From Rhodococcus tukisamuensis NBRC 100609 (GTDB lineage: Bacteria > Actinomycetota > Actinomycetes > Mycobacteriales > Mycobacteriaceae), in contig NZ_BCXG01000013.1 in assembly GCF_001894985.1 (NCBI RefSeq), forward strand, positions 1 to 64,000: a stretch of 64,000 nt of DNA, given 5' to 3'. Position 1 is the stretch's first letter. Each line of letters opens with the position of its first letter. Both the position numbers and the translations under genes were made by a program. Shown one piece after another: positions 1-64,000 of this stretch. The notes under the pieces were generated by a model. That model was not told the origin of the DNA and did not search any database. It saw only the letters and a program-made list of their open reading frames with translations.

Positions 1-115
1 CCCAGGTCACCGCCGGACGAAGCGACATTCCCGCAGGTGAACGCCTCGGCCGGCGCCCGGATGGTGCGAATCCGGACGAATTACGTCGTTGTGACTCGCA
101 CCACCCAGGCCGGGG

Positions 116-1402
116 TCAGGTCGGCAGTACCTGGACGCCGGCGAAGTTCCGCTTGCCCCGCCGGATCACCAGCCACTGGCCGTGCAGCAGGTCGGTGGTC
201 TGCGGCTCCCAGTCCTCGGCGTTGATCCGCCCGTTGTTCACCGAGGCCCCGCCCTCCTTGACCGTCCGGCGGGCGGCCCCCTTGCTCTCGCACAGCCCGC
301 TCACGACCAGCAGGTCCACGATCGTGGTCGCGTCGCCCGGACGGACCTGCGCGACCGACGCCTCCCGGAGCGCCGCGGCCAGCGTCGGCTCGTCGAGGTC
401 CGTCAGCTCGGCGCGACCGAACAACGCCTGGCTCGCCAGTTCGACGGCGGCGGTGTTGTGCGCGCCGTGCACCAACGTCGTCATCTCCGCGGCGAGACGC
501 TTCTGCGCGGTCCGGGCCTGCGGACGCTCGGCCGTCTCGGCCTCCAGCTCCGCCAGCTCGGCCTCGTCGAGGAAGGTGAACCAGCGCAGGTACTTGACCA
601 CGTCGGCGTCGCCGGTGTTCACGAAGTACTGGTACCAGGCGTACGGGCTGGTCATCTCCGGGTCGAGCCACAGGCTGCCGCCGCCGGTGGACTTGCCGAA
701 CTTCTTGCCGTCCGACGAGGTCACCAGGGGAACGGTGAGGGCGTGCACCGACTCGGCGTCGACCCGCCGGTTCAGCTCGACACCGGCGATGATGTTGCCC
801 CACTGGTCGGACCCGCCGACCTGCAGCGTGCAGCCGTGCTCGCGGCGCAGCTGCAGGTAGTCGTTCGCCTGCAGGAGCATGTAGCTGAACTCCGTGTAGG
901 ACATGCCGTCGGACTCGAGCCGGCGCTTGACGGTGTCGCGGGCCAGCATCACGTTGACGGAGAAGTGCTTGCCCACGTCGCGGAGGAAGTCGATGGCCGA
1001 GAGCTGCCCGGTCCATTTCATGTTGTTCTCGACGATCGCGGCACCCGGGCCGTCGAAGTCGACGAAGCGCTCGAGCTGCGAACGGATCCGCCCCGCCCAC
1101 TCGGCCACCGTGTCGGCGGAGTTCATCGTGCGCTCCCCCACGTCACGGGGGTCGCCGATCAGACCGGTGGCGCCGCCGGCGAGCACGATCGGCCGGTGCC
1201 CCGCCAGCTGGAAGCGCTTGAGCGCCAACAGGGGAACCAGGTGGCCTGCATGCAGGCTGGGCCCGGTCGGGTCGAACCCGGCATAGAGGGTGACCGGACC
1301 AGCATCGGCGTCGCGTCGAAGTGCGTCGAGATCGGTCGATTGCGCGATCAGTCCGCGCCAGCTCAGTTCGTCGATAATGTTCGCAGTCACGTGCACGATC
1401 AT
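116..1402 (-). CDS. tyrS: Tyrosyl-tRNA synthetase
   Basis: Class I aminoacyl-tRNA synthetase that charges tRNA-Tyr with tyrosine in the cytosol. The signature HAGH lies at residues 51-54 and the KMSKS-loop equivalent KFGKS at about 234-238. The C-terminus ([16 protein letters not shown]...) is an S4-type RNA-binding domain. At 428 aa it matches the roughly 424 aa of mycobacterial TyrS. I chose the ATG at 1402 because it overlaps the stop of the upstream glycosylase gene as ATGA, suggesting translational coupling. GTG codons at 1396 and 1390 are alternatives, and the one at 1390 would give exactly 424 aa. The pair mpg-tyrS is syntenic with Rv1688-Rv1689. Bases 1-115 downstream hold no gene that I can support. 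Confidence 0.96.
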
Positions 1403-2049
1403 CCCGTATCCGGCGGTGCCGGTGCACGCGGGCTGCGCCGGTAGGCCGAGACCGCGGCCGATCCCGGAAGCCACAACCGCCACGGCCGGTCGGCCGCCCG
1501 CGATATCCCGACCCTGGGCCCGGCCGCCGCACCGGCCGCCGGGTCCAGCTCGAGCCGGACCCGGGATCGACCGGTGAGCAACTCGGATCCGTTGTCCGCC
1601 AGTGTGATCCCGACGGCCTGCCCCAGGTTCCCCGGTCCCCGGGCCAGGTCCCGCGGCCGCCGGCCGGGCCCCCGCCGCGACCGGACCACGCCCTCCCCCT
1701 CAATCACCTCGGCGGCCCGGAGCAGTACCGCTCCCGCAACCCCCTCGCCCGCACAGGTGACGTTCATGCAGAAGTGCAGGCCGTGACTGCGGTAGACGTA
1801 GAGTCGGCCAGCCGGCCCGAACATCACCGCGTTGCGAGCGGTCGGTCCCGGGTACGAGTGCGCCGCCGGGTCTGGCCACGGACCCGCCTCGTCGCCGCCG
1901 TACGCCTCGACCTCGACGATCCGGACTGTCACCTCCCCGACGCTCAGCCGCGCGCCGAGGACCAGGTGCGCCGCACTCAGCGGGTCCGCTCGGGCCAGTT
2001 CGCGCTGGGCCTGCCGCTGCCGGGTGGACTGCCGCGCGGGTTCGCTCAC
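1399..2049 (-). CDS. mpg: DNA-3-methyladenine glycosylase, AAG/MPG family
   Basis: Base-excision-repair glycosylase that removes alkylated purines (3-methyladenine family). At 216 aa it has the family length. It shows the family pattern: a catalytic glutamate in VEAYGG near residue 50, then the [11 protein letters not shown] segment and the [14 protein letters not shown] segment that shape the base-flipping pocket. The ATG start at 2049 fits the N-terminus. It overlaps tyrS by 4 bp and is divergent from the ABC exporter, with the operator-bearing intergenic region (2050-2157) between them. Counterpart of Rv1688. Substrate range cannot be read from the sequence. Confidence 0.93.
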
Positions 2050-2114
2050 CAGGCGATTGTGCGCTTTCCCGCCCGAGTTCGGACCGTTGACCGCGGGTAC
2101 CGGACGGCGGTAAA

Positions 2115-2146
2115 TTCATCAGACGATGAGTTCATCGCTCGATGAA
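2115..2146. promoter_or_regulatory. Tandem inverted-repeat operator, probable TetR target
   Basis: Two copies of TTCATC-N4-GATGA(A/G) sit head to tail with a 16-bp period (2115-2130 and 2131-2146), directly ahead of the GAGG ribosome-binding site at 2149-2152. The second copy extends to a 7+7 bp perfect dyad with a 2-bp centre. They lie between the divergent mpg and ABC genes, and the operon's third gene encodes a TetR protein. Autoregulation by that TetR is therefore the simplest inference. Confidence 0.65.
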
Positions 2147-2157
2147 TTGAGGCGAAG

Positions 2158-2958
2158 ATGACTGGACCGGCCCACGAACGGGCGGCCACCGCCGCTCCCC
2201 CTCCCCTCCGACAAACTGCCCCCCAGCCCCCGGCCGACGCCACCATCGACATCCGGAACCTGGTGGTCCGGCGAGGCGGCCGGGAGGTCCTGCGAGACCT
2301 GACGCTGCGCGTCGGGCGCGGCACCATCACCGGACTCCTCGGCCCGTCGGGCTGCGGCAAGACCACGCTGATGCGCGCGATCGTCGGCACCCAGATCGTG
2401 GCGTCCGGCTCCGTGACCGTCCTCGGGCTGCCCGCCGGCTCGCGTCCCCTGCGCAGCCGCGTCGGGTACGTCACCCAGAACCCCACCGTCTACCTCGACC
2501 TGTCGGTCCGCGACAACGTCCGCTACTTCGCCTCGCTGTACGGCCGGTCGGGCCAGGCCGCCGCCGAGGCGATCGAGGCCGTCGGGCTCACCGCGCACAC
2601 CGACCAGCTGACGCGCGACCTCTCCGGCGGTGAACTCAGCCGGGTGTCGCTGGCCTGCGCGCTGGTCGCGAAGCCGGACCTGCTGGTCCTCGACGAACCG
2701 ACCGTCGGTCTCGACCCGGTCCTGCGGGCCGAACTGTGGGGACGCTTCGCCGATCTCGCCGCCGACGGCGTGACGCTGCTGGTGTCGAGTCACGTGATGG
2801 ACGAGGCCGAGCACTGCGGCGAACTGCTGCTCATGCGCGAGGGGCTGCTGCTGGCCCAGCTCACGCCGGCGCAACTGCGCGAGGAGACCCACGAGTCGAG
2901 CCTCGAACATGCCTTCCTCAGCCTGATCCGCGCCCATGAATCGGAGGCCGCGCGATGA
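2158..2958 (+). CDS. ABC exporter ATP-binding protein (multidrug/daunorubicin type)
   Basis: ATPase subunit of an ABC-2 type exporter. Walker A GPSGCGKT is at residues 62-69, the signature is LSGGELS (E in place of the usual Q) and Walker B is LLVLDEPTVGLDP. The first 30 or so residues are a low-complexity Ala/Pro extension. The ATG at 2158 has a GAGG ribosome-binding site 5 bp upstream. The stop overlaps the permease start by 4 bp (ATGA), so the two proteins are probably made stoichiometrically. Syntenic with Rv1687c, next to permease (Rv1686c) and TetR (Rv1685c). The transported compound is unknown; drug or lipid export is inferred from family only. Confidence 0.9.
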   Translation: MTGPAHERAATAAPPPLRQTAPQPPADATIDIRNLVVRRGGREVLRDLTLRVGRGTITGLLGPSGCGKTTLMRAIVGTQIVASGSVTVLGLPAGSRPLRSRVGYVTQNPTVYLDLSVRDNVRYFASLYGRSGQAAAEAIEAVGLTAHTDQLTRDLSGGELSRVSLACALVAKPDLLVLDEPTVGLDPVLRAELWGRFADLAADGVTLLVSSHVMDEAEHCGELLLMREGLLLAQLTPAQLREETHESSLEHAFLSLIRAHESEAAR

Positions 2959-3710
2959 ACGTCGGAATCTACGCGTCGAGCACCGGGCGGATCCTGCGGC
3001 AGCTACGGGGCGACCACCGCACCGTCGCGATGATCCTGCTGGTTCCGACGCTGCTGATGGTCCTGCTCTACTTCCTGTACGTGAACGTGCCGCCGACCCC
3101 GGGCCAGCCGCCGCTGTTCGACCGGATCGCGATCACCATGCTCGGCATCCTCCCGTTCGTGGTGATGTTCCTGATCACCTCCATCGCGATGCAGCGCGAA
3201 CGCGGGTCCGGCACCCTCGAACGGCTGCTGACCACCCCGATGGCCAAGCTGGACCTGCTCGGCGGCTACGGCACCGCGTTCTCGCTGGCCGCCGCCGCGC
3301 AGGCCGGGCTGGCCTGCCTGGTCACCTTCGGGCTGCTCGGACTCACCATCGCCGGCAGCGTCGGATGGGTGGTGCTGATCGCGGTCGTCGATGCCGTCCT
3401 CGGCGTCTCCCTCGGCCTGCTGTGCAGCGCGTTCGCCCGCACCGAGTTCCAGGCGGTGCAGTTCATGCCGGTGGTGGTGATCCCGCAGCTGTTCCTCTGC
3501 GGCCTGCTGGTGCCGCGGGACCAGCTGCCGCAGTGGCTCGAATGGATCTCGAACGTGATGCCGCTGAGCTACGCCGTCGACGCGCTGCAGCAGGTGGCGA
3601 GGCACCCGGGCGCGACCGCGCTGATGTGGCGCGACCTCGCGGTGGTGGCCGGGTTCGCCGTGGTCGCGCTGTGCCTGGCGGCCGCGACGCTGCGCCGGCG
3701 GACGCCGTGA
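2955..3710 (+). CDS. ABC-2 type exporter permease
   Basis: Membrane subunit pairing with the ATPase encoded just upstream. The 251-residue protein has about six hydrophobic segments, starting with VAMILLVPTLLMVLLYFLYV at about 25-45. It carries the ABC-2 family hallmarks: the cytoplasmic segment ERGSGTLERLLTTPM between helices, and the later PLSYAVDAL motif near the C-terminus. It overlaps the ATPase gene by 4 bp and the TetR gene by 4 bp (GTGA at 3707), making a tight three-gene operon. Counterpart of Rv1686c. Confidence 0.9.
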   Translation: MNVGIYASSTGRILRQLRGDHRTVAMILLVPTLLMVLLYFLYVNVPPTPGQPPLFDRIAITMLGILPFVVMFLITSIAMQRERGSGTLERLLTTPMAKLDLLGGYGTAFSLAAAAQAGLACLVTFGLLGLTIAGSVGWVVLIAVVDAVLGVSLGLLCSAFARTEFQAVQFMPVVVIPQLFLCGLLVPRDQLPQWLEWISNVMPLSYAVDALQQVARHPGATALMWRDLAVVAGFAVVALCLAAATLRRRTP

Positions 3711-4318
3711 CCGGGCCGGCCACCACCGGCACCCGCAGTGGACGACGCCCCGGCAGCCCGGCCACCCGCGACCACATCCTCGCCGTCGCCCGCAGCCGGT
3801 TCGCCGAGCAGGGCTTCGACCAGACGTCGGTGCGGTCGATCGCCGCCGCGGCCGAGGTGGACCCGTCCCTGGTCCACCACTACTTCCGGTCCAAGCGCGA
3901 GCTGTTCCTGGCCGCCGTCGCGATTCCCGTGGACCCCGAGGTGGTGCTGGCGACCGTGCTCGACGCGCCGACGGACGAACTGGGTGAACGCCTGCTCCGG
4001 GTGGTGCTCTCGCTGTGGGACTCGCCGCAGGGCGAGGCGCTGCTCGCCGCGTTCCGCACCGCGCTCACCGGCGAGTCGGTGGGGCTGATCCGCACCTTCA
4101 TCACGGAGGTGGTGCTCAGTCAGATCGCCGGCCGGGTGGACCAGCCGCCCGGCTCCGCGCCGCTGCGCACCGGGATGGTCGCCACCCAGATGTCCGGGAT
4201 CGTGCTCTCGCGCTACCTGCTGCGCATCGACCCGATCGCGACGCTGCCTGCCGACCGGCTGGTCGCTCTCGCCGGCCCGGTCCTGCAGCACTACCTGACT
4301 GGCGACCTCGACGGCTGA
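3707..4318 (+). CDS. TetR-family transcriptional regulator
   Basis: DNA-binding repressor of 203 aa with an N-terminal helix-turn-helix (residues about 15-60; ARSRFAEQGFDQTSVRSIAA followed by VDPSLVHHYFRSKRELF), typical of TetR. The reading frame is open far upstream, but the likely start is the GTG at 3707 that overlaps the permease stop. The C-terminal ligand domain is unlike anything I can name. Because it is the last gene of the exporter operon and a tandem dyad precedes the operon, it probably represses its own operon and possibly mpg. Corresponds to Rv1685c. Confidence 0.9.
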   Translation: MTGPATTGTRSGRRPGSPATRDHILAVARSRFAEQGFDQTSVRSIAAAAEVDPSLVHHYFRSKRELFLAAVAIPVDPEVVLATVLDAPTDELGERLLRVVLSLWDSPQGEALLAAFRTALTGESVGLIRTFITEVVLSQIAGRVDQPPGSAPLRTGMVATQMSGIVLSRYLLRIDPIATLPADRLVALAGPVLQHYLTGDLDG

Positions 4319-4328
4319 GCGCGCCGCA

Positions 4329-4547
4329 CTACTGCTGCGGCGCCGACTCCGCGCGGGCGAGGAGCGCCAGGTGCTCGTCCTCGGCGACGTCGCGAGCCTC
4401 GTCGACCAGCAGCACCGGGATGCCGTCCTCGATCGGGTACGCGCGACGCAGCCGCGGGTTGTAGAGCAGCTCGTCGTCGACCAGCAGGAGCGGGCCCTTG
4501 TCCTGCGGGCAGGCCAGGATGCTCAGCAGGGTGGGGTCAAGCGCCAC
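4329..4547 (-). CDS. Trm112-family small protein
   Basis: A 72-residue protein of the Trm112/UPF0434 type. It has the opening LLSILACPQDKGPLLLVDDELLYNPRLR and the central AYPIEDGIPVLLVDEAR motif shared by that family. In this copy only one cysteine is visible, so the zinc knuckle is reduced, as is common in bacterial members. Eukaryotic Trm112 activates methyltransferases; the role in actinobacteria is unclear. GTG start at 4547 behind GAGGG. Counterpart of Rv1684, convergent with the TetR gene 10 bp away. Confidence 0.85.
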   Translation of the reverse strand: MALDPTLLSILACPQDKGPLLLVDDELLYNPRLRRAYPIEDGIPVLLVDEARDVAEDEHLALLARAESAPQQ

Positions 4548-4596
4548 GGAAGATCCCTCTCGTCACCGGAATGTCTCGGCGCCCACGCTACCGTCG

Positions 4597-7572
4597 CTAC
4601 CCGGTCAGCGCCGCACTGCCCCGCTCCCGGAGTTTGGTCACCACCGCGCGGGTCAGTCGGCGGTACTTGTCCTGCTCGCTGTCGTAGAACCACGACCGCA
4701 CACCGGGATTCGGCAGGCCCGTCGCCCGGATCTCGGTGCGGCGCAGCCGGTACGAGTTGCTGATCGGGATCTCGGGCAGGACGTGCACGAGATCGGGTCG
4801 CTGCCGTGGCGCCAGGTGCGCGAAGGCGTCCGTCAGGTCCACCGCGGTCAGCGAGGCGTCCGGCAGCAGCCGCACCGCGACCGCCGACAACTCCTCCTCG
4901 CCGAGCGGAATCCCGTAGGCCAGCGAGACGTCGACCTGGCCGAGGGCGCCGAGCGCGTCGACGATCGGCTGGTTGAACACCGGCCCGCGCCGCGCCCGGA
5001 CCACGGTGGACCGGTCGTCCATCAACCAGAAGTCGCCGTCGGCGTCCTGCCGGAACAGGTGCTCGGTGGGCACCCAGGCGTCACCGGCGGCGAACACCCC
5101 GCGCTGGGCGCCGTCGAGGGTCTCGCTCGCCGTGGCCTGGCCGAGCAGCAGCCCCACCTCGCCGGGGGCGCACTCGCGGACCAGGCCGCGCTCGTCCTCG
5201 AGGTAGGTGCCGGCGATCGGGTCGTAGGCGGCGATCCGGACGGGCGTGCTGCCCGGCAGCCGCCGTCCCTTGGAGCCCGGCTTGGCGCCCGAGACGTTGG
5301 CCAGCACCACCGCGCCCTCGGTGGAGGCGTAGAACTCGAGCACCTGCGCCGGCGCAAACCGCTTCATGGTGCGCAGCCACAGCCCGCGCGGCATGCCGGA
5401 CCCGACGAAGAGCCGGATCGAATGGTTCCCTGCCAGGCCGAAGGCCGGGTTGTCGACCAGTTCGCGCATCATCGTCCAGGTGTAGGCGACGACGGTGACG
5501 CCGTACCGGTGCACCTCCGCCTCGAACCGCTCCGGGTCCAGCCCCCGCGACAGCGCGATCCGGGCGCCGCCCGCGATCGCGCCGCCGAGCGTCGCCAGCA
5601 GGACCGACGAATGGTAAAGCGGGGCAATGGAGTACACGGTGTCGCCGCGACCGAGGTTGGCCGCGGTGGCGGTGCCGAAGGCGGACAGCGCCCAGCGGTA
5701 GTTGGTCACCCGCTTGGCCTCCAGGCGTCCGCCGGACCGGCCGAACAACACGAAGGCCAGCTCGTTCGCACGGCCGGGGTTGGGCTGGTACCACGCGGGC
5801 AGGTCCACCTCGTCGGGATCGATCTGCTCGAGGTCGACCGTGCCAGAGTCCGGTTCGGTGTCCAGCAGCCGGGACTCGCCGCCACCGAGCACCAGCACCC
5901 GGGCGCCGAGCGACTCGGCCGCGGCCAGGTTGTCGGGGTCGCAGACGACGACCCCGACGCCGCTCAGCTCGGCCGCGGCGACCAGGTCGGCGGTGGGCGG
6001 GAGCAGCACGGCGACCGCACCGATCCGCGACAGCGCCGCGATCGCGGTCAGTGCGCTGGGCCGGGTCTCCATCAGCACGCCGATGCGCGCCGCCGGACGC
6101 ACCCCGCACAGGATCAGCCCCCGCACCACGTTGTCGATCCGGGTGTTGACGGACTCGTTGGTGTACGCCCGGTCGTCGAACAGGAAGCACTCACCCTGCG
6201 GAGACTTGGCGCCGGCCTCCTCGAGCAGCCGGCCCAGCGAGATGGTGGTGTGCGTCTGGATCTGCCCGAGCCGGACCAGGCGCGGCAGCGCGCGGGCGGC
6301 CTCGACGGACAGCTCGCGGGTGCCCCGAACCGCCTGAGAGGTGACGTCGACGACACCCCTGGTGATGCCGACCCCGACCTCCGCGATGGAGGCGCCGGTG
6401 TGCAGGATCCGGTCGCTCACCGAGACGCCGGTCTCGTCGGCGGGCTGCTCGACGCGGGTCATCACCTCGACGGCCTCGGGCCGCGGCCCCGACCCGTCCT
6501 GCCAGCGCACCCACTCGCCGGTGGTCGGCCAGGTCTGCGCGGCCGCAAGCGAACCCACGACCAGTCCGAAATGGCCTGCGCGCAAGGTGGACTCGAAGAC
6601 CTTCGCCTTCGGAGCGGCCTTCCGGATGCCGCGCACGGCCACCGGCTGACCGATGTCGTCGACCTCCCCGACGAAGGCGAGGATGGGGCAGGTCAGCTCC
6701 GCCAGCGAAACCGGCCGGTCGCCGATCACGAACCCGCCGGACATCATCCGGTTGTGCACGATGAACTGCTGGAGCAACTCTGCGACGGCCGGACCGGACC
6801 AGGCCACCCAGCCCTCGGTGGACAGGAACCGGCGCTGCTGCTCCCGGGGCAGGAGTGCCTCCCGGTCGTGCAACTGACGCAGGAAGTCCAGCCTGGACTT
6901 CGCCGTCTTGACCGGATCGAGTAGCTGGAATCCCGTGCGGGCCATCCATCCCGCGATGGAGAGCCGGGTGAACACGTGGTCCGCGAGGAAGTCCGCGGCG
7001 CGGGTGGCCAGGCCGGCCGGGATCCCGAGCGGCAGCGCGGCCAGTGTGTCCACCGGTGCGCCGAAGGTGACGAGACTGGCGATGTTCTTGCACCGTCGGT
7101 ACGCGGCCGCCTGGTAGCAGAACATGCCGCCCTGCGAGTAACCGGACAGGTGCACGTCCCGTCCGGTGTGCTTGTGCACCCGGTCGATGATGTCGCTGAT
7201 CGCCACGACGTGGTCGGTCAGGGTGCGGTCCCAACCGCCGTCCTCCGTTGCGGGCGAACCGAAGTCGACCACCCAGGGGTCCAGGCCCATGCCGTGCAGG
7301 ATGCCGACCGCGCCCTGGTCCTGGGTGACGTCGTAGACGTCGGCGGACATCATCATCGGGGGCACGAGCACGATCGGCGGCCGTGCGACGTCGGCGGCCT
7401 CGTCGGCGAAGTAGCGGCGCAGCCGGTACATCGGTTCGCGTTCGACGACCCGGAACTCCGACGGCTGGGCTTCGGTCTCGAGGCCACCGAGCCGCATGAC
7501 CTCGAGACCGTTCTGGGCGGTGGCGACCACCCGCCGCACGGAACCGTTCAGAATCTCCGGATACCAACCCAC
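4597..7572 (-). CDS. Fused alpha/beta hydrolase and acyl-CoA synthetase-like protein (Rv1683 type)
   Basis: A 991-residue two-domain protein. Residues about 50-370 form a PhaC/lipase-like alpha/beta hydrolase with nucleophile elbow GYSQGG (144-149). Residues about 450-990 resemble AMP-forming acyl-CoA synthetases (FYASTEG; FAAGDAW...DADGDFWLMDDR). The M. tuberculosis homologue Rv1683 is described as a bifunctional lipase/acyl-CoA synthase in triacylglycerol metabolism. Odd points: the phosphate-binding loop reads LFGRSGGRLEAK instead of the usual TSGTTGxPK, and the C-terminal catalytic-lysine segment reads SNSYRLRR with no lysine at the expected place. The synthetase half may therefore be altered or inactive. 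GTG start at 7572 behind TTGGGGG. A possible -10 (TATAGT) lies at 7608-7613. Confidence 0.88.
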   Translation of the reverse strand: MGWYPEILNGSVRRVVATAQNGLEVMRLGGLETEAQPSEFRVVEREPMYRLRRYFADEAADVARPPIVLVPPMMMSADVYDVTQDQGAVGILHGMGLDPWVVDFGSPATEDGGWDRTLTDHVVAISDIIDRVHKHTGRDVHLSGYSQGGMFCYQAAAYRRCKNIASLVTFGAPVDTLAALPLGIPAGLATRAADFLADHVFTRLSIAGWMARTGFQLLDPVKTAKSRLDFLRQLHDREALLPREQQRRFLSTEGWVAWSGPAVAELLQQFIVHNRMMSGGFVIGDRPVSLAELTCPILAFVGEVDDIGQPVAVRGIRKAAPKAKVFESTLRAGHFGLVVGSLAAAQTWPTTGEWVRWQDGSGPRPEAVEVMTRVEQPADETGVSVSDRILHTGASIAEVGVGITRGVVDVTSQAVRGTRELSVEAARALPRLVRLGQIQTHTTISLGRLLEEAGAKSPQGECFLFDDRAYTNESVNTRIDNVVRGLILCGVRPAARIGVLMETRPSALTAIAALSRIGAVAVLLPPTADLVAAAELSGVGVVVCDPDNLAAAESLGARVLVLGGGESRLLDTEPDSGTVDLEQIDPDEVDLPAWYQPNPGRANELAFVLFGRSGGRLEAKRVTNYRWALSAFGTATAANLGRGDTVYSIAPLYHSSVLLATLGGAIAGGARIALSRGLDPERFEAEVHRYGVTVVAYTWTMMRELVDNPAFGLAGNHSIRLFVGSGMPRGLWLRTMKRFAPAQVLEFYASTEGAVVLANVSGAKPGSKGRRLPGSTPVRIAAYDPIAGTYLEDERGLVRECAPGEVGLLLGQATASETLDGAQRGVFAAGDAWVPTEHLFRQDADGDFWLMDDRSTVVRARRGPVFNQPIVDALGALGQVDVSLAYGIPLGEEELSAVAVRLLPDASLTAVDLTDAFAHLAPRQRPDLVHVLPEIPISNSYRLRRTEIRATGLPNPGVRSWFYDSEQDKYRRLTRAVVTKLRERGSAALTG

Positions 7573-7607
7573 TGTGCCCCCAATGACTCGACGATCACGC
7601 TGGGGTC

Positions 7608-7613
7608 ACTATA
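7608..7613 (-). promoter_or_regulatory. Possible -10 element for the hydrolase/synthetase gene
   Basis: Read on the minus strand this is TATAGT, in the only AT-rich patch of the 65-bp gap between argH and the fused hydrolase gene. It lies 35 bp upstream of the GTG start. No convincing -35 was seen, so this rests on the hexamer alone. Confidence 0.35.
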
Positions 7614-7637
7614 TTCTGCGCCGCCACGCAGAGCCGA

Positions 7638-10261
<2,624 letters not shown>

Positions 10262-10324
10262 GGTCTTTGTGCTCCTTAAGGTTGGAAAGCCTCGCCAGTA
10301 CGTGAGGCGAGAGGTTCAGTTGTC

Positions 10325-10341
10325 GGGCCGTCGATCGGCCC
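10325..10341 (-). terminator. GC hairpin between argR and argG
   Basis: GGGCCG-TCGAT-CGGCCC, a 6-bp perfect stem with a 5-nt loop immediately downstream of the argR stop codon. There is no U-tract. It could be a weak terminator, attenuator or mRNA-stabilising structure separating argCJBDFR from argGH. Confidence 0.4.
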
Positions 10342-10342
10342 G

Positions 10343-13048
<2,706 letters not shown>

Positions 13049-13052
<4 letters not shown>

Positions 13053-13962
13053 GACTGTCCTTCGAGGTTCTGGGTGGTGGGTGCGGGGGTGACCATGGTG
13101 CCGATGCCGGTGCCGGTGAGCAGTTCGAGCAGTACCGAGTGCGCGACGCGACCGTCGATCACGTGCGCGGAGGGGACGCCGCCGTGCACCGCGCGCAGGC
13201 AGGCCTCCATCTTCGGGACCATGCCCGCGTCGAGGCTCGGCAGCAGCTTTTCCAGTGTGGCGGAGTCGATCTCGCTGGCCAGCGACGACCGGTCCGGCCA
13301 GTCGGTGTACAGGCCCTCGACGTCGGTGAGCATCACCAGTCGCTCGGCGCCGATCGCCTCCGCGAGCGCGGCGGCGGCGGTGTCGGCGTTGATGTTGTGC
13401 ACCACGCCGTCGGCGTCGGGGGCGATGGTGGAGACCACCGGGATGCGCCCCGCGGCGATCAGGTCGAGCACCGCGTCGGGGTTGACGGTGGTGACGTCGC
13501 CGACGAGGCCGATGTCGGTGGCCTGGCCGTCGACCTGGACGGTGCGGCGGGTCGCGGTGAACAGGTGCGCGTCCTCGCCGGAGATCCCGACCGCGTACGG
13601 GCCGTGTGCGTTGATCAGCCCGACCAGTTCACGGCCGACCTGCCCGAAGAGCACCATCCGGACCACGTCCATGACTTCCGGTGTGGTGACCCGGAATCCG
13701 CCCCGGAACTCGCCCTCCATGCCCAGACGCGTCAGCATGGCGTTGATCTGCGGGCCGCCGCCGTGCACGACGACCGGGTGCATGCCGACCGTGCGCAGGA
13801 ACGCCATGTCCGCCGCGAACGCGCTCTTGAGCTCGTCGTCGACCATCGCGTTGCCGCCGTACTTGACCACGACGATCTTGCCGTGGAAACGCTGCAGCCA
13901 GGGCAGCGCCTCGGCGAGCACCTGCGCGCGGGCGGTGTCGTCAAGATGCTCGACGCCGGCAC

Positions 13963-13966
<4 letters not shown>
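13049..13966 (-). CDS. argB: N-acetylglutamate kinase
   Basis: Second committed step of the acetylated arginine pathway and the usual target of arginine feedback. The 305-residue protein has the [12 protein letters not shown] lysine/glycine loop near residue 30 and [10 protein letters not shown] near 68, both diagnostic for the amino-acid kinase fold. The ATG at 13966 overlaps the argJ stop by 4 bp. Confidence 0.97.
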
Positions 13967-16296
<2,330 letters not shown>

Positions 16297-16337
16297 ATCT
16301 CATGCACGCGCAGTCGCTCCGGCCGTCCCCGGCCGCT

Positions 16338-16826
16338 TCAGCCCACGAAGGCGACCGCGTAGAACACCCAGCTCGTCACGGCGGTGAGGATCATGCCGAC
16401 CGCGGCCACCGGGGCCCACCGCCGATGCCACGCGGAGTGCCCACCCGGCTGCGGCGGACTGCCGAAGTTGCGCACCGCCCGGACGATCACCACCGGCCAC
16501 AACAGCACCGAGAATACGGCGAACACCAGGTGGACGGCCAGGGCCGTCCACACCACACCGGACGCCTCGCCCCCGACCACGCCGGCCGCGCGCTCCTCCC
16601 AGCCGTTGAGCCGGACGTCCAACTCGAAGAGCACCACGGCGACCAGCAGTCCGAGGCCCAGCGGGATCTGCACCCGCCGGTGCAGGCCGAACCGGCGCCG
16701 GACCTTCACCTGGTACACACTCCACACCAGGGCGACGGTCACCAGAGCCATGACGAGGACCATCAGGTCCATCGCCAGGGAGGCCCTCGTACCGAAGAAC
16801 CCGTCGATCCCGCTGAAGTCGTCCAT
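16338..16826 (-). CDS. DUF420-like integral membrane protein
   Basis: A 162-residue protein with four hydrophobic segments (about 17-38, 52-68, 86-109 and 133-158). It has a conserved-looking arrangement of His and Trp residues (GLHRRVQIPLGL, HSAWHRRWAP) typical of DUF420, a family near cytochrome-oxidase assembly genes in other bacteria. I chose the ATG at 16826 because residues before it look non-genic. A 25-bp palindrome 77 bp upstream may control it. Precise role unknown. Confidence 0.7.
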   Translation of the reverse strand: MDDFSGIDGFFGTRASLAMDLMVLVMALVTVALVWSVYQVKVRRRFGLHRRVQIPLGLGLLVAVVLFELDVRLNGWEERAAGVVGGEASGVVWTALAVHLVFAVFSVLLWPVVIVRAVRNFGSPPQPGGHSAWHRRWAPVAAVGMILTAVTSWVFYAVAFVG

Positions 16827-16902
16827 CACAGAGCCCGTGCCTTTTCGTCGTCGGATGCCCGGCGGCACCACCTTTGATGCCGCTCTCGCGCGTTGACGGC
16901 GA

Positions 16903-16927
16903 TTTTACCGACACGATGTCGGTAAAA
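16903..16927. promoter_or_regulatory. 11+3+11 bp perfect inverted repeat upstream of the DUF420 gene
   Basis: TTTTACCGACA and its exact complement TGTCGGTAAAA flank the trinucleotide CGA. The repeat is AT-tipped and isolated in a GC-rich context, which is typical of a dimeric repressor operator (TetR, GntR or similar). It is not a terminator for the upstream gene, whose stop lies 208 bp away. The rest of the 308-bp gap 16827-17134 holds nothing else I can support. Confidence 0.6.
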
Positions 16928-17134
16928 CCGCCACGCGGACGTTAACACGCTCCCGACGAGGAGCCGATCCGAGGTGGCGCGGGCATCGGTCGGTGGCCGG
17001 GCCCGAGAAGACGCTCCGACGCCCGGCGACTGCGGTCGAGGAACTGAATCTGTGGGCGCGGTCCGCACCACCGCGACGGGGCGTCGAGCGCCTCGGCAGG
17101 AACGGCCACATCGAGGCGTTCCGCACTCCCCCGA

Positions 17135-17845
17135 TCAGGTGGCGTCGTGATGTTGGTCGATCACCCGGCGGGCCAGGTCGGCGATCTTGACGTTCATCTG
17201 CTGCGAGGTACGCCGCAGCAGGTCGAAGGCTGCGTCGTCGGAGATGCGGTGCAGGGCCATCAGCAGACCGACGGCCTTGCCGATCTCCCGGTTGCTGGTC
17301 AGCCCGGCACGCAGGGTGCTCGCCTCGCTGCCTCCGATGACCGCGGACACAGTGACTGCGGCGAACGCCGCCAGGATCGCCGCCTGCTCGGCGGCGGTGT
17401 CGGTGAAGACCCCCGCAGTGTCGGTGAACAGATTCAGCGCACCGACCTTGCGGTCGTCGACGCGCAACCGGAACCCCATCGCCCCTCGAACCGAGGTCGC
17501 CGCGACCACCCGGGCCGCCAATCGCGGCCACTGCGGCGCGGTGGTCAGATCCGGGTCCAACTGAGCGGCCTCGTTCTCGATGGCATCCAGGCAGGGCCCC
17601 TCGCCCACGGCCCTTTCCAGGTCGTCGACCCGGCGGGCGATCTCGTCGCTGGCCGCGACCGTGACATAGGTGCCCCCGTTTCGGAGCATCAGGCTGGCAT
17701 GGTCACATCCGGACACCAGTGAGGTCGCGGCGGCACAGATCGCCTCGTACACCTCGCCTTCGCTGGACCCGCGGTAGACGATCTCCGCCAACGCGGCGAA
17801 CACCGTCGCAGGATTGTCTGGCACCGACACCGGGGCGTTCTCCAT
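17135..17845 (-). CDS. GAF-ANTAR domain regulator
   Basis: A 236-residue protein with an N-terminal GAF-like sensor (residues about 10-165; the EGPCLDAIENEA segment and GFRLRVDDRKVGALNLF are typical). A C-terminal ANTAR RNA-binding domain follows (about 175-232; SNREIGKAVGLLMALHRISDDAAFDLLRRTSQQMNVKIADLARRV). ANTAR proteins bind paired hairpins to antiterminate transcription; mycobacterial members respond to stress. ATG at 17845 behind GAGGAGGG. It follows two STAS-domain genes on the same strand, suggesting a stress-signalling cluster. Confidence 0.88.
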   Translation of the reverse strand: MENAPVSVPDNPATVFAALAEIVYRGSSEGEVYEAICAAATSLVSGCDHASLMLRNGGTYVTVAASDEIARRVDDLERAVGEGPCLDAIENEAAQLDPDLTTAPQWPRLAARVVAATSVRGAMGFRLRVDDRKVGALNLFTDTAGVFTDTAAEQAAILAAFAAVTVSAVIGGSEASTLRAGLTSNREIGKAVGLLMALHRISDDAAFDLLRRTSQQMNVKIADLARRVIDQHHDAT

Positions 17846-17961
17846 CAGACCCTCCTCGCCACGCGCGGACGAGGCGCGTCGTCAAGTGTCGTTGTCACCG
17901 TAGCCCACGCTCCTGCAAGTCGGGTGCTGTCGACTCGGCAGCACGTCCGACAATGTCGGGG

Positions 17962-18618
17962 CTAGCCCCCCAACGCCGAGGGCAATGAGTCGTAGCAGCG
18001 GGACAGCGGGAGCGTGCCGGTGGTGGTCAGCATGAGCCCGAGGCGGGGAGAACCGGTGACCAGACGCAGATCGAGCCGGTTGCGGTCGGCCCGCCGCGTC
18101 GCGGCGGCCAACTCGCGTGTAACCGCGATGCTGACGAACGTCGTCGCCGCGAGGTCTACCACCACACCGTGGTAGCTGGTGGACAGTGCATGGTCGAGCA
18201 CCCGACGGAACTCGGGCAGGGTCGAGGACTCGAGATCACCACCTACCGTCACCACCGTGGTGTGACAGTATCCGCCGCGATCCGGTACCTGATACGACGG
18301 CCGATCGGGATGTGGTGCCGCGAGCCGTCGTTCGCGTACGGTGACGACCGTCTCCGGAGTCGACGTAGTGGACGAATTGCGGGCAAGGAGAGCCCGGTAG
18401 AGAGCTTCCGGGATCAGTTCCGCTCGGCCGGCGCGCGTAGCAGCGAGATACAACGTGGCGCGGTCCCGGTCGCGAAGCACCGTCTGACGGTCGGGTTCCT
18501 CGTCCCCCGTTCGAGCCAGTCGACGGTCGATCTCCGCCACTACCGCAGTGAGCGCCGCCACCTTCTCGGCATCGTCGGAGTCCGGGGATCGGGTCGGAAT
18601 GCTTGCTGTGTGCGTCAT
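17962..18618 (-). CDS. STAS-domain protein (anti-sigma-factor antagonist-like)
   Basis: A 218-residue protein whose C-terminal half (about 120-215) fits a STAS fold: VVTVGGDLESSTLPEFRRVLDHAL, then GVVVDLAATTFVSIAVTRELAAA. The phosphorylatable serine of SpoIIAA-type proteins would fall in TTFVSIA. The N-terminal half is helical and charged (RRLARTGDEEPDRQTVLRDRDRATLYL). The true start is the ATG at 18618, which shares one base with the stop of the preceding STAS gene (TGATG), so translation is probably coupled. Role inferred: partner-switch control of a sigma factor or ANTAR protein. Confidence 0.75.
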   Translation of the reverse strand: MTHTASIPTRSPDSDDAEKVAALTAVVAEIDRRLARTGDEEPDRQTVLRDRDRATLYLAATRAGRAELIPEALYRALLARNSSTTSTPETVVTVRERRLAAPHPDRPSYQVPDRGGYCHTTVVTVGGDLESSTLPEFRRVLDHALSTSYHGVVVDLAATTFVSIAVTRELAAATRRADRNRLDLRLVTGSPRLGLMLTTTGTLPLSRCYDSLPSALGG

Positions 18619-19079
18619 CAAGATGCCTGTTCCCTCCGTGCTGGGATTCGTCGGGGCGCCGCGGCTCCGGTCACACCGCCAGAAACACCCGCTCGCGAAC
18701 GCTCGTGCCACACGATCGCCTCCTCGACGGTGTCGAAGATTGGCATCTGCTCGGTCAATCCGGCGACTGCGAGACCACGCCGCACACCACGAGGTGGTGC
18801 CACCACACTGATCTCGATGCCACGCCGGTCCGCGTTCACCGCCGTCAGCAGCCACAGGCCACCGACACTGAGGAACGTCAACCCACGCAGGTTCACGATC
18901 ACCGCTGCCGGCCACTCGTCCGGGCCACCGCGCAGCGCCGCCTCGAAGTCGCACAGAGAGTTTTCGTCCAACTCGCCGGACAGCGTGAGCAGCACCGTGC
19001 CCCGGTCACCGACGTGCGGCAACCGGCACATGCGCACACCGAAGCCAGGACAGAAGGCGGATGCAAGGAAGGAAGACAC
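18618..19079 (-). CDS. STAS-domain protein
   Basis: A 153-residue protein. The STAS core runs over about residues 30-115 (TVLLTLSGELDENSLCDFEAAL, then AVIVNLRGLTFLSVGGLWLLTAV), with the candidate phospho-site serine in TFLSVGG. I chose the GTG at 19079 because GGAGG lies 8 bp upstream; the frame is open further. It is translationally coupled to a second STAS gene, and a GAF-ANTAR gene follows. No anti-sigma kinase is visible in the window. The 225 bp upstream (19080-19304) carry no gene I can support. Confidence 0.72.
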   Translation of the reverse strand: MSSFLASAFCPGFGVRMCRLPHVGDRGTVLLTLSGELDENSLCDFEAALRGGPDEWPAAVIVNLRGLTFLSVGGLWLLTAVNADRRGIEISVVAPPRGVRRGLAVAGLTEQMPIFDTVEEAIVWHERSRAGVSGGVTGAAAPRRIPARREQAS

Positions 19080-19304
19080 AGCTGGAACCTCCGCGGCAAA
19101 AAGGGGAATGCCTGCCGGAACCTCGAACAGTCCACGACCGCCGCACAAGGGGCAGGCACGCAGGCTGTTGTCTCAACCACATACTGTCTATCACCCGCAG
19201 CGCCCCCGGTCCAGGCGGCACGGTCGTTCGCGGGCTCTGCACCGCGGCGGCGCCCTGCTTTCTTACTGGCAACAGATATTGGACCCCGCCCCCAGCGGCG
19301 GGCG

Positions 19305-20828
19305 TCAGTCGCCGAACACGCTCTCACGCACCACGTGCTTGGTCAGCTTGCCGGAGGGGTTGCGCGGCAACGACTCCACCAGCACCAGCTCGCGCGGGAC
19401 CTTGTAGCGGGCGAGCTTGCCGGACAGGTACTCGCGCAGTTCCTCGAGTTCGAGCTCGCAGCCCGGCGCCGGCACCACGACGGCGACCACGGTCTCGCCC
19501 CACTCGCGGTGCGGCCGGCCGATCACTGCCACGTCGAGAACGTCCGCACGCGGCCGGATTGCCTCCTCCACCTCCTGCGAGTAGACGTTCTCACCGCCGG
19601 TGATGATGATGTCCTTGGTGCGGTCGACGATGTACAGGTAGCCGTCCTCGTCCAGTCGGGCGACGTCGCCGGTCCGGTACCAGCGACCCTCGAACACCTC
19701 CGCGGTGGCCTCGTCGTTGTTCAGGTACCCGACCATCCGGGTGTCCCCGCTGAGCCAGATCTCGCCGGTCTCCCCCGGCCCGGCGTCGCCGCCGTCGGCG
19801 CGGACCACCCGCAAGTCGACGCCGGGCATGCCGCCGCGCCCGATCGACCCGGCCTTCGCGATCTGCTCGTGCGGGTACAGCGCGGTGCCGGTCGGCCCCA
19901 TCTCGCTCATGCCGTACACCTGGTAGAAGTCCTCGGACCGGTACGCCTGCTGCAGCTGCCGGGCGACCTCGGCGCCGATCGGGGCGCCGCCGTAGGTCCA
20001 CCGCCGCATGGTCGAGAAGTCGTAGGCGGACAGGTCGATGCCGGCCGCCCGGGCCACCTGCAGCGGCGCCAGGTAGGCGATCGGGGCGCCGAAGAAGGCG
20101 GTGATCTTCTCGGCACCGATGATCTCGAGGAAGGGCAGCGGCGCGTACTCGCGCATCAGGACGACCGTGCCGCCGAGGAACATGGTCGGGACGAACCAGA
20201 CGTTGAGCGGGGCCGCGTGCCAGATCGGCATCGCGATCAGCACCCGCTCGTCGCGGTCGAGTCCGAGGGTGGTCGCGATGTACGGCGCGACGGTGGTGAT
20301 CGAGCGATGGGTGTGCAGGCAGCCCTTGGGGGCACTGGTGGTCCCCGATGTGTAGAGCACCTGGGCGATGTCGGTCTCGTCCAGGTCGACGCCGTCCCAC
20401 TCGTCGGCGACGTCGACGAGCGAGTCGAAGTCCCGTTCGGCGTCCGGCCCACCCTCGGTGAACAGCCAGTCAACCTGCGGCGCACCGGCTTCCACCACCG
20501 GTCGCAGCTCGGCCGAGGCGACGCCCACCGTCGCCCCGCTGTGCCGCAGCAGGTACTCGACCTCCGGCGGCGCGAGCTTGTGGTTGACCGGCACGACCGC
20601 CGCGCCGGCCCGCCAGGCGCCGAACGCGGCGATCACAAATCCGGGCGTGTTGAAGGTCATCACCGCGACACGGTCGCCGCGGCCGACGCCGCGGGCCCGG
20701 AACACCTCGGCGGCGCGCCGGGAGGCGGCCAGCAGTTCCCGGTAGGTGATGCGCTCGTCCCCGTACACCACCGCTTCCTTGTCGGGGAATTTCCGGCAGG
20801 TGCTCTCGAGCATCGTCGTCAGGTTCAT
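19305..20828 (-). CDS. Acyl-CoA synthetase / AMP-dependent ligase
   Basis: A 507-residue adenylate-forming enzyme that activates a carboxylic (probably fatty) acid to its CoA thioester. All core motifs are intact: YTSGTTSAPKG near residue 165, YGMSEMGPTG, the TGDVARLDEDGYLYIVDRTKD hinge region and the catalytic lysine in NPSGKLTKHV near the C-terminus. The ATG at 20828 has AAGGAG 5 bp upstream, and earlier in-frame codons run through the divergent promoter. Divergent from a TetR gene and an AidB-like dehydrogenase, which suggests a small regulated acid-degradation cluster. Confidence 0.92.
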   Translation of the reverse strand: MNLTTMLESTCRKFPDKEAVVYGDERITYRELLAASRRAAEVFRARGVGRGDRVAVMTFNTPGFVIAAFGAWRAGAAVVPVNHKLAPPEVEYLLRHSGATVGVASAELRPVVEAGAPQVDWLFTEGGPDAERDFDSLVDVADEWDGVDLDETDIAQVLYTSGTTSAPKGCLHTHRSITTVAPYIATTLGLDRDERVLIAMPIWHAAPLNVWFVPTMFLGGTVVLMREYAPLPFLEIIGAEKITAFFGAPIAYLAPLQVARAAGIDLSAYDFSTMRRWTYGGAPIGAEVARQLQQAYRSEDFYQVYGMSEMGPTGTALYPHEQIAKAGSIGRGGMPGVDLRVVRADGGDAGPGETGEIWLSGDTRMVGYLNNDEATAEVFEGRWYRTGDVARLDEDGYLYIVDRTKDIIITGGENVYSQEVEEAIRPRADVLDVAVIGRPHREWGETVVAVVVPAPGCELELEELREYLSGKLARYKVPRELVLVESLPRNPSGKLTKHVVRESVFGD

Positions 20829-20915
20829 GAATTCTCCTTGGGACGTCCCGGAGTGTCTCCGGGTCGGGGATTGCCGTGTGCGCCGATTCGTTCTACAGTC
20901 AGCTCTGGTAAGGAT

Positions 20916-20929
20916 TGAACCATGATTCA
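20916..20929. promoter_or_regulatory. Imperfect dyad between divergent fadD and tetR
   Basis: TGAACCATGATTCA reads as two TGAA(C/T)CA arms with one mismatch pair. A wider CTCTG/CAGAG pair surrounds it. It sits in the 125-bp divergent gap where an operator for the TetR would be expected. Weak, position-based call. Confidence 0.35.
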
Positions 20930-20953
20930 GAGTTTCGGGAAAGGTGGTGTCTG

Positions 20954-21583
20954 ATGGCGTACCGAGCGACGGACAAGACCCGGGCCGCGCAGGCACAGCG
21001 CCGGGAGCTGCTGCTGGCCACCTCCGAGAAGCTGATTGCCGCCGGCGGGTTCGCCGCCGCACCGGTCAAGGTCATCGCCGATGCCTGCGGCATGAGTGTC
21101 GGGTCGGTGTACTCCCACTTCGCCGGTCGCGCCGACCTGCTGGCCGCCGTGTTCCGACGCGGCGCCGACCAGGAACTGGCCGAGGTCCGCAAGGCCGTCG
21201 AGGCGTGCGAGAGCGCGACCGACCGACTGCAGGCCGTCGTCCGCACCTTCGCCTGGCGCGCCATCCGTGGCCGACAGATGGCCTGGTCGCTGCTGTTCGA
21301 ACCGGTCGACCCGCGGGTCGACGAGGAACGCCTGATCTACCGCCGCTCCTACGTCGAGGTGACCACGGCGATCCTGCACGACGGCATCGCCGCCGGGGAG
21401 TTCCCGGCGCAGCACGTCGACATCGCCGCCGCCGCCCTGATCGGCGCCATCAGCGAGTCGCTCGCCGGCCGACTGTCCCCGGTGCCGGTCGAGGCGACGG
21501 AGTCGTCCTCCGACGCCGACATCGTCGACGCCATCCTCGAGCTCTGCCTGCGCGCGGTCGGCGCCGAGCCGGCCTCCCGCTGA
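20954..21583 (+). CDS. TetR-family transcriptional regulator
   Basis: A 209-residue repressor with a standard TetR helix-turn-helix (residues about 10-57: RRELLLATSEKLIAAGGFAAAPVKVIADACGMSVGSVYSHFAGRADLL). I chose the ATG at 20954 (AAGGTGG 9 bp upstream) over an in-frame ATG at 20915. It is divergent from the acyl-CoA synthetase gene and 68 bp upstream of the dehydrogenase gene, so it likely controls both. The effector may be an acyl-CoA, by analogy with KstR/FadR-type TetR proteins. Confidence 0.9.
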   Translation: MAYRATDKTRAAQAQRRELLLATSEKLIAAGGFAAAPVKVIADACGMSVGSVYSHFAGRADLLAAVFRRGADQELAEVRKAVEACESATDRLQAVVRTFAWRAIRGRQMAWSLLFEPVDPRVDEERLIYRRSYVEVTTAILHDGIAAGEFPAQHVDIAAAALIGAISESLAGRLSPVPVEATESSSDADIVDAILELCLRAVGAEPASR

Positions 21584-21651
21584 CCACCGGTCACACCCTC
21601 CCTGCCACCCCGCCCGATCCACCCCGCCACCGAATCCCGAAGGGACGCACC

Positions 21652-23316
21652 ATGACCAACGTCGTAGCGCAGGGACACCACACCCACGAGGTCTTCAACC
21701 AGGCGCCGCCGCGTGTGGACGTCAACGAGTACACCTCGAACATCCCGCTCGTCGAGGGCGTGCGCCGGTACGACGCGGACTGGGCGCAGTCGCACCTCAC
21801 CGACGTCGGGGCGCTGGTCGGGACCGAGAGCTTCATCCACGACGCGGAACTCGCCAACACGGAGATCCCGCGCCTGCACAGCCACGACAAGCACGGCAAC
21901 CGCATCGACGAGGTCGAGTACCACCCCGCGTACCACCGCATCATCTCGGCCGCCGTCGAGCACGGCGCACACACCAGCGCCTGGGCCGAGCCCCGCGCAG
22001 GCGCCAACGTGGCCCGCGCCGCGACGTTCATGATGTTCGCCCAGATCGAGCCCGGACACTCCTGCCCGGTCTCGATGACCCACTCGGTGGTGCCGGCGCT
22101 CGAACTGCAGCCCGAACTCGCGCAGGTGTGGCTGCCCCGGCTGTACGCACGCGGCTACGACGGCGCACTGCGCGCCCCCGGCGACAAGCCCGGTGTGCTG
22201 TTCGGCATGGCGATGACCGAGAAGCAGGGCGGCTCGGACGTGCGCGCCAACACCACCACCGCGACCTCGATCGGCGGGCGTGACTACGTACTCAACGGCC
22301 ACAAGTGGTTCTGCTCGGCGCCGATGTCCGACGGCTTCCTGATCCTGGCCCAGACCGTGCAGGACGGCGCCGAGGGGCTCTCCTGCTTCCTGGTGCCCCG
22401 GGTGCTCGAAAACGGCACCCGCAACGTGTTCCGGATCCAGCGGCTCAAGGACAAGCTCGGCAACAAGTCCAACGCCTCGTCCGAGATCGAGCTCGACGGC
22501 ACCGTCGGCCACCTGGTCGGCGAGCCCGGCCGCGGCGTGCGCACCATCATCGAGATGGTGGCCCGCACCCGACTGGACTGCGTGTACGGCTCCACCGCCG
22601 GCATGCGTCAGGCCGTGGCCGAGGCGCTCTGGCACGTCCGCAACCGGGCCGCGTTCGGCGCGACCCTGATCGACCAGCCGGCGATGACCGCGGTCGCCGC
22701 GGACCTGGCGCTGGAGTCGGAGGCGGCGACGGCCACCTCGCTGCGGCTGGCCCGCGCCCACGACGACGACGCGTCGGAGTCCGAGAAGGCGTTCCGCCGC
22801 CTGGCCACCGCGGTCAGCAAGTACTGGATCTGCAAGAGGGGTCCGCACCACGCCTACGAGGCACTCGAGTGCCTCGGCGGCAACGGCTACACCGAGGCGT
22901 TCCCGCTGGCGCGGCGCTACCGCGAGCAGCCGGTGATGGCCGTGTGGGAGGGCTCGGGCAACGTCATCGCGCTCGACGTGCTGCGCGCCATGACCCGCGA
23001 GCCGGAGTCGGTGCAGGCGTTCGACGCCGAGCTCGCGCTGGCCCGCGGCGCGTCGACGATCTTCGACGCCCACCACGACGCGATGCGACGCTCGCTCGCC
23101 GAACTGTCGACCCTGGCCCCCGCCCAGGCGCAGCTGCGGGCGCGGGCCGTCGCCGCCTCGATGGCGCTGGGCCTGCAGGGTTCCCTGCTCCTGCGCACCG
23201 CCCCGACCGCGGTCGCAGAAGCCTTCCTCGCCGCCCGCCTCGGACCCGAGCGCGACCTCGAGTACGGCAGCCTGCCCGCCGGCACCGACTTCGCGACGAT
23301 TCTCGACCGGCACTGA
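21652..23316 (+). CDS. Acyl-CoA dehydrogenase, AidB-like
   Basis: A 554-residue flavoprotein. The AidB-type N-terminus (HEVFNQAPPRVDVNEYTSN) precedes the acyl-CoA dehydrogenase core: GMAMTEKQGGSDVRANTT and ALECLGGNGYTEAFPLARRYREQPVMAVWEGSGNV, the latter bearing the GGxGY and WEGSGN motifs of the AidB group. Length fits AidB (about 540) rather than the 380 aa of ordinary dehydrogenases. ATG at 21652 behind AAGGGA. The AidB label reflects sequence class; with fadD and TetR beside it, fatty-acid or branched-acid oxidation is the more likely role. Confidence 0.9.
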   Translation: MTNVVAQGHHTHEVFNQAPPRVDVNEYTSNIPLVEGVRRYDADWAQSHLTDVGALVGTESFIHDAELANTEIPRLHSHDKHGNRIDEVEYHPAYHRIISAAVEHGAHTSAWAEPRAGANVARAATFMMFAQIEPGHSCPVSMTHSVVPALELQPELAQVWLPRLYARGYDGALRAPGDKPGVLFGMAMTEKQGGSDVRANTTTATSIGGRDYVLNGHKWFCSAPMSDGFLILAQTVQDGAEGLSCFLVPRVLENGTRNVFRIQRLKDKLGNKSNASSEIELDGTVGHLVGEPGRGVRTIIEMVARTRLDCVYGSTAGMRQAVAEALWHVRNRAAFGATLIDQPAMTAVAADLALESEAATATSLRLARAHDDDASESEKAFRRLATAVSKYWICKRGPHHAYEALECLGGNGYTEAFPLARRYREQPVMAVWEGSGNVIALDVLRAMTREPESVQAFDAELALARGASTIFDAHHDAMRRSLAELSTLAPAQAQLRARAVAASMALGLQGSLLLRTAPTAVAEAFLAARLGPERDLEYGSLPAGTDFATILDRH

Positions 23317-23323
23317 GCCGAGC

Positions 23324-23357
23324 GGTCCGGCCGGCGGGCTCTCCCGTCAGCCGGACC
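23324..23357. terminator. Convergent hairpin after the AidB-like gene
   Basis: GGTCCGGC (23324-23331) pairs with GCCGGACC (23350-23357) around an 18-nt loop. It lies between the convergent dehydrogenase gene and the small membrane-protein gene and overlaps the latter's last codons. No U-tract. Confidence 0.45.
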
Positions 23358-23514
23358 GGCCGGACCGGCGATCGAGGTCGGCGAAGGAATCCTTCGGCTT
23401 GCGCTGCCCGAAGTTCTCGTTGATCGACACGATGAAGAGCATCGTGACGCCGATCAGCACCACCGCGATCGTGACGACCACGACGGCGTAAGCGAACGCG
23501 ACAAGTATTTCCAT
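23347..23514 (-). CDS. Small single-pass membrane protein
   Basis: A 55-residue protein with one long hydrophobic stretch (residues 3-30) followed by a charged tail (NFGQRKPKDSFADLDRRSGRSG). ATG at 23514 with AGAGG 8 bp upstream. Small membrane proteins of this shape are common in actinobacteria, but I do not recognise the family. No transport or signalling motif is visible. Confidence 0.65.
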   Translation of the reverse strand: MEILVAFAYAVVVVTIAVVLIGVTMLFIVSINENFGQRKPKDSFADLDRRSGRSG

Positions 23515-23842
23515 CACAGCACCTCTCGGAGTGGACTGATGGCTCACGCTACGCCCCGCGCGACGGCGCAGGGCGGTGTTCACCGCGTGGCGGTTCTCGC
23601 CGGCTGCGCCAGTTCGCCGAGCACAGAGTCCACCTCGTCCTCGCCTCCGACCGCGACGTCCGGGAGTCCCGGCGCGTCGGCTCCCCAACCCGCACCCGTC
23701 TCGCTCGCTCGCTCCGATGGCCAAGGACGCGGCGGCCCGACAGGTCGACCTGCACCTGGGTCCGATGAGTGAAATTCCTCGAAAACATCTCCCCACACTG
23801 CTGTTCGCGCCGATTCTGTGTGGTGACGTCGCCGGGTAGGGG

Positions 23843-24214
23843 TCAGCTGTCCATCGACTTGCGGATCTCGTCCAGCCTGCTGCGCGCCGCCTTCTGCCGG
23901 TCTTCCCACTGTTCGTCGAGGCTGCGGCCCGCCGGGGTGTCCGCGTCGAGCTCCCGCGCGCCCATCGCACGGCCGGCGATCGACTCGATCTTCTCGCGCA
24001 CGGCGTCGAAGGTCGGCACCCCGGCGTCGGTGTAGTCGGACGCGGGCACCGCGATCGGGGCGGCGGTCGGGGTTGCGGGCGGCGGAGCGTCGGATGCCGC
24101 GGCCTCGGACGCCGTGGGCTCGGGCGTCTCCGTCGCCGGCGACGGGTCAGGCACGACCTCCGCGTCGAGCACCGGCATTGGTTCTGCTGCGGGGTCCTTC
24201 GGGGATTCGCTCAT
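23843..24214 (-). CDS. Hypothetical protein, Pro/Ala-rich N-terminus with acidic helical C-terminus
   Basis: A 123-residue protein. Residues 1-70 are disordered and rich in Pro, Ala, Glu and Thr. Residues about 75-123 look helical and charged (FDAVREKIESIAGRAMGARELD, then EQWEDRQKAARSRLDEIRKSMDS). The ATG at 24214 follows GAGGAGTGTGGCGTG; an adjacent GTG is an alternative. I do not recognise the family. Codon use is like that of neighbouring core genes, so it is probably a genuine lineage gene. Confidence 0.6.
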   Translation of the reverse strand: MSESPKDPAAEPMPVLDAEVVPDPSPATETPEPTASEAAASDAPPPATPTAAPIAVPASDYTDAGVPTFDAVREKIESIAGRAMGARELDADTPAGRSLDEQWEDRQKAARSRLDEIRKSMDS

Positions 24215-24368
24215 CACGCCACACTCCTCGTCCGTGGGTTCCCCAACCCTATGCCGCCGCGAGCTCTGCGAGCTCATGTCACCGCGAGCCCCGCGAGCCT
24301 CAGGTCACCGCGAGCGCGATCTCACCGCCGCGGGCCGGGGCGCGGCGGCGCAGGCCCCCGTCACGAGA

Positions 24369-24416
24369 TCGGCGGGCGAGCGCGGGGTCTCCTGCTCCCC
24401 CGTGCTCGCCCGCCGA
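24369..24416 (-). terminator. Terminator-like hairpin after pheT
   Basis: TCGGCGGGCGAGC (24369-24381) pairs perfectly with GCTCGCCCGCCGA (24404-24416). The 22-nt loop contains GC-rich arms that can extend the stem. It begins 10 bp beyond the pheT stop, the expected place for an intrinsic actinobacterial terminator lacking a U-run. Confidence 0.65.
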
Positions 24417-24425
24417 CCGTCCGTT

Positions 24426-26912
24426 TCAGGCCCGCAGCTGGGCACCCACCGCTGCGGAGGCCGCGGCGACCGCGGCGTCGCGGACCGCGCTGGCCTCGTC
24501 CTCGGTGAGGGTGCGATCGGTGGCCCGCACCCGCAGCGCGAACGCCAGCGACTTGCGGCCCGCGCCGACCTGTTCGCCCTCGAACACGTCGAAGAGGCGG
24601 ACGTCCTCGAGCAGCTCGCCGCCGCCGGCGCGCAGCGCAGACTCCACGGCGGCCGCGGGCACCGAGGTCTCGACCACCACTGCCACGTCCTGCAGCACCG
24701 CCGGGAACGGCGAGACCCGCGGCGCGGGCAGCACCTCGACGATCGGCAGCGCGGTGAGGTTCAACTCCACGGCGCAGGTCCGCGCCGGCAGCCCGGCCCG
24801 CTCGAGCACCGCCGGGTGCAGCTCGCCGGCGTGACCGACCACCACCCCGTCGACCAACAGCTCGGCGCACCGGCCCGGATGCCACGGCAGGTACTGGGCG
24901 GCGCGCCGCTCGAGCACCACACCGGCGGTGGCCGCGATCGTCTCCGCGGCCGCGAATGCGTCGGTGGCGTCGGCAACGCGGCCCGGGCCCCACGGTCCGC
25001 TCGGGTCGCGGTGCCCGGTCAGCACCGCAGCCACGTGCACAGGCTGGGCCGGCAGCGACCGCAGCAGATCCGCGATCTCGTCGTCGGTGGGCCGACGGTC
25101 CACCGGCAGCACCGCGACCGGCTTGGTGTCCGGACCGGGCTGGACCACCTGCGCGATGCCGAACAGCGCGAGGTCGCGCTGACCACGGGAAGTGTTGCGG
25201 GACAAGATCTCCAGCAGCCCCGGCAGCAGCGTGCTGGCCAGCTCGGGGCGGTCCGACTCGAGCGGGTTGAGCACCCGGCTGGTGTTGCGGCGCGGGTCGT
25301 CGGCGTCCAGACCCCAGGTGTCGAACACCCCGGTGGGCAGGAACACCGTCGGCAGCACCTCGGCGTAGCCGTCGAAGGCGAGCGCCTTGCCGACCGCGCG
25401 GCGGCGACGCTGCTCGGCGGTCAGTCCGCGGCCGGCCGGGGCCGCGGGCAGCACCGACGGGATCTGCTCGAGCCCCTCGAGTCGCAGCACCTCCTCGACC
25501 AGGTCCGCGGGGCCGGTGAGGTCCGGACGCCAGGAGGGCGGGCTCACTACGAGCTGGCCGTGGCCCGCGTCGCTGACGGCCACGTCCACGCCGCAGCCGA
25601 CCTGGGTGAGGCGGCGCGCGGCGGTCCCGTTCGGGTACGCGACGCCCGCGACCCGGTCGGGCAGGTCGATGTCCATCCGGATGGCGTCCGCCGCCGGCAC
25701 CGCGCCGACGTCGGTGAGCACCGGCTCGACCTGGCCGCCCGCGATCTCGGCGAGCAGCCCGGCGGCCCGGTCCAGTGCGGCGGCCGAGAGCGCGGGATCC
25801 ACCACACGCTCGTAGCGCTTGCTGGCCTCGCTGATCAGCTTGTGCCGGCGGGAGGTCTTGAACACCGCGAGCGGGCTCCAGATCGCGGCCTCGAGCAGCA
25901 CGTCGGTGGTGTCCGCGCCGACCTCGGTGCTGGCGCCGCCCATGACGCCGGCCAGCGAGATCGCCCCGGTGTCGTCGCAGATCACCACGTCCTCCGCGTC
26001 GAGCGTCCGCTCCACGCCGTCGAGGGTGGTCAGCTTCTCGTCCGCCTCGGCCCGGCGGACCACGAGCGTGCCGTCGAGCTTGGCGGCGTCGAAGGCGTGC
26101 AGCGGGTGGCCCAGCTCGAGCATCACGTAGTTGGTGACGTCGACGGCCGGGGAGATCGGCCGGACACCGGAAAGCAGCAGTCGGCGCTGCATCCACCACG
26201 GGGTGACGGCCGACGGGTTCACACCGGTGACGCGGCGCAGCGCGAAGCGCGGCGAACCGGACTCCGGCTCCACCCGCAGCGGCCAGGCCTCGCCCGACGC
26301 CTCGCGCGGCGCCAGCACCGCCGGGTCCGCGAACTCCAGGTCGAAGCCGCAGGCCAGCTCGCGGGTCAGCCCGCGCAGCGAGAAGCAGTAGCCGCGGTCC
26401 GGGGTGATGTTCAGTTCGATGATCGTGTCACCGAGGCCGAGCAGCTCGTTGGCGTCGGTGCCGGGCTCCGCGGTCCCGGGCTCGAGCACCAGGATGCCGG
26501 AGTGGTCCTTGCCGATGCCCAGCTCGGCGACCGAGCAGATCATGCCGTCCGACACCTGGCCGTACGTCTTGCGAGCGGCGATCTTGAAGTCGCCGGGCAG
26601 CACGGCGCCGGGCAGGGCCGCGACGATCAGGTCGCCCTCGGCGAAGTTACGGGCGCCGCAGACGATTCCGCGGTCCTCGGCCTCGCCGACGTCCACCTGG
26701 CACATCCGGATCGGCTTCTTGAACTCGGTGAGTTCGGTGATCGAGGTGACCCGGCCGACCACCAGCGGCCCGGGCACCTTGTGCAGGACGTCGACCTCCT
26801 CGACCTCGAGGCCGACGCGGACGAAGCCGGCGTCCAACTCCTCGGGCGTCACCTCCCAGCCCGGGGTCGCCCGCTGCAGGATCTCGGTCAGCCACGATTG
26901 CGCTACTCGCAC
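24426..26912 (-). CDS. pheT: Phenylalanyl-tRNA synthetase beta subunit
   Basis: Beta chain of the (alpha-beta)2 PheRS. The 828-residue protein has the N-terminal tRNA-binding EMAP-like domain (residues about 40-150), B3/B4 editing and B5 domains in the middle, and a C-terminal ferredoxin-like anticodon-binding domain ([14 protein letters not shown]..., then [17 protein letters not shown]). Start ATG at 26912, 28 bp after the pheS stop. Syntenic with Rv1650. Confidence 0.98.
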
Positions 26913-26940
26913 GTCTACTCAGCTCTCTCGTTCTCGTCGA

Positions 26941-28062
<1,122 letters not shown>

Positions 28063-28875
28063 CTAGGTTGCGGGCCCGACAGGTCGGTGCTGCACCCGGG
28101 CGCTGGCGTACAGGCAGATGGCGGCGGCGGTGGCCAGGTTGAGGCTCTCGGCGCGGCCACGGATGGGGATCCGGACGCGGTGGTCCGCGCGGGCCGCGAT
28201 CGCCGGGTCGAGCCCGTGCGCCTCGTTGCCGAACAGCCACGCGGTCGGTCGGGCCAACAATTCGTCCGCCTCGTCGAGGTCCACCTCGCCGTCGGCGGCG
28301 GTCGCCAGGATCTGCACCCCGGCCGCTGCCACCCGTTCGAGCACGAGGTCCACGTCCCGCTCGCGGGCGACCGGCAGGTGGAACACGCTGCCCGCCGACG
28401 ACCGCACGCACTTGCCGTTGTGCGGGTCGACGCTGTCGCCGGCCAGGATCGCGGCATCCGCCCCGACCGCGTCCGCGACCCGGATTACGGTGCCCGCGTT
28501 GCCCGGCTCCGACACCGCCACCGGCACGGCCAGCAGCCGCGGACTCGGCCCGAGGGCGACTTCCAGCGGCACGTCGAGCAGCCCGCACACCGCGACCAGC
28601 CCGGGCGGCGTGACGGTGTCGCTGAGCGCGCGGGCCGCGCGCTCGGTGATCGGCGAGGTGCGGACGCCCGCGGCCTCCGCGGCGGCCAACAGGTCGCCGT
28701 ACCGGCTCGCCGCGTCCTCGGTGGCGAACAGCTCCTGGACCCGCCCGGTGGCCAGCGCCTCGGTCACCGAGTTGGACCCCTCGGCGAGGAACCGGCCGGT
28801 CTTCCTGCGCTCGGCACCGCGCAGCAGCTTGACAGCAGAAACGACCCGTGGCGTCCGCTCGGTGAACGGGTCCAC
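28063..28875 (-). CDS. TrmH/SpoU-family RNA 2'-O-methyltransferase (TsnR-like)
   Basis: SAM-dependent RNA ribose methyltransferase with the SPOUT knot: PGNAGTVIRVADAVGADAAIL (motif 1), then LFGNEAHGLD (motif 2) and IPIRGRAESLNLATAAAICLY (motif 3). The N-terminal substrate-binding domain reads VKLLRGAERRKTGRFLAEG. The 270-aa length uses the GTG at 28875, which has AGGA 8 bp upstream; a TTG at 28893 is the alternative. Located between rplT and pheS as in Rv1644 (tsnR), so 23S rRNA is the likely substrate. Target nucleotide unknown. Confidence 0.88.
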   Translation of the reverse strand: MDPFTERTPRVVSAVKLLRGAERRKTGRFLAEGSNSVTEALATGRVQELFATEDAASRYGDLLAAAEAAGVRTSPITERAARALSDTVTPPGLVAVCGLLDVPLEVALGPSPRLLAVPVAVSEPGNAGTVIRVADAVGADAAILAGDSVDPHNGKCVRSSAGSVFHLPVARERDVDLVLERVAAAGVQILATAADGEVDLDEADELLARPTAWLFGNEAHGLDPAIAARADHRVRIPIRGRAESLNLATAAAICLYASARVQHRPVGPAT

Positions 28876-28898
28876 GGGTCGTTCCTGGAACAACTTGC

Positions 28899-29288
28899 TC
28901 AGGCTGCGTCCCCGGCAGGGGCGTTCACGTCGGCCGGCAGTGCGGCCTTCGCGATGGCCACCAGGCCGGCAAACGCCTCGGCGTCGGAGACGGCCAGCTC
29001 GGCGAGGATCTTGCGGTCGACCTCGACACCCGCGGCGCCCAGGCCCTGGATGAAGCGGTTGTAGGTCATGTCGTTCGCGCGGGCGGCAGCGTTGATACGC
29101 GTGATCCACAGCTTGCGGAAGTCACCCTTGCGCGCGCGGCGGTCCCGGTACGCGTAGGCGAGCGAGTGGAGCTGCTGCTCCTTGGCCTTGGTGTAGAGGC
29201 GCGAGCGCTGTCCACGGTAGCCCTTGGAGGCCTCGAGAATTGAACGACGCTTCTTCTGGGCGTTGACCGCCCTCTTTACGCGTGCCAC
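28899..29288 (-). CDS. rplT: 50S ribosomal protein L20
   Basis: The 129-residue protein has the basic N-terminal L20 signature ([37 protein letters not shown]). It binds 23S rRNA early in 50S assembly. Part of infC-rpmI-rplT. In other bacteria L20 represses this operon by binding the leader, so a leader structure here is of interest. Start codon GTG at 29288. Confidence 0.98.
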
Positions 29289-29355
29289 TGGGAAATCCTG
29301 TCGATCTCGGGGCGCGACGCGCGCCCCTGGTTGGTCAAATAGTGCAGGTCAACGA

Positions 29356-29550
29356 TCAGATGCCGAGCAGGCGCTTGATGCGGGGAACGTCCGCCTTGGC
29401 GACAACCGCAACACCGTCGAGGCGACGGGTCACCTTGCTGGCCTTGTGCTCGAGCAGGTGGCGACGGCCGGCCTTCTGGCGCAGGATCTTCCCGCTGCCG
29501 GACACCTTGAATCGCTTCGAGGTGCCGCTGTGGCTCTTCATCTTGGGCAT
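29356..29550 (-). CDS. rpmI: 50S ribosomal protein L35
   Basis: A 64-residue basic protein with the L35 signature [21 protein letters not shown] and the [14 protein letters not shown] segment. Between infC and rplT, 65 bp downstream of infC and 67 bp upstream of rplT. Standard gene order. Confidence 0.97.
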
Positions 29551-29615
29551 GGAGTCCTCAGTTCTGTGTTCTTCGATACTGCGTACGGTCGTGCTGATCT
29601 GGTGGCCGGTGACGG

Positions 29616-30279
<664 letters not shown>

Positions 30280-30290
<11 letters not shown>

Positions 30291-30387
30291 GGGGCCTCCT
30301 AGGTTGAGCGGCAGGTCGTCCTGACCGCCGGCAGCCCGTAGCCCGTTTCCCCAACAAAAGAACCCCGCGACGGTGGATGATCACCAT
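30280..30387 (-). CDS. Putative 35-codon upstream ORF in the infC leader
   Basis: ATG at 30387, stop TGA at 30280-30282, inside the first codons of infC in another frame. The predicted peptide starts [19 protein letters not shown] and is basic. Its codons 6-9 form the downstream arm of a terminator-like stem, so ribosomes translating it would unfold the stem, and its stop overlaps the infC start region. No strong ribosome-binding site is visible. Existence is inferred from this layout only. Confidence 0.35.
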
Positions 30388-30394
30388 GCGGGGT
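30355..30394 (-). terminator. Possible attenuator hairpin in the infC leader
   Basis: On the minus strand ACCCCGC (30394-30388) pairs with GCGGGGT (30368-30362) around a 19-nt loop that itself contains GGTGATCATCCACC. The stem is followed by TCTTTTG. A G/C stem followed by a T-rich tract ahead of the infC ribosome-binding site looks like a Rho-independent terminator within the leader. Leader regulation of infC-rpmI-rplT by L20 is known elsewhere; the mechanism here is not evident. Confidence 0.5.
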
Positions 30395-30628
30395 CCGATG
30401 CCGACCGATACAATGTCGCCGCGACCACGTCGCGACACATCCCCTCAACAAAGAGGGAGCCGGTCCTCGGATGACTTCGGAGCATCTAGTGCTCGTCCGT
30501 GCATCTCCAGAACCGGCGACCGGGACCGTTTACCAGCGGTTTTGATGCGCCGAGAAGCGGTGGGAGTCGGACTCCACTTGCTGCCCCCAACATCGTCGGG
30601 GGCGGTCGTGTATGGAAGTCTAGCAGGC

Positions 30629-30973
30629 ATGACAGAGGATGCCCACACGGACGACGTTCGAGAGCTCGCCGACGTTCCGGCGGTCGAGGTCATCAGCCGC
30701 GCCGCAGTGATGTTGATGAGTTCCGCCGCAGAGAAGCTCGGGCTCGGCGACCCCAACCCCGACGAGAGCGACCACCTCGACCTGGACGAGGCCCGCCGGG
30801 TGATCACCGCACTCGCCGGCCTGGTCACCGCGTCGGTGGAGTACCTGGGCCCGCATGCCGGCCCGATCCGCGAGGGGTTGCAGGCCCTGCAGCGCGCCTT
30901 CCGCGAGGCGTCGTCGCACCCGGACGAGCCGGGCAAGGGCCCGGGCGAGAAGTACACCGGCCCGGTCAACTGA
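30629..30973 (+). CDS. DUF1844-family protein
   Basis: A 114-residue protein with the DUF1844 layout: a short helix PAVEVISRAAVMLMSSAAEKLGL, then LDLDEARRVITALAGLV, then EGLQALQRAFREAS. These proteins are small, acidic and helical, of unknown function, and are widespread in actinobacteria. The open frame extends upstream through the divergent infC leader; the ATG at 30629 is the sensible start. Confidence 0.8.
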   Translation: MTEDAHTDDVRELADVPAVEVISRAAVMLMSSAAEKLGLGDPNPDESDHLDLDEARRVITALAGLVTASVEYLGPHAGPIREGLQALQRAFREASSHPDEPGKGPGEKYTGPVN

Positions 30974-31054
30974 CCCGGAACCGTCCCGTGGCCGCGGCGG
31001 CCCGACCGCCGCGGCCCGGGTGCCGTACTCCACGTGTCCGGCCATACTGACCGG

Positions 31055-31474
31055 ATGGCGACCAAGACCGGCCCGACCGATGCCAGCGTCGACGAGTTCC
31101 TCGGCGCGCTCACCGACCCGGCCAAGCGCACGGACAGCGAGCGGCTGGTCGAGATGATGCAAGCCGCCACCGGCGAGCCGCCGGTGCTGTGGGGCTCGAG
31201 CATCATCGGCTTCGGCAGCAGGCACTACCGCTACGCGAGCGGACACGAGGGCGACACCGCGCTGATCGGATTCTCCCCACGGGCCGCGGCGCTGACCCTG
31301 TACCTGTCGCTCGACCACGACGAGTTCGCCGCGACGTTCGACCGACTCGGCAAACACAAGCTCGGCAAGAGCTGCCTGTACGTCAAGCGCCTCGCCGACG
31401 TCGACGAGACCGCCCTCGGCGCGCTGATCGAGGCGTCGGTCGCCGCGGCCCGCGCGTTGGAGTCGCAGCCCTGA
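31055..31474 (+). CDS. DUF1801-domain protein
   Basis: A 139-residue protein with the DUF1801 pattern: SVDEFLGALTDPAKRTDSERLVEMM, then EPPVLWGSSIIGFGSRHYRYASG, then GDTALIGFSPRAAALTLYL and KLGKSCLYVKRLADVD. The fold is YdhG-like, function unknown. The ATG at 31055 follows a -10-like CATACT by 6 bp with no ribosome-binding site, so the mRNA may be leaderless. Confidence 0.82.
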   Translation: MATKTGPTDASVDEFLGALTDPAKRTDSERLVEMMQAATGEPPVLWGSSIIGFGSRHYRYASGHEGDTALIGFSPRAAALTLYLSLDHDEFAATFDRLGKHKLGKSCLYVKRLADVDETALGALIEASVAAARALESQP

Positions 31475-31532
31475 ACCGGCCGAACCCCACCCTGGAGATG
31501 CGTCGCCGGGAATCCTGAAGCAGGCTGGAGAC

Positions 31533-32246
31533 GTGCCTGTACACATTCTTCTGGTTCCCGGATTCTGGCTCGGCGCCTGGGCGTGGGACGACGTCGCCGC
31601 CGAACTGACCCGCCTCGGCGACGACTGCACCGCGCTGACGCTGCCCGGACTCGACTCCCCCGACACCGACCGCTCGTCGATCAGCCTCGCCGACCACGCC
31701 CGGGCGATCGTCGCGGCCGCCCACACCACCGCCGACGAACACGCCACCGTCCTGGTGGCGCACAGCGGCGCCTGCGCCGCGGCGTACGCCGCCACCGACC
31801 TGGACCCGGGCCTGTTCGCCCGGGTCGTCTACGTCGACAGCGGTCCGGTCGCCGACGGACATGCGCTACTCGGCGACCTCCCCCGGTCGACGACGGAGAT
31901 CCCGCTCCCCGACTGGGCGGGCCTCGAGGCCGAGGGCAACAGTCTCGAGGGCCTCGACGACGACGCGCTGGCCCGGTTCCGCCGGCGCGCGGTGCCGCAA
32001 CCGGCCGGCCCCGCCCGCGATCGCATGCAGTTGACGGACCCGGCACGGCTGCGGATTCCCACCACGGTGATCAGCAGCAGCTTCCCGGCCGAGGCGGTCG
32101 CGCAGTTGGCGGCGTCGGGTCATCCGATGGCCGCCGAGCTGACGAAGCTACCCGCCGACTACGTCGACCTGCCGACCGGCCACTGGCCGATGTGGTCGCG
32201 CCCCGTCGAACTCGCTGCCGCGATCCATTCCGCGGCTGCTCGCTGA
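31533..32246 (+). CDS. Alpha/beta hydrolase
   Basis: A 237-residue alpha/beta hydrolase. The strand 1 and oxyanion region is VHILLVPGFWLGAWAWDD. The nucleophile elbow is VAHSGAC, with Ser in place of the middle residue of the GxSxG turn, near residue 78. The catalytic His is probably in PTGHWPMW near the C-terminus. Closest in style to the esterase/AB-hydrolase 6 group. Starts at GTG 31533 with GGAG directly before it. Substrate unknown. Confidence 0.8.
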   Translation: MPVHILLVPGFWLGAWAWDDVAAELTRLGDDCTALTLPGLDSPDTDRSSISLADHARAIVAAAHTTADEHATVLVAHSGACAAAYAATDLDPGLFARVVYVDSGPVADGHALLGDLPRSTTEIPLPDWAGLEAEGNSLEGLDDDALARFRRRAVPQPAGPARDRMQLTDPARLRIPTTVISSSFPAEAVAQLAASGHPMAAELTKLPADYVDLPTGHWPMWSRPVELAAAIHSAAAR

Positions 32247-32519
32247 GCTGTCGCACCGGAAACACCGCCGCCCGCAGACATGTGAGGCACATCACTCTCG
32301 CGGGCTCGAGATCAATTCGTGATTCCTGGACGCTCGACTCGCGTGCTCGTGTACAAAGGTCCCGACTGCAGTGATTGGCAACACACCGGATCCGGCCACC
32401 TGCGATGCAGCAAGGGCGGGCGGTCTCGGCGGGGGTCGCACTGCAATCGGGGGATCAACATCCTGCCGGGGCCGCCCGCGGCCCCGGTTTGCCAGAACAC
32501 TCGACACAAGGAGATTCAC

Positions 32520-32639
32520 ATGCCTGCACCCGGCGACATCGACAGCCTGTTCGGCAGCCTCGCGAACATCGTCAACGCATTGCTCAGCGGCGGCTCCTCG
32601 ACCGGCGACCTGGTCGACGTCGGAACCACTGGCGCCTGA
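32520..32639 (+). CDS. 39-residue acidic peptide, possible PorA/PorH-like cell-wall protein
   Basis: MPAPGDIDSLFGSLANIVNALLSGGSSTGDLVDVGTTGA-type product: acidic, without basic residues, and with an amphipathic helix at residues 6-24. It has an excellent ribosome-binding site (AAGGAG 6 bp before the ATG) and a 16-bp terminator stem just after the stop, so it looks like a complete monocistronic gene with a 273-bp region ahead. Tiny acidic peptides without a signal sequence that form mycomembrane channels (PorA/PorH type) exist in Corynebacteriales. The resemblance is in size and character, not proven homology. Confidence 0.55.
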   Translation: MPAPGDIDSLFGSLANIVNALLSGGSSTGDLVDVGTTGA

Positions 32640-32656
32640 TCTCAGCGCGAGCAACG

Positions 32657-32692
32657 AGGAGGGCCGGGTCGCACCAGCGACCCGGCCCTCCT
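32657..32692. terminator. Bidirectional terminator, 16-bp perfect stem
   Basis: Bases 32657-32672 (AGGAGGGCCGGGTCGC) are the exact complement of 32677-32692 with the loop ACCA, followed by TT and G on the plus strand. It lies between the small peptide gene and the convergent uvrA and should stop transcription from both sides. Confidence 0.85.
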
Positions 32693-32762
32693 TTGCGCTG
32701 CCGTCGCAGCGTGCGGCCGTCGGGCCTGTCCGGATGCCACCACCCGGCACACCCGCCTCACG

Positions 32763-35699
<2,937 letters not shown>

Positions 35700-35749
35700 T
35701 GATTGTCCCTTCTCGGCTGTTCTCGGGGAAACGTCCCCGGACGCAGCAC

Positions 35750-35772
35750 ATGGTATGTCGGGGCTCCGACAC
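35750..35772 (-). promoter_or_regulatory. PafBC/RecA-NDp-type damage promoter for uvrA
   Basis: On the minus strand GTGTCGGAG, then 8 bp, then TACCAT. This fits the known consensus for the LexA/RecA-independent promoter (TTGTCRGTG-N8-TAnnnT), keeping the TGTCGG core and exact spacing. A start about 7 bp after the -10 would leave a leader of roughly 44 nt. The same architecture precedes uvrB in this window. Confidence 0.7.
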
Positions 35773-35835
35773 GATCGGTGGACACGACTGCGTCCAACCC
35801 GTCACGAGCCCTCATTCGACGGTAGCGTCCCAGTA

Positions 35836-36525
35836 ATGGACGGGCAGCAGATGACAATCGACGACCACTACACCGGCGAGCTGAAGCAGGGGTCCGCCCC
35901 GCAACGCCGCACCATTGCCGGCGCCACGATCACCAAGATCTCGGTCGGCCCGATGGACAACAACTCCTACCTGGTGGTGTGCTCCGAGACGGGCAAGTCC
36001 CTGCTCATCGACGCGGCGAACGAGGCAGACCGGCTGGCGCTGCTGCTGGAGGCCGGCGCGCCGACGTTGGCGTCGATTGTCACCACCCACCAGCACCCCG
36101 ACCACTGGCTGGCACTCGCGGACGTGGTCAAGCTCACCGGTGTGCCGACGCTCGCGCACCCGCTCGACGCCGAGAAGCTGCCGGTCACCCCGGACCGCAC
36201 GGTCACCGACGGCGACCTCGTCGAGGTGGGCCGGCTCACGTTGGAGGTCATCCACCTGGCCGGCCACACCCCGGGCTCCATTGCGCTCGCGCTGACCGAC
36301 CCCGCGTCCGGGCAGGTGCACCTGTTCACCGGCGACTCCCTGTTCCCGGGCGGCGTCGGCAAGACCGCCGACCCGGAACAGTTCGCGTCCCTGCTGCGCG
36401 ACGTGACCACCAAGCTGTTCGAACGCTTCCCCGACGACACCGCGGTGTACCCGGGTCACGGCAAGGACACCACGCTCGGCGCCGAGCGGCCCTTCCTCGC
36501 GGAGTGGCAGGAGCGCGGCTGGTGA
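35836..36525 (+). CDS. Metallo-beta-lactamase-fold hydrolase (glyoxalase II-like)
   Basis: A 229-residue MBL-fold enzyme. The metal motif is THQHPDH at about 90-96 (HxHxDH), with later ligands in HLAGHTPGS, TGDSLFPGG and VYPGHGKDTT. Counterpart of Rv1637c beside uvrA. The ATG at 35836 lies 7 bp after a -10-like TAGCGT with no ribosome-binding site, suggesting a leaderless mRNA. Its 3' end (GDSLFPGG to the stop, 36331-36525) recurs twice downstream, at 37514-37703 and 39004-39199, behind inserted genes. This gene looks like the recipient site of repeated insertions that replaced its tail. Confidence 0.92.
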   Translation: MDGQQMTIDDHYTGELKQGSAPQRRTIAGATITKISVGPMDNNSYLVVCSETGKSLLIDAANEADRLALLLEAGAPTLASIVTTHQHPDHWLALADVVKLTGVPTLAHPLDAEKLPVTPDRTVTDGDLVEVGRLTLEVIHLAGHTPGSIALALTDPASGQVHLFTGDSLFPGGVGKTADPEQFASLLRDVTTKLFERFPDDTAVYPGHGKDTTLGAERPFLAEWQERGW

Positions 36526-36569
36526 CTCAGTTGCTCCCCAGCCGAACACCACACACCGCAGGAGTGAAG

Positions 36570-36869
36570 ATGACCGACGTCGGGCAACGGCCAAGCGACC
36601 TTCCCGCAACGTACTGCTCGGACGTCGACGGTGTGAGATACATCGTCATCGACCCCACGGCCGGGGACATGTCCGGCTGGATCATCGAGACCACCGATGG
36701 GGACGGCCGAGTATCGCGTTCGGCGTTCACGCGCGAAGCAACCTGGTACGAAACCCAGGACGGTGACTGGAACGGACTGGGCTACGGCACCCCCAAAAAT
36801 CCGTGGGCCGCTCTCGTCGATCGCGGAATGCAGATCACCAACTGGATCCGACCGGTCGGTGCGCCGTAG
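36570..36869 (+). CDS. Hypothetical protein of the first cassette
   Basis: A 99-residue protein, ATG at 36570 with AGGAG 5 bp before it. Sequence such as YCSDVDGVRYIVIDPTAGDMSGWIIET, then TWYETQDGDWNGLGYGTPKNPWAALV suggests a small beta-rich domain with many Trp and Gly. I do not recognise it. Codon use is AT-richer than the core. It begins 44 bp after the metallo-beta-lactamase stop and lies inside the first inserted cassette. Confidence 0.65.
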   Translation: MTDVGQRPSDLPATYCSDVDGVRYIVIDPTAGDMSGWIIETTDGDGRVSRSAFTREATWYETQDGDWNGLGYGTPKNPWAALVDRGMQITNWIRPVGAP

Positions 36870-36911
36870 CTGGCCGAGTTGTGACATGTATAGCCGGGGC
36901 CACGCGACCCG

Positions 36912-37391
36912 CTATGCGACTGCGACAGGCGTCCATCCGCTCGCGGCAGGTTTGCCACGAAGGACACGTTGTGGAGCACCGCTGAGGTTCACGAGGGCCT
37001 TCATCTCGTTGGCATACAACTCACGAAGCATGACCGGTCCGTTCACCGCGACCGAGCACTCGAGCACCGTCCCGACTTTGTTGTCGTGCACGCGAAATGG
37101 CTGAGCAAGACGGTGGATGGGTTGCAGGTACAGCTTGCGAGCGCCGGCCTTCCCGGTGAGCTTGGTGACCGCACAGAAGCCGACCACGCCTTTGTCGTTC
37201 GTTTGGTGCGCGACCACCACGTCCCCCACTGCGACATCTCCTGCGAGGTACTTCGATACCTCGGCCGACTGTGTCGAATAGTCACCGCCCCACTGAATCG
37301 GGCCCTTCTTGCGGAACACGTCCGCCGACCAATCTCCCCAATAGCCCGCCGGGCCACCCTCGACGTTGCACTTGTAGAGCCAATACCTCAT
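36912..37391 (-). CDS. EVE/PUA-like domain protein
   Basis: A 159-residue protein on the opposite strand. It opens MRYWLYKCNVEGGPAGYWGDW and has SKYLAGDVAVGDVVVAHQTNDKGVVGFCAVTKL, matching the pattern of EVE/PUA-like modified-base-binding domains (W-rich entry, then a short beta-barrel with xGDVVxxHQ). EVE domains often read modified cytosines and accompany restriction or defence genes. ATG at 37391 after GGGAGG. Its codon use and low GC mark it as foreign. Assignment from motif shape only. Confidence 0.6.
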   Translation of the reverse strand: MRYWLYKCNVEGGPAGYWGDWSADVFRKKGPIQWGGDYSTQSAEVSKYLAGDVAVGDVVVAHQTNDKGVVGFCAVTKLTGKAGARKLYLQPIHRLAQPFRVHDNKVGTVLECSVAVNGPVMLRELYANEMKALVNLSGAPQRVLRGKPAASGWTPVAVA

Positions 37392-37513
37392 GTGCTGCCC
37401 CGACCTCCCGCGGTCTCAAATTTCGACTCCACCCTTGCACGCACCCGGTTCATCATGCGCGGAAACACCGAGACTGTCGCTCCGCACCGTAGTTACTGGT
37501 AGTTGGAAGCTAT

Positions 37514-37703
37514 GAGTGGCCCACTGTTCCCCATTTGGTCCTTGGTGGACAGAAATCCCGAAGAGTTCGACGGACCCGGGACCTCAAGACTAGAAACTCC
37601 GAGCGCTTGTCAGGTGACGCGGTGGTCTCCTCCGGCCAGCGGGACACCACCATAGAACCTGCGCGCCCCTTCCTGGAGGGAGTGGCGGAAACGCGCCTGG
37701 TGA
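37514..37703 (+). pseudogene. Decayed second copy of the metallo-beta-lactamase 3' end
   Basis: Aligns by eye to the end of the metallo-beta-lactamase gene: GTGGCCCACTGTTCCCC matches the region encoding GDSLFP, AAATCCCGAAGAGTTCGACG matches that encoding NPEEF, and the final CGCCTGGTGAC matches that encoding RGW-stop. Several indels break the frame. It closes the first cassette (36526-37703). With copies at 36331-36525 and 39004-39199 it makes three serial 3' ends of one gene. Confidence 0.75.
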
Positions 37704-37878
37704 CCGCCTCAGCCAAGTCTCTACGGCACCTGTTAGTTGATTCGCCTCATCGTCGAACCCACGAACACCTGACTCATCGCCTGCCGGGGCATGCCAGCCA
37801 GGAAGTCGAGTCACGAAGCTCGGCCCCAAGACCTGGCATGTCAGCCGCCGTGTCGTACCTCCGCTATACGCTTCCGCC

Positions 37879-38946
37879 ATGACTGACAAGCCATCTGGCA
37901 TCGACTTGATGTCCCCGTACGAGCTCAAGGCATGGGTTTCACTAGTTGAATCGGCCAACGGAACGGCACCCGAAACGTGGCGCTCACGCACCTTGGCCGA
38001 AGCAAAGCAAAAGGCTAAGCGTGGAGCACAGCGCGCCAAGGGCGCAATTGAACGGGTGCCTGGGGGCTCGACGCTTACCGACGGCTTCGATTCCTCGGTT
38101 CGCCAGGCAATGAACGGGATACATACCATCACGGTCGAGCGAGGTCTCAACTCCGTCAAGCTATCGAATGTCATCGAAGCATTTAAGGCGGAGGGAGTGG
38201 AAATTGTTCACTATGAGGACATTAGCGGGATCGATTTACGATACTGCGATCGGTCGCTACCCCGAAAACGCGAGGGCTACCTTTTTCTAGGAGTAACTGA
38301 GGGTGTCGCGTCATCACTCGCCGTCACTGGAGCAATGGTTTCCTCGACTGTAACTGGCGGTACAACGGCCGCGGTTGCAATCGGTGCGATATCGGCCGAC
38401 ATCGTGACCGTGCTCGTCGGAATGGGTCGAATAATCGCCCTCACTGCAGCACATTACGGGTACGACGTTCGCGAGCCCGAGGAGCAGGTTTACGCAGCCG
38501 GCGTACTCGCATATTCTTCAGCCAGTAGTGCTGGGGAGAAGGCGGCTTCCTTGGCCTCCTTGTCACGTTTGACACAGATGATGATGCGAAAAGCCACGTG
38601 GAAGCAGTTGAATGGCGATTGGCTAGTTAAACTCATCCAGGGAGTCTTCGCCTCGCTTGGCCTAACGCTGACACACAAGAAGCTGGCACAGGCCGTGCCG
38701 ATTGCAGGTGCCGTGATTAACGGCGGAATGAACGCATACTTCGTCAACCAGACATTCGCGAGGGCCCAGCAGGCATACCGCTTGCGATTTCTGACGGAGA
38801 AGTACGGAATGAACCCCGAGGATTGGGCGCCTATCGTCGTCGATGACATCAATGTTAGCGCAGGCCAAATGCCCCTTGTGGACGAGCTTCTGGAACTTGA
38901 AATTGAGAAAGAGAAAGAGAATAGCCCCAGTCCCGCAAGTGACTGA
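37879..38946 (+). CDS. EcsC-family-like protein of the second cassette
   Basis: A 355-residue protein resembling EcsC-domain proteins: the early DGFDSSVRQAMNGIHTITVERGL segment, a Gly/Ala-rich central hydrophobic region (GVTEGVASSLAVTGAMVSSTVTGGTTAAVAIGAISADIVTVLVGM, about 135-180) and later SAGEKAASLASLSRLTQMMMR. EcsC proteins are membrane-associated and of uncertain function. The ATG at 37879 follows a -10-like TATACG by 8 bp, so it may be leaderless. GC is clearly lower than in neighbouring core genes, and the C-terminus is Glu/Lys-rich. Likely acquired. Confidence 0.6.
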   Translation: MTDKPSGIDLMSPYELKAWVSLVESANGTAPETWRSRTLAEAKQKAKRGAQRAKGAIERVPGGSTLTDGFDSSVRQAMNGIHTITVERGLNSVKLSNVIEAFKAEGVEIVHYEDISGIDLRYCDRSLPRKREGYLFLGVTEGVASSLAVTGAMVSSTVTGGTTAAVAIGAISADIVTVLVGMGRIIALTAAHYGYDVREPEEQVYAAGVLAYSSASSAGEKAASLASLSRLTQMMMRKATWKQLNGDWLVKLIQGVFASLGLTLTHKKLAQAVPIAGAVINGGMNAYFVNQTFARAQQAYRLRFLTEKYGMNPEDWAPIVVDDINVSAGQMPLVDELLELEIEKEKENSPSPASD

Positions 38947-39003
38947 CAACAACAGTTCGTCGACGGCCCCACCAGGCTGCCATGCGAAGAAGTTGCCGGT
39001 CGC

Positions 39004-39199
39004 CGGCGACTCCCTGTTCCCGGGGGGTCTTGGACGGACAACAAATCCCGAGGAGTTCAACGGGCTCTACCGCGACGTCACGACCAAGATCTTCGAACGC
39101 TTCCCCGACGACACCACCGTCTACCCGGGACACGGCAAAGACACCACCCTCGGCACCGAGCGGCCGCACCTGGCGGAGTGGCAGGCCCGCGGCTGGTGA
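39004..39199 (+). pseudogene. Third copy of the metallo-beta-lactamase 3' end, reading frame intact
   Basis: Encodes GDSLFPGGLGRTTNPEEF... to AEWQARGW-stop. My hand alignment gives 51 of 64 residues identical to the end of the upstream enzyme (13 differences), and long exact DNA matches (36331-36350 with 39004-39023; 36418-36441 with 39092-39115). It has no start or N-terminal metal site, so it is a displaced tail. The frame reads upstream through an EcsC-gene overlap, so a short fusion product is formally possible but unlikely. Ends the second cassette. Confidence 0.85.
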
Positions 39200-39389
39200 C
39201 TTGTCGCGAGGAGTGACGACAGATCCGGCCTGCTGTCGCGGTGAGCGCCGCCCGACGTCCAGCGCCGGCCGCGACCCCGCGCCAGGGACTGCCACCGTCG
39301 CCAGGCCCGCTCGGGGCAAAGGCTGAACGTATGCCTGCCCCGAGCGAGCCAGTCCTCACCCCCGCGTCGCCGAACGCGGCTGATGACCA

Positions 39390-39890
39390 TCAGGACTTCC
39401 CCCTCCCGGCCTGCCGCACCAGCGCCTCCTCGTTCACCTCGATGACGCGCACCGCGGCCTGGTGGGCCTCCCGCGCACGTGCCAATGCGGCCAGCAACGC
39501 CGGGATGTTGCCGCCTGACGCCAACAGCGTTTCCGCGTCGGCTGCGTGACCGCGCGCCGACTCCGAGTGCTCGAGCACCTTGCGGGTACGCGCATGGGCG
39601 CGCTGACGGACCCGCTCGGCGGCGGCCGCCACCGCGACGGCCGACGCTCTGGATCGAGTTCCCTTGCGCCCCTTCGTGGTCCGCCGCAGCTCGCGGTCGT
39701 ACTCACGCTGGATGTTCCTCATCCGCGCCCATTCGCTCGGTTCGGGCGCGGCGCCCGTCTCCGCTTCGATGCGCACCCGGGTGTCGTCGATCGACTTGAA
39801 AGCTGCGACGAGGGAGTTCGCGCCCGCCTCCAGGTTCGCGGTCACCTCCCTGCCCTCGACGAAGACGTGGCCACTGTGGTTGTCGGTCAT
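39390..39890 (-). CDS. Hypothetical coiled-coil protein
   Basis: A 166-residue, highly charged and mostly helical protein (KSIDDTRVRIEAETGAAPEPSEWARMRNIQREYDRELRRTTKGRKG, then AHARTRKVLEHSESARGHAADAETLLASGGNIPALLAALARAREAHQAAV). It has basic and acidic stretches, a possible coiled coil and no membrane segment. The ATG at 39890 has GAGGAG 9 bp upstream. It is 22 bp downstream of the HDAC-like gene and likely co-transcribed. Family not recognised. The 190 bp 39200-39389 before it hold nothing I can support. Confidence 0.6.
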   Translation of the reverse strand: MTDNHSGHVFVEGREVTANLEAGANSLVAAFKSIDDTRVRIEAETGAAPEPSEWARMRNIQREYDRELRRTTKGRKGTRSRASAVAVAAAAERVRQRAHARTRKVLEHSESARGHAADAETLLASGGNIPALLAALARAREAHQAAVRVIEVNEEALVRQAGRGKS

Positions 39891-39912
39891 CACTTCACTC
39901 CTCGGGTCGGGA

Positions 39913-40815
39913 TCAGCGGGACTGGCGGGCAACACTTTCGGCCGCGGCGGCGATCGTCGACCGGTGCAGGTCGACGAGCGTCTCGGCGTCCAGACGCTCA
40001 CCGATGTAGCCGCCGGCCAGGACGAAGGCAGCCGCTATGCCACGGGTGCGGCACCACTCGAAGACGAAACGCTCCCGCTCGGCCAGGATCTCGGCCGTGA
40101 TGCCGTCCAGGCCGCCGACGGCGCAGCCCTCGTACGGGTCCATGCCCGCGTTGTAGAGAACCAGGTCGAAACGCGGACCGAGGCGCTCGATCCGGCTCAG
40201 CGCCTGACCGATCTCGGACAGGTAGCGGTCGGCATCGGTGACCTCGGCCAGCTTCGCGCGGTCGGTGCCTGCGTACATGTCGAACATGCTCACCGACACG
40301 TCGACCTGCCAGATCCTGGCCTCGTCGGCGATCAACGAGGCCGTGCCGCCGCCGCAGTGGGCATCCAGGTCGACAATCAGCACATTGCCGGCCCCGGCGG
40401 CCAGTGCGGCCTTGCTCGCCAACGCCAGGCCGTTGAAGGTGCAGAAGCCACTCCCCGACCCGTACCGGGCGTGGTGCAAACCGGACGACAGCGACCCCGC
40501 CACGCCCTCCCGCAGGGCCGCGATCGCCGCCTCCACCGCTCCCCCGTTGGACGCCTGCACCATGGGGAAAAGGCCTGCGTCCCAGTCGAACCCCTGCCCC
40601 TCCGCCAGTTGACGCGGCTCGCCGGTCACGACCGCATCGACGTAGGCCGGGTCGTGAACCTGAGCGAACTGGTCCACGCTCAGCACGCGGGGCCGGGTCA
40701 GCTCGACCCCGGCGATCGGCGAGCGCAGCAGCGAGTCGGCGATCCACTGCGACTTGCGGGTGGTGTCGAAGGAGTAGGACGAACCGACGTAGTCCGGGCT
40801 GTAGTAGAGCTTCAC
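39913..40815 (-). CDS. Histone deacetylase-superfamily deacetylase
   Basis: A 300-residue zinc deacetylase of the HDAC/acetylpolyamine-amidohydrolase fold. Motifs seen: GLHHARYGSGSGFCTFN (active-site His pair), VLIVDLDAHCGGGTA (zinc ligands D and H; the usual second His-Gly of HHG is CG here) and LVLYNAGMDPYEG (zinc Asp). GTG at 40815 with GGAAGG 8 bp upstream. Substrates of bacterial members range from acetylpolyamines to acetoin; none is indicated here. It sits in the accessory region next to the recombinase-like gene, in a two-gene unit with the coiled-coil gene. Confidence 0.85.
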   Translation of the reverse strand: MKLYYSPDYVGSSYSFDTTRKSQWIADSLLRSPIAGVELTRPRVLSVDQFAQVHDPAYVDAVVTGEPRQLAEGQGFDWDAGLFPMVQASNGGAVEAAIAALREGVAGSLSSGLHHARYGSGSGFCTFNGLALASKAALAAGAGNVLIVDLDAHCGGGTASLIADEARIWQVDVSVSMFDMYAGTDRAKLAEVTDADRYLSEIGQALSRIERLGPRFDLVLYNAGMDPYEGCAVGGLDGITAEILAERERFVFEWCRTRGIAAAFVLAGGYIGERLDAETLVDLHRSTIAAAAESVARQSR

Positions 40816-40942
40816 AGAGGTCGCCTTCCGATGGGTGTGACGGCGGCAGCCGTCGACGACGGCCGACCACGGTGCGGTCGGCCGGAAATCGGTGGAAGAG
40901 GTGCCGCCGACAGGTGCGCCGGCGGAGAAGGACGCCTGGCGG

Positions 40943-41659
40943 CTAGGAGTCCAGGTCGAGTTGCCGGCGGACGTCGGCGGCGTTGTCGCTGCCGAGGATC
41001 GCCTTGATGGTGGCGGCGAACCACTTCGATCCGCCACGGGCCGTGGGGATTCCGTCGGACATCAGCCCGTCCGCGATGGCCTGGAGCGTGCGGCCACCCG
41101 CACGTTCGACGAGGATTCGACGGGTCACCTCGACCGGCAGCGAGGGCGCGGCCCCGACTCGCTCGCCGCGCTCCTTCTTCGCGGTCAGACCGACCTTGGT
41201 GCGTTCACTCGTGCGCTGCTGCGCACTGCTGACCGACCGCGTGATGATGTCCGCCGCCATTCGTCCCGCCGGAGTGCCCGTGTCCAGGTCCAGGTCCACC
41301 AGGTGCACGGACCAGCCCTCCGCCCGGGAGACTCCCAGCAGTCGCAGCAGGTCGACGATCGGTCGACACAGTCGGTCGACCCTGGACACCACCAGGCCGC
41401 CGGCATCACCGCGTGCGACCGCCTCGAACGCCGTCCTCGCTCCGACGGACCCCCGAAACAGCTTGAGGCCGGTGAGGTCCTCGTCCTCGTCGACGTACTC
41501 GCCGACGACGGTCAGACCCTTCCGGTCCGCGTAGTCCGCGATGACCGCCCGCTGGTCGTCGAGCCCGAGTCCCGACGCCGCACGCTCGGCCCTACCCACC
41601 CGCAAGTAGGCGACTACCGTGTCGGCAGTCGCCTCGATGCGGGGTTCGGCTGCGGTCAT
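40943..41659 (-). CDS. Serine-recombinase-like protein lacking the catalytic serine
   Basis: A 238-residue resolvase-fold protein: DTVVAYLRVGRAERAASGLGLDDQRAVIADY, then GLVVSRVDRLCRPIVDLLRLL, then VGLTAKKERGERVGAAPSLP and a C-terminal helix-turn-helix-like GRTLQAIADGLMSDGIPTARGGSKW (Recombinase-type). Position 22 is Gly where active serine recombinases have the nucleophile Ser (RVS). It may be inactive in strand exchange and act as a DNA-binding protein. The ATG at 41659 follows TAATGT by 6 bp, suggesting a leaderless mRNA. Only recombinase relative in the accessory region. Confidence 0.75.
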   Translation of the reverse strand: MTAAEPRIEATADTVVAYLRVGRAERAASGLGLDDQRAVIADYADRKGLTVVGEYVDEDEDLTGLKLFRGSVGARTAFEAVARGDAGGLVVSRVDRLCRPIVDLLRLLGVSRAEGWSVHLVDLDLDTGTPAGRMAADIITRSVSSAQQRTSERTKVGLTAKKERGERVGAAPSLPVEVTRRILVERAGGRTLQAIADGLMSDGIPTARGGSKWFAATIKAILGSDNAADVRRQLDLDS

Positions 41660-41718
41660 ACGACAACATTAACATTGGGACCGTCATTATTAATTGGTTT
41701 CGGCGAAACCTAACGGAA

Positions 41719-41898
41719 TCACAGAGCGCCGAGCGCAAGCGCGGCACCCTCCAGGCGGGCCACCGTCCCCGCAGCTGCGGTGAGCTCCCCCGCCTCGATC
41801 CGTCCGAGCAGCAGGCCGATCGATGCGGCTGCCTGCCGCGCGTGATCCAGCCGGTTCGCCGAATCCCCACAGTCGCACCCGACGAGCGTATCGCCCAC
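41719..41898 (-). CDS. Small hypothetical protein upstream of the recombinase-like gene
   Basis: A 59-residue predicted protein (VGDTLVGCDCGDSANRLDHARQAAASIGLLLGRIEAGELTAAAGTVARLEGAALALGAL-type) from GTG 41898, with GAGGGGG 4 bp upstream. It has a Cys-rich start (CDCGD), then a single Ala-rich helical hairpin; no family recognised. It lies 59 bp upstream of the recombinase-like gene on the same strand. Real but small; could be missed by gene callers. Confidence 0.5.
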   Translation of the reverse strand: MGDTLVGCDCGDSANRLDHARQAAASIGLLLGRIEAGELTAAAGTVARLEGAALALGAL

Positions 41899-42152
41899 AC
41901 CGCCCCCTCACACCGACCGATTCCGACCCAGCGCCGGTGCCACCCATTGTGCCCCGGTCACCTCCGCACGCCGCCGAGCACCAGAGCGGACGCCACCCCC
42001 GCCCGGCGGGCCACGGCCGACTGGTCGCCGACTGATCCGGGCGCGTCCCGAGCGACGCGGCCCGCCACGCTGACCTGGCGCTTCTGCACCCGCCGCACCC
42101 AGCCACTAGACTCGCTTGGCCCATTTGGACCCATTCCGGCCGAGGAGATCAC

Positions 42153-44438
42153 TTGCCCGACAAGGCACTGCAACACGGCGACCTGGACCGTGAGCAGGAG
42201 TACGTGTCGATGCTGTACGACCGGCTCGACGGCCTGCGCTCGTACGCCGCGACCCGGCTGTCGAAGGTTCTGTTGCAGACCGGCGGCACCCCGCAGGCAC
42301 GCAGCGAGCGCGAGTCGTTCAGCCAGATGTACACCGAGGACATCGCCAAGTACGACGCCGCCGAGAACGGCCTCTGCTTCGGCCGCATCGACCTGGACGG
42401 CGAGGCCGCGGACGGAGACGCGCTGCGGTACATCGGCCGGGTCGGCATCCTCGACGAGGCCAACGACTACGAGACGCTGCTGCTCGACTGGCGCGCACCG
42501 CTGGCCCGTCCGTTCTACCTGGCCACCCCGGCGCAACCGGAAGGCGTGACGCGACGCCGCCACATCCGTACCCGCAGCCGCCGGGTCACCGGCCTGGGCG
42601 ACGAGTACCTCGACCTCGCCGCCGCGGAGCGCGCCGGCGTGGCGGACGGCACCGACGGCGTCGCCGGCGAGAGCGCCCTGCTCACCGCGCTGAACGCGGC
42701 CCGGACCGGACACATGAACGACATCGTCGAGACCATCCAGTCCGAGCAGGACGCCATCATCCGGTCCAGCCACAAGTCGGTGATGGTGGTGCAGGGCGGA
42801 CCGGGCACGGGCAAAACCGCCGTCGCGCTGCACCGCGCCGCCTACCTGCTCTACACCTACCGGCAGCAACTGGCGAAGAGCGGCGTGCTGATCGTCGGCC
42901 CCAACGCGACGTTCCTCGACTACATCGGCCAGGTGCTGCCGTCGCTCGGCGAGACCGGGGTGCTGCTCTCCACCATCGGCGACCTGTACCCCGGAGTCAT
43001 TGCCACCGTGCACGACTCGCTCGAGTGCGGCGAGGTGAAGGGCTCGCTCGAGATGGTGGAGGTGCTCAAGCAGGCAGTGCGCGACCGGCAGCTGACCCCG
43101 CCGGAACCGGTCACCATCACCTTCGACACCTACCCGATCACCCTCGACCGCAAGACCGTCACCCGGGCCCGCGGCCGCGCGCGGTCCTCCCGGCGGCCGC
43201 ACAACCTGGCCCGGCCGATCTTCGTCTCCGCGGTGATCGAGTCCCTCGCCGACCAGTTCGCCGCACGGCTCGGGTCGAACGTCCTCGGCGGCGCGAATCT
43301 GCTCAGCCGCGACGACGTCGCCGACATCCGCGACGAGATGCGCGAGGACCCGGACCTGATGGACGCGATCGACGCGCTGTGGCCGCAACTGACGCCGCAG
43401 CGGGTCCTCGCCGACCTGCTGACCTCGCGGTCCCGGCTGGACACCGCGGCCCGCGACCTGACCGAGAGCCAGCGCGCACTCCTGCACCGCACCAGGATGA
43501 CCGGGTTCAGCCCGGCCGACGCACCCCTGCTCGACGAGCTGGCCGAACTGCTCGGCGTGGACGACGCCGCGGAACGTGACCGCGCACAACGCGAGTGGCG
43601 AGCACAGATCGCGGACGCGCAGGGCGCGCTCGACATCCTCACCGGCTCCGCGCCGCAGGACCTCGAGGACGAACTCGACCCCGAGATCCTGATGGCGTAC
43701 GACCTGATCGACGCGGATCAGCTTGCCCAACGCCAGGACCTGGGCCACCGGCTCACCGCCGCGGAGCGGGCGGCAGCCGACCGCACCTGGACCTACGGGC
43801 ACGTCATCGTCGACGAGGCACAGGAGCTCTCGGCGATGGCCTGGCGAATGCTGATGCGCCGCATCCCGAATCGGTGGATGACCCTGGTCGGGGACACCGC
43901 CCAGACCGGCGACCCGGCCGGCAGCTCGTCCTGGCAGACGGTGCTCGAGCCGTACGTGGCCCGGCGCTGGAAGCTGACCGAGCTGACCGTCAACTACCGC
44001 ACCCCGGCGGAGATCATGGCCGTGGCGCAGGACGTGCTCGCGGCGATCGACCCGACCCAGACGGCGCCCCGGTCGGTGCGCGAGAGCGGGAACGTGCCCT
44101 GGGCGCACCGGGTTCCGGCGGCGTCGGTGGCCGACGAGGTCCGTCGGCGGGTGGCCGCCCACACCGGGCCCGGGCTCACCGTGGTGATCGCGGCCGAGGA
44201 CTCGGTCGGCGAGTTCACGGACCTGGCATCGGATTCGGTGAGCGTGCTGGCCGTCCGGGACGTGAAGGGGCTCGAGTTCGACTCGGTCCTGATCGTCGAG
44301 CCGCAGCGGATCCTCGACGAGTCACCGCGGGGACTCAACGACCTGTACGTCGCCCTCACCCGCGCCACCCAGCGGCTCGGCGTGGTCCACGCCCGGCCGC
44401 TCCCGGACGTGCTCGCGAAACTGGTTCCGGCCGAGTAA
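42153..44438 (+). CDS. helD: RNA polymerase-recycling motor HelD (UvrD-like helicase family)
   Basis: A 761-residue superfamily 1 ATPase. An N-terminal coiled coil (residues about 10-75) enters RNA polymerase channels in HelD. Walker A GGPGTGKT is at 215-222, VIVDEAQELS near 552 is motif II, and motifs GDTAQTG and LYVALTRATQRLGVVH lie at the C-terminus. HelD releases stalled RNA polymerase, and actinobacterial HelR relatives give rifamycin tolerance. The likely start is the TTG at 42153 with GAGGAG 5 bp upstream. Its place between the accessory region and the stress-protein gene is unlike M. tuberculosis. In the 254-bp region upstream (41899-42152) I see only the start region. Confidence 0.88.
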   Translation: MPDKALQHGDLDREQEYVSMLYDRLDGLRSYAATRLSKVLLQTGGTPQARSERESFSQMYTEDIAKYDAAENGLCFGRIDLDGEAADGDALRYIGRVGILDEANDYETLLLDWRAPLARPFYLATPAQPEGVTRRRHIRTRSRRVTGLGDEYLDLAAAERAGVADGTDGVAGESALLTALNAARTGHMNDIVETIQSEQDAIIRSSHKSVMVVQGGPGTGKTAVALHRAAYLLYTYRQQLAKSGVLIVGPNATFLDYIGQVLPSLGETGVLLSTIGDLYPGVIATVHDSLECGEVKGSLEMVEVLKQAVRDRQLTPPEPVTITFDTYPITLDRKTVTRARGRARSSRRPHNLARPIFVSAVIESLADQFAARLGSNVLGGANLLSRDDVADIRDEMREDPDLMDAIDALWPQLTPQRVLADLLTSRSRLDTAARDLTESQRALLHRTRMTGFSPADAPLLDELAELLGVDDAAERDRAQREWRAQIADAQGALDILTGSAPQDLEDELDPEILMAYDLIDADQLAQRQDLGHRLTAAERAAADRTWTYGHVIVDEAQELSAMAWRMLMRRIPNRWMTLVGDTAQTGDPAGSSSWQTVLEPYVARRWKLTELTVNYRTPAEIMAVAQDVLAAIDPTQTAPRSVRESGNVPWAHRVPAASVADEVRRRVAAHTGPGLTVVIAAEDSVGEFTDLASDSVSVLAVRDVKGLEFDSVLIVEPQRILDESPRGLNDLYVALTRATQRLGVVHARPLPDVLAKLVPAE

Positions 44439-44452
44439 CTTCCCTCACACAG

Positions 44453-44491
44453 CACTGTCCCGGCCCGGTGTGGCACCGGGCCGGGACAGTG
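44453..44491. terminator. Bidirectional terminator, 18-bp perfect stem
   Basis: CACTGTCCCGGCCCGGTG (44453-44470) pairs perfectly with 44474-44491 around TGG. It lies between the convergent helD and universal stress protein genes. No clear U-tract, but stability is extreme. Confidence 0.85.
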
Positions 44492-44498
44492 GGTGGGG

Positions 44499-44951
44499 TC
44501 AGCGGACGGTGTGGACGATCAGCACGTCGGTGGTGGACTTGCGGGCGGCGTCGGAGGGCACCGAGCCGAGCAGCCGACCGGTGAGCGTGTTCAGGCCGCG
44601 GTTGCCGATCACCAGCAGGTCCGCCGAGACCTCGGCGATCAGGGTGAGCAGCGAGTCGACGGGTGCGCCGACGATCGCCCGCTCCTCGATGTCCTTGGCG
44701 CCCACGGCCTGCGCGCGCTCACGCGCGGTCCGCAGGATGTCGTACGTCGGCGCGGAGCCGGTGATCTGGTACGCGTCCTCGCGAAGGGTGTCGGCCGCCG
44801 CCTCGATGTCCTTCGGGTCGGTCGGGTAGTAGGCGCAGGCGAGGACCAGCTTCGCCCCGGCGTCGGTGGCCAGTGCCGCGGCCTTCTCGACTGCCTTCAA
44901 GGACGAGTCCGAGCCATCGGTTCCGACGACGATGGTGCGGTAGGCGGTCAT
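44499..44951 (-). CDS. Universal stress protein, Rv1636-type
   Basis: A 150-residue Usp-domain protein: YRTIVVGTDGSDSSLKAVEKAAALA at the N-terminus, then the nucleotide motif VIGNRGLNTLTGRLLGSVPSDAARKS (GxxGx9GS). Closely similar to Rv1636, a cAMP-binding Usp. In M. tuberculosis Rv1636 sits next to Rv1637c; here 8 kb of accessory genes separate them. GGAGG lies 6 bp before the ATG at 44951. A 15-bp tandem repeat fills its upstream region. Confidence 0.93.
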   Translation of the reverse strand: MTAYRTIVVGTDGSDSSLKAVEKAAALATDAGAKLVLACAYYPTDPKDIEAAADTLREDAYQITGSAPTYDILRTARERAQAVGAKDIEERAIVGAPVDSLLTLIAEVSADLLVIGNRGLNTLTGRLLGSVPSDAARKSTTDVLIVHTVR

Positions 44952-45013
44952 TGCTTCCTCCAGAGTGCAGGTGGGTCGTCAGTGCGGGTGGATCCTCGGT
45001 GCGATGGATCCTG

Positions 45014-45065
45014 CTGCACTGTCTCGTGGTGCATTGCGTCGTAGTGCATTGCGTCGTAGTGCATT
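45014..45065. repeat. 15-bp tandem repeat upstream of the universal stress protein gene
   Basis: Two perfect units of GTGCATTGCGTCGTA (45029-45043, 45044-45058), a partial third (45059-45065) and a degenerate copy before them (45014-45028). They lie between the Usp start and the divergent hydrolase gene. They could be a promoter-spacing or regulator-binding array, or a slippage product. Confidence 0.7.
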
Positions 45066-45201
45066 CTTCCTCACCGGGGCATGCACGGAATCTCACGGTT
45101 GACACCCCCAGTCGCTGCGCAAAACCCTAGTCGGACGGCCGCCGGGGTAGTGGGAATTGCGTTACAACGCACATCCGCGCCACATGGCTAGATTGGGTCT
45201 C

Positions 45202-48051
45202 ATGTACCTACCGCGACCGCGAAGTCTCCGGGCGTGGGCAGCCGTTGCCGCGGTCGCGCTGCTTCTCGTCGTGGCGGCGGCAGTGACCTGGACGTCCAGG
45301 TCGGCGCCGGCGGTCACTACGGAGGACGTCCAGTTCGCGCTGCCGGAGGCTCCCGGCTCTACCGATCAGGTCAATCTCGATGCCCGACTGTACGTTCCGG
45401 AGCAGACCCCGGCCCCCGCGGTGCTGTTGGCGCACGGATTCGGCGGCAGCAAGGACTCAGTGGCTGCGCAGGCGCGCGATCTCGCCGAGGAGGGCTTCGT
45501 GGTGCTGGCCTACAGCGCCCGTGGATTCGGGCGCAGCACCGGGCAGATCTCGTTGAACGACCCGGACCGGGAGGTGGCGGACGCCCGCGCCATGGTGGAC
45601 TGGCTGGCCGGCCGCACCGAGGTCCGCCAGGACGGCCCGCACGATCCGCGGGTGGGCGTGACCGGCGGTTCCTACGGCGGTGCGCTCGCCCTGACGCTCG
45701 GCGGCACCGACCAGCGGATCGACGCGATCGCCGCGTCGATCACCTGGAATGACCTGGGCCAGGCACTGTTTCCCAACTTCGGGACACCCGGGCCGGTGGC
45801 GCGCACCACACCCGCCGCCGCCGGGTACGGCGGACCCGGTGTGCTCAAGCGGGGCTGGGCCGGCATCTTCTTCGGGGCCGGCGCGGGCGGTACGCCGGAT
45901 GCGGGTGCGGGGCCCGCGCCCGGTTCCGGGCCGTGCGGCCGGTTCCTCGCCACCATCTGCCAGGCCTATGCCGCCGCCGCCGAGACGGGCCGCCCCAGCC
46001 CGGAGCTGCTGGCCATGCTCACCGCGCACTCCCCCGCCGCCGTCATCGGCGCCGTCACCGCACCGACGTTGCTGGTCCAGGGCGAACAGGACACCCTGTT
46101 CGGGCTGGACCAGGCCGACGCGAACGCCCGGCAGATCGCGGCGGCGGGCGCCCCCGTCCAGGTCCGCTGGTTTCCCGGCGGCCACGACGCCGGCGGCGAC
46201 TCCGCGCCCAGCCAGCGCGCGGTGGCCGCCTTCCTGTCCGACCGCCTCGGCGACGGCGAGCCCGACACGCGGTTCGTCTTCACCCTGCCCGGCGCACCGA
46301 CCGACCAGGGTGCACCGGCCCAGCGCCGGATGACCGCCCCCGACTACCCCGGGCTCGGCGCGGTCCCCACCGACCCCACCCCGACGATCTCGTTGCCGAT
46401 GATCGGCTCCGAGCAGACCCTGGTCCGCCCACCCGGCGCCTCGCCCGCCGGCCTGTCGTCGGTGCCGGGACTCGGCGCGTCGGTCTCGAACCTGGCGTCT
46501 GCGGCCGGGCCGGCCCTCGACCTGGCGGCCGATCCGCCCGGCCAGTCGGCGCGTTTCGCCACCGCGCCGCTCGGGCATCCGCTGACGGTCACCGGCACCA
46601 GCACGGTCACGGTCGAGGTGTCCACGCTCGCCGCCCCCGGTGCGGCGGTGCTGTTCGCCAAGCTCTACGACGTCAGCCCGCAGGGCCGGCGCACCCTGCC
46701 GGGCGGGGCGGTGGCCGCGATCCGGCTGCCGGACGCGCCTGCCGGACAACCAGTCCCGCTGACCGTCACGCTGCCCGGAATCGCCCACCAGGTGCCGGAG
46801 GGGCACCACCTCGAACTCGTGCTGGCCGCCACCGACCAGGCCTACGCGAACCCGCTCTCCCCGGCCCAGTTCACCGTCGCGCTCACGGACCCGGCGATCA
46901 CCGTCCCGAGTGTCCCCGCGACGACGAACCGCCGGGCCCTGCCGGTGGCGCCGCTGGTGGGGATCGGCGCGATCCTCACCGTGGTGGCGCTCCTCGGCAT
47001 CGTCGGCGCGGTCCGGTCGCGGCGGCGCGCGGTCGCCGCGGTGGACCCGGCCCTGCTCGACACCCCGCTCGTGGTCACCGACCTGCACAAGTCGTACGAC
47101 AACGGCTTCCGCGCGGTCGACGGGGTGAGCTTCACCGTGCGCCGCGGCCAGGTGCTCGGGCTCCTCGGCCCCAACGGTGCGGGCAAGACCACCACCCTGC
47201 GGATGCTGATGGGCCTGATCACGCCGTCGAGCGGCGAACTGCGGGTGTTCGGGCACCAGGTGACGCCCGGCGCGCCGGTGCTCTCACGGCTCGGCTCGTT
47301 CGTCGAGGGCTCCGGGCTGCTGCCGCACCTGAGCGGTCTCGACAACCTGCGCCTGTACTGGGAGGCCACCGGCCGGCCCGCCGCCGAGGCCCGGATGGAC
47401 GAGGCCCTCGAGATCGCGGACCTCGGCGACGCCGTCCACCGGAAGGTCCGCTCCTACAGTCAGGGGATGCGCCAGCGCCTGGCCCTCGCGCAGGCGATGC
47501 TCGGGCTGCCGGACCTGATGGTCCTCGACGAACCCACCAACGGACTCGACCCGCCGCAGATCCGGACCATGCGCGAGGTCCTGGTCGCCTACGCGCGCAC
47601 CGGGCGGACGGTGCTGGTGTCGAGCCACCTGCTCGCGGAGGTGGAGCAGACCTGCACCGACGTGGTGGTGATGAACCACGGACGGGTGATCGCGGCCGGC
47701 ACCGTCGAGGAGCTCACCTCGGCGGAGGGCGCCACCGAACTGCGGGTCGACGACGCGGCGCGGGCCGTCGAGGTGCTCGACGGCCTCGACGGCCCGACCG
47801 GCGTGCACGTCGTCGAGGGCGAGACCCCCACGGTCCGGCTCGACCTCGGCGCCACGGACCCGACCGTGGTCGTACGCGCGCTGGTCGAGTCGGGCGTCGG
47901 GGTCCGCGGGCTGAGCGGGACCACCCGCCTCGAGGACGTCTTCCTGAGGTTGGTCCACGTCTCCGACCATCGCGAGCACGACGCGGCGATGCCCCGACCA
48001 CGGAGATCCGCAACGTCGGACTCCCCCGAGCAGGAGGTGCAGGCGCCGTGA
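45202..48051 (+). CDS. Fused exported-type alpha/beta hydrolase and ABC transporter ATPase
   Basis: A 949-residue chimera. A signal-anchor helix lies at about 10-31. An alpha/beta hydrolase of the X-Pro dipeptidyl-peptidase/CocE style follows (LLAHGFGGSKD; nucleophile in TGGSYGGALALTLGG at about 153-160; catalytic His in FPGGHDAGG) with its C-terminal jelly-roll-like part. A second transmembrane helix is near 583-605, then a complete ABC domain (GPNGAGKTTT at about 655; YSQGMRQRLALAQAML; LMVLDEPTNGLDP). The hydrolase thus faces outside and the ATPase inside. ATG 45202 lies 7 bp after -10-like TAGATT (leaderless). The downstream permease overlaps by 4 bp. Substrate unknown. Confidence 0.85.
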   Translation: MYLPRPRSLRAWAAVAAVALLLVVAAAVTWTSRSAPAVTTEDVQFALPEAPGSTDQVNLDARLYVPEQTPAPAVLLAHGFGGSKDSVAAQARDLAEEGFVVLAYSARGFGRSTGQISLNDPDREVADARAMVDWLAGRTEVRQDGPHDPRVGVTGGSYGGALALTLGGTDQRIDAIAASITWNDLGQALFPNFGTPGPVARTTPAAAGYGGPGVLKRGWAGIFFGAGAGGTPDAGAGPAPGSGPCGRFLATICQAYAAAAETGRPSPELLAMLTAHSPAAVIGAVTAPTLLVQGEQDTLFGLDQADANARQIAAAGAPVQVRWFPGGHDAGGDSAPSQRAVAAFLSDRLGDGEPDTRFVFTLPGAPTDQGAPAQRRMTAPDYPGLGAVPTDPTPTISLPMIGSEQTLVRPPGASPAGLSSVPGLGASVSNLASAAGPALDLAADPPGQSARFATAPLGHPLTVTGTSTVTVEVSTLAAPGAAVLFAKLYDVSPQGRRTLPGGAVAAIRLPDAPAGQPVPLTVTLPGIAHQVPEGHHLELVLAATDQAYANPLSPAQFTVALTDPAITVPSVPATTNRRALPVAPLVGIGAILTVVALLGIVGAVRSRRRAVAAVDPALLDTPLVVTDLHKSYDNGFRAVDGVSFTVRRGQVLGLLGPNGAGKTTTLRMLMGLITPSSGELRVFGHQVTPGAPVLSRLGSFVEGSGLLPHLSGLDNLRLYWEATGRPAAEARMDEALEIADLGDAVHRKVRSYSQGMRQRLALAQAMLGLPDLMVLDEPTNGLDPPQIRTMREVLVAYARTGRTVLVSSHLLAEVEQTCTDVVVMNHGRVIAAGTVEELTSAEGATELRVDDAARAVEVLDGLDGPTGVHVVEGETPTVRLDLGATDPTVVVRALVESGVGVRGLSGTTRLEDVFLRLVHVSDHREHDAAMPRPRRSATSDSPEQEVQAP

Positions 48052-48956
48052 CGTCGACAGATCGTGGCGGTGACGTGGTGGCCGCCGACGGCCGTGGTGA
48101 CGCGGCGGCCGCGGACGGCCGGGCGCCCGGCTACCGGCCGCACTCGACCCTGCCGCTGCGCACCGAACTGACCCGCCAGCTCCTTCGCAGGCGCACCCAC
48201 CTGGCGCTCGGGCTGCTGGCGCTGCTGCCGGTGATCCTGGCCGCGGCCTTCGCGATCGGCGGTTCCGGTTCGTCGTCCCCGGGCGCGGTGAACCTGATCG
48301 ACCTGGGCACCCGGGGCGGCGTGAACTTCACCGTGTTCTGCCTGTTCATGTCCGTCGGGTTCCTGCTGATCGTGGTGGTGGCGCTGTTCTTCGGCGACTC
48401 GGTGGCCAGCGAGGCGTCGTGGTCGTCGCTGCGGTACCTGCTGGCCATCCCGGTCCCCCGCGGCCGGCTGCTGCGGCAGAAGGCGATCGTGTCCGCGGCA
48501 CTGTCCGTGCTGGCCCTGCTGCTGCTGTTCGGCGTGGGCCTGGCACTGGGCACGGCCCTGTACGGGACCGGACCACTGGTGACCCCGTTCGGCGACTCGC
48601 TGGGCTACGGCGACGCGGTCGGGCGGCTGGCACTGGCGCTGGCGTACATCGCGGTGAACCTGACCTGGGTGGCCGGGCTGGCGATGCTGCTGTCGGTGCT
48701 CACCGACGCGCCGCTCGGCGCGGTCGGCGGCACCGTGATGGTCTCGATTCTCGTGCAGATCCTGGACCAGATCACCGCACTGGGCGGCTGGCGGGACCTG
48801 CTGCCCGGACACTTCTCCTTCGCCTGGACCAGGTTCCTCGCCCCCACCGTCGACTGGCACGACATCGTCGTCGGGTCGTTCTCCGCCCTGGCCTACGCCG
48901 CGGTGTTCGGGGTGCTGGCCTGGCAGCGCTTCGCGGTCAAGGACATCACCAGCTGA
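48048..48956 (+). CDS. ABC-2 type permease paired with the fusion ATPase
   Basis: A 302-residue integral membrane protein with about six segments (LALGLLALLPVILAAAFAIGG; FTVFCLFMSVGFLLIVVVALFFG; LSVLALLLLFGVGLALG; LALALAYIAVNLTWVAGLAMLLSVL; GTVMVSILVQILDQI; ALAYAAVFGVLAWQRF). The N-terminal 40 residues are disordered and acidic. GTG at 48048 overlaps the upstream stop (GTGA), and a GGAGG element precedes it. It probably forms the channel of the hydrolase-ABC fusion transporter. Confidence 0.86.
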   Translation: MTSTDRGGDVVAADGRGDAAAADGRAPGYRPHSTLPLRTELTRQLLRRRTHLALGLLALLPVILAAAFAIGGSGSSSPGAVNLIDLGTRGGVNFTVFCLFMSVGFLLIVVVALFFGDSVASEASWSSLRYLLAIPVPRGRLLRQKAIVSAALSVLALLLLFGVGLALGTALYGTGPLVTPFGDSLGYGDAVGRLALALAYIAVNLTWVAGLAMLLSVLTDAPLGAVGGTVMVSILVQILDQITALGGWRDLLPGHFSFAWTRFLAPTVDWHDIVVGSFSALAYAAVFGVLAWQRFAVKDITS

Positions 48957-48960
48957 TTGG

Positions 48961-49827
48961 TCAGGACTTGCCCCAGCGCGGACCGAACGCACCGGCCGGA
49001 AAGGCGCCGGCCTCGACGATCGCGGCGCGCATCGGCGTCACCAGTTCGGCGAGGCGGTCCAGTCCGGCGTCGCCGAGTTCGGCCCAGGGCGCGAATGCCA
49101 GGTCGTCGGTGACGTCCTCGGCCACCTCGCGGGTCTCCGTGCCGAGTTCGGTGAGAGTGCCGTCGCCGGCGAGCAGGCCGCGGTCGCGCAGGTCGGCGGC
49201 CGCCTCCTCCCACTGCTGCTGCGACCAGCCGCGCAGCGTGCGGGCCACCTCGGCCTTGAAGCCGGCGCCCGTCGCGCTGTGGGTGATCAGCGCCTCGATG
49301 CCGGAGAGCCCGGCGGCCTGCAGCGCGGCCACGTGGCCGTCGCCGCGGTGCTCGCGCAGCAGGGTGAGCGAGTGCCACAGCGACAGGTGCGGCGCCGTCG
49401 GCCAGTCCACGGCGGCATGGGCGGCGAACAGCGCGCGTCCCTCGGGCCGGGCCGCGCGGGCGGCGATCGCGGCGATGTCCGCGGCCTCCGCCATCTCCAC
49501 GGAGGCAACACACCGGGCCCCCAGCAGCCGCGTCAGCGCCGCGTCCACCCCGGCGTAGCGCGCGGCGACGATCGCCTCCGGACCGGCCAGGTCCCACGCC
49601 CGCGGGACGACGGTGGCGACGAGGTCCGGGTTGAAGTTGTAGAAGGTCGCCGCGACCACCGGCGCCGCGACCCGGCCCATCACCGCGGACCGGCCCGCGA
49701 AGTAGGTCATCGCGCCGGGCTCGAGGCCTGCCGCGACGAGTGAGTCGGACACCTCCGGCACGAAATAGCACATGCTGTGGAAGGCGTCGAAGGTCTTCGC
49801 GTACCGGCCTGCGGTCTGGGCGTCCAT
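48961..49827 (-). CDS. SCO6745-like helix-rich protein
   Basis: A 288-residue protein of the SCO6745/SalK-like family: FDAFHSMCYFVPEVSDSLVAAGL at the N-terminus, then AGRSAVMGRVAAPVVAATFYNFNPDLV, and a C-terminal winged-helix-like part (KAEVARTLRGWSQQQWEEAAADLRDRGLL). Widespread in actinobacteria; function unclear. The ATG at 49827 follows TACGGT by 6 bp and has no ribosome-binding site, so the mRNA is probably leaderless. Lies 20 bp upstream of the uvrB stop on the same strand. Confidence 0.78.
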   Translation of the reverse strand: MDAQTAGRYAKTFDAFHSMCYFVPEVSDSLVAAGLEPGAMTYFAGRSAVMGRVAAPVVAATFYNFNPDLVATVVPRAWDLAGPEAIVAARYAGVDAALTRLLGARCVASVEMAEAADIAAIAARAARPEGRALFAAHAAVDWPTAPHLSLWHSLTLLREHRGDGHVAALQAAGLSGIEALITHSATGAGFKAEVARTLRGWSQQQWEEAAADLRDRGLLAGDGTLTELGTETREVAEDVTDDLAFAPWAELGDAGLDRLAELVTPMRAAIVEAGAFPAGAFGPRWGKS

Positions 49828-49847
49828 CCCGCAACCGTAGCGGGGAG

Positions 49848-52010
<2,163 letters not shown>

Positions 52011-52016
52011 GGAACC

Positions 52017-52039
52017 AGCGTAGGCCGGGGGTCCGACAT
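52017..52039 (-). promoter_or_regulatory. PafBC/RecA-NDp-type damage promoter for uvrB
   Basis: On the minus strand ATGTCGGAC, 8 bp, TACGCT: the TGTCGG core, exact 8-bp gap and TAnnnT -10 of the RecA-independent damage promoter. The -10 ends 6 bp before the A of the uvrB ATG, which both supports that start codon and implies a leaderless transcript. Confidence 0.72.
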
Positions 52040-52089
52040 GATCGTCGGCGATCCGCGCGCGGCGTATGCGCTTGGTAGCTTCTGCAGCT

Positions 52090-52599
52090 ATGGACGCCGC
52101 GGTGCACGCCCCGAAGATCGAGTCCTTCAGCCTCGACGACCGGACGAACACGGACCCCAAGGGATTCGTCCGGCCGGTCGACCACTACCACGCCGAGCCG
52201 TGGGGCCTGTACATGGCCCGGGCGTCGGACCACCCGCACTTCCACTACCTGGAGTCGTGGCTGCTGCCCGAGCTCGGCCTGCGCGCGTCGATCTTCCACT
52301 ACCACCCATTCCACGCCCGTGACCAGGACCGCTACGTCGACATCGGCGAGTACACGGACGGCGGCGCGGTGTGGCGCTCGCAGGACCACTACCTGGACCT
52401 GGTGGTGCGGACCGGCCGCGACACCGAACTCCTCGACGTCGACGAACTGGTCGCCGCGCACGCCGCCGGCCTGCTCGACGCCGCCACCACCGACCGGGCC
52501 ATCACCCGCGCCGTGGTGGCCGTGGACGGCATCGCCAGCCACGGCCACGACCTCGACGCGTGGCTGGCCTCACGCGGGATGCCGGTCAGCTGGCGCTGA
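52090..52599 (+). CDS. DUF402-family protein
   Basis: A 169-residue protein with DUF402 features: [44 protein letters not shown], then [30 protein letters not shown]. This fold is FomD-like (nucleotide/phosphate hydrolysis). Counterpart of Rv1632c next to uvrB. The ATG at 52090 lies 8 bp after TAGCTT with no ribosome-binding site, so probably leaderless. Its promoter and the uvrB promoter face away within 80 bp. Confidence 0.82.
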
Positions 52600-52605
52600 C
52601 GCCGG

Positions 52606-53820
52606 TCACCCGGCGGTCCACCCGGCGTCGCGTGCCCACTGCTCGGCGCGCACCGCGGCACCGTCGAACCACGGCGTCGTCGCCGTCGCGTACCGGTCGG
52701 CGGCCGTCGCCAGGTCCGGAGCGCCGAGTGCCTGCGCCGCCGCCGCACGCTTGACCGCCAGGTACTCGGCGCGCGCCTGCGGATCCGCGGTGAGCCAGTC
52801 CCGGAACACCAGCGCGAACCGCTGACCGGGCCAGCCGTCGACCCGCACGTGCACTTCGACCGGCCGCCCGGGATCGGCGGCGGCGTGGAACCGCTTGTCC
52901 CACAGCGCCGGATCTGCCTCGCCGCCGATGTCGTACGCCGGCTTCGGGTCGTCCGCGGTGACCGACTCCACTCGCGGGAACCCGGCGGCGGCGAGGGTCC
53001 CGGCCAACTCGTCCGCGACGGCCAGGCTCGGCACCGTCACCTGGAAGTCGAGCACGTCCTTGGCGTCGAGGCCCGGCACCGCGGTCGAGCCGATGTGGTC
53101 GACGCGCACGGCCGCGGCCCCGCACACCGCCCGCAGCCGGTCGGTCAGCCGGCGCGCCTGGTCCGGCCACGACGGGTCCGCGGGCACCAGCACCGGCGGC
53201 GTGCGGACCACCGTGGCGGTTCGGATGTTCTCCGCGTACCGCGTCAACCGCTCCCACAGGACCCTGACCTCGACGTCCAGGTCGCCCTCCGGGCCGTTGT
53301 TGTCGAGCCACACGTCGGCCGCGGCCCGACGCTGCTCGTCGGTGGCCTGTGCTGCCATCCGGGCTCGGGCGTCGGCCTCCGGCATGCCGCGCAACTCGAC
53401 CAGGCGCCGGACCCGTTCCTGCGCCTCCACGTGCACCACCACGACGAGGTGGAACAGCGGGCCCATTCGACCCTCGACGAGCAACGGAATGTCCTGCAGC
53501 ACCACGGAATCCGCGGGTGCAGAGTCGACGATCGCATTGGTGCGACTGCCGATCAGCGGGTGCACGATCGCGTTGAGCCGACCGCGCGCCTCGTCGTCGC
53601 CGAACGCCTTGGCAGCCAGAGCCGGGCGATCCAGCTCCCCGTCGGCTAGGATGTCGTTGCCGAATTCAGCTACCAGAGCGGCCAATCCGGGAGTACCGGG
53701 CTCTACGACCTCACGGGCGATTTTGTCAGCGTCGACGATCACCGCCCCGAGCTCGCCGAGAATCCTCGACACAGTGGACTTTCCTGCTCCAATGCCTCCG
53801 GTGAGGCCGATTCGCAACAC
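52606..53820 (-). CDS. coaE: Dephospho-CoA kinase fused to a GrpB-like domain
   Basis: Final enzyme of coenzyme A synthesis. The N-terminal 200 residues are CoaE (P-loop GGIGAGKST at 8-16; QDIPLLVEG; RVRRLVELRGMPEADARARM). The C-terminal 190 residues are a GrpB/UPF0157 nucleotidyltransferase-like domain (VRVDHIGSTAVPGLDAKDVLDFQVTVPS). This fusion is the actinobacterial form (Rv1631). GTG start at 53820. Confidence 0.95.
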   Translation of the reverse strand: MLRIGLTGGIGAGKSTVSRILGELGAVIVDADKIAREVVEPGTPGLAALVAEFGNDILADGELDRPALAAKAFGDDEARGRLNAIVHPLIGSRTNAIVDSAPADSVVLQDIPLLVEGRMGPLFHLVVVVHVEAQERVRRLVELRGMPEADARARMAAQATDEQRRAAADVWLDNNGPEGDLDVEVRVLWERLTRYAENIRTATVVRTPPVLVPADPSWPDQARRLTDRLRAVCGAAAVRVDHIGSTAVPGLDAKDVLDFQVTVPSLAVADELAGTLAAAGFPRVESVTADDPKPAYDIGGEADPALWDKRFHAAADPGRPVEVHVRVDGWPGQRFALVFRDWLTADPQARAEYLAVKRAAAAQALGAPDLATAADRYATATTPWFDGAAVRAEQWARDAGWTAG

Positions 53821-53939
53821 CGCAACAGTCTGTCACCAAACACGCCAAAGCACATCCAGCCCAAATACACCAGGTTTTCTGCGTTTTCGGATATCTTCGT
53901 CCGTGACGACCAGGCCTCTTTTCAATCAGAAGGATCACC

Positions 53940-54158
53940 ATGCGAAGCAGCCTCACTCACCCCGGTCGGCACCGTCTCGGCATGGTCGACGGAGTGCACT
54001 GCATCCTGATCCCGGAGGTCGCGCTGGCATTGGCCGACCACCGCCGCAACTGGTTCACCCAGATGCTCAGCCCGGCCCGCCACAGCTTCGCATCGATGCG
54101 CAAGCGCACGACGGAGATGCAGGGCTCCTGGTCGCCGACTGCCGCCGTCGCCAACTGA
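53940..54158 (+). CDS. Small hypothetical protein with basic residues
   Basis: A 72-residue product from ATG 53940 with AAGGA 5 bp upstream. The sequence (MRSSLTHPGRHRLGMVDGVHC, then LALADHRRNWFTQMLSPARHSF) is basic with one short hydrophobic stretch. A 19-bp terminator stem follows 34 bp after the stop, so it looks like a complete small gene. It is divergent from coaE. Family not recognised. Confidence 0.5.
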   Translation: MRSSLTHPGRHRLGMVDGVHCILIPEVALALADHRRNWFTQMLSPARHSFASMRKRTTEMQGSWSPTAAVAN

Positions 54159-54192
54159 CCAGGTGAGCTGACCGCCACCCACCGACACGGTG

Positions 54193-54250
54193 AACGAGAG
54201 TGACCCCGCCCGACAGTCCCAGGGCGGGGTCACTCTCGTTCGTGTACGCA
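54193..54250 (+). terminator. Terminator hairpin, 19-bp stem
   Basis: Bases 54193-54211 (AACGAGAGTGACCCCGCCC) pair perfectly with 54232-54250 around a 20-nt loop. It ends the short gene before it and insulates the next. Confidence 0.8.
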
Positions 54251-54292
54251 ACGAGGGATGCGAGCGCGGCGCAACGGTCCTAGCGTGAAGAC

Positions 54293-54538
54293 ATGACCGT
54301 CACAGCGAACGACCTTCGACAGCTCCTCGGCAGCACTCTCCCGGCACCGACCCTGGTGCTCGAGGAGGGATCGCTCAAGATCTTCTCCGGCGAGGAGGTC
54401 ACGCGGCAGTCGCCCTGGGTGGTCACCACCCGCGACGACCTCCTCGCGGAGCTACCCGACGCCGACAACCCGACAGAGCACGACCTCGTGGAGAAGGCCG
54501 CCCTGCTCGACGAGCTGGTGTCGAGCAACGGGGCCTGA
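54293..54538 (+). CDS. Small hypothetical protein
   Basis: An 81-residue acidic protein: DLRQLLGSTLPAPTLVLEEGSLKIFSGEEV, then PWVVTTRDDLLAELPDADNPTEHDLVEKAALLDELVSS. Soluble and regular enough to be genuine. The ATG at 54293 follows TAGCGT by 6 bp with no ribosome-binding site, a leaderless arrangement. Convergent with rpsA behind a terminator. Function unknown. Confidence 0.65.
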   Translation: MTVTANDLRQLLGSTLPAPTLVLEEGSLKIFSGEEVTRQSPWVVTTRDDLLAELPDADNPTEHDLVEKAALLDELVSSNGA

Positions 54539-54577
54539 ACCGCAACCGCCCGCGCACCCGACACCCGGACACCAGAA

Positions 54578-54607
54578 AGCCCCGGTCCTTTTGCAAGGGC
54601 CGGGGCT
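54578..54607. terminator. Terminator between the 81-aa gene and rpsA
   Basis: AGCCCCGGTCCTT (54578-54590) pairs with AAGGGCCGGGGCT (54595-54607) with one G-T pair; loop TTGC. It suits convergent transcription of the 81-aa gene and rpsA. Confidence 0.75.
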
Positions 54608-54639
54608 CTCGGGTCGGACCCGACTAGCGGGTCGTCAGA

Positions 54640-56118
54640 CTATGCGTTGCCGGACAGCTTCTCCCGCAGCGCAGCGAGCTGTGCATCGCTGGCCAGGGAT
54701 CCGCTTGCCTCGGACGAAGCGGCGACAGCCTCGCCACTCTCGTCCGCACCGGTCTCGGAGGAGTAGTTGGTGCCGGCAGCGCCGGCAGCAGCCTCGGCGG
54801 CCTCGTCGGCAGCCGTCTTCTCCATCTGAGCGGTGTGCATCTTGTGGCGACGCTCAGCCTCGGCGTAGCGGGACTCCCACTCTTCACGCTGCTTGTCGAA
54901 GCCCTCGAGCCATTCGTTGGTCTCGGAGTCGAAGCCCTCGGGGAAGATGTAGTTGCCCTGCTCGTCGTACGAGTCGGCCATGCCGTACTTGGACGGGTCG
55001 AACTCGGCGCTGTAGTCCTCGTTCGCCTGCTTCAGCGACAGCGAGATCCGGCGACGCTCGAGGTCGATGTCGATGACCTTGACGAGAGCATCGTCGCCGA
55101 CGCCGACAACCTGGTCCGGAACCTCCACGTGGCGCTCGGCCAGCTCGGAGATGTGGACGAGGCCTTCGATTCCCTCTTCGACGCGCACGAAGGCACCGAA
55201 CGGAACCAGCTTGGTGACCTTACCGGGCACGATCTGGCCGATGGCGTGCGTGCGGGCGAACTGGCGCCACGGGTCTTCCTGCGTCGCCTTGAGCGAGAGG
55301 GAGACGCGCTCGCGGTCGAGGTCGACGTCGAGAACCTCGACGGTGACCTCGGTGCCGACCTCGACAACCTCGGACGGGTGGTCGATGTGCTTCCAGGACA
55401 GCTCGGAGACGTGCACCAGGCCGTCGACGCCACCCAGGTCCACGAAGGCACCGAAGTTGACGATGGAGGACACGACGCCCTTGCGGACCTGGCCCTTCTG
55501 GAGCTGGTGCAGGAACTCGCTGCGGACCTCGGACTGGGTCTGCTCGAGCCACGCGCGACGCGACAGGACCACGTTGTTGCGGTTCTTGTCGAGCTCGATG
55601 ATCTTGGCCTCGATCTCCTTGCCGACGTACGGCTGGAGGTCGCGGACACGACGCATCTCGACGAGCGAGGCGGGCAGGAAGCCACGGAGACCGATGTCGA
55701 GGATCAGGCCGCCCTTGACGACCTCGATGACGGTGCCCTTGACGGCCTCGTCCTTCTCCTTGAGCTCCTCGATGGTGCCCCAGGCGCGCTCGTACTGTGC
55801 GCGCTTCTTCGACAGGATCAGTCGACCTTCCTTGTCCTCCTTGGTGAGAACAAGAGCCTCGACGGCGTCGCCGACGGAAACGACCTCGTTGGGGTCGACG
55901 TCGTGCTTGATCGAGAGCTCGCGGGAAGGGATGACGCCTTCGGTCTTGTAACCGATGTCGAGTAGAACCTCGTCACGGTCGACCTTGACGATGGTGCCTT
56001 CGACGATGTCGCCATCGTTGAAGTACTTGATCGTGGCGTCGATCGCGGCGAGGAAGTCCTCGGCGGAGCCGATGTCGTTGACGGCTACCTGCGGCGAGGT
56101 ATGAGTGGTTGTGGGCAT
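54640..56118 (-). CDS. rpsA: 30S ribosomal protein S1
   Basis: The 492-residue protein has four S1 domains (about 35-105, 120-190, 205-277 and 292-365): e.g. GDIVEGTIVKVDRDEVLLDIGYKTEGVIP and KGVVSSIVNFGAFVDLGGVDGLVHVSELSW. Then comes an acidic, Ala/Glu-rich tail (about 420-492) typical of actinobacteria. The frame extends upstream, but the ATG at 56118 gives the conserved N-terminus (MPTTTHTSPQVAVNDIGSAEDFLAAID). Counterpart of Rv1630. Single gene with a terminator after it. Confidence 0.98.
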   Translation of the reverse strand: MPTTTHTSPQVAVNDIGSAEDFLAAIDATIKYFNDGDIVEGTIVKVDRDEVLLDIGYKTEGVIPSRELSIKHDVDPNEVVSVGDAVEALVLTKEDKEGRLILSKKRAQYERAWGTIEELKEKDEAVKGTVIEVVKGGLILDIGLRGFLPASLVEMRRVRDLQPYVGKEIEAKIIELDKNRNNVVLSRRAWLEQTQSEVRSEFLHQLQKGQVRKGVVSSIVNFGAFVDLGGVDGLVHVSELSWKHIDHPSEVVEVGTEVTVEVLDVDLDRERVSLSLKATQEDPWRQFARTHAIGQIVPGKVTKLVPFGAFVRVEEGIEGLVHISELAERHVEVPDQVVGVGDDALVKVIDIDLERRRISLSLKQANEDYSAEFDPSKYGMADSYDEQGNYIFPEGFDSETNEWLEGFDKQREEWESRYAEAERRHKMHTAQMEKTAADEAAEAAAGAAGTNYSSETGADESGEAVAASSEASGSLASDAQLAALREKLSGNA

Positions 56119-56374
56119 TTGGTGAGTTGCTCCGGAGGGATAGGTGTCGGTTGATGGTGTTCTGTCGGACCTACGAGCAGACGACTGCGCTCCAAACTTC
56201 GGTGCGCGACCGCGGACACTCGCGTGGATTAGGGTACGCGGCCGGTAGCTAGCTGGGCAAACCCGGGTCGGATACCACCGCATTCGCGACTGGTCGCCGC
56301 CGACCGGACTCGGCGATCCCGCAGGGGAACTCGGTACCGTCGACAGTGACCGAAGTCACACGAGGAGTACCGAC

Positions 56375-56761
56375 ATGACTGCTCCGGATCAGAATCCTCA
56401 ACCCTTCCAAGCAGCAACACCCGCCCCACCCGCCGACACCCCCGACGCGCCGCGACCGGCCGGCCCCGACCGCCGCGCGCGACCGCCGAGCAACGTCGGC
56501 TGGGCCGTGGCGTCGCTGGTCTTCTTCTGGCCGCTGGCGTTCGCCGCGTTCACCCACTCGTTCAACGTCTACCCCCTGTGGGCGGACGGCGACGTCGAGG
56601 GATCCACGGACGCATCCGACCGTGCGCGCCGCCTCGGCCAGATCTCGCTCTGGCTGTTCGGGGCACTCGCACTGCTGTTCGTCGTCGTCTACTCGATCAT
56701 GGCGGTCGTGTGGATGTCGCAGGGGGTCGACCACGAGTTCGTGCACCCCCGGATGCGCTAG
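56375..56761 (+). CDS. CD225/dispanin-family membrane protein
   Basis: A 128-residue protein with a disordered Pro-rich N-terminus (1-40), then a two-helix CD225 module: VGWAVASLVFFWPLAFAAFTHSFNVYPLWADGDVEGS (intramembrane helix and loop) and LWLFGALALLFVVVYSIMAVVW. In bacteria these are small membrane proteins of unclear role. ATG 56375 with GAGGAG 9 bp upstream; GTGACCGAAGTCAC, a small palindrome, precedes it. Confidence 0.85.
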   Translation: MTAPDQNPQPFQAATPAPPADTPDAPRPAGPDRRARPPSNVGWAVASLVFFWPLAFAAFTHSFNVYPLWADGDVEGSTDASDRARRLGQISLWLFGALALLFVVVYSIMAVVWMSQGVDHEFVHPRMR

Positions 56762-56835
56762 GCCCCCTGCCCCGCCGCGCCGGCCCGACGTTGGATGATT
56801 GGCGTCCGACCGCACACCTGCCAGGGGCTGAACAC

Positions 56836-58473
56836 ATGACGCAACCACCCGTTCCCGACGACCGGCATGCCGCCGCCAATGCCGTCCTCGGCACCACCGG
56901 GGTCAGCCGCACCCGCGTCGGTTCCGCCGACAGCGAGCGCGCCAGCCGCGCCTGGTGGGACGCGGACGCCGACGACTACCACCGCACCCACGGCGACTTC
57001 CTCGGCGTCGAGTCCGCGGGCGGCGAGTTCGTCTGGTGCCCGGAGGGCCTGCACGAGGGCGACGTGCACCTGCTCGGCGACGTCGCGGGCAAGGACGTGC
57101 TGGAGATCGGCTGCGGTTCTGCGCCCTGCGCGCGCTGGCTGGCCGGCCAGGGCGCCCGGGCGGTGGGCCTGGACCTGTCGAAGGGGATGCTCGCGCGCGG
57201 ACTCGACGCGATGGCCGCGGGCGGGCCGCGGGTGCCGCTGGTTCAGGCCGGCGCCGAGTCGCTGCCGTTCGCGGACGCGAGTTTCGACATCGCCTGCTCG
57301 GCCTTCGGCGGCGTCCCGTTCGTCGCCGACTCCGCGCTGGTGATGCGCGAGGTGGCCCGGGTGCTCCGGCCCGGCGGGCTCTGGGTGTTCTCCGTCAACC
57401 ACCCGATGCGCTGGATCTTCCCCGACGACCCCGGCCCCAAGGGGCTCACCGCGACGATTCCGTACTTCGACCGCACCCCCTACGTCGAGGTCGACGACGA
57501 CGGGGTCCCGACCTACGTCGAGCACCACCGGACGATCGGCGACCGGGTTCGCGAGATCGTCGCGGCGGGACTCGAGGTCCGCGACATCGTGGAACCGGAC
57601 TGGCCGGAGTGGCTGGACCGCGAGTGGGGGCAGTGGAGTCCGCTTCGCGGGCAACTGTTCCCGGGCACCGCGATCTTCGTCTGCCGCAAGCCCGACCGGC
57701 CCGCGGCACCGACGGGACGCTCAGAGGCGACGCTCGCGCCGGTAGAGCGAGCGCGCCCACGCGTACCCGGCGACGCCGATCGCCACGGTCCAGCCGACCG
57801 CCTGCGCAACCACCGCGCCCTCGAGCCCCGCGCCGCCGGCGAGCAGCCCGCGCACGGTCTCGATGATCGGCGTGAACGGCTGGTACTCCGCGAACCAGCG
57901 CACCGCCGTCGGCATGGTCTCGACCGGCACGAACCCGCTACCCAGGAATGGCAGCAGCAGGAGGATCATCGGGGTGTTGCTGGCGGTCTCGACGCTCCGA
58001 GCGTTCAGTCCCATGGCGACGCACAGCCAGCTGAGGGCGAGCCCCAGCAGCACGAACAGACCCAGCAGCGCGAGCCAGTCGAGCACGTCGGCGTCGGGAC
58101 GGTAGCCCATCGCGAGTGCCGCGCCGAGCACGAGGACGAGCGCTGCCAGCGACTGGAGCACCGTGCCGAGCACCTGCCCGGAGAGCACGGACCCCGGCGA
58201 GATCGCCATGGTCTTGAACCGCGCCATGATCCCGCTCGCGGCGTCCATGGCGGCACTGATGGCCACGGACTGTCCCGCGCCCACGATGGTGAGGACGAAC
58301 AGGGTGGGCGTGATGTAGTCCAGGTACGCCGCCCGCCCGTCGGCACCGGGGGCGACCCCGGGCATGACGCCCGCACCGAGGGCGCCGCCGAAGACGTACA
58401 CGAACAGCACGAGCATCACCAGCGGGCCTGCGACGAGGAACATGGTGAGCCCCGGGTAGCGCACCGCGCGTAA
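56836..58473 (+). CDS. Class I SAM-dependent methyltransferase with abnormal C-terminal read-through
   Basis: Residues about 20-285 are a normal methyltransferase: VLEIGCGSAPCARWLAGQGARAVGLDLSKGML (SAM motif I), ESLPFADASFDIACS, MREVARVLRPGGLWVFSVNHPM and the end FPGTAIFVCRKP. Similar actinobacterial proteins end there (about 280 aa). Here there is no stop near 57715; the frame continues another 255 codons to 58473 through the antisense strand of the ABC permease gene. The tail is arginine/histidine-rich and non-homologous, so either the gene lost its stop when the exporter cassette inserted, or a sequence error shifted the frame. Confidence 0.75.
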   Translation: MTQPPVPDDRHAAANAVLGTTGVSRTRVGSADSERASRAWWDADADDYHRTHGDFLGVESAGGEFVWCPEGLHEGDVHLLGDVAGKDVLEIGCGSAPCARWLAGQGARAVGLDLSKGMLARGLDAMAAGGPRVPLVQAGAESLPFADASFDIACSAFGGVPFVADSALVMREVARVLRPGGLWVFSVNHPMRWIFPDDPGPKGLTATIPYFDRTPYVEVDDDGVPTYVEHHRTIGDRVREIVAAGLEVRDIVEPDWPEWLDREWGQWSPLRGQLFPGTAIFVCRKPDRPAAPTGRSEATLAPVERARPRVPGDADRHGPADRLRNHRALEPRAAGEQPAHGLDDRRERLVLREPAHRRRHGLDRHEPATQEWQQQEDHRGVAGGLDAPSVQSHGDAQPAEGEPQQHEQTQQREPVEHVGVGTVAHRECRAEHEDERCQRLEHRAEHLPGEHGPRRDRHGLEPRHDPARGVHGGTDGHGLSRAHDGEDEQGGRDVVQVRRPPVGTGGDPGHDARTEGAAEDVHEQHEHHQRACDEEHGEPRVAHRA

Positions 58474-58560
58474 GAGGTTGCGGCGCAGCATGGTAACGAC
58501 GTCGGCGACCGGGCTGGGGCTCGGGGTGGCAGCGAGCGGGGTGGCGGCGAGGGTGGTCAT
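57721..58560 (-). CDS. ABC-2 type permease (DrrB-like)
   Basis: A 279-residue permease with six hydrophobic segments (TMFLVAGPLVMLVLFVYVFGG; YITPTLFVLTIVGAGQSVAIS; VLQSLAALVLVLGAALAMGYR; LLGLFVLLGLALSWLCVAMGL; TPMILLLLPFLGSGFVPVETMP; GWTVAIGVAGYAWARSLY) and the FTPIIETVRGLL segment of the DrrB group. The ATG at 58560 overlaps the ATPase gene by 4 bp (ATGA). Last gene of the HicB-like/DUF4097/DrrA/DrrB cassette. Convergent with, and overlapped by, the read-through methyltransferase frame. Confidence 0.88.
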   Translation of the reverse strand: MTTLAATPLAATPSPSPVADVVTMLRRNLLRAVRYPGLTMFLVAGPLVMLVLFVYVFGGALGAGVMPGVAPGADGRAAYLDYITPTLFVLTIVGAGQSVAISAAMDAASGIMARFKTMAISPGSVLSGQVLGTVLQSLAALVLVLGAALAMGYRPDADVLDWLALLGLFVLLGLALSWLCVAMGLNARSVETASNTPMILLLLPFLGSGFVPVETMPTAVRWFAEYQPFTPIIETVRGLLAGGAGLEGAVVAQAVGWTVAIGVAGYAWARSLYRRERRL

Positions 58561-59357
58561 CGGACGATCTCCTTGTCCTGCGTCGTGTCGGTCTCGGTCT
58601 CGGTTGGCGGCTCGGTCAGGGCGAGGAACACGTCGTCGAGTGAGCCGGTGTCGTGCGCGGCCTTGAGCTCGGCGGGTGTGCCCTCGGCGACGATGCGGCC
58701 GCCGTTCAGGACGGCGACCGAGTCGGCGAGCTTGTCTGCCTCCTCGAGGTACTGCGTGGTGAGCAGGATCGTGGTGCCCGCGGCGACGAGCGCCCGCACC
58801 TCGTCCCACAGGACACGACGGCTGCGCGGGTCGAGACCTGTCGTCGGCTCGTCGAGGAACACCACGGACGGTGCGCCGACGAGCGTCATCGCGAGGTCGA
58901 GCTTGCGCTTCATGCCGCCGGAGAAGGTCGCCACGGGCTTGCGCGCGGCGTCGGCGAGGCCGAAACGCTCGAGCAGTTCGGTGATCCGGCGGCGCCCCTC
59001 GGCGCGGCCGAGGTGATTTAGGTCGGCCATGAGCCGCAGGTTCTCGGTGGCGTTGAGCAGTTCGTCGACGGCGGTGATCTGGCCGGTCACGCCGATCGAT
59101 GCGCGGACCGCCTCGGGCTCGCGCGCCACGTCGTGGCCCGCGACGCGGACCGTGCCCGCGTCGGCGGCGAGCAGGGTGGACATGACGCCGACGGCAGTGG
59201 TCTTGCCTGCCCCGTTGGGGCCGAGCAGGGCGGTCACGGTCCCGGCCGGCACGACCAGGTCGACGCCGTCGAGCACGAGTTGTTCGCCTGCCTTCGACCG
59301 GTACGACTTGCGCAGGCCGGCGACCTCGATCGCGGGACCGCGGACGGTGGTGGTCAT
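58557..59357 (-). CDS. Daunorubicin-resistance-type ABC ATPase (DrrA-like)
   Basis: A 266-residue ATPase: Walker A GPNGAGKT at 46-53, FSGGMKRKLDLAMTLVG, Walker [17 protein letters not shown]. The long C-terminus (ELKAAHDTGSLDDVFLALTE) is DrrA-type. GGAG ribosome-binding site (AAGGAG) 6 bp before the ATG. Drives the DrrB-like permease that overlaps it. Drug efflux inferred from family. Confidence 0.9.
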   Translation of the reverse strand: MTTTVRGPAIEVAGLRKSYRSKAGEQLVLDGVDLVVPAGTVTALLGPNGAGKTTAVGVMSTLLAADAGTVRVAGHDVAREPEAVRASIGVTGQITAVDELLNATENLRLMADLNHLGRAEGRRRITELLERFGLADAARKPVATFSGGMKRKLDLAMTLVGAPSVVFLDEPTTGLDPRSRRVLWDEVRALVAAGTTILLTTQYLEEADKLADSVAVLNGGRIVAEGTPAELKAAHDTGSLDDVFLALTEPPTETETDTTQDKEIVR

Positions 59358-59393
59358 GGGTTCTCCTTCGATGGCGGGTTGTCAGGGCCTGGG

Positions 59394-60233
59394 TCAGGAG
59401 TGCGGACGTCGGACGACGATGTCGCCGTAGCTGGTGCCGGCGCGCACCTCGACGGTCCGGTCGCTCTCGTCGGGGCCGGCGGCGCCGCGCAGGAGGTTGC
59501 GGACCTTGCCGTGCTGCGCGGTGGCGTCGACCCAGGCGGCGGTGCCCTCCGGCACCCCGACCTCGATCGCGCCGGTCGAGCTCTCGAGCTGGACCCGGCC
59601 ACCGACGGCCTGCTCGACGCGGATGTTTCCGTGCGCGGTCCGGGCGGTGGTGTCACCGAGCGACCGGTCGATCGAGATGGGGCCGTGGGCGCCGTTCACG
59701 CGCAGGGTGCCGGTCGCCTCGCCGATCTCGGTGGAACCGTTCGTGTTCTTGATGGTGGCGTCTCCGTCGAGTTCGCGGATCCGCACGCCGCCGGCGGTGA
59801 CGACGATCTCGGTGGAGCCGAGGGCGCGTCCCACGACGACGGAGCCCGCGCTCGCGCGGAGGTCGAGCCGACCGGCCTCGTCGATCCGGATGTCGCCGGC
59901 GCGGCTCGTGAACGAGCAGGTGCCGAGCGCGCCCTGGACGAACAGGGGGCCCAGCGCGCTGCCCTGCAGGGCGGAACCGGCCGGAAGCTCGATCGTGAGC
60001 TCGACGGAGGACTTGGTGAGGTACTTCCACCTGGTGCTCGTCTGCACGGTCAGGGTGCCGTCGTGGAAGTCGACGCGCGTCTCCGCCGCGGCCTTGACGT
60101 CGCCGGACTTGTTCGGGTCGCCGGGGTGGACGGTGACCACGGTGTCGGCGCGATCGCTCGCGACGAGGTTGACGGCGCCGACGGCGATGTCGACGGAGAC
60201 CGTGATCGGTTCGGGGGTCGCGAAAGTGGGCAT
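59394..60233 (-). CDS. DUF4097-family beta-helical protein
   Basis: A 279-residue protein built of short repeated beta turns (GDIRIDEAGRLDLRASAGSVVVGRALGSTEIVVTAGGVRIREL... GRVQLESSTGAIEVGVPEG), the DUF4097 right-handed helix pattern. ATG 60233 with GGAGG 7 bp upstream. It lies between the RHH-type gene and the ABC exporter on one strand, a combination seen in other actinobacteria. It may be an adaptor or sensor for the exporter; function unknown. Confidence 0.85.
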   Translation of the reverse strand: MPTFATPEPITVSVDIAVGAVNLVASDRADTVVTVHPGDPNKSGDVKAAAETRVDFHDGTLTVQTSTRWKYLTKSSVELTIELPAGSALQGSALGPLFVQGALGTCSFTSRAGDIRIDEAGRLDLRASAGSVVVGRALGSTEIVVTAGGVRIRELDGDATIKNTNGSTEIGEATGTLRVNGAHGPISIDRSLGDTTARTAHGNIRVEQAVGGRVQLESSTGAIEVGVPEGTAAWVDATAQHGKVRNLLRGAAGPDESDRTVEVRAGTSYGDIVVRRPHS

Positions 60234-60301
60234 GGTGGGTCCTCCGGGTCTGGTGTCTGCCACTGCTTGCGGGGCGCGGGACTGCGGTTGGGCGGTGTGG
60301 G

Positions 60302-60814
60302 TCAACGCACCCAGCCGGTCAGCCGACCGGAGGTGCTGGAGTTGCGCGCTGCCGCGCGGGACGGTGCGGCGGGCGCGAGCGCGGCAGCGACCGCGCGCAC
60401 GAGCCACGTGTTGACGGACACGCCCTCACGAGCCGCCGCCGCCTCGGCCTGGGACTTGAGTTGGTCGGGGAGGCGGAGCGTGGTGCGGGACGTGCTGACG
60501 TCGTCGGGGTCGAGAACCGTGGGCCGGACCGGTTCTGCGGCCGCGGGCTCCGGGGCCTCGAACGCCGGGGCCGGGGCGGGGGTGACGACGAACTCCGGGT
60601 CGCGGCCCCGAAGGCGCACATCGACAGACCCCGGGGCGAGGTCGGCCGTGATCTCGTTCGCCGCGGTCGAGAGCGCCTCGAGCAGCACGAGACGGACGGC
60701 GGCGTCGAGCGGGGCCGTCATGCGGCTGGCGAGCTCACGTGCCTCCTCCCCGCCCGCGGCGGCTGCGGTTGCGAGCTGGTGCTGCAGCTCGTCGACGTAT
60801 CTTGTCAGATCCAT
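60302..60814 (-). CDS. HicB-like ribbon-helix-helix protein, regulator of the exporter cassette
   Basis: A 170-residue protein: an N-terminal helical region (MDLTRYVDELQHQLATAAAAGGEEARELASRM...) and a C-terminal ribbon-helix-helix (TTLRLPDQLKSQAEAAAAREGVSVNTWLVRAVAAAL). ATG at 60814. Annotated elsewhere as a HicB-family antitoxin, but no toxin gene is present; the four-gene cassette and repeated upstream boxes suggest it is the cassette's repressor. Confidence 0.78.
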   Translation of the reverse strand: MDLTRYVDELQHQLATAAAAGGEEARELASRMTAPLDAAVRLVLLEALSTAANEITADLAPGSVDVRLRGRDPEFVVTPAPAPAFEAPEPAAAEPVRPTVLDPDDVSTSRTTLRLPDQLKSQAEAAAAREGVSVNTWLVRAVAAALAPAAPSRAAARNSSTSGRLTGWVR

Positions 60815-60885
60815 GACACCACTATGACACCACTTGGACGCCATTGCAATAGGTACCACGTCATTACTGGTGTCAAAGTGGTGCC
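60813..60885. promoter_or_regulatory. Repeated operator boxes upstream of the RHH gene
   Basis: Two perfect tandem copies of ATGACACCACT (60813-60823, 60824-60834), overlapping the start codon, and inverted copies TGGTGTCA (60868-60875) and AGTGGTGCC (60877-60885). Direct and inverted spaced half-sites are typical of cooperative ribbon-helix-helix binding. Probably autoregulatory. Confidence 0.6.
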
Positions 60886-61111
60886 AACAAGATGCTATGC
60901 GGATGAAAGCGCAGGTCACAGCGGCCGACGGCGCGGGTGGGCGAACGCGAAGATGCGCCACGCTGCAGCGCTCCCGGGGAGATCCGGGGCATGACAACGT
61001 CGCCGGCGGCCACGACGACACCACCGGCAACCAGCTGTCGCGGGGCATGGCGTCGGTGGCGGCCACCGCCTTGGTTGACCTTCAGGTAGGTCGAAGCCCA
61101 ATGATGTCGGG

Positions 61112-62215
61112 GTGGCGGATTTCGGGTTGATGTCGATCGGGTCGTTCGCGAGTCGGAGCGGTCTGACGGCGAGCGCATTGCGTTTCTACGCTGATGCAAG
61201 ACTGCTACTACCTGCGGAGGTCGACCCGGATTCCGGATACCGGTTCTACGGGGAAGACCAGCTCGAGCGGGCCGTTCTGCTCCGACAACTGCGCGAGATC
61301 GGCATGCCGCTCGCAACGGCGAAATCCGTCCTCGATGCTGGACGCAACGAGGCAGTTCGCCTGGTCGACCAGCATGTCGACGCAGTGGTCAGCGGCGCCA
61401 CGGCCGCACGACAGCAGGCCGCCGTCATCAAGGCAGCGTTGGCCGCTGAGCCCGCAGTGGTGGTCGTTGCCCTGAGCGGGCCGGTGTTGGCGGCGGCGAT
61501 CGAGCAGGTTCTGACTGCCACCACTGACGAACCGGACATCGCCGTTCTCGGCGGTGTCCGATTCGAGTCCGATACCGGCGCGGTGACCGTGACCGCCACT
61601 GATCGCTACCGTCTGTCCACCCGCACCCTTGTGACCGCCGATCCGACTGCTGCGACGTGGGCGGCGACGGTGAACGGCGAAGATCTACGCAGTTGCCTCG
61701 GCGACCTGCGGCGCACGCCTCTGGCTCGGATCGAAGCGACCGAGCAGGGGATGTGGATACGGCTGCCGGACCGGGGTGACCGGCATTGCCGGCTACTGCC
61801 CGAGCCGTTTCCCGACTACCGGTCGATGCTCGACGCGCTACCAGCGGTGACGACCCGCGTCGAGGCCTCGAAGTCATCGCTCCTGCGGGCCCTCGAGGAG
61901 CGACCAGCTGACCGGGTCTCGATGCACGTCACCGAGGCTGGGGTCACGGTGCTGGACAACCGCGGCGGACCGGACACGGGCGTACACCTGCCGGCCCGCG
62001 TGAGCGGGCCCTCGATCGAGGCCTGGTTCGAGATGACCACGCTCTATCCCGCTATCAGCACCGCGATCGGCGCGGACGTGCTGCTCGACCTCAGGGGCCC
62101 CGCACAGCCCGCCACTGTCCGCTCGGCCGACCACGGCGATCTCACCACCCTTGCCATGCCCACCAAGCCCCATCCGAGAGACAACACCACAAACCCGAAG
62201 GGGAAGGACACATGA
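61112..62215 (+). CDS. MerR-family regulator fused to DNA sliding-clamp (beta) domains
   Basis: A 367-residue fusion. Residues about 7-75 are a MerR helix-turn-helix (IGSFASRSGLTASALRFYADARLLLPAEVDPDSGYRFYGEDQLERAVLLRQLREIGMPL). A coiled dimerisation helix follows to about 120. The rest matches DnaN domains 2 and 3: VRFESDTGAVTVTATDRYRLSTRTL (cf. clamp ATDRYRLA), then PFPDYRSML and QPATVRSADHGDLTTLAMPTK, the clamp C-terminus. Clamp domain 1 is replaced. A 19-bp-spaced promoter (TTGACC 61075-61080, AATGAT 61100-61105) precedes it, MerR-like, and would make the GTG at 61112 leaderless; ATG 61130 is the alternative. ATGA overlap with the next gene. Function unknown. Confidence 0.85.
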   Translation: MADFGLMSIGSFASRSGLTASALRFYADARLLLPAEVDPDSGYRFYGEDQLERAVLLRQLREIGMPLATAKSVLDAGRNEAVRLVDQHVDAVVSGATAARQQAAVIKAALAAEPAVVVVALSGPVLAAAIEQVLTATTDEPDIAVLGGVRFESDTGAVTVTATDRYRLSTRTLVTADPTAATWAATVNGEDLRSCLGDLRRTPLARIEATEQGMWIRLPDRGDRHCRLLPEPFPDYRSMLDALPAVTTRVEASKSSLLRALEERPADRVSMHVTEAGVTVLDNRGGPDTGVHLPARVSGPSIEAWFEMTTLYPAISTAIGADVLLDLRGPAQPATVRSADHGDLTTLAMPTKPHPRDNTTNPKGKDT

Positions 62216-62718
62216 CAGAACCCTCCAGTACGGACCCGATGATGGACGCGATCGGCATGGCCGTCACCGAGGGGCGCAGCGGAAACACGGTCAGGGCCCG
62301 CGGCCAACTCCTGGACCTGTGGAAGGTGATCGGAGTCAGCGGCGATCCCTTGCACCGCTGCACACTCGCGCATTACCTTGCCGACCTCTGCGGCGATCCG
62401 GCGCAGGCACTGGCCTGGGATGTGCGCGCACTCGATGCCGCCGACGCCGTCACCGAGCGGCGCGTCCAAGAACATCACGCGAGCCTGCACATCGCCGGCT
62501 TCTATCCCTCGCTCCACCTCAACCTCGCCGACAACTATCGCCGGCTGGGATCATTCGAAGCCGCCCGGGAACACATCGACGCCGCCCGGAAGCGCTCGTC
62601 TGCGCTGCCTCCCGATTCATATGGGGAACTCATTCGTGCGGCGATCGACGAGGTGACCACGGCCGTCGAGAATCAGGACACCGCGGTCCGGGCTTCGGCC
62701 CCAGGCGCGACCGCGTGA
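62212..62718 (+). CDS. TPR-like partner of the MerR-clamp protein
   Basis: A 168-residue helical protein with TPR-like repeats (LHRCTLAHYLADLCGDPAQALAWDVRALDAAD; PSLHLNLADNYRRLGSFEAAREHIDAARK). It overlaps the MerR-clamp gene by 4 bp, so both are probably translated together. The sequence suggests a protein-protein adaptor; no enzyme motif. Function unknown. Confidence 0.75.
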   Translation: MTEPSSTDPMMDAIGMAVTEGRSGNTVRARGQLLDLWKVIGVSGDPLHRCTLAHYLADLCGDPAQALAWDVRALDAADAVTERRVQEHHASLHIAGFYPSLHLNLADNYRRLGSFEAAREHIDAARKRSSALPPDSYGELIRAAIDEVTTAVENQDTAVRASAPGATA

Positions 62719-62790
62719 CCCACAAGAACGCGCCGCGCACCACGGAGGGCACCGAGGCCTCGTCGAGCGGTGCCGCACCACCTCACACAA

Positions 62791-62952
62791 CTAGCCGGAA
62801 CCGCGCGGCGGCCGGCCGGCCTCGTCCAACGCCCGGCGCAGCGCGTACTCCAGCTGCGCGTTGACGCTGCGCAGGTCGTCGGCGGCCCACTTCGCGATCG
62901 CGTCGTAGACGGCCGGGTCCAGCCGCAGCAGCACCTTCTTGCGTTCGGTCAT
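62791..62952 (-). CDS. Arc-like ribbon-helix-helix protein
   Basis: A 53-residue protein read directly from the minus strand: [53 protein letters not shown]-type, an Arc/CopG ribbon-helix-helix with the [11 protein letters not shown] strand and [11 protein letters not shown] helix. It starts 15 bp after the SPFH stop on the same strand. Too short for many gene callers. Likely a repressor of the SPFH gene, whose start has a TGATATC dyad. Confidence 0.75.
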
Positions 62953-62967
62953 CGGAAGTCCGGCGGC

Positions 62968-63816
62968 TCAGGCGTACAGGGTGCCGGTGTTGACCACCGG
63001 CTGCGTCGCCTTGTCGCCACACAGCACCACCAGCAGGTTGGAGACCATCGCGGCCTTGCGTTCCTCGTCGAGTTCGACGACGCCCTGCTCGGCGAGCCGC
63101 TCCAGGGCCAGGCCGACCATGCCGACCGCGCCCTCGACGATCCTGGTGCGGGCGGCGACGACCTGCGCGGCCTGCTGACGGACCAGCATCGACTGGGCGA
63201 TCTCCGGCGCGTACGCCAGGTGCGTGATACGCGCCTCGACCACCTCGACGCCGGCCAGGTCGGTCCGCTCCCCCAGTTCGGCGGTCAGTTCGGCGGCCAC
63301 CTCGCTGCCGTCACGCAGGCTGGTGCGGCCCGCCTCGTGCGAGTCGTAGGGGTGGGTGGTCGCGAGGTGACGCACCGCCGCCTCGGACTGGATCGCGACG
63401 TACTCCTCGTAGTCGTCCACCGCGAACGACGCCTTGCCGCTGTCGACGACCTTGTAGACCACCACGGCCGCGATCTCCACCGGGTTGCCGTCCGCGTCGT
63501 TGACCTTCAGCTTCGCGGTCTCGAAGTTGCGCACCCGCAACGTGATCCGCCGCTTGGTGGTCAGCGGGAGCACCCACTGGAAGCCGTCCTGCGAGACCGA
63601 ACCGACGTAGCGGCCGAAGAACTGGATCACGCGGGCCTCGTTCGGGTTGATCACCGTGAACCCGGTCAGCCCGACGGCCACCAACACCGCCACAACCACG
63701 CCCACCGCGATGCCGCCGACACCGGCGGTCAGCGCGAGCGCCGCCCCCGCGAGTGCCGCCACGACCAGTCCGAGCAGCACCCCGAACCCGTTCAGCCGAA
63801 ACGCCCGTCGCTCCAT
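62968..63816 (-). CDS. SPFH/Band 7 membrane protein
   Basis: A 282-residue protein (from ATG 63816; a TTG nine codons earlier is open but unlikely). Two adjacent hydrophobic helices at about 9-52, then the SPFH domain ([80 protein letters not shown]...) and a C-terminal helical part. Likely a scaffold for membrane microdomains. GGGGGAG lies 3 bp before the ATG. Its downstream RHH gene probably regulates it. Confidence 0.88.
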
Positions 63817-63845
63817 TTGCTCCCCCAACCTCGTCGATTGCAAAG

Positions 63846-63864
63846 TGATATCACCACGATATCA
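63846..63864. promoter_or_regulatory. TGATATC dyad upstream of the SPFH gene
   Basis: TGATATC (63846-63852), ACCAC, GATATCA (63858-63864): a perfect inverted repeat with 7-bp arms and a 12-bp half-site step, suited to a ribbon-helix-helix repressor. It sits 29 bp upstream of the SPFH ATG. Confidence 0.55.
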
Positions 63865-63897
63865 GCAATGGAGGAGGTGCAGCAGCCCCGACGACCG

Positions 63898-64000
63898 TCA
63901 GAGCAGGTTCGACAGGAACAGCTTGGTCCGGTCGTGCTGCGGATTGGCCAGCAGTTCACGGGGATTGCCCGACTCGACGACCACCCCGCCGTCCATGAAC
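63898..64000 (-). CDS. Partial ABC transporter ATP-binding protein (C-terminus), 5' end beyond window
   Basis: The minus-strand frame reads FMDGGVVVESGNPRELLANPQHDRTKLFLSNLL-stop, the standard C-terminal end of polar amino-acid transporter ATPases (GlnQ-type). The stop is at 63898-63900. The rest of the gene lies outside the window. Confidence 0.85.
   Translation of the reverse strand, partial: FMDGGVVVESGNPRELLANPQHDRTKLFLSNLL

Follow-up and report, generated by a model that had tools for sequence, protein, structure and literature searches.

Copies of a metallo-β-lactamase-fold gene's 3′ end bound integrase-less cassettes in Rhodococcus tukisamuensis and point to an attachment site for serine integrases in Actinomycetota

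We analyzed 64,000 nucleotides of Rhodococcus tukisamuensis NBRC 100609 DNA (contig NZ_BCXG01000013.1, positions 1 to 64,000; hereafter the window), in which a gene for a metallo-β-lactamase (MBL)-fold hydrolase is followed by two short cassettes, each ending in a copy of the gene's own 3′ end. We refer to the gene's end as tail A and to the downstream copies as tails B and C. The features of the locus are as follows.

32763-35699, minus strand: uvrA, the divergently oriented neighbor of the MBL gene
35836-36525, plus strand: MBL-fold hydrolase gene (PF00753), whose 3′ end is the putative target site
36323-36369, plus strand: site A, a probable native attB (B|B′), with core TTCCC at 36343-36347 and arms assigned by comparison
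36526-37526: cassette 1, with ORFs at 36570-36869 (plus, 99 aa) and 36912-37391 (minus, 159 aa), no family assigned
37527-37703, plus strand: tail B, a decayed repeat of the MBL 3′ end that keeps remnants of an element-type right arm (alignment, resampling)
37704-38996: cassette 2, with an EcsC-family gene at 37879-38946 (plus, 355 aa)
38997-39199, plus strand: tail C, open to the stop, with a B-like left arm (38997-39016), the core at 39017, and an element-type P′ motif (39017-39043)
40943-41659, minus strand: small serine recombinase, 238 aa (PF00239, E 7.2e-18; phrog_95 integrase, E 2e-21)
42028-44438, plus strand: helicase gene (from 42153) and the DNA upstream of it; synteny with genus relatives resumes here

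The last ~62 codons of the MBL gene are repeated downstream as tails B and C. In a repeat search, tails A and C aligned in two blocks, one of 131 nt at 87% identity and one of 59 nt at 73%; in a protein search they aligned at 78% over 65 residues, close to the 51 of 64 identical residues given by the first-pass annotation. The similarity held in direct alignment, the check that annotation had suggested: from core to stop, 141 of 183 nt are identical in A and C, as are 48 of 61 encoded residues. Tail B gave gapped alignment scores of 59 to C and 42 to A, and neither score was reached when B was resampled 2000 times under a first-order Markov model (maxima 30 and 31). The resemblance of tail B to the MBL tail is beyond chance. 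Its earlier description as decayed is borne out by an in-frame stop that breaks the reading frame and by weak matches to the tail profile, split over two frames. The repeat search, alignment, and resampling thus confirm the gene and its three serial tails where the first-pass annotation had placed them. A genome search at E 0.001 returned, besides A and C, only more distant MBL relatives; since this threshold also misses B, further decayed copies elsewhere would escape it.

The similarity between A and C fades ~20 nt to the left of their common TTCCC core. Identity is 0.25-0.40 between positions −80 and −20, 0.60-1.00 between −20 and 0, and 0.91 in the core, indicating that tail C is not the remnant of a full-length duplicate, an origin that would have overturned the earlier reading of the copies as tails. 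The left arm of tail C matches the gene's own arm at 17 of 20 positions. An origin of the copies by ordinary partial duplication and decay, with unrelated genes in between, has a precedent in another genome, G184, where a second, near-identical MBL copy continues its similarity left of the core, and we retain that explanation for G184 only. For the window it is highly improbable: the similarity stops short, the right arm of tail C is element-type, and an identical junction recurs in many genera.

The cassettes measure about 1 and 1.3 kb. As the first-pass annotation had stated, neither encodes an integrase; the one recombinase gene nearby lies to the right of tail C. The EcsC gene matches PF12787 (E 1.5e-22) and the PADLOC candidate PDC-S29 (E 3.7e-10), and cassette 2 has a lower G+C content (0.57). 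Of 331 family genomes, 15 contain an EcsC relative, and the genome of the window is one of the 15. A plasmid search for such relatives gave two distant matches, a pattern-based search of viral contigs gave none, and a plasmid DNA search with 36528-39001 found no match. An EVE-like identity for the 159-aa ORF was unsupported by Pfam, PADLOC, and PHROGs. The remark that each cassette starts 1 bp after a stop codon merely restates where the tails end.

When five window proteins were compared with PHROGs, the recombinase had the only functional match, and no phage function was found in the cassette proteins. The small serine recombinase lies 1.7 kb to the right of tail C, and a 41% relative adjoins the far tail in genome G204; it is uncertain whether it belongs with the array. 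Its presence there would also suit a reading in which the locus is not a set of separate cassettes but one decayed element, a prophage or island, whose integrase has been lost. So would G451, a genome whose element looks like an integrase-bearing one after deletion of the integrase, with shared repeats following the tail. We regard this reading as improbable, as a single element would leave two tails, not three, and the lone PHROGs match also counts against it.

We compared the locus in five genus relatives. The MBL gene is intact in all five, and no tail copy lies near it. The MBL-to-helicase spacing is 124-1475 nt, and matches to the window in this interval are confined to the vicinity of the helicase start, apart from one 26-nt match inside the MBL gene. 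Tail A is nearer to the genus than tail C (dN to the relative G001, 0.055 vs 0.141). The idea of an insertion hotspot is supported in general by other actinobacteria, which carry other genes at this place bounded by MBL tails.

The MBL tail is present in 398 of 401 family genomes, and it recurs beside serine integrases. In K5 mycobacteriophages (Larva and kin), the tail adjoins the phage serine integrase. Among 51 loci scanned, 27 bear an integrase, and in 26 of these the integrase gene points away from a tail that lies 34-142 nt from its start. Integrase relatives with no adjoining tail were found in G316 and G331. No relative of the Larva integrase was detected in the first 4476 nt of the IMG/VR contig of L037; over the whole of that contig (L153), such a relative adjoins a second tail. 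Two human-faecal 'Bacteriophage sp.' records contain an MBL gene, with no Larva-integrase relative in the part examined. Among MBL homologues on plasmid-labelled records, the four examined (H31, H32, H34, and H38) and the one in S. clavuligerus were full-length genes; the Nonomuraea record lacks annotation yet has a 228-residue open frame.

The tails fall into two types. In pairs that we ourselves assigned to an integrase-bearing rather than an integrase-less class, the tail at the gene is element-type (GRTT, P′) and the displaced last copy is native-type (GKT or GNT, B′). A T[GA]TT-type motif occurs at −25 in the far copy of 17 of 20 integrase pairs, compared with −20 in the gene. Arm values for G408, G449, and G204 are inexact, their core register being off by one. 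According to the account of attachment sites in PMC3783163, the outer motif of attP lies 5 bp further out than that of attB, and the arms of the tail sites match this offset. A 27-nt P′ motif, derived from sites already known, tail C among them, occurs in 83 genome stretches. All 80 that were listed have actinobacterial titles, and 72 of their 84 motif sites are joined to an MBL body. Within the family, 8 of 401 genomes contain the motif and none contains it backwards. Of 76 motif-bearing genomes overall, 27 have a single tail only at E 1e-17. The window reverses the usual order: tail A, at the gene, is native-type, and C, and B where readable, are element-type further out. G410 likewise combines a native-type gene tail with a cassette.

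Many integrase-less intervals lie between tails in other actinobacteria, where they form arrays. Two behave as site-bounded mobile units. In two species pairs, the common cassette is 98.1% and 96.4% identical, compared with 81.6% and 84.8% upstream (79-86% for the flanks overall), and in both cases the drop in identity falls no more than about 6 nt from the core, at either end. The window's cassettes, lying between A, B, and C, similarly lack an integrase and keep sites on both sides. Many cassette sites are hybrids of a B-type left arm and a P-type right arm (B|P′), which should not recombine alone under the attP × attB rule as set out in PMC3783163. Capture at pseudo-attB sites, which another serine integrase uses (as described in PMC5937489), is a speculative origin for the B-like arms that we considered and did not adopt. 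Cargo at the hotspot includes toxin-antitoxin-like, EcsC, NB-ARC, and metabolic genes; we listed 35 cargo proteins and compared 20 with Pfam (16 matched) and 10 with PADLOC (1 matched).

We propose, with considerable confidence in what these comparisons predict, that in many Actinomycetota large serine integrases use the uvrA-linked MBL gene's 3′ end as an attB, and that the window holds an old integrase-less array altered by a later step. Crossover would occur within TTCCC, in the part of the gene that encodes a conserved Phe-Pro-Gly-Gly stretch. By sequence comparison, phages and larger elements carry an integrase gene and an attP that is followed at once by the last ~62 MBL codons, such that integration exchanges the gene's end for the element's, keeps the MBL frame open, and leaves the native end beyond the insert. 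Shorter units lacking an integrase share the core, bring their own element-type tail and one or a few genes, and stack into arrays of tail-delimited cassettes, presumably moved by an integrase acting in trans. In the window, the two cassettes together with tails B and C look like one such array.

The window nevertheless departs from this scheme at its ends. When a final native tail was sought in 39200-42100 by aligning A and C, nothing exceeded shuffles. With a native-type tail A at the gene and none recovered at the far end, the scheme needs one more event, most probably homologous recombination acting through the tails. Since tail A is also closer to the genus, it does not look like one delivered by a cassette. 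The earlier idea that each insertion brings a replacement 3′ end thus fits mobile units elsewhere, but is not clearly supported for the gene's tail in the window. Tail C, which a serial story would have displaced longest, is intact while B is decayed, and we infer that this counts against simple serial insertion. We considered homologous recombination alone, with cassette and tail DNA entering by crossovers in tails or flanks and no site-specific step at the locus. This would account for native site A, element-type tail C, and the missing further native tail, and A and C share an identical run of 24 nt. However, crossovers would not put identity steps at the core, at both ends, in two species pairs, and the integrases occupy the same core. 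We therefore consider it unlikely as the whole system; it can be a later step at the window.

The attB proposal has a more tentative extension, which we put at somewhat under an even chance: an integron-like serine-integrase system of cassettes that lack an integrase, hold one or a few genes, and have a hybrid site (a B-type left arm and a P-type right arm together with the MBL tail), in which each insertion would keep the target gene open and leave a fresh attB-like B*|B′ far end. Arrays could then keep growing by ordinary attP × attB insertions. G458 has a cassette followed by B*|B′; G461 has the same cassette followed by B*|P′, with an integrase fragment and a P|B′ far end on another contig. 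Judged from these junctions, the pair suggests a natural array-growth step of this kind.

The 27-nt signature locates occupied sites in many actinobacterial genera and, on the same comparisons, predicts the attB of K5 phages, which would make sense of the 'hydrolase' gp38 of these phages. The signature also reveals a hotspot of accretion that holds the diverse cargo described above, and docking at the end of an ordinary conserved enzyme gene would be a little-noticed route of gene exchange. If hybrid sites prove to work in trans, the rule that recombination without a directionality factor is confined to attP and attB would need qualifying.

Integron gene cassettes form arrays of short one- or two-gene cassettes, toxin-antitoxin-like genes included. 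In contrast, the recombinases seen at the MBL site are serine-type, and each site contains a coding gene tail. The SCC elements of staphylococci likewise use a conserved gene's 3′ end, by means of serine recombinases, and build composite arrays, with a target gene and recombinase pair other than those here. SCC elements are mentioned beside the ssrA islands of Dehalococcoides in PMC3146451. As that account describes them, these islands resemble our system in their serine recombinase, tandem arrangement 3′ of a gene, several repeats, and members lacking an integrase; they differ in using an RNA gene and a 20-bp repeat, whereas here the repeat is a coding tail of ~186 nt with distinct element and arm types. 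The CIMEs and accretion reviewed in PMC5704250 are likewise decayed, integrase-less elements that keep attachment sites and stack at a gene end. In that review, gene-end sites are given for tyrosine recombinases, and certain IME serine recombinases use sites within genes that they disrupt; here, a serine integrase leaves its target gene spared. Attachment sites of serine integrases are described as hard to predict because the cores they have in common are tiny (PMC9262239 and PMC10654092). The K5 mycobacteriophages (Larva, AlleyCat, Edugator, and kin) resemble our system in that a serine integrase adjoins an MBL 3′ tail. These are whole phages, and a K5-type prophage would place phage genes between the tails, whereas the window's cassettes have no phage function in PHROGs and span only about 1 and 1.3 kb. 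The account of these phages in PMC5679794 relates a 43-residue protein to hydrolase C termini and, in the portion cited here, gives the tail no attachment-site role, the role that we propose for it.

The window's intact MBL-fold hydrolase gene is accompanied by two additional copies of its own 3′ end. We refer to the gene-attached end as tail A and to the downstream copies, which bound cassettes 1 and 2, as tails B and C.

35836-36525: MBL-fold hydrolase gene, intact (PF00753)

Tail C has an open frame and is identical to A at 141 of 183 nt. Tail B, despite its decay, is a genuine copy, with an alignment score that none of 2000 resampled sequences matched. The first-pass annotation was thus right that both resemble the MBL 3′ end. 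As it had also proposed, C is a tail rather than an old full copy, since its similarity to A ends ~20 nt left of a TTCCC core, the putative crossover point. In the five genus relatives compared, the same helicase gene follows the MBL gene after 124-1475 nt, with no tail copy between them. Other actinobacteria have cassettes with other genes between MBL tails at this site. For these short sequences, dN to one genome (G001) was 0.055 for A and 0.141 for C; judged from sequence, A is nearer to the genus than C. Between A and C, dN was 0.155 and dS 0.772 (again, short sequences), which suggests that, for most of their evolution, both served as functional gene ends.

When phage records were searched at the protein level, the tail turned up in Larva, a Mycobacterium phage, and in its relatives, adjoining a serine integrase.

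L028 3501-3689: Larva tail, beside the integrase

The Larva copy is annotated as gp38 "hydrolase," and an announcement on K5 phages mentions a protein of 43 residues with similarity to the C termini of hydrolases (PMC5679794). This K5 "hydrolase" is the MBL tail, and its reading frame exceeds the annotated 43 residues. Right of the core, the phage tail and window tail C share a DNA motif that encodes GRTT, while native genes encode GKT or GNT. Using a pattern built from 11 such sites (window C and 10 others), we searched 84,980 bacteria and archaea, one genome per species. The pattern matched 83 stretches, and all 80 listed bear actinobacterial titles. These 80 contain 84 sites: 72 joined to an MBL body, 11 not joined, and one too near an edge.

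Within the window's family, 8 of 401 genomes contain the pattern (backwards control, 0). In five of the eight (G166, G204, G214, G238, and G388), the gene tail is element-type and the contig carries a second tail further downstream. The others are G380, whose second tail is on a different contig; G054, with one tail match; and the window's genome. We re-searched all 32 other genomes with at least two tail matches, adding G316 and G331. Among those lacking the motif, G184 alone had a second tail close by in the same orientation. This candidate was rejected as an element site because it is a plain duplication of the MBL gene, and it provides a useful contrast to element tails.

L051 2656-5627: partial MBL duplication in G184; second copy native-type, without a stop codon

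G036 carries a motif variant, and its integrase and tail sit on another contig. Relatives of the Larva integrase (E 1e-70) occur in 6 of the 401 genomes and adjoin a tail in four (G036, G166, G380, and G388); no tail lies beside those of G316 and G331.

Across Actinomycetota, we traced 76 of the 80 listed loci to genomes and tallied tails at E 1e-17. At least two tails share one contig and strand in 41 genomes (one pair is 93 kb apart), the second tail is solely on another contig in eight, and 27 have a single tail. We scanned 51 loci for integrases, consisting of 40 regions from tail-bearing genomes together with earlier loci. In this set, which was picked by tails and did not include the integrase loci of G316 and G331, 27 loci had a match, some mere fragments. 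In 26 of the 27, the integrase starts 34-142 nt from the tail and reads away from it.

Some element-type tails are unattached to an MBL gene (L076, L113, and L137), in G410 and G444 on a different contig from the gene; perhaps these are displaced sites or insertions elsewhere. In Mycolicibacterium litorale (L145 3982-4631), the MBL gene at the occupied site gives two overlapping matches, as a frameshift just ahead of the core would. Mycobacterial elements (L054, L166, L182, and L188) have GACATATG repeats right after the tail stop codon. Plasmids of Rhodococcus and Gordonia carry full-length MBL homologues in the vicinity of helix-turn-helix or methyltransferase genes (L029, L030, and L032).

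To describe sites, we denote native (attB-type) left and right arms B and B′ and element (attP-type) arms P and P′. In 20 integrase-bearing pairs, identity between the gene and far copies is 0.09-0.40 left of the core and 0.84 within it. A T[GA]TT-like motif lies at -25 in 17 of the 20 far copies, while the gene's TGTT-like sequence is at -20. This is a shift of the kind in PMC3783163, which describes a zinc-ribbon motif shifted 5 bp between attP and attB. Where both ends of an integrase-bearing locus were read, the tail on the gene was of P′ type and the one at the far end of B′ type, which suggests that integration would swap the gene's end for the element's, driving the native end away.

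Many inter-tail intervals are short (0.4-6.4 kb) and have no integrase match. Pfam matched 16 of 20 cargo proteins, including PIN, RES, Fic, three AAA/DUF4143, NB-ARC/TPR, RAMA, dehydrogenases, an amidohydrolase, and the arginase family, among others; PADLOC matched one of 10, the RAMA protein. AAA_14/DUF4143 ATPase genes occur in three integrase-less cassettes from different genera (L160, L179, and L192). In five genomes (G414, G411, G440, G454, and G438), P′-type tails precede a last tail of B′ type, and G467 has five tail matches on a single contig. More than one B′-type far tail is present in G404, G409, G412, G415, G416, and G472, and in G410 the gene tail is B′-type.

Cassettes are also shared between species. 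Mycolicibacterium agri (G461) and a Mycobacterium metagenome bin (G458) are 98.1% identical in the cassette and 98.4% in the tail, compared to 81.6% before the first core and 80.1% beyond the second. For two Streptomyces (G401 and G402), the tail is 96.2% and the cassette 96.4% identical, compared to 84.8% upstream of the first core and 86.0% right of the second (78.7% further on). In both pairs, base-by-base identity changes ~6 nt or less from the core at both ends, and the cassettes resemble mobile units delimited by the core. After the cassette, G458 has a native-type tail and then a Usp gene; G461 has an element-type tail, with a native-type far end, an integrase fragment, and Usp on another contig. 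This difference looks like an insertion at the downstream site, although the metagenome-bin origin of G458 calls for caution.

A left arm similar to the B arm of the gene itself (13-18 matching positions out of 20) occurs in window C and in 10 of the 31 pairs that lack an integrase, compared to 0 of 20 integrase pairs; the 99.9th percentile of 2650 control comparisons was 12 of 20. Among the far copies of integrase-less pairs, six place the TGTT-like motif at -20 and four at -25. If a cassette with a B arm formed a circle, its site would be an attL-like B|P′ hybrid, and according to PMC3783163 such a site should not recombine unaided with others. Once the cassette is inserted, its far end would be B*|B′ (B*, B-like arm), attB-like again.

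In the window, A is a complete native-type site, and C combines a left arm of B type (17 of 20 positions) with a P′ right arm. The left side of B is too decayed for typing; its right side keeps remains of the GRTT-encoding motif. With A native-type and C ending in P′, the tail order is the reverse of the rule, and a search downstream of C as far as 42100 revealed no final native tail. The proposal that cassettes carry a replacement tail fits other actinobacterial loci but is not clearly supported in the window, where the gene-attached tail is native-type. The likeliest extra step here is homologous recombination via the tails, either as an insertion or as an allele replacement. Cassette 2 contains an EcsC protein gene, a PADLOC candidate match. 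Further genes lie right of C:

39913-41037, minus strand: between C and the recombinase, a protein of the histone deacetylase family (PF00850) and one of 203 aa with no family assigned
40943-41659, minus strand: small serine recombinase

The G+C content of 39913-41037 is host-like (0.70). Relatives of the recombinase are sparse in the family (10 of 331 genomes at E 1e-35, the window's own counted), and a 41% relative adjoins the far MBL tail in G204.

We found no description of this MBL site in the literature searched; as this comprised open-licence papers only, the absence is weak evidence. In its accretion at a gene end, the MBL-tail hotspot is like ssrA islands and CIMEs. What is new here is a serine integrase that leaves a coding gene intact, a long coding tail, and hybrid cassette sites.
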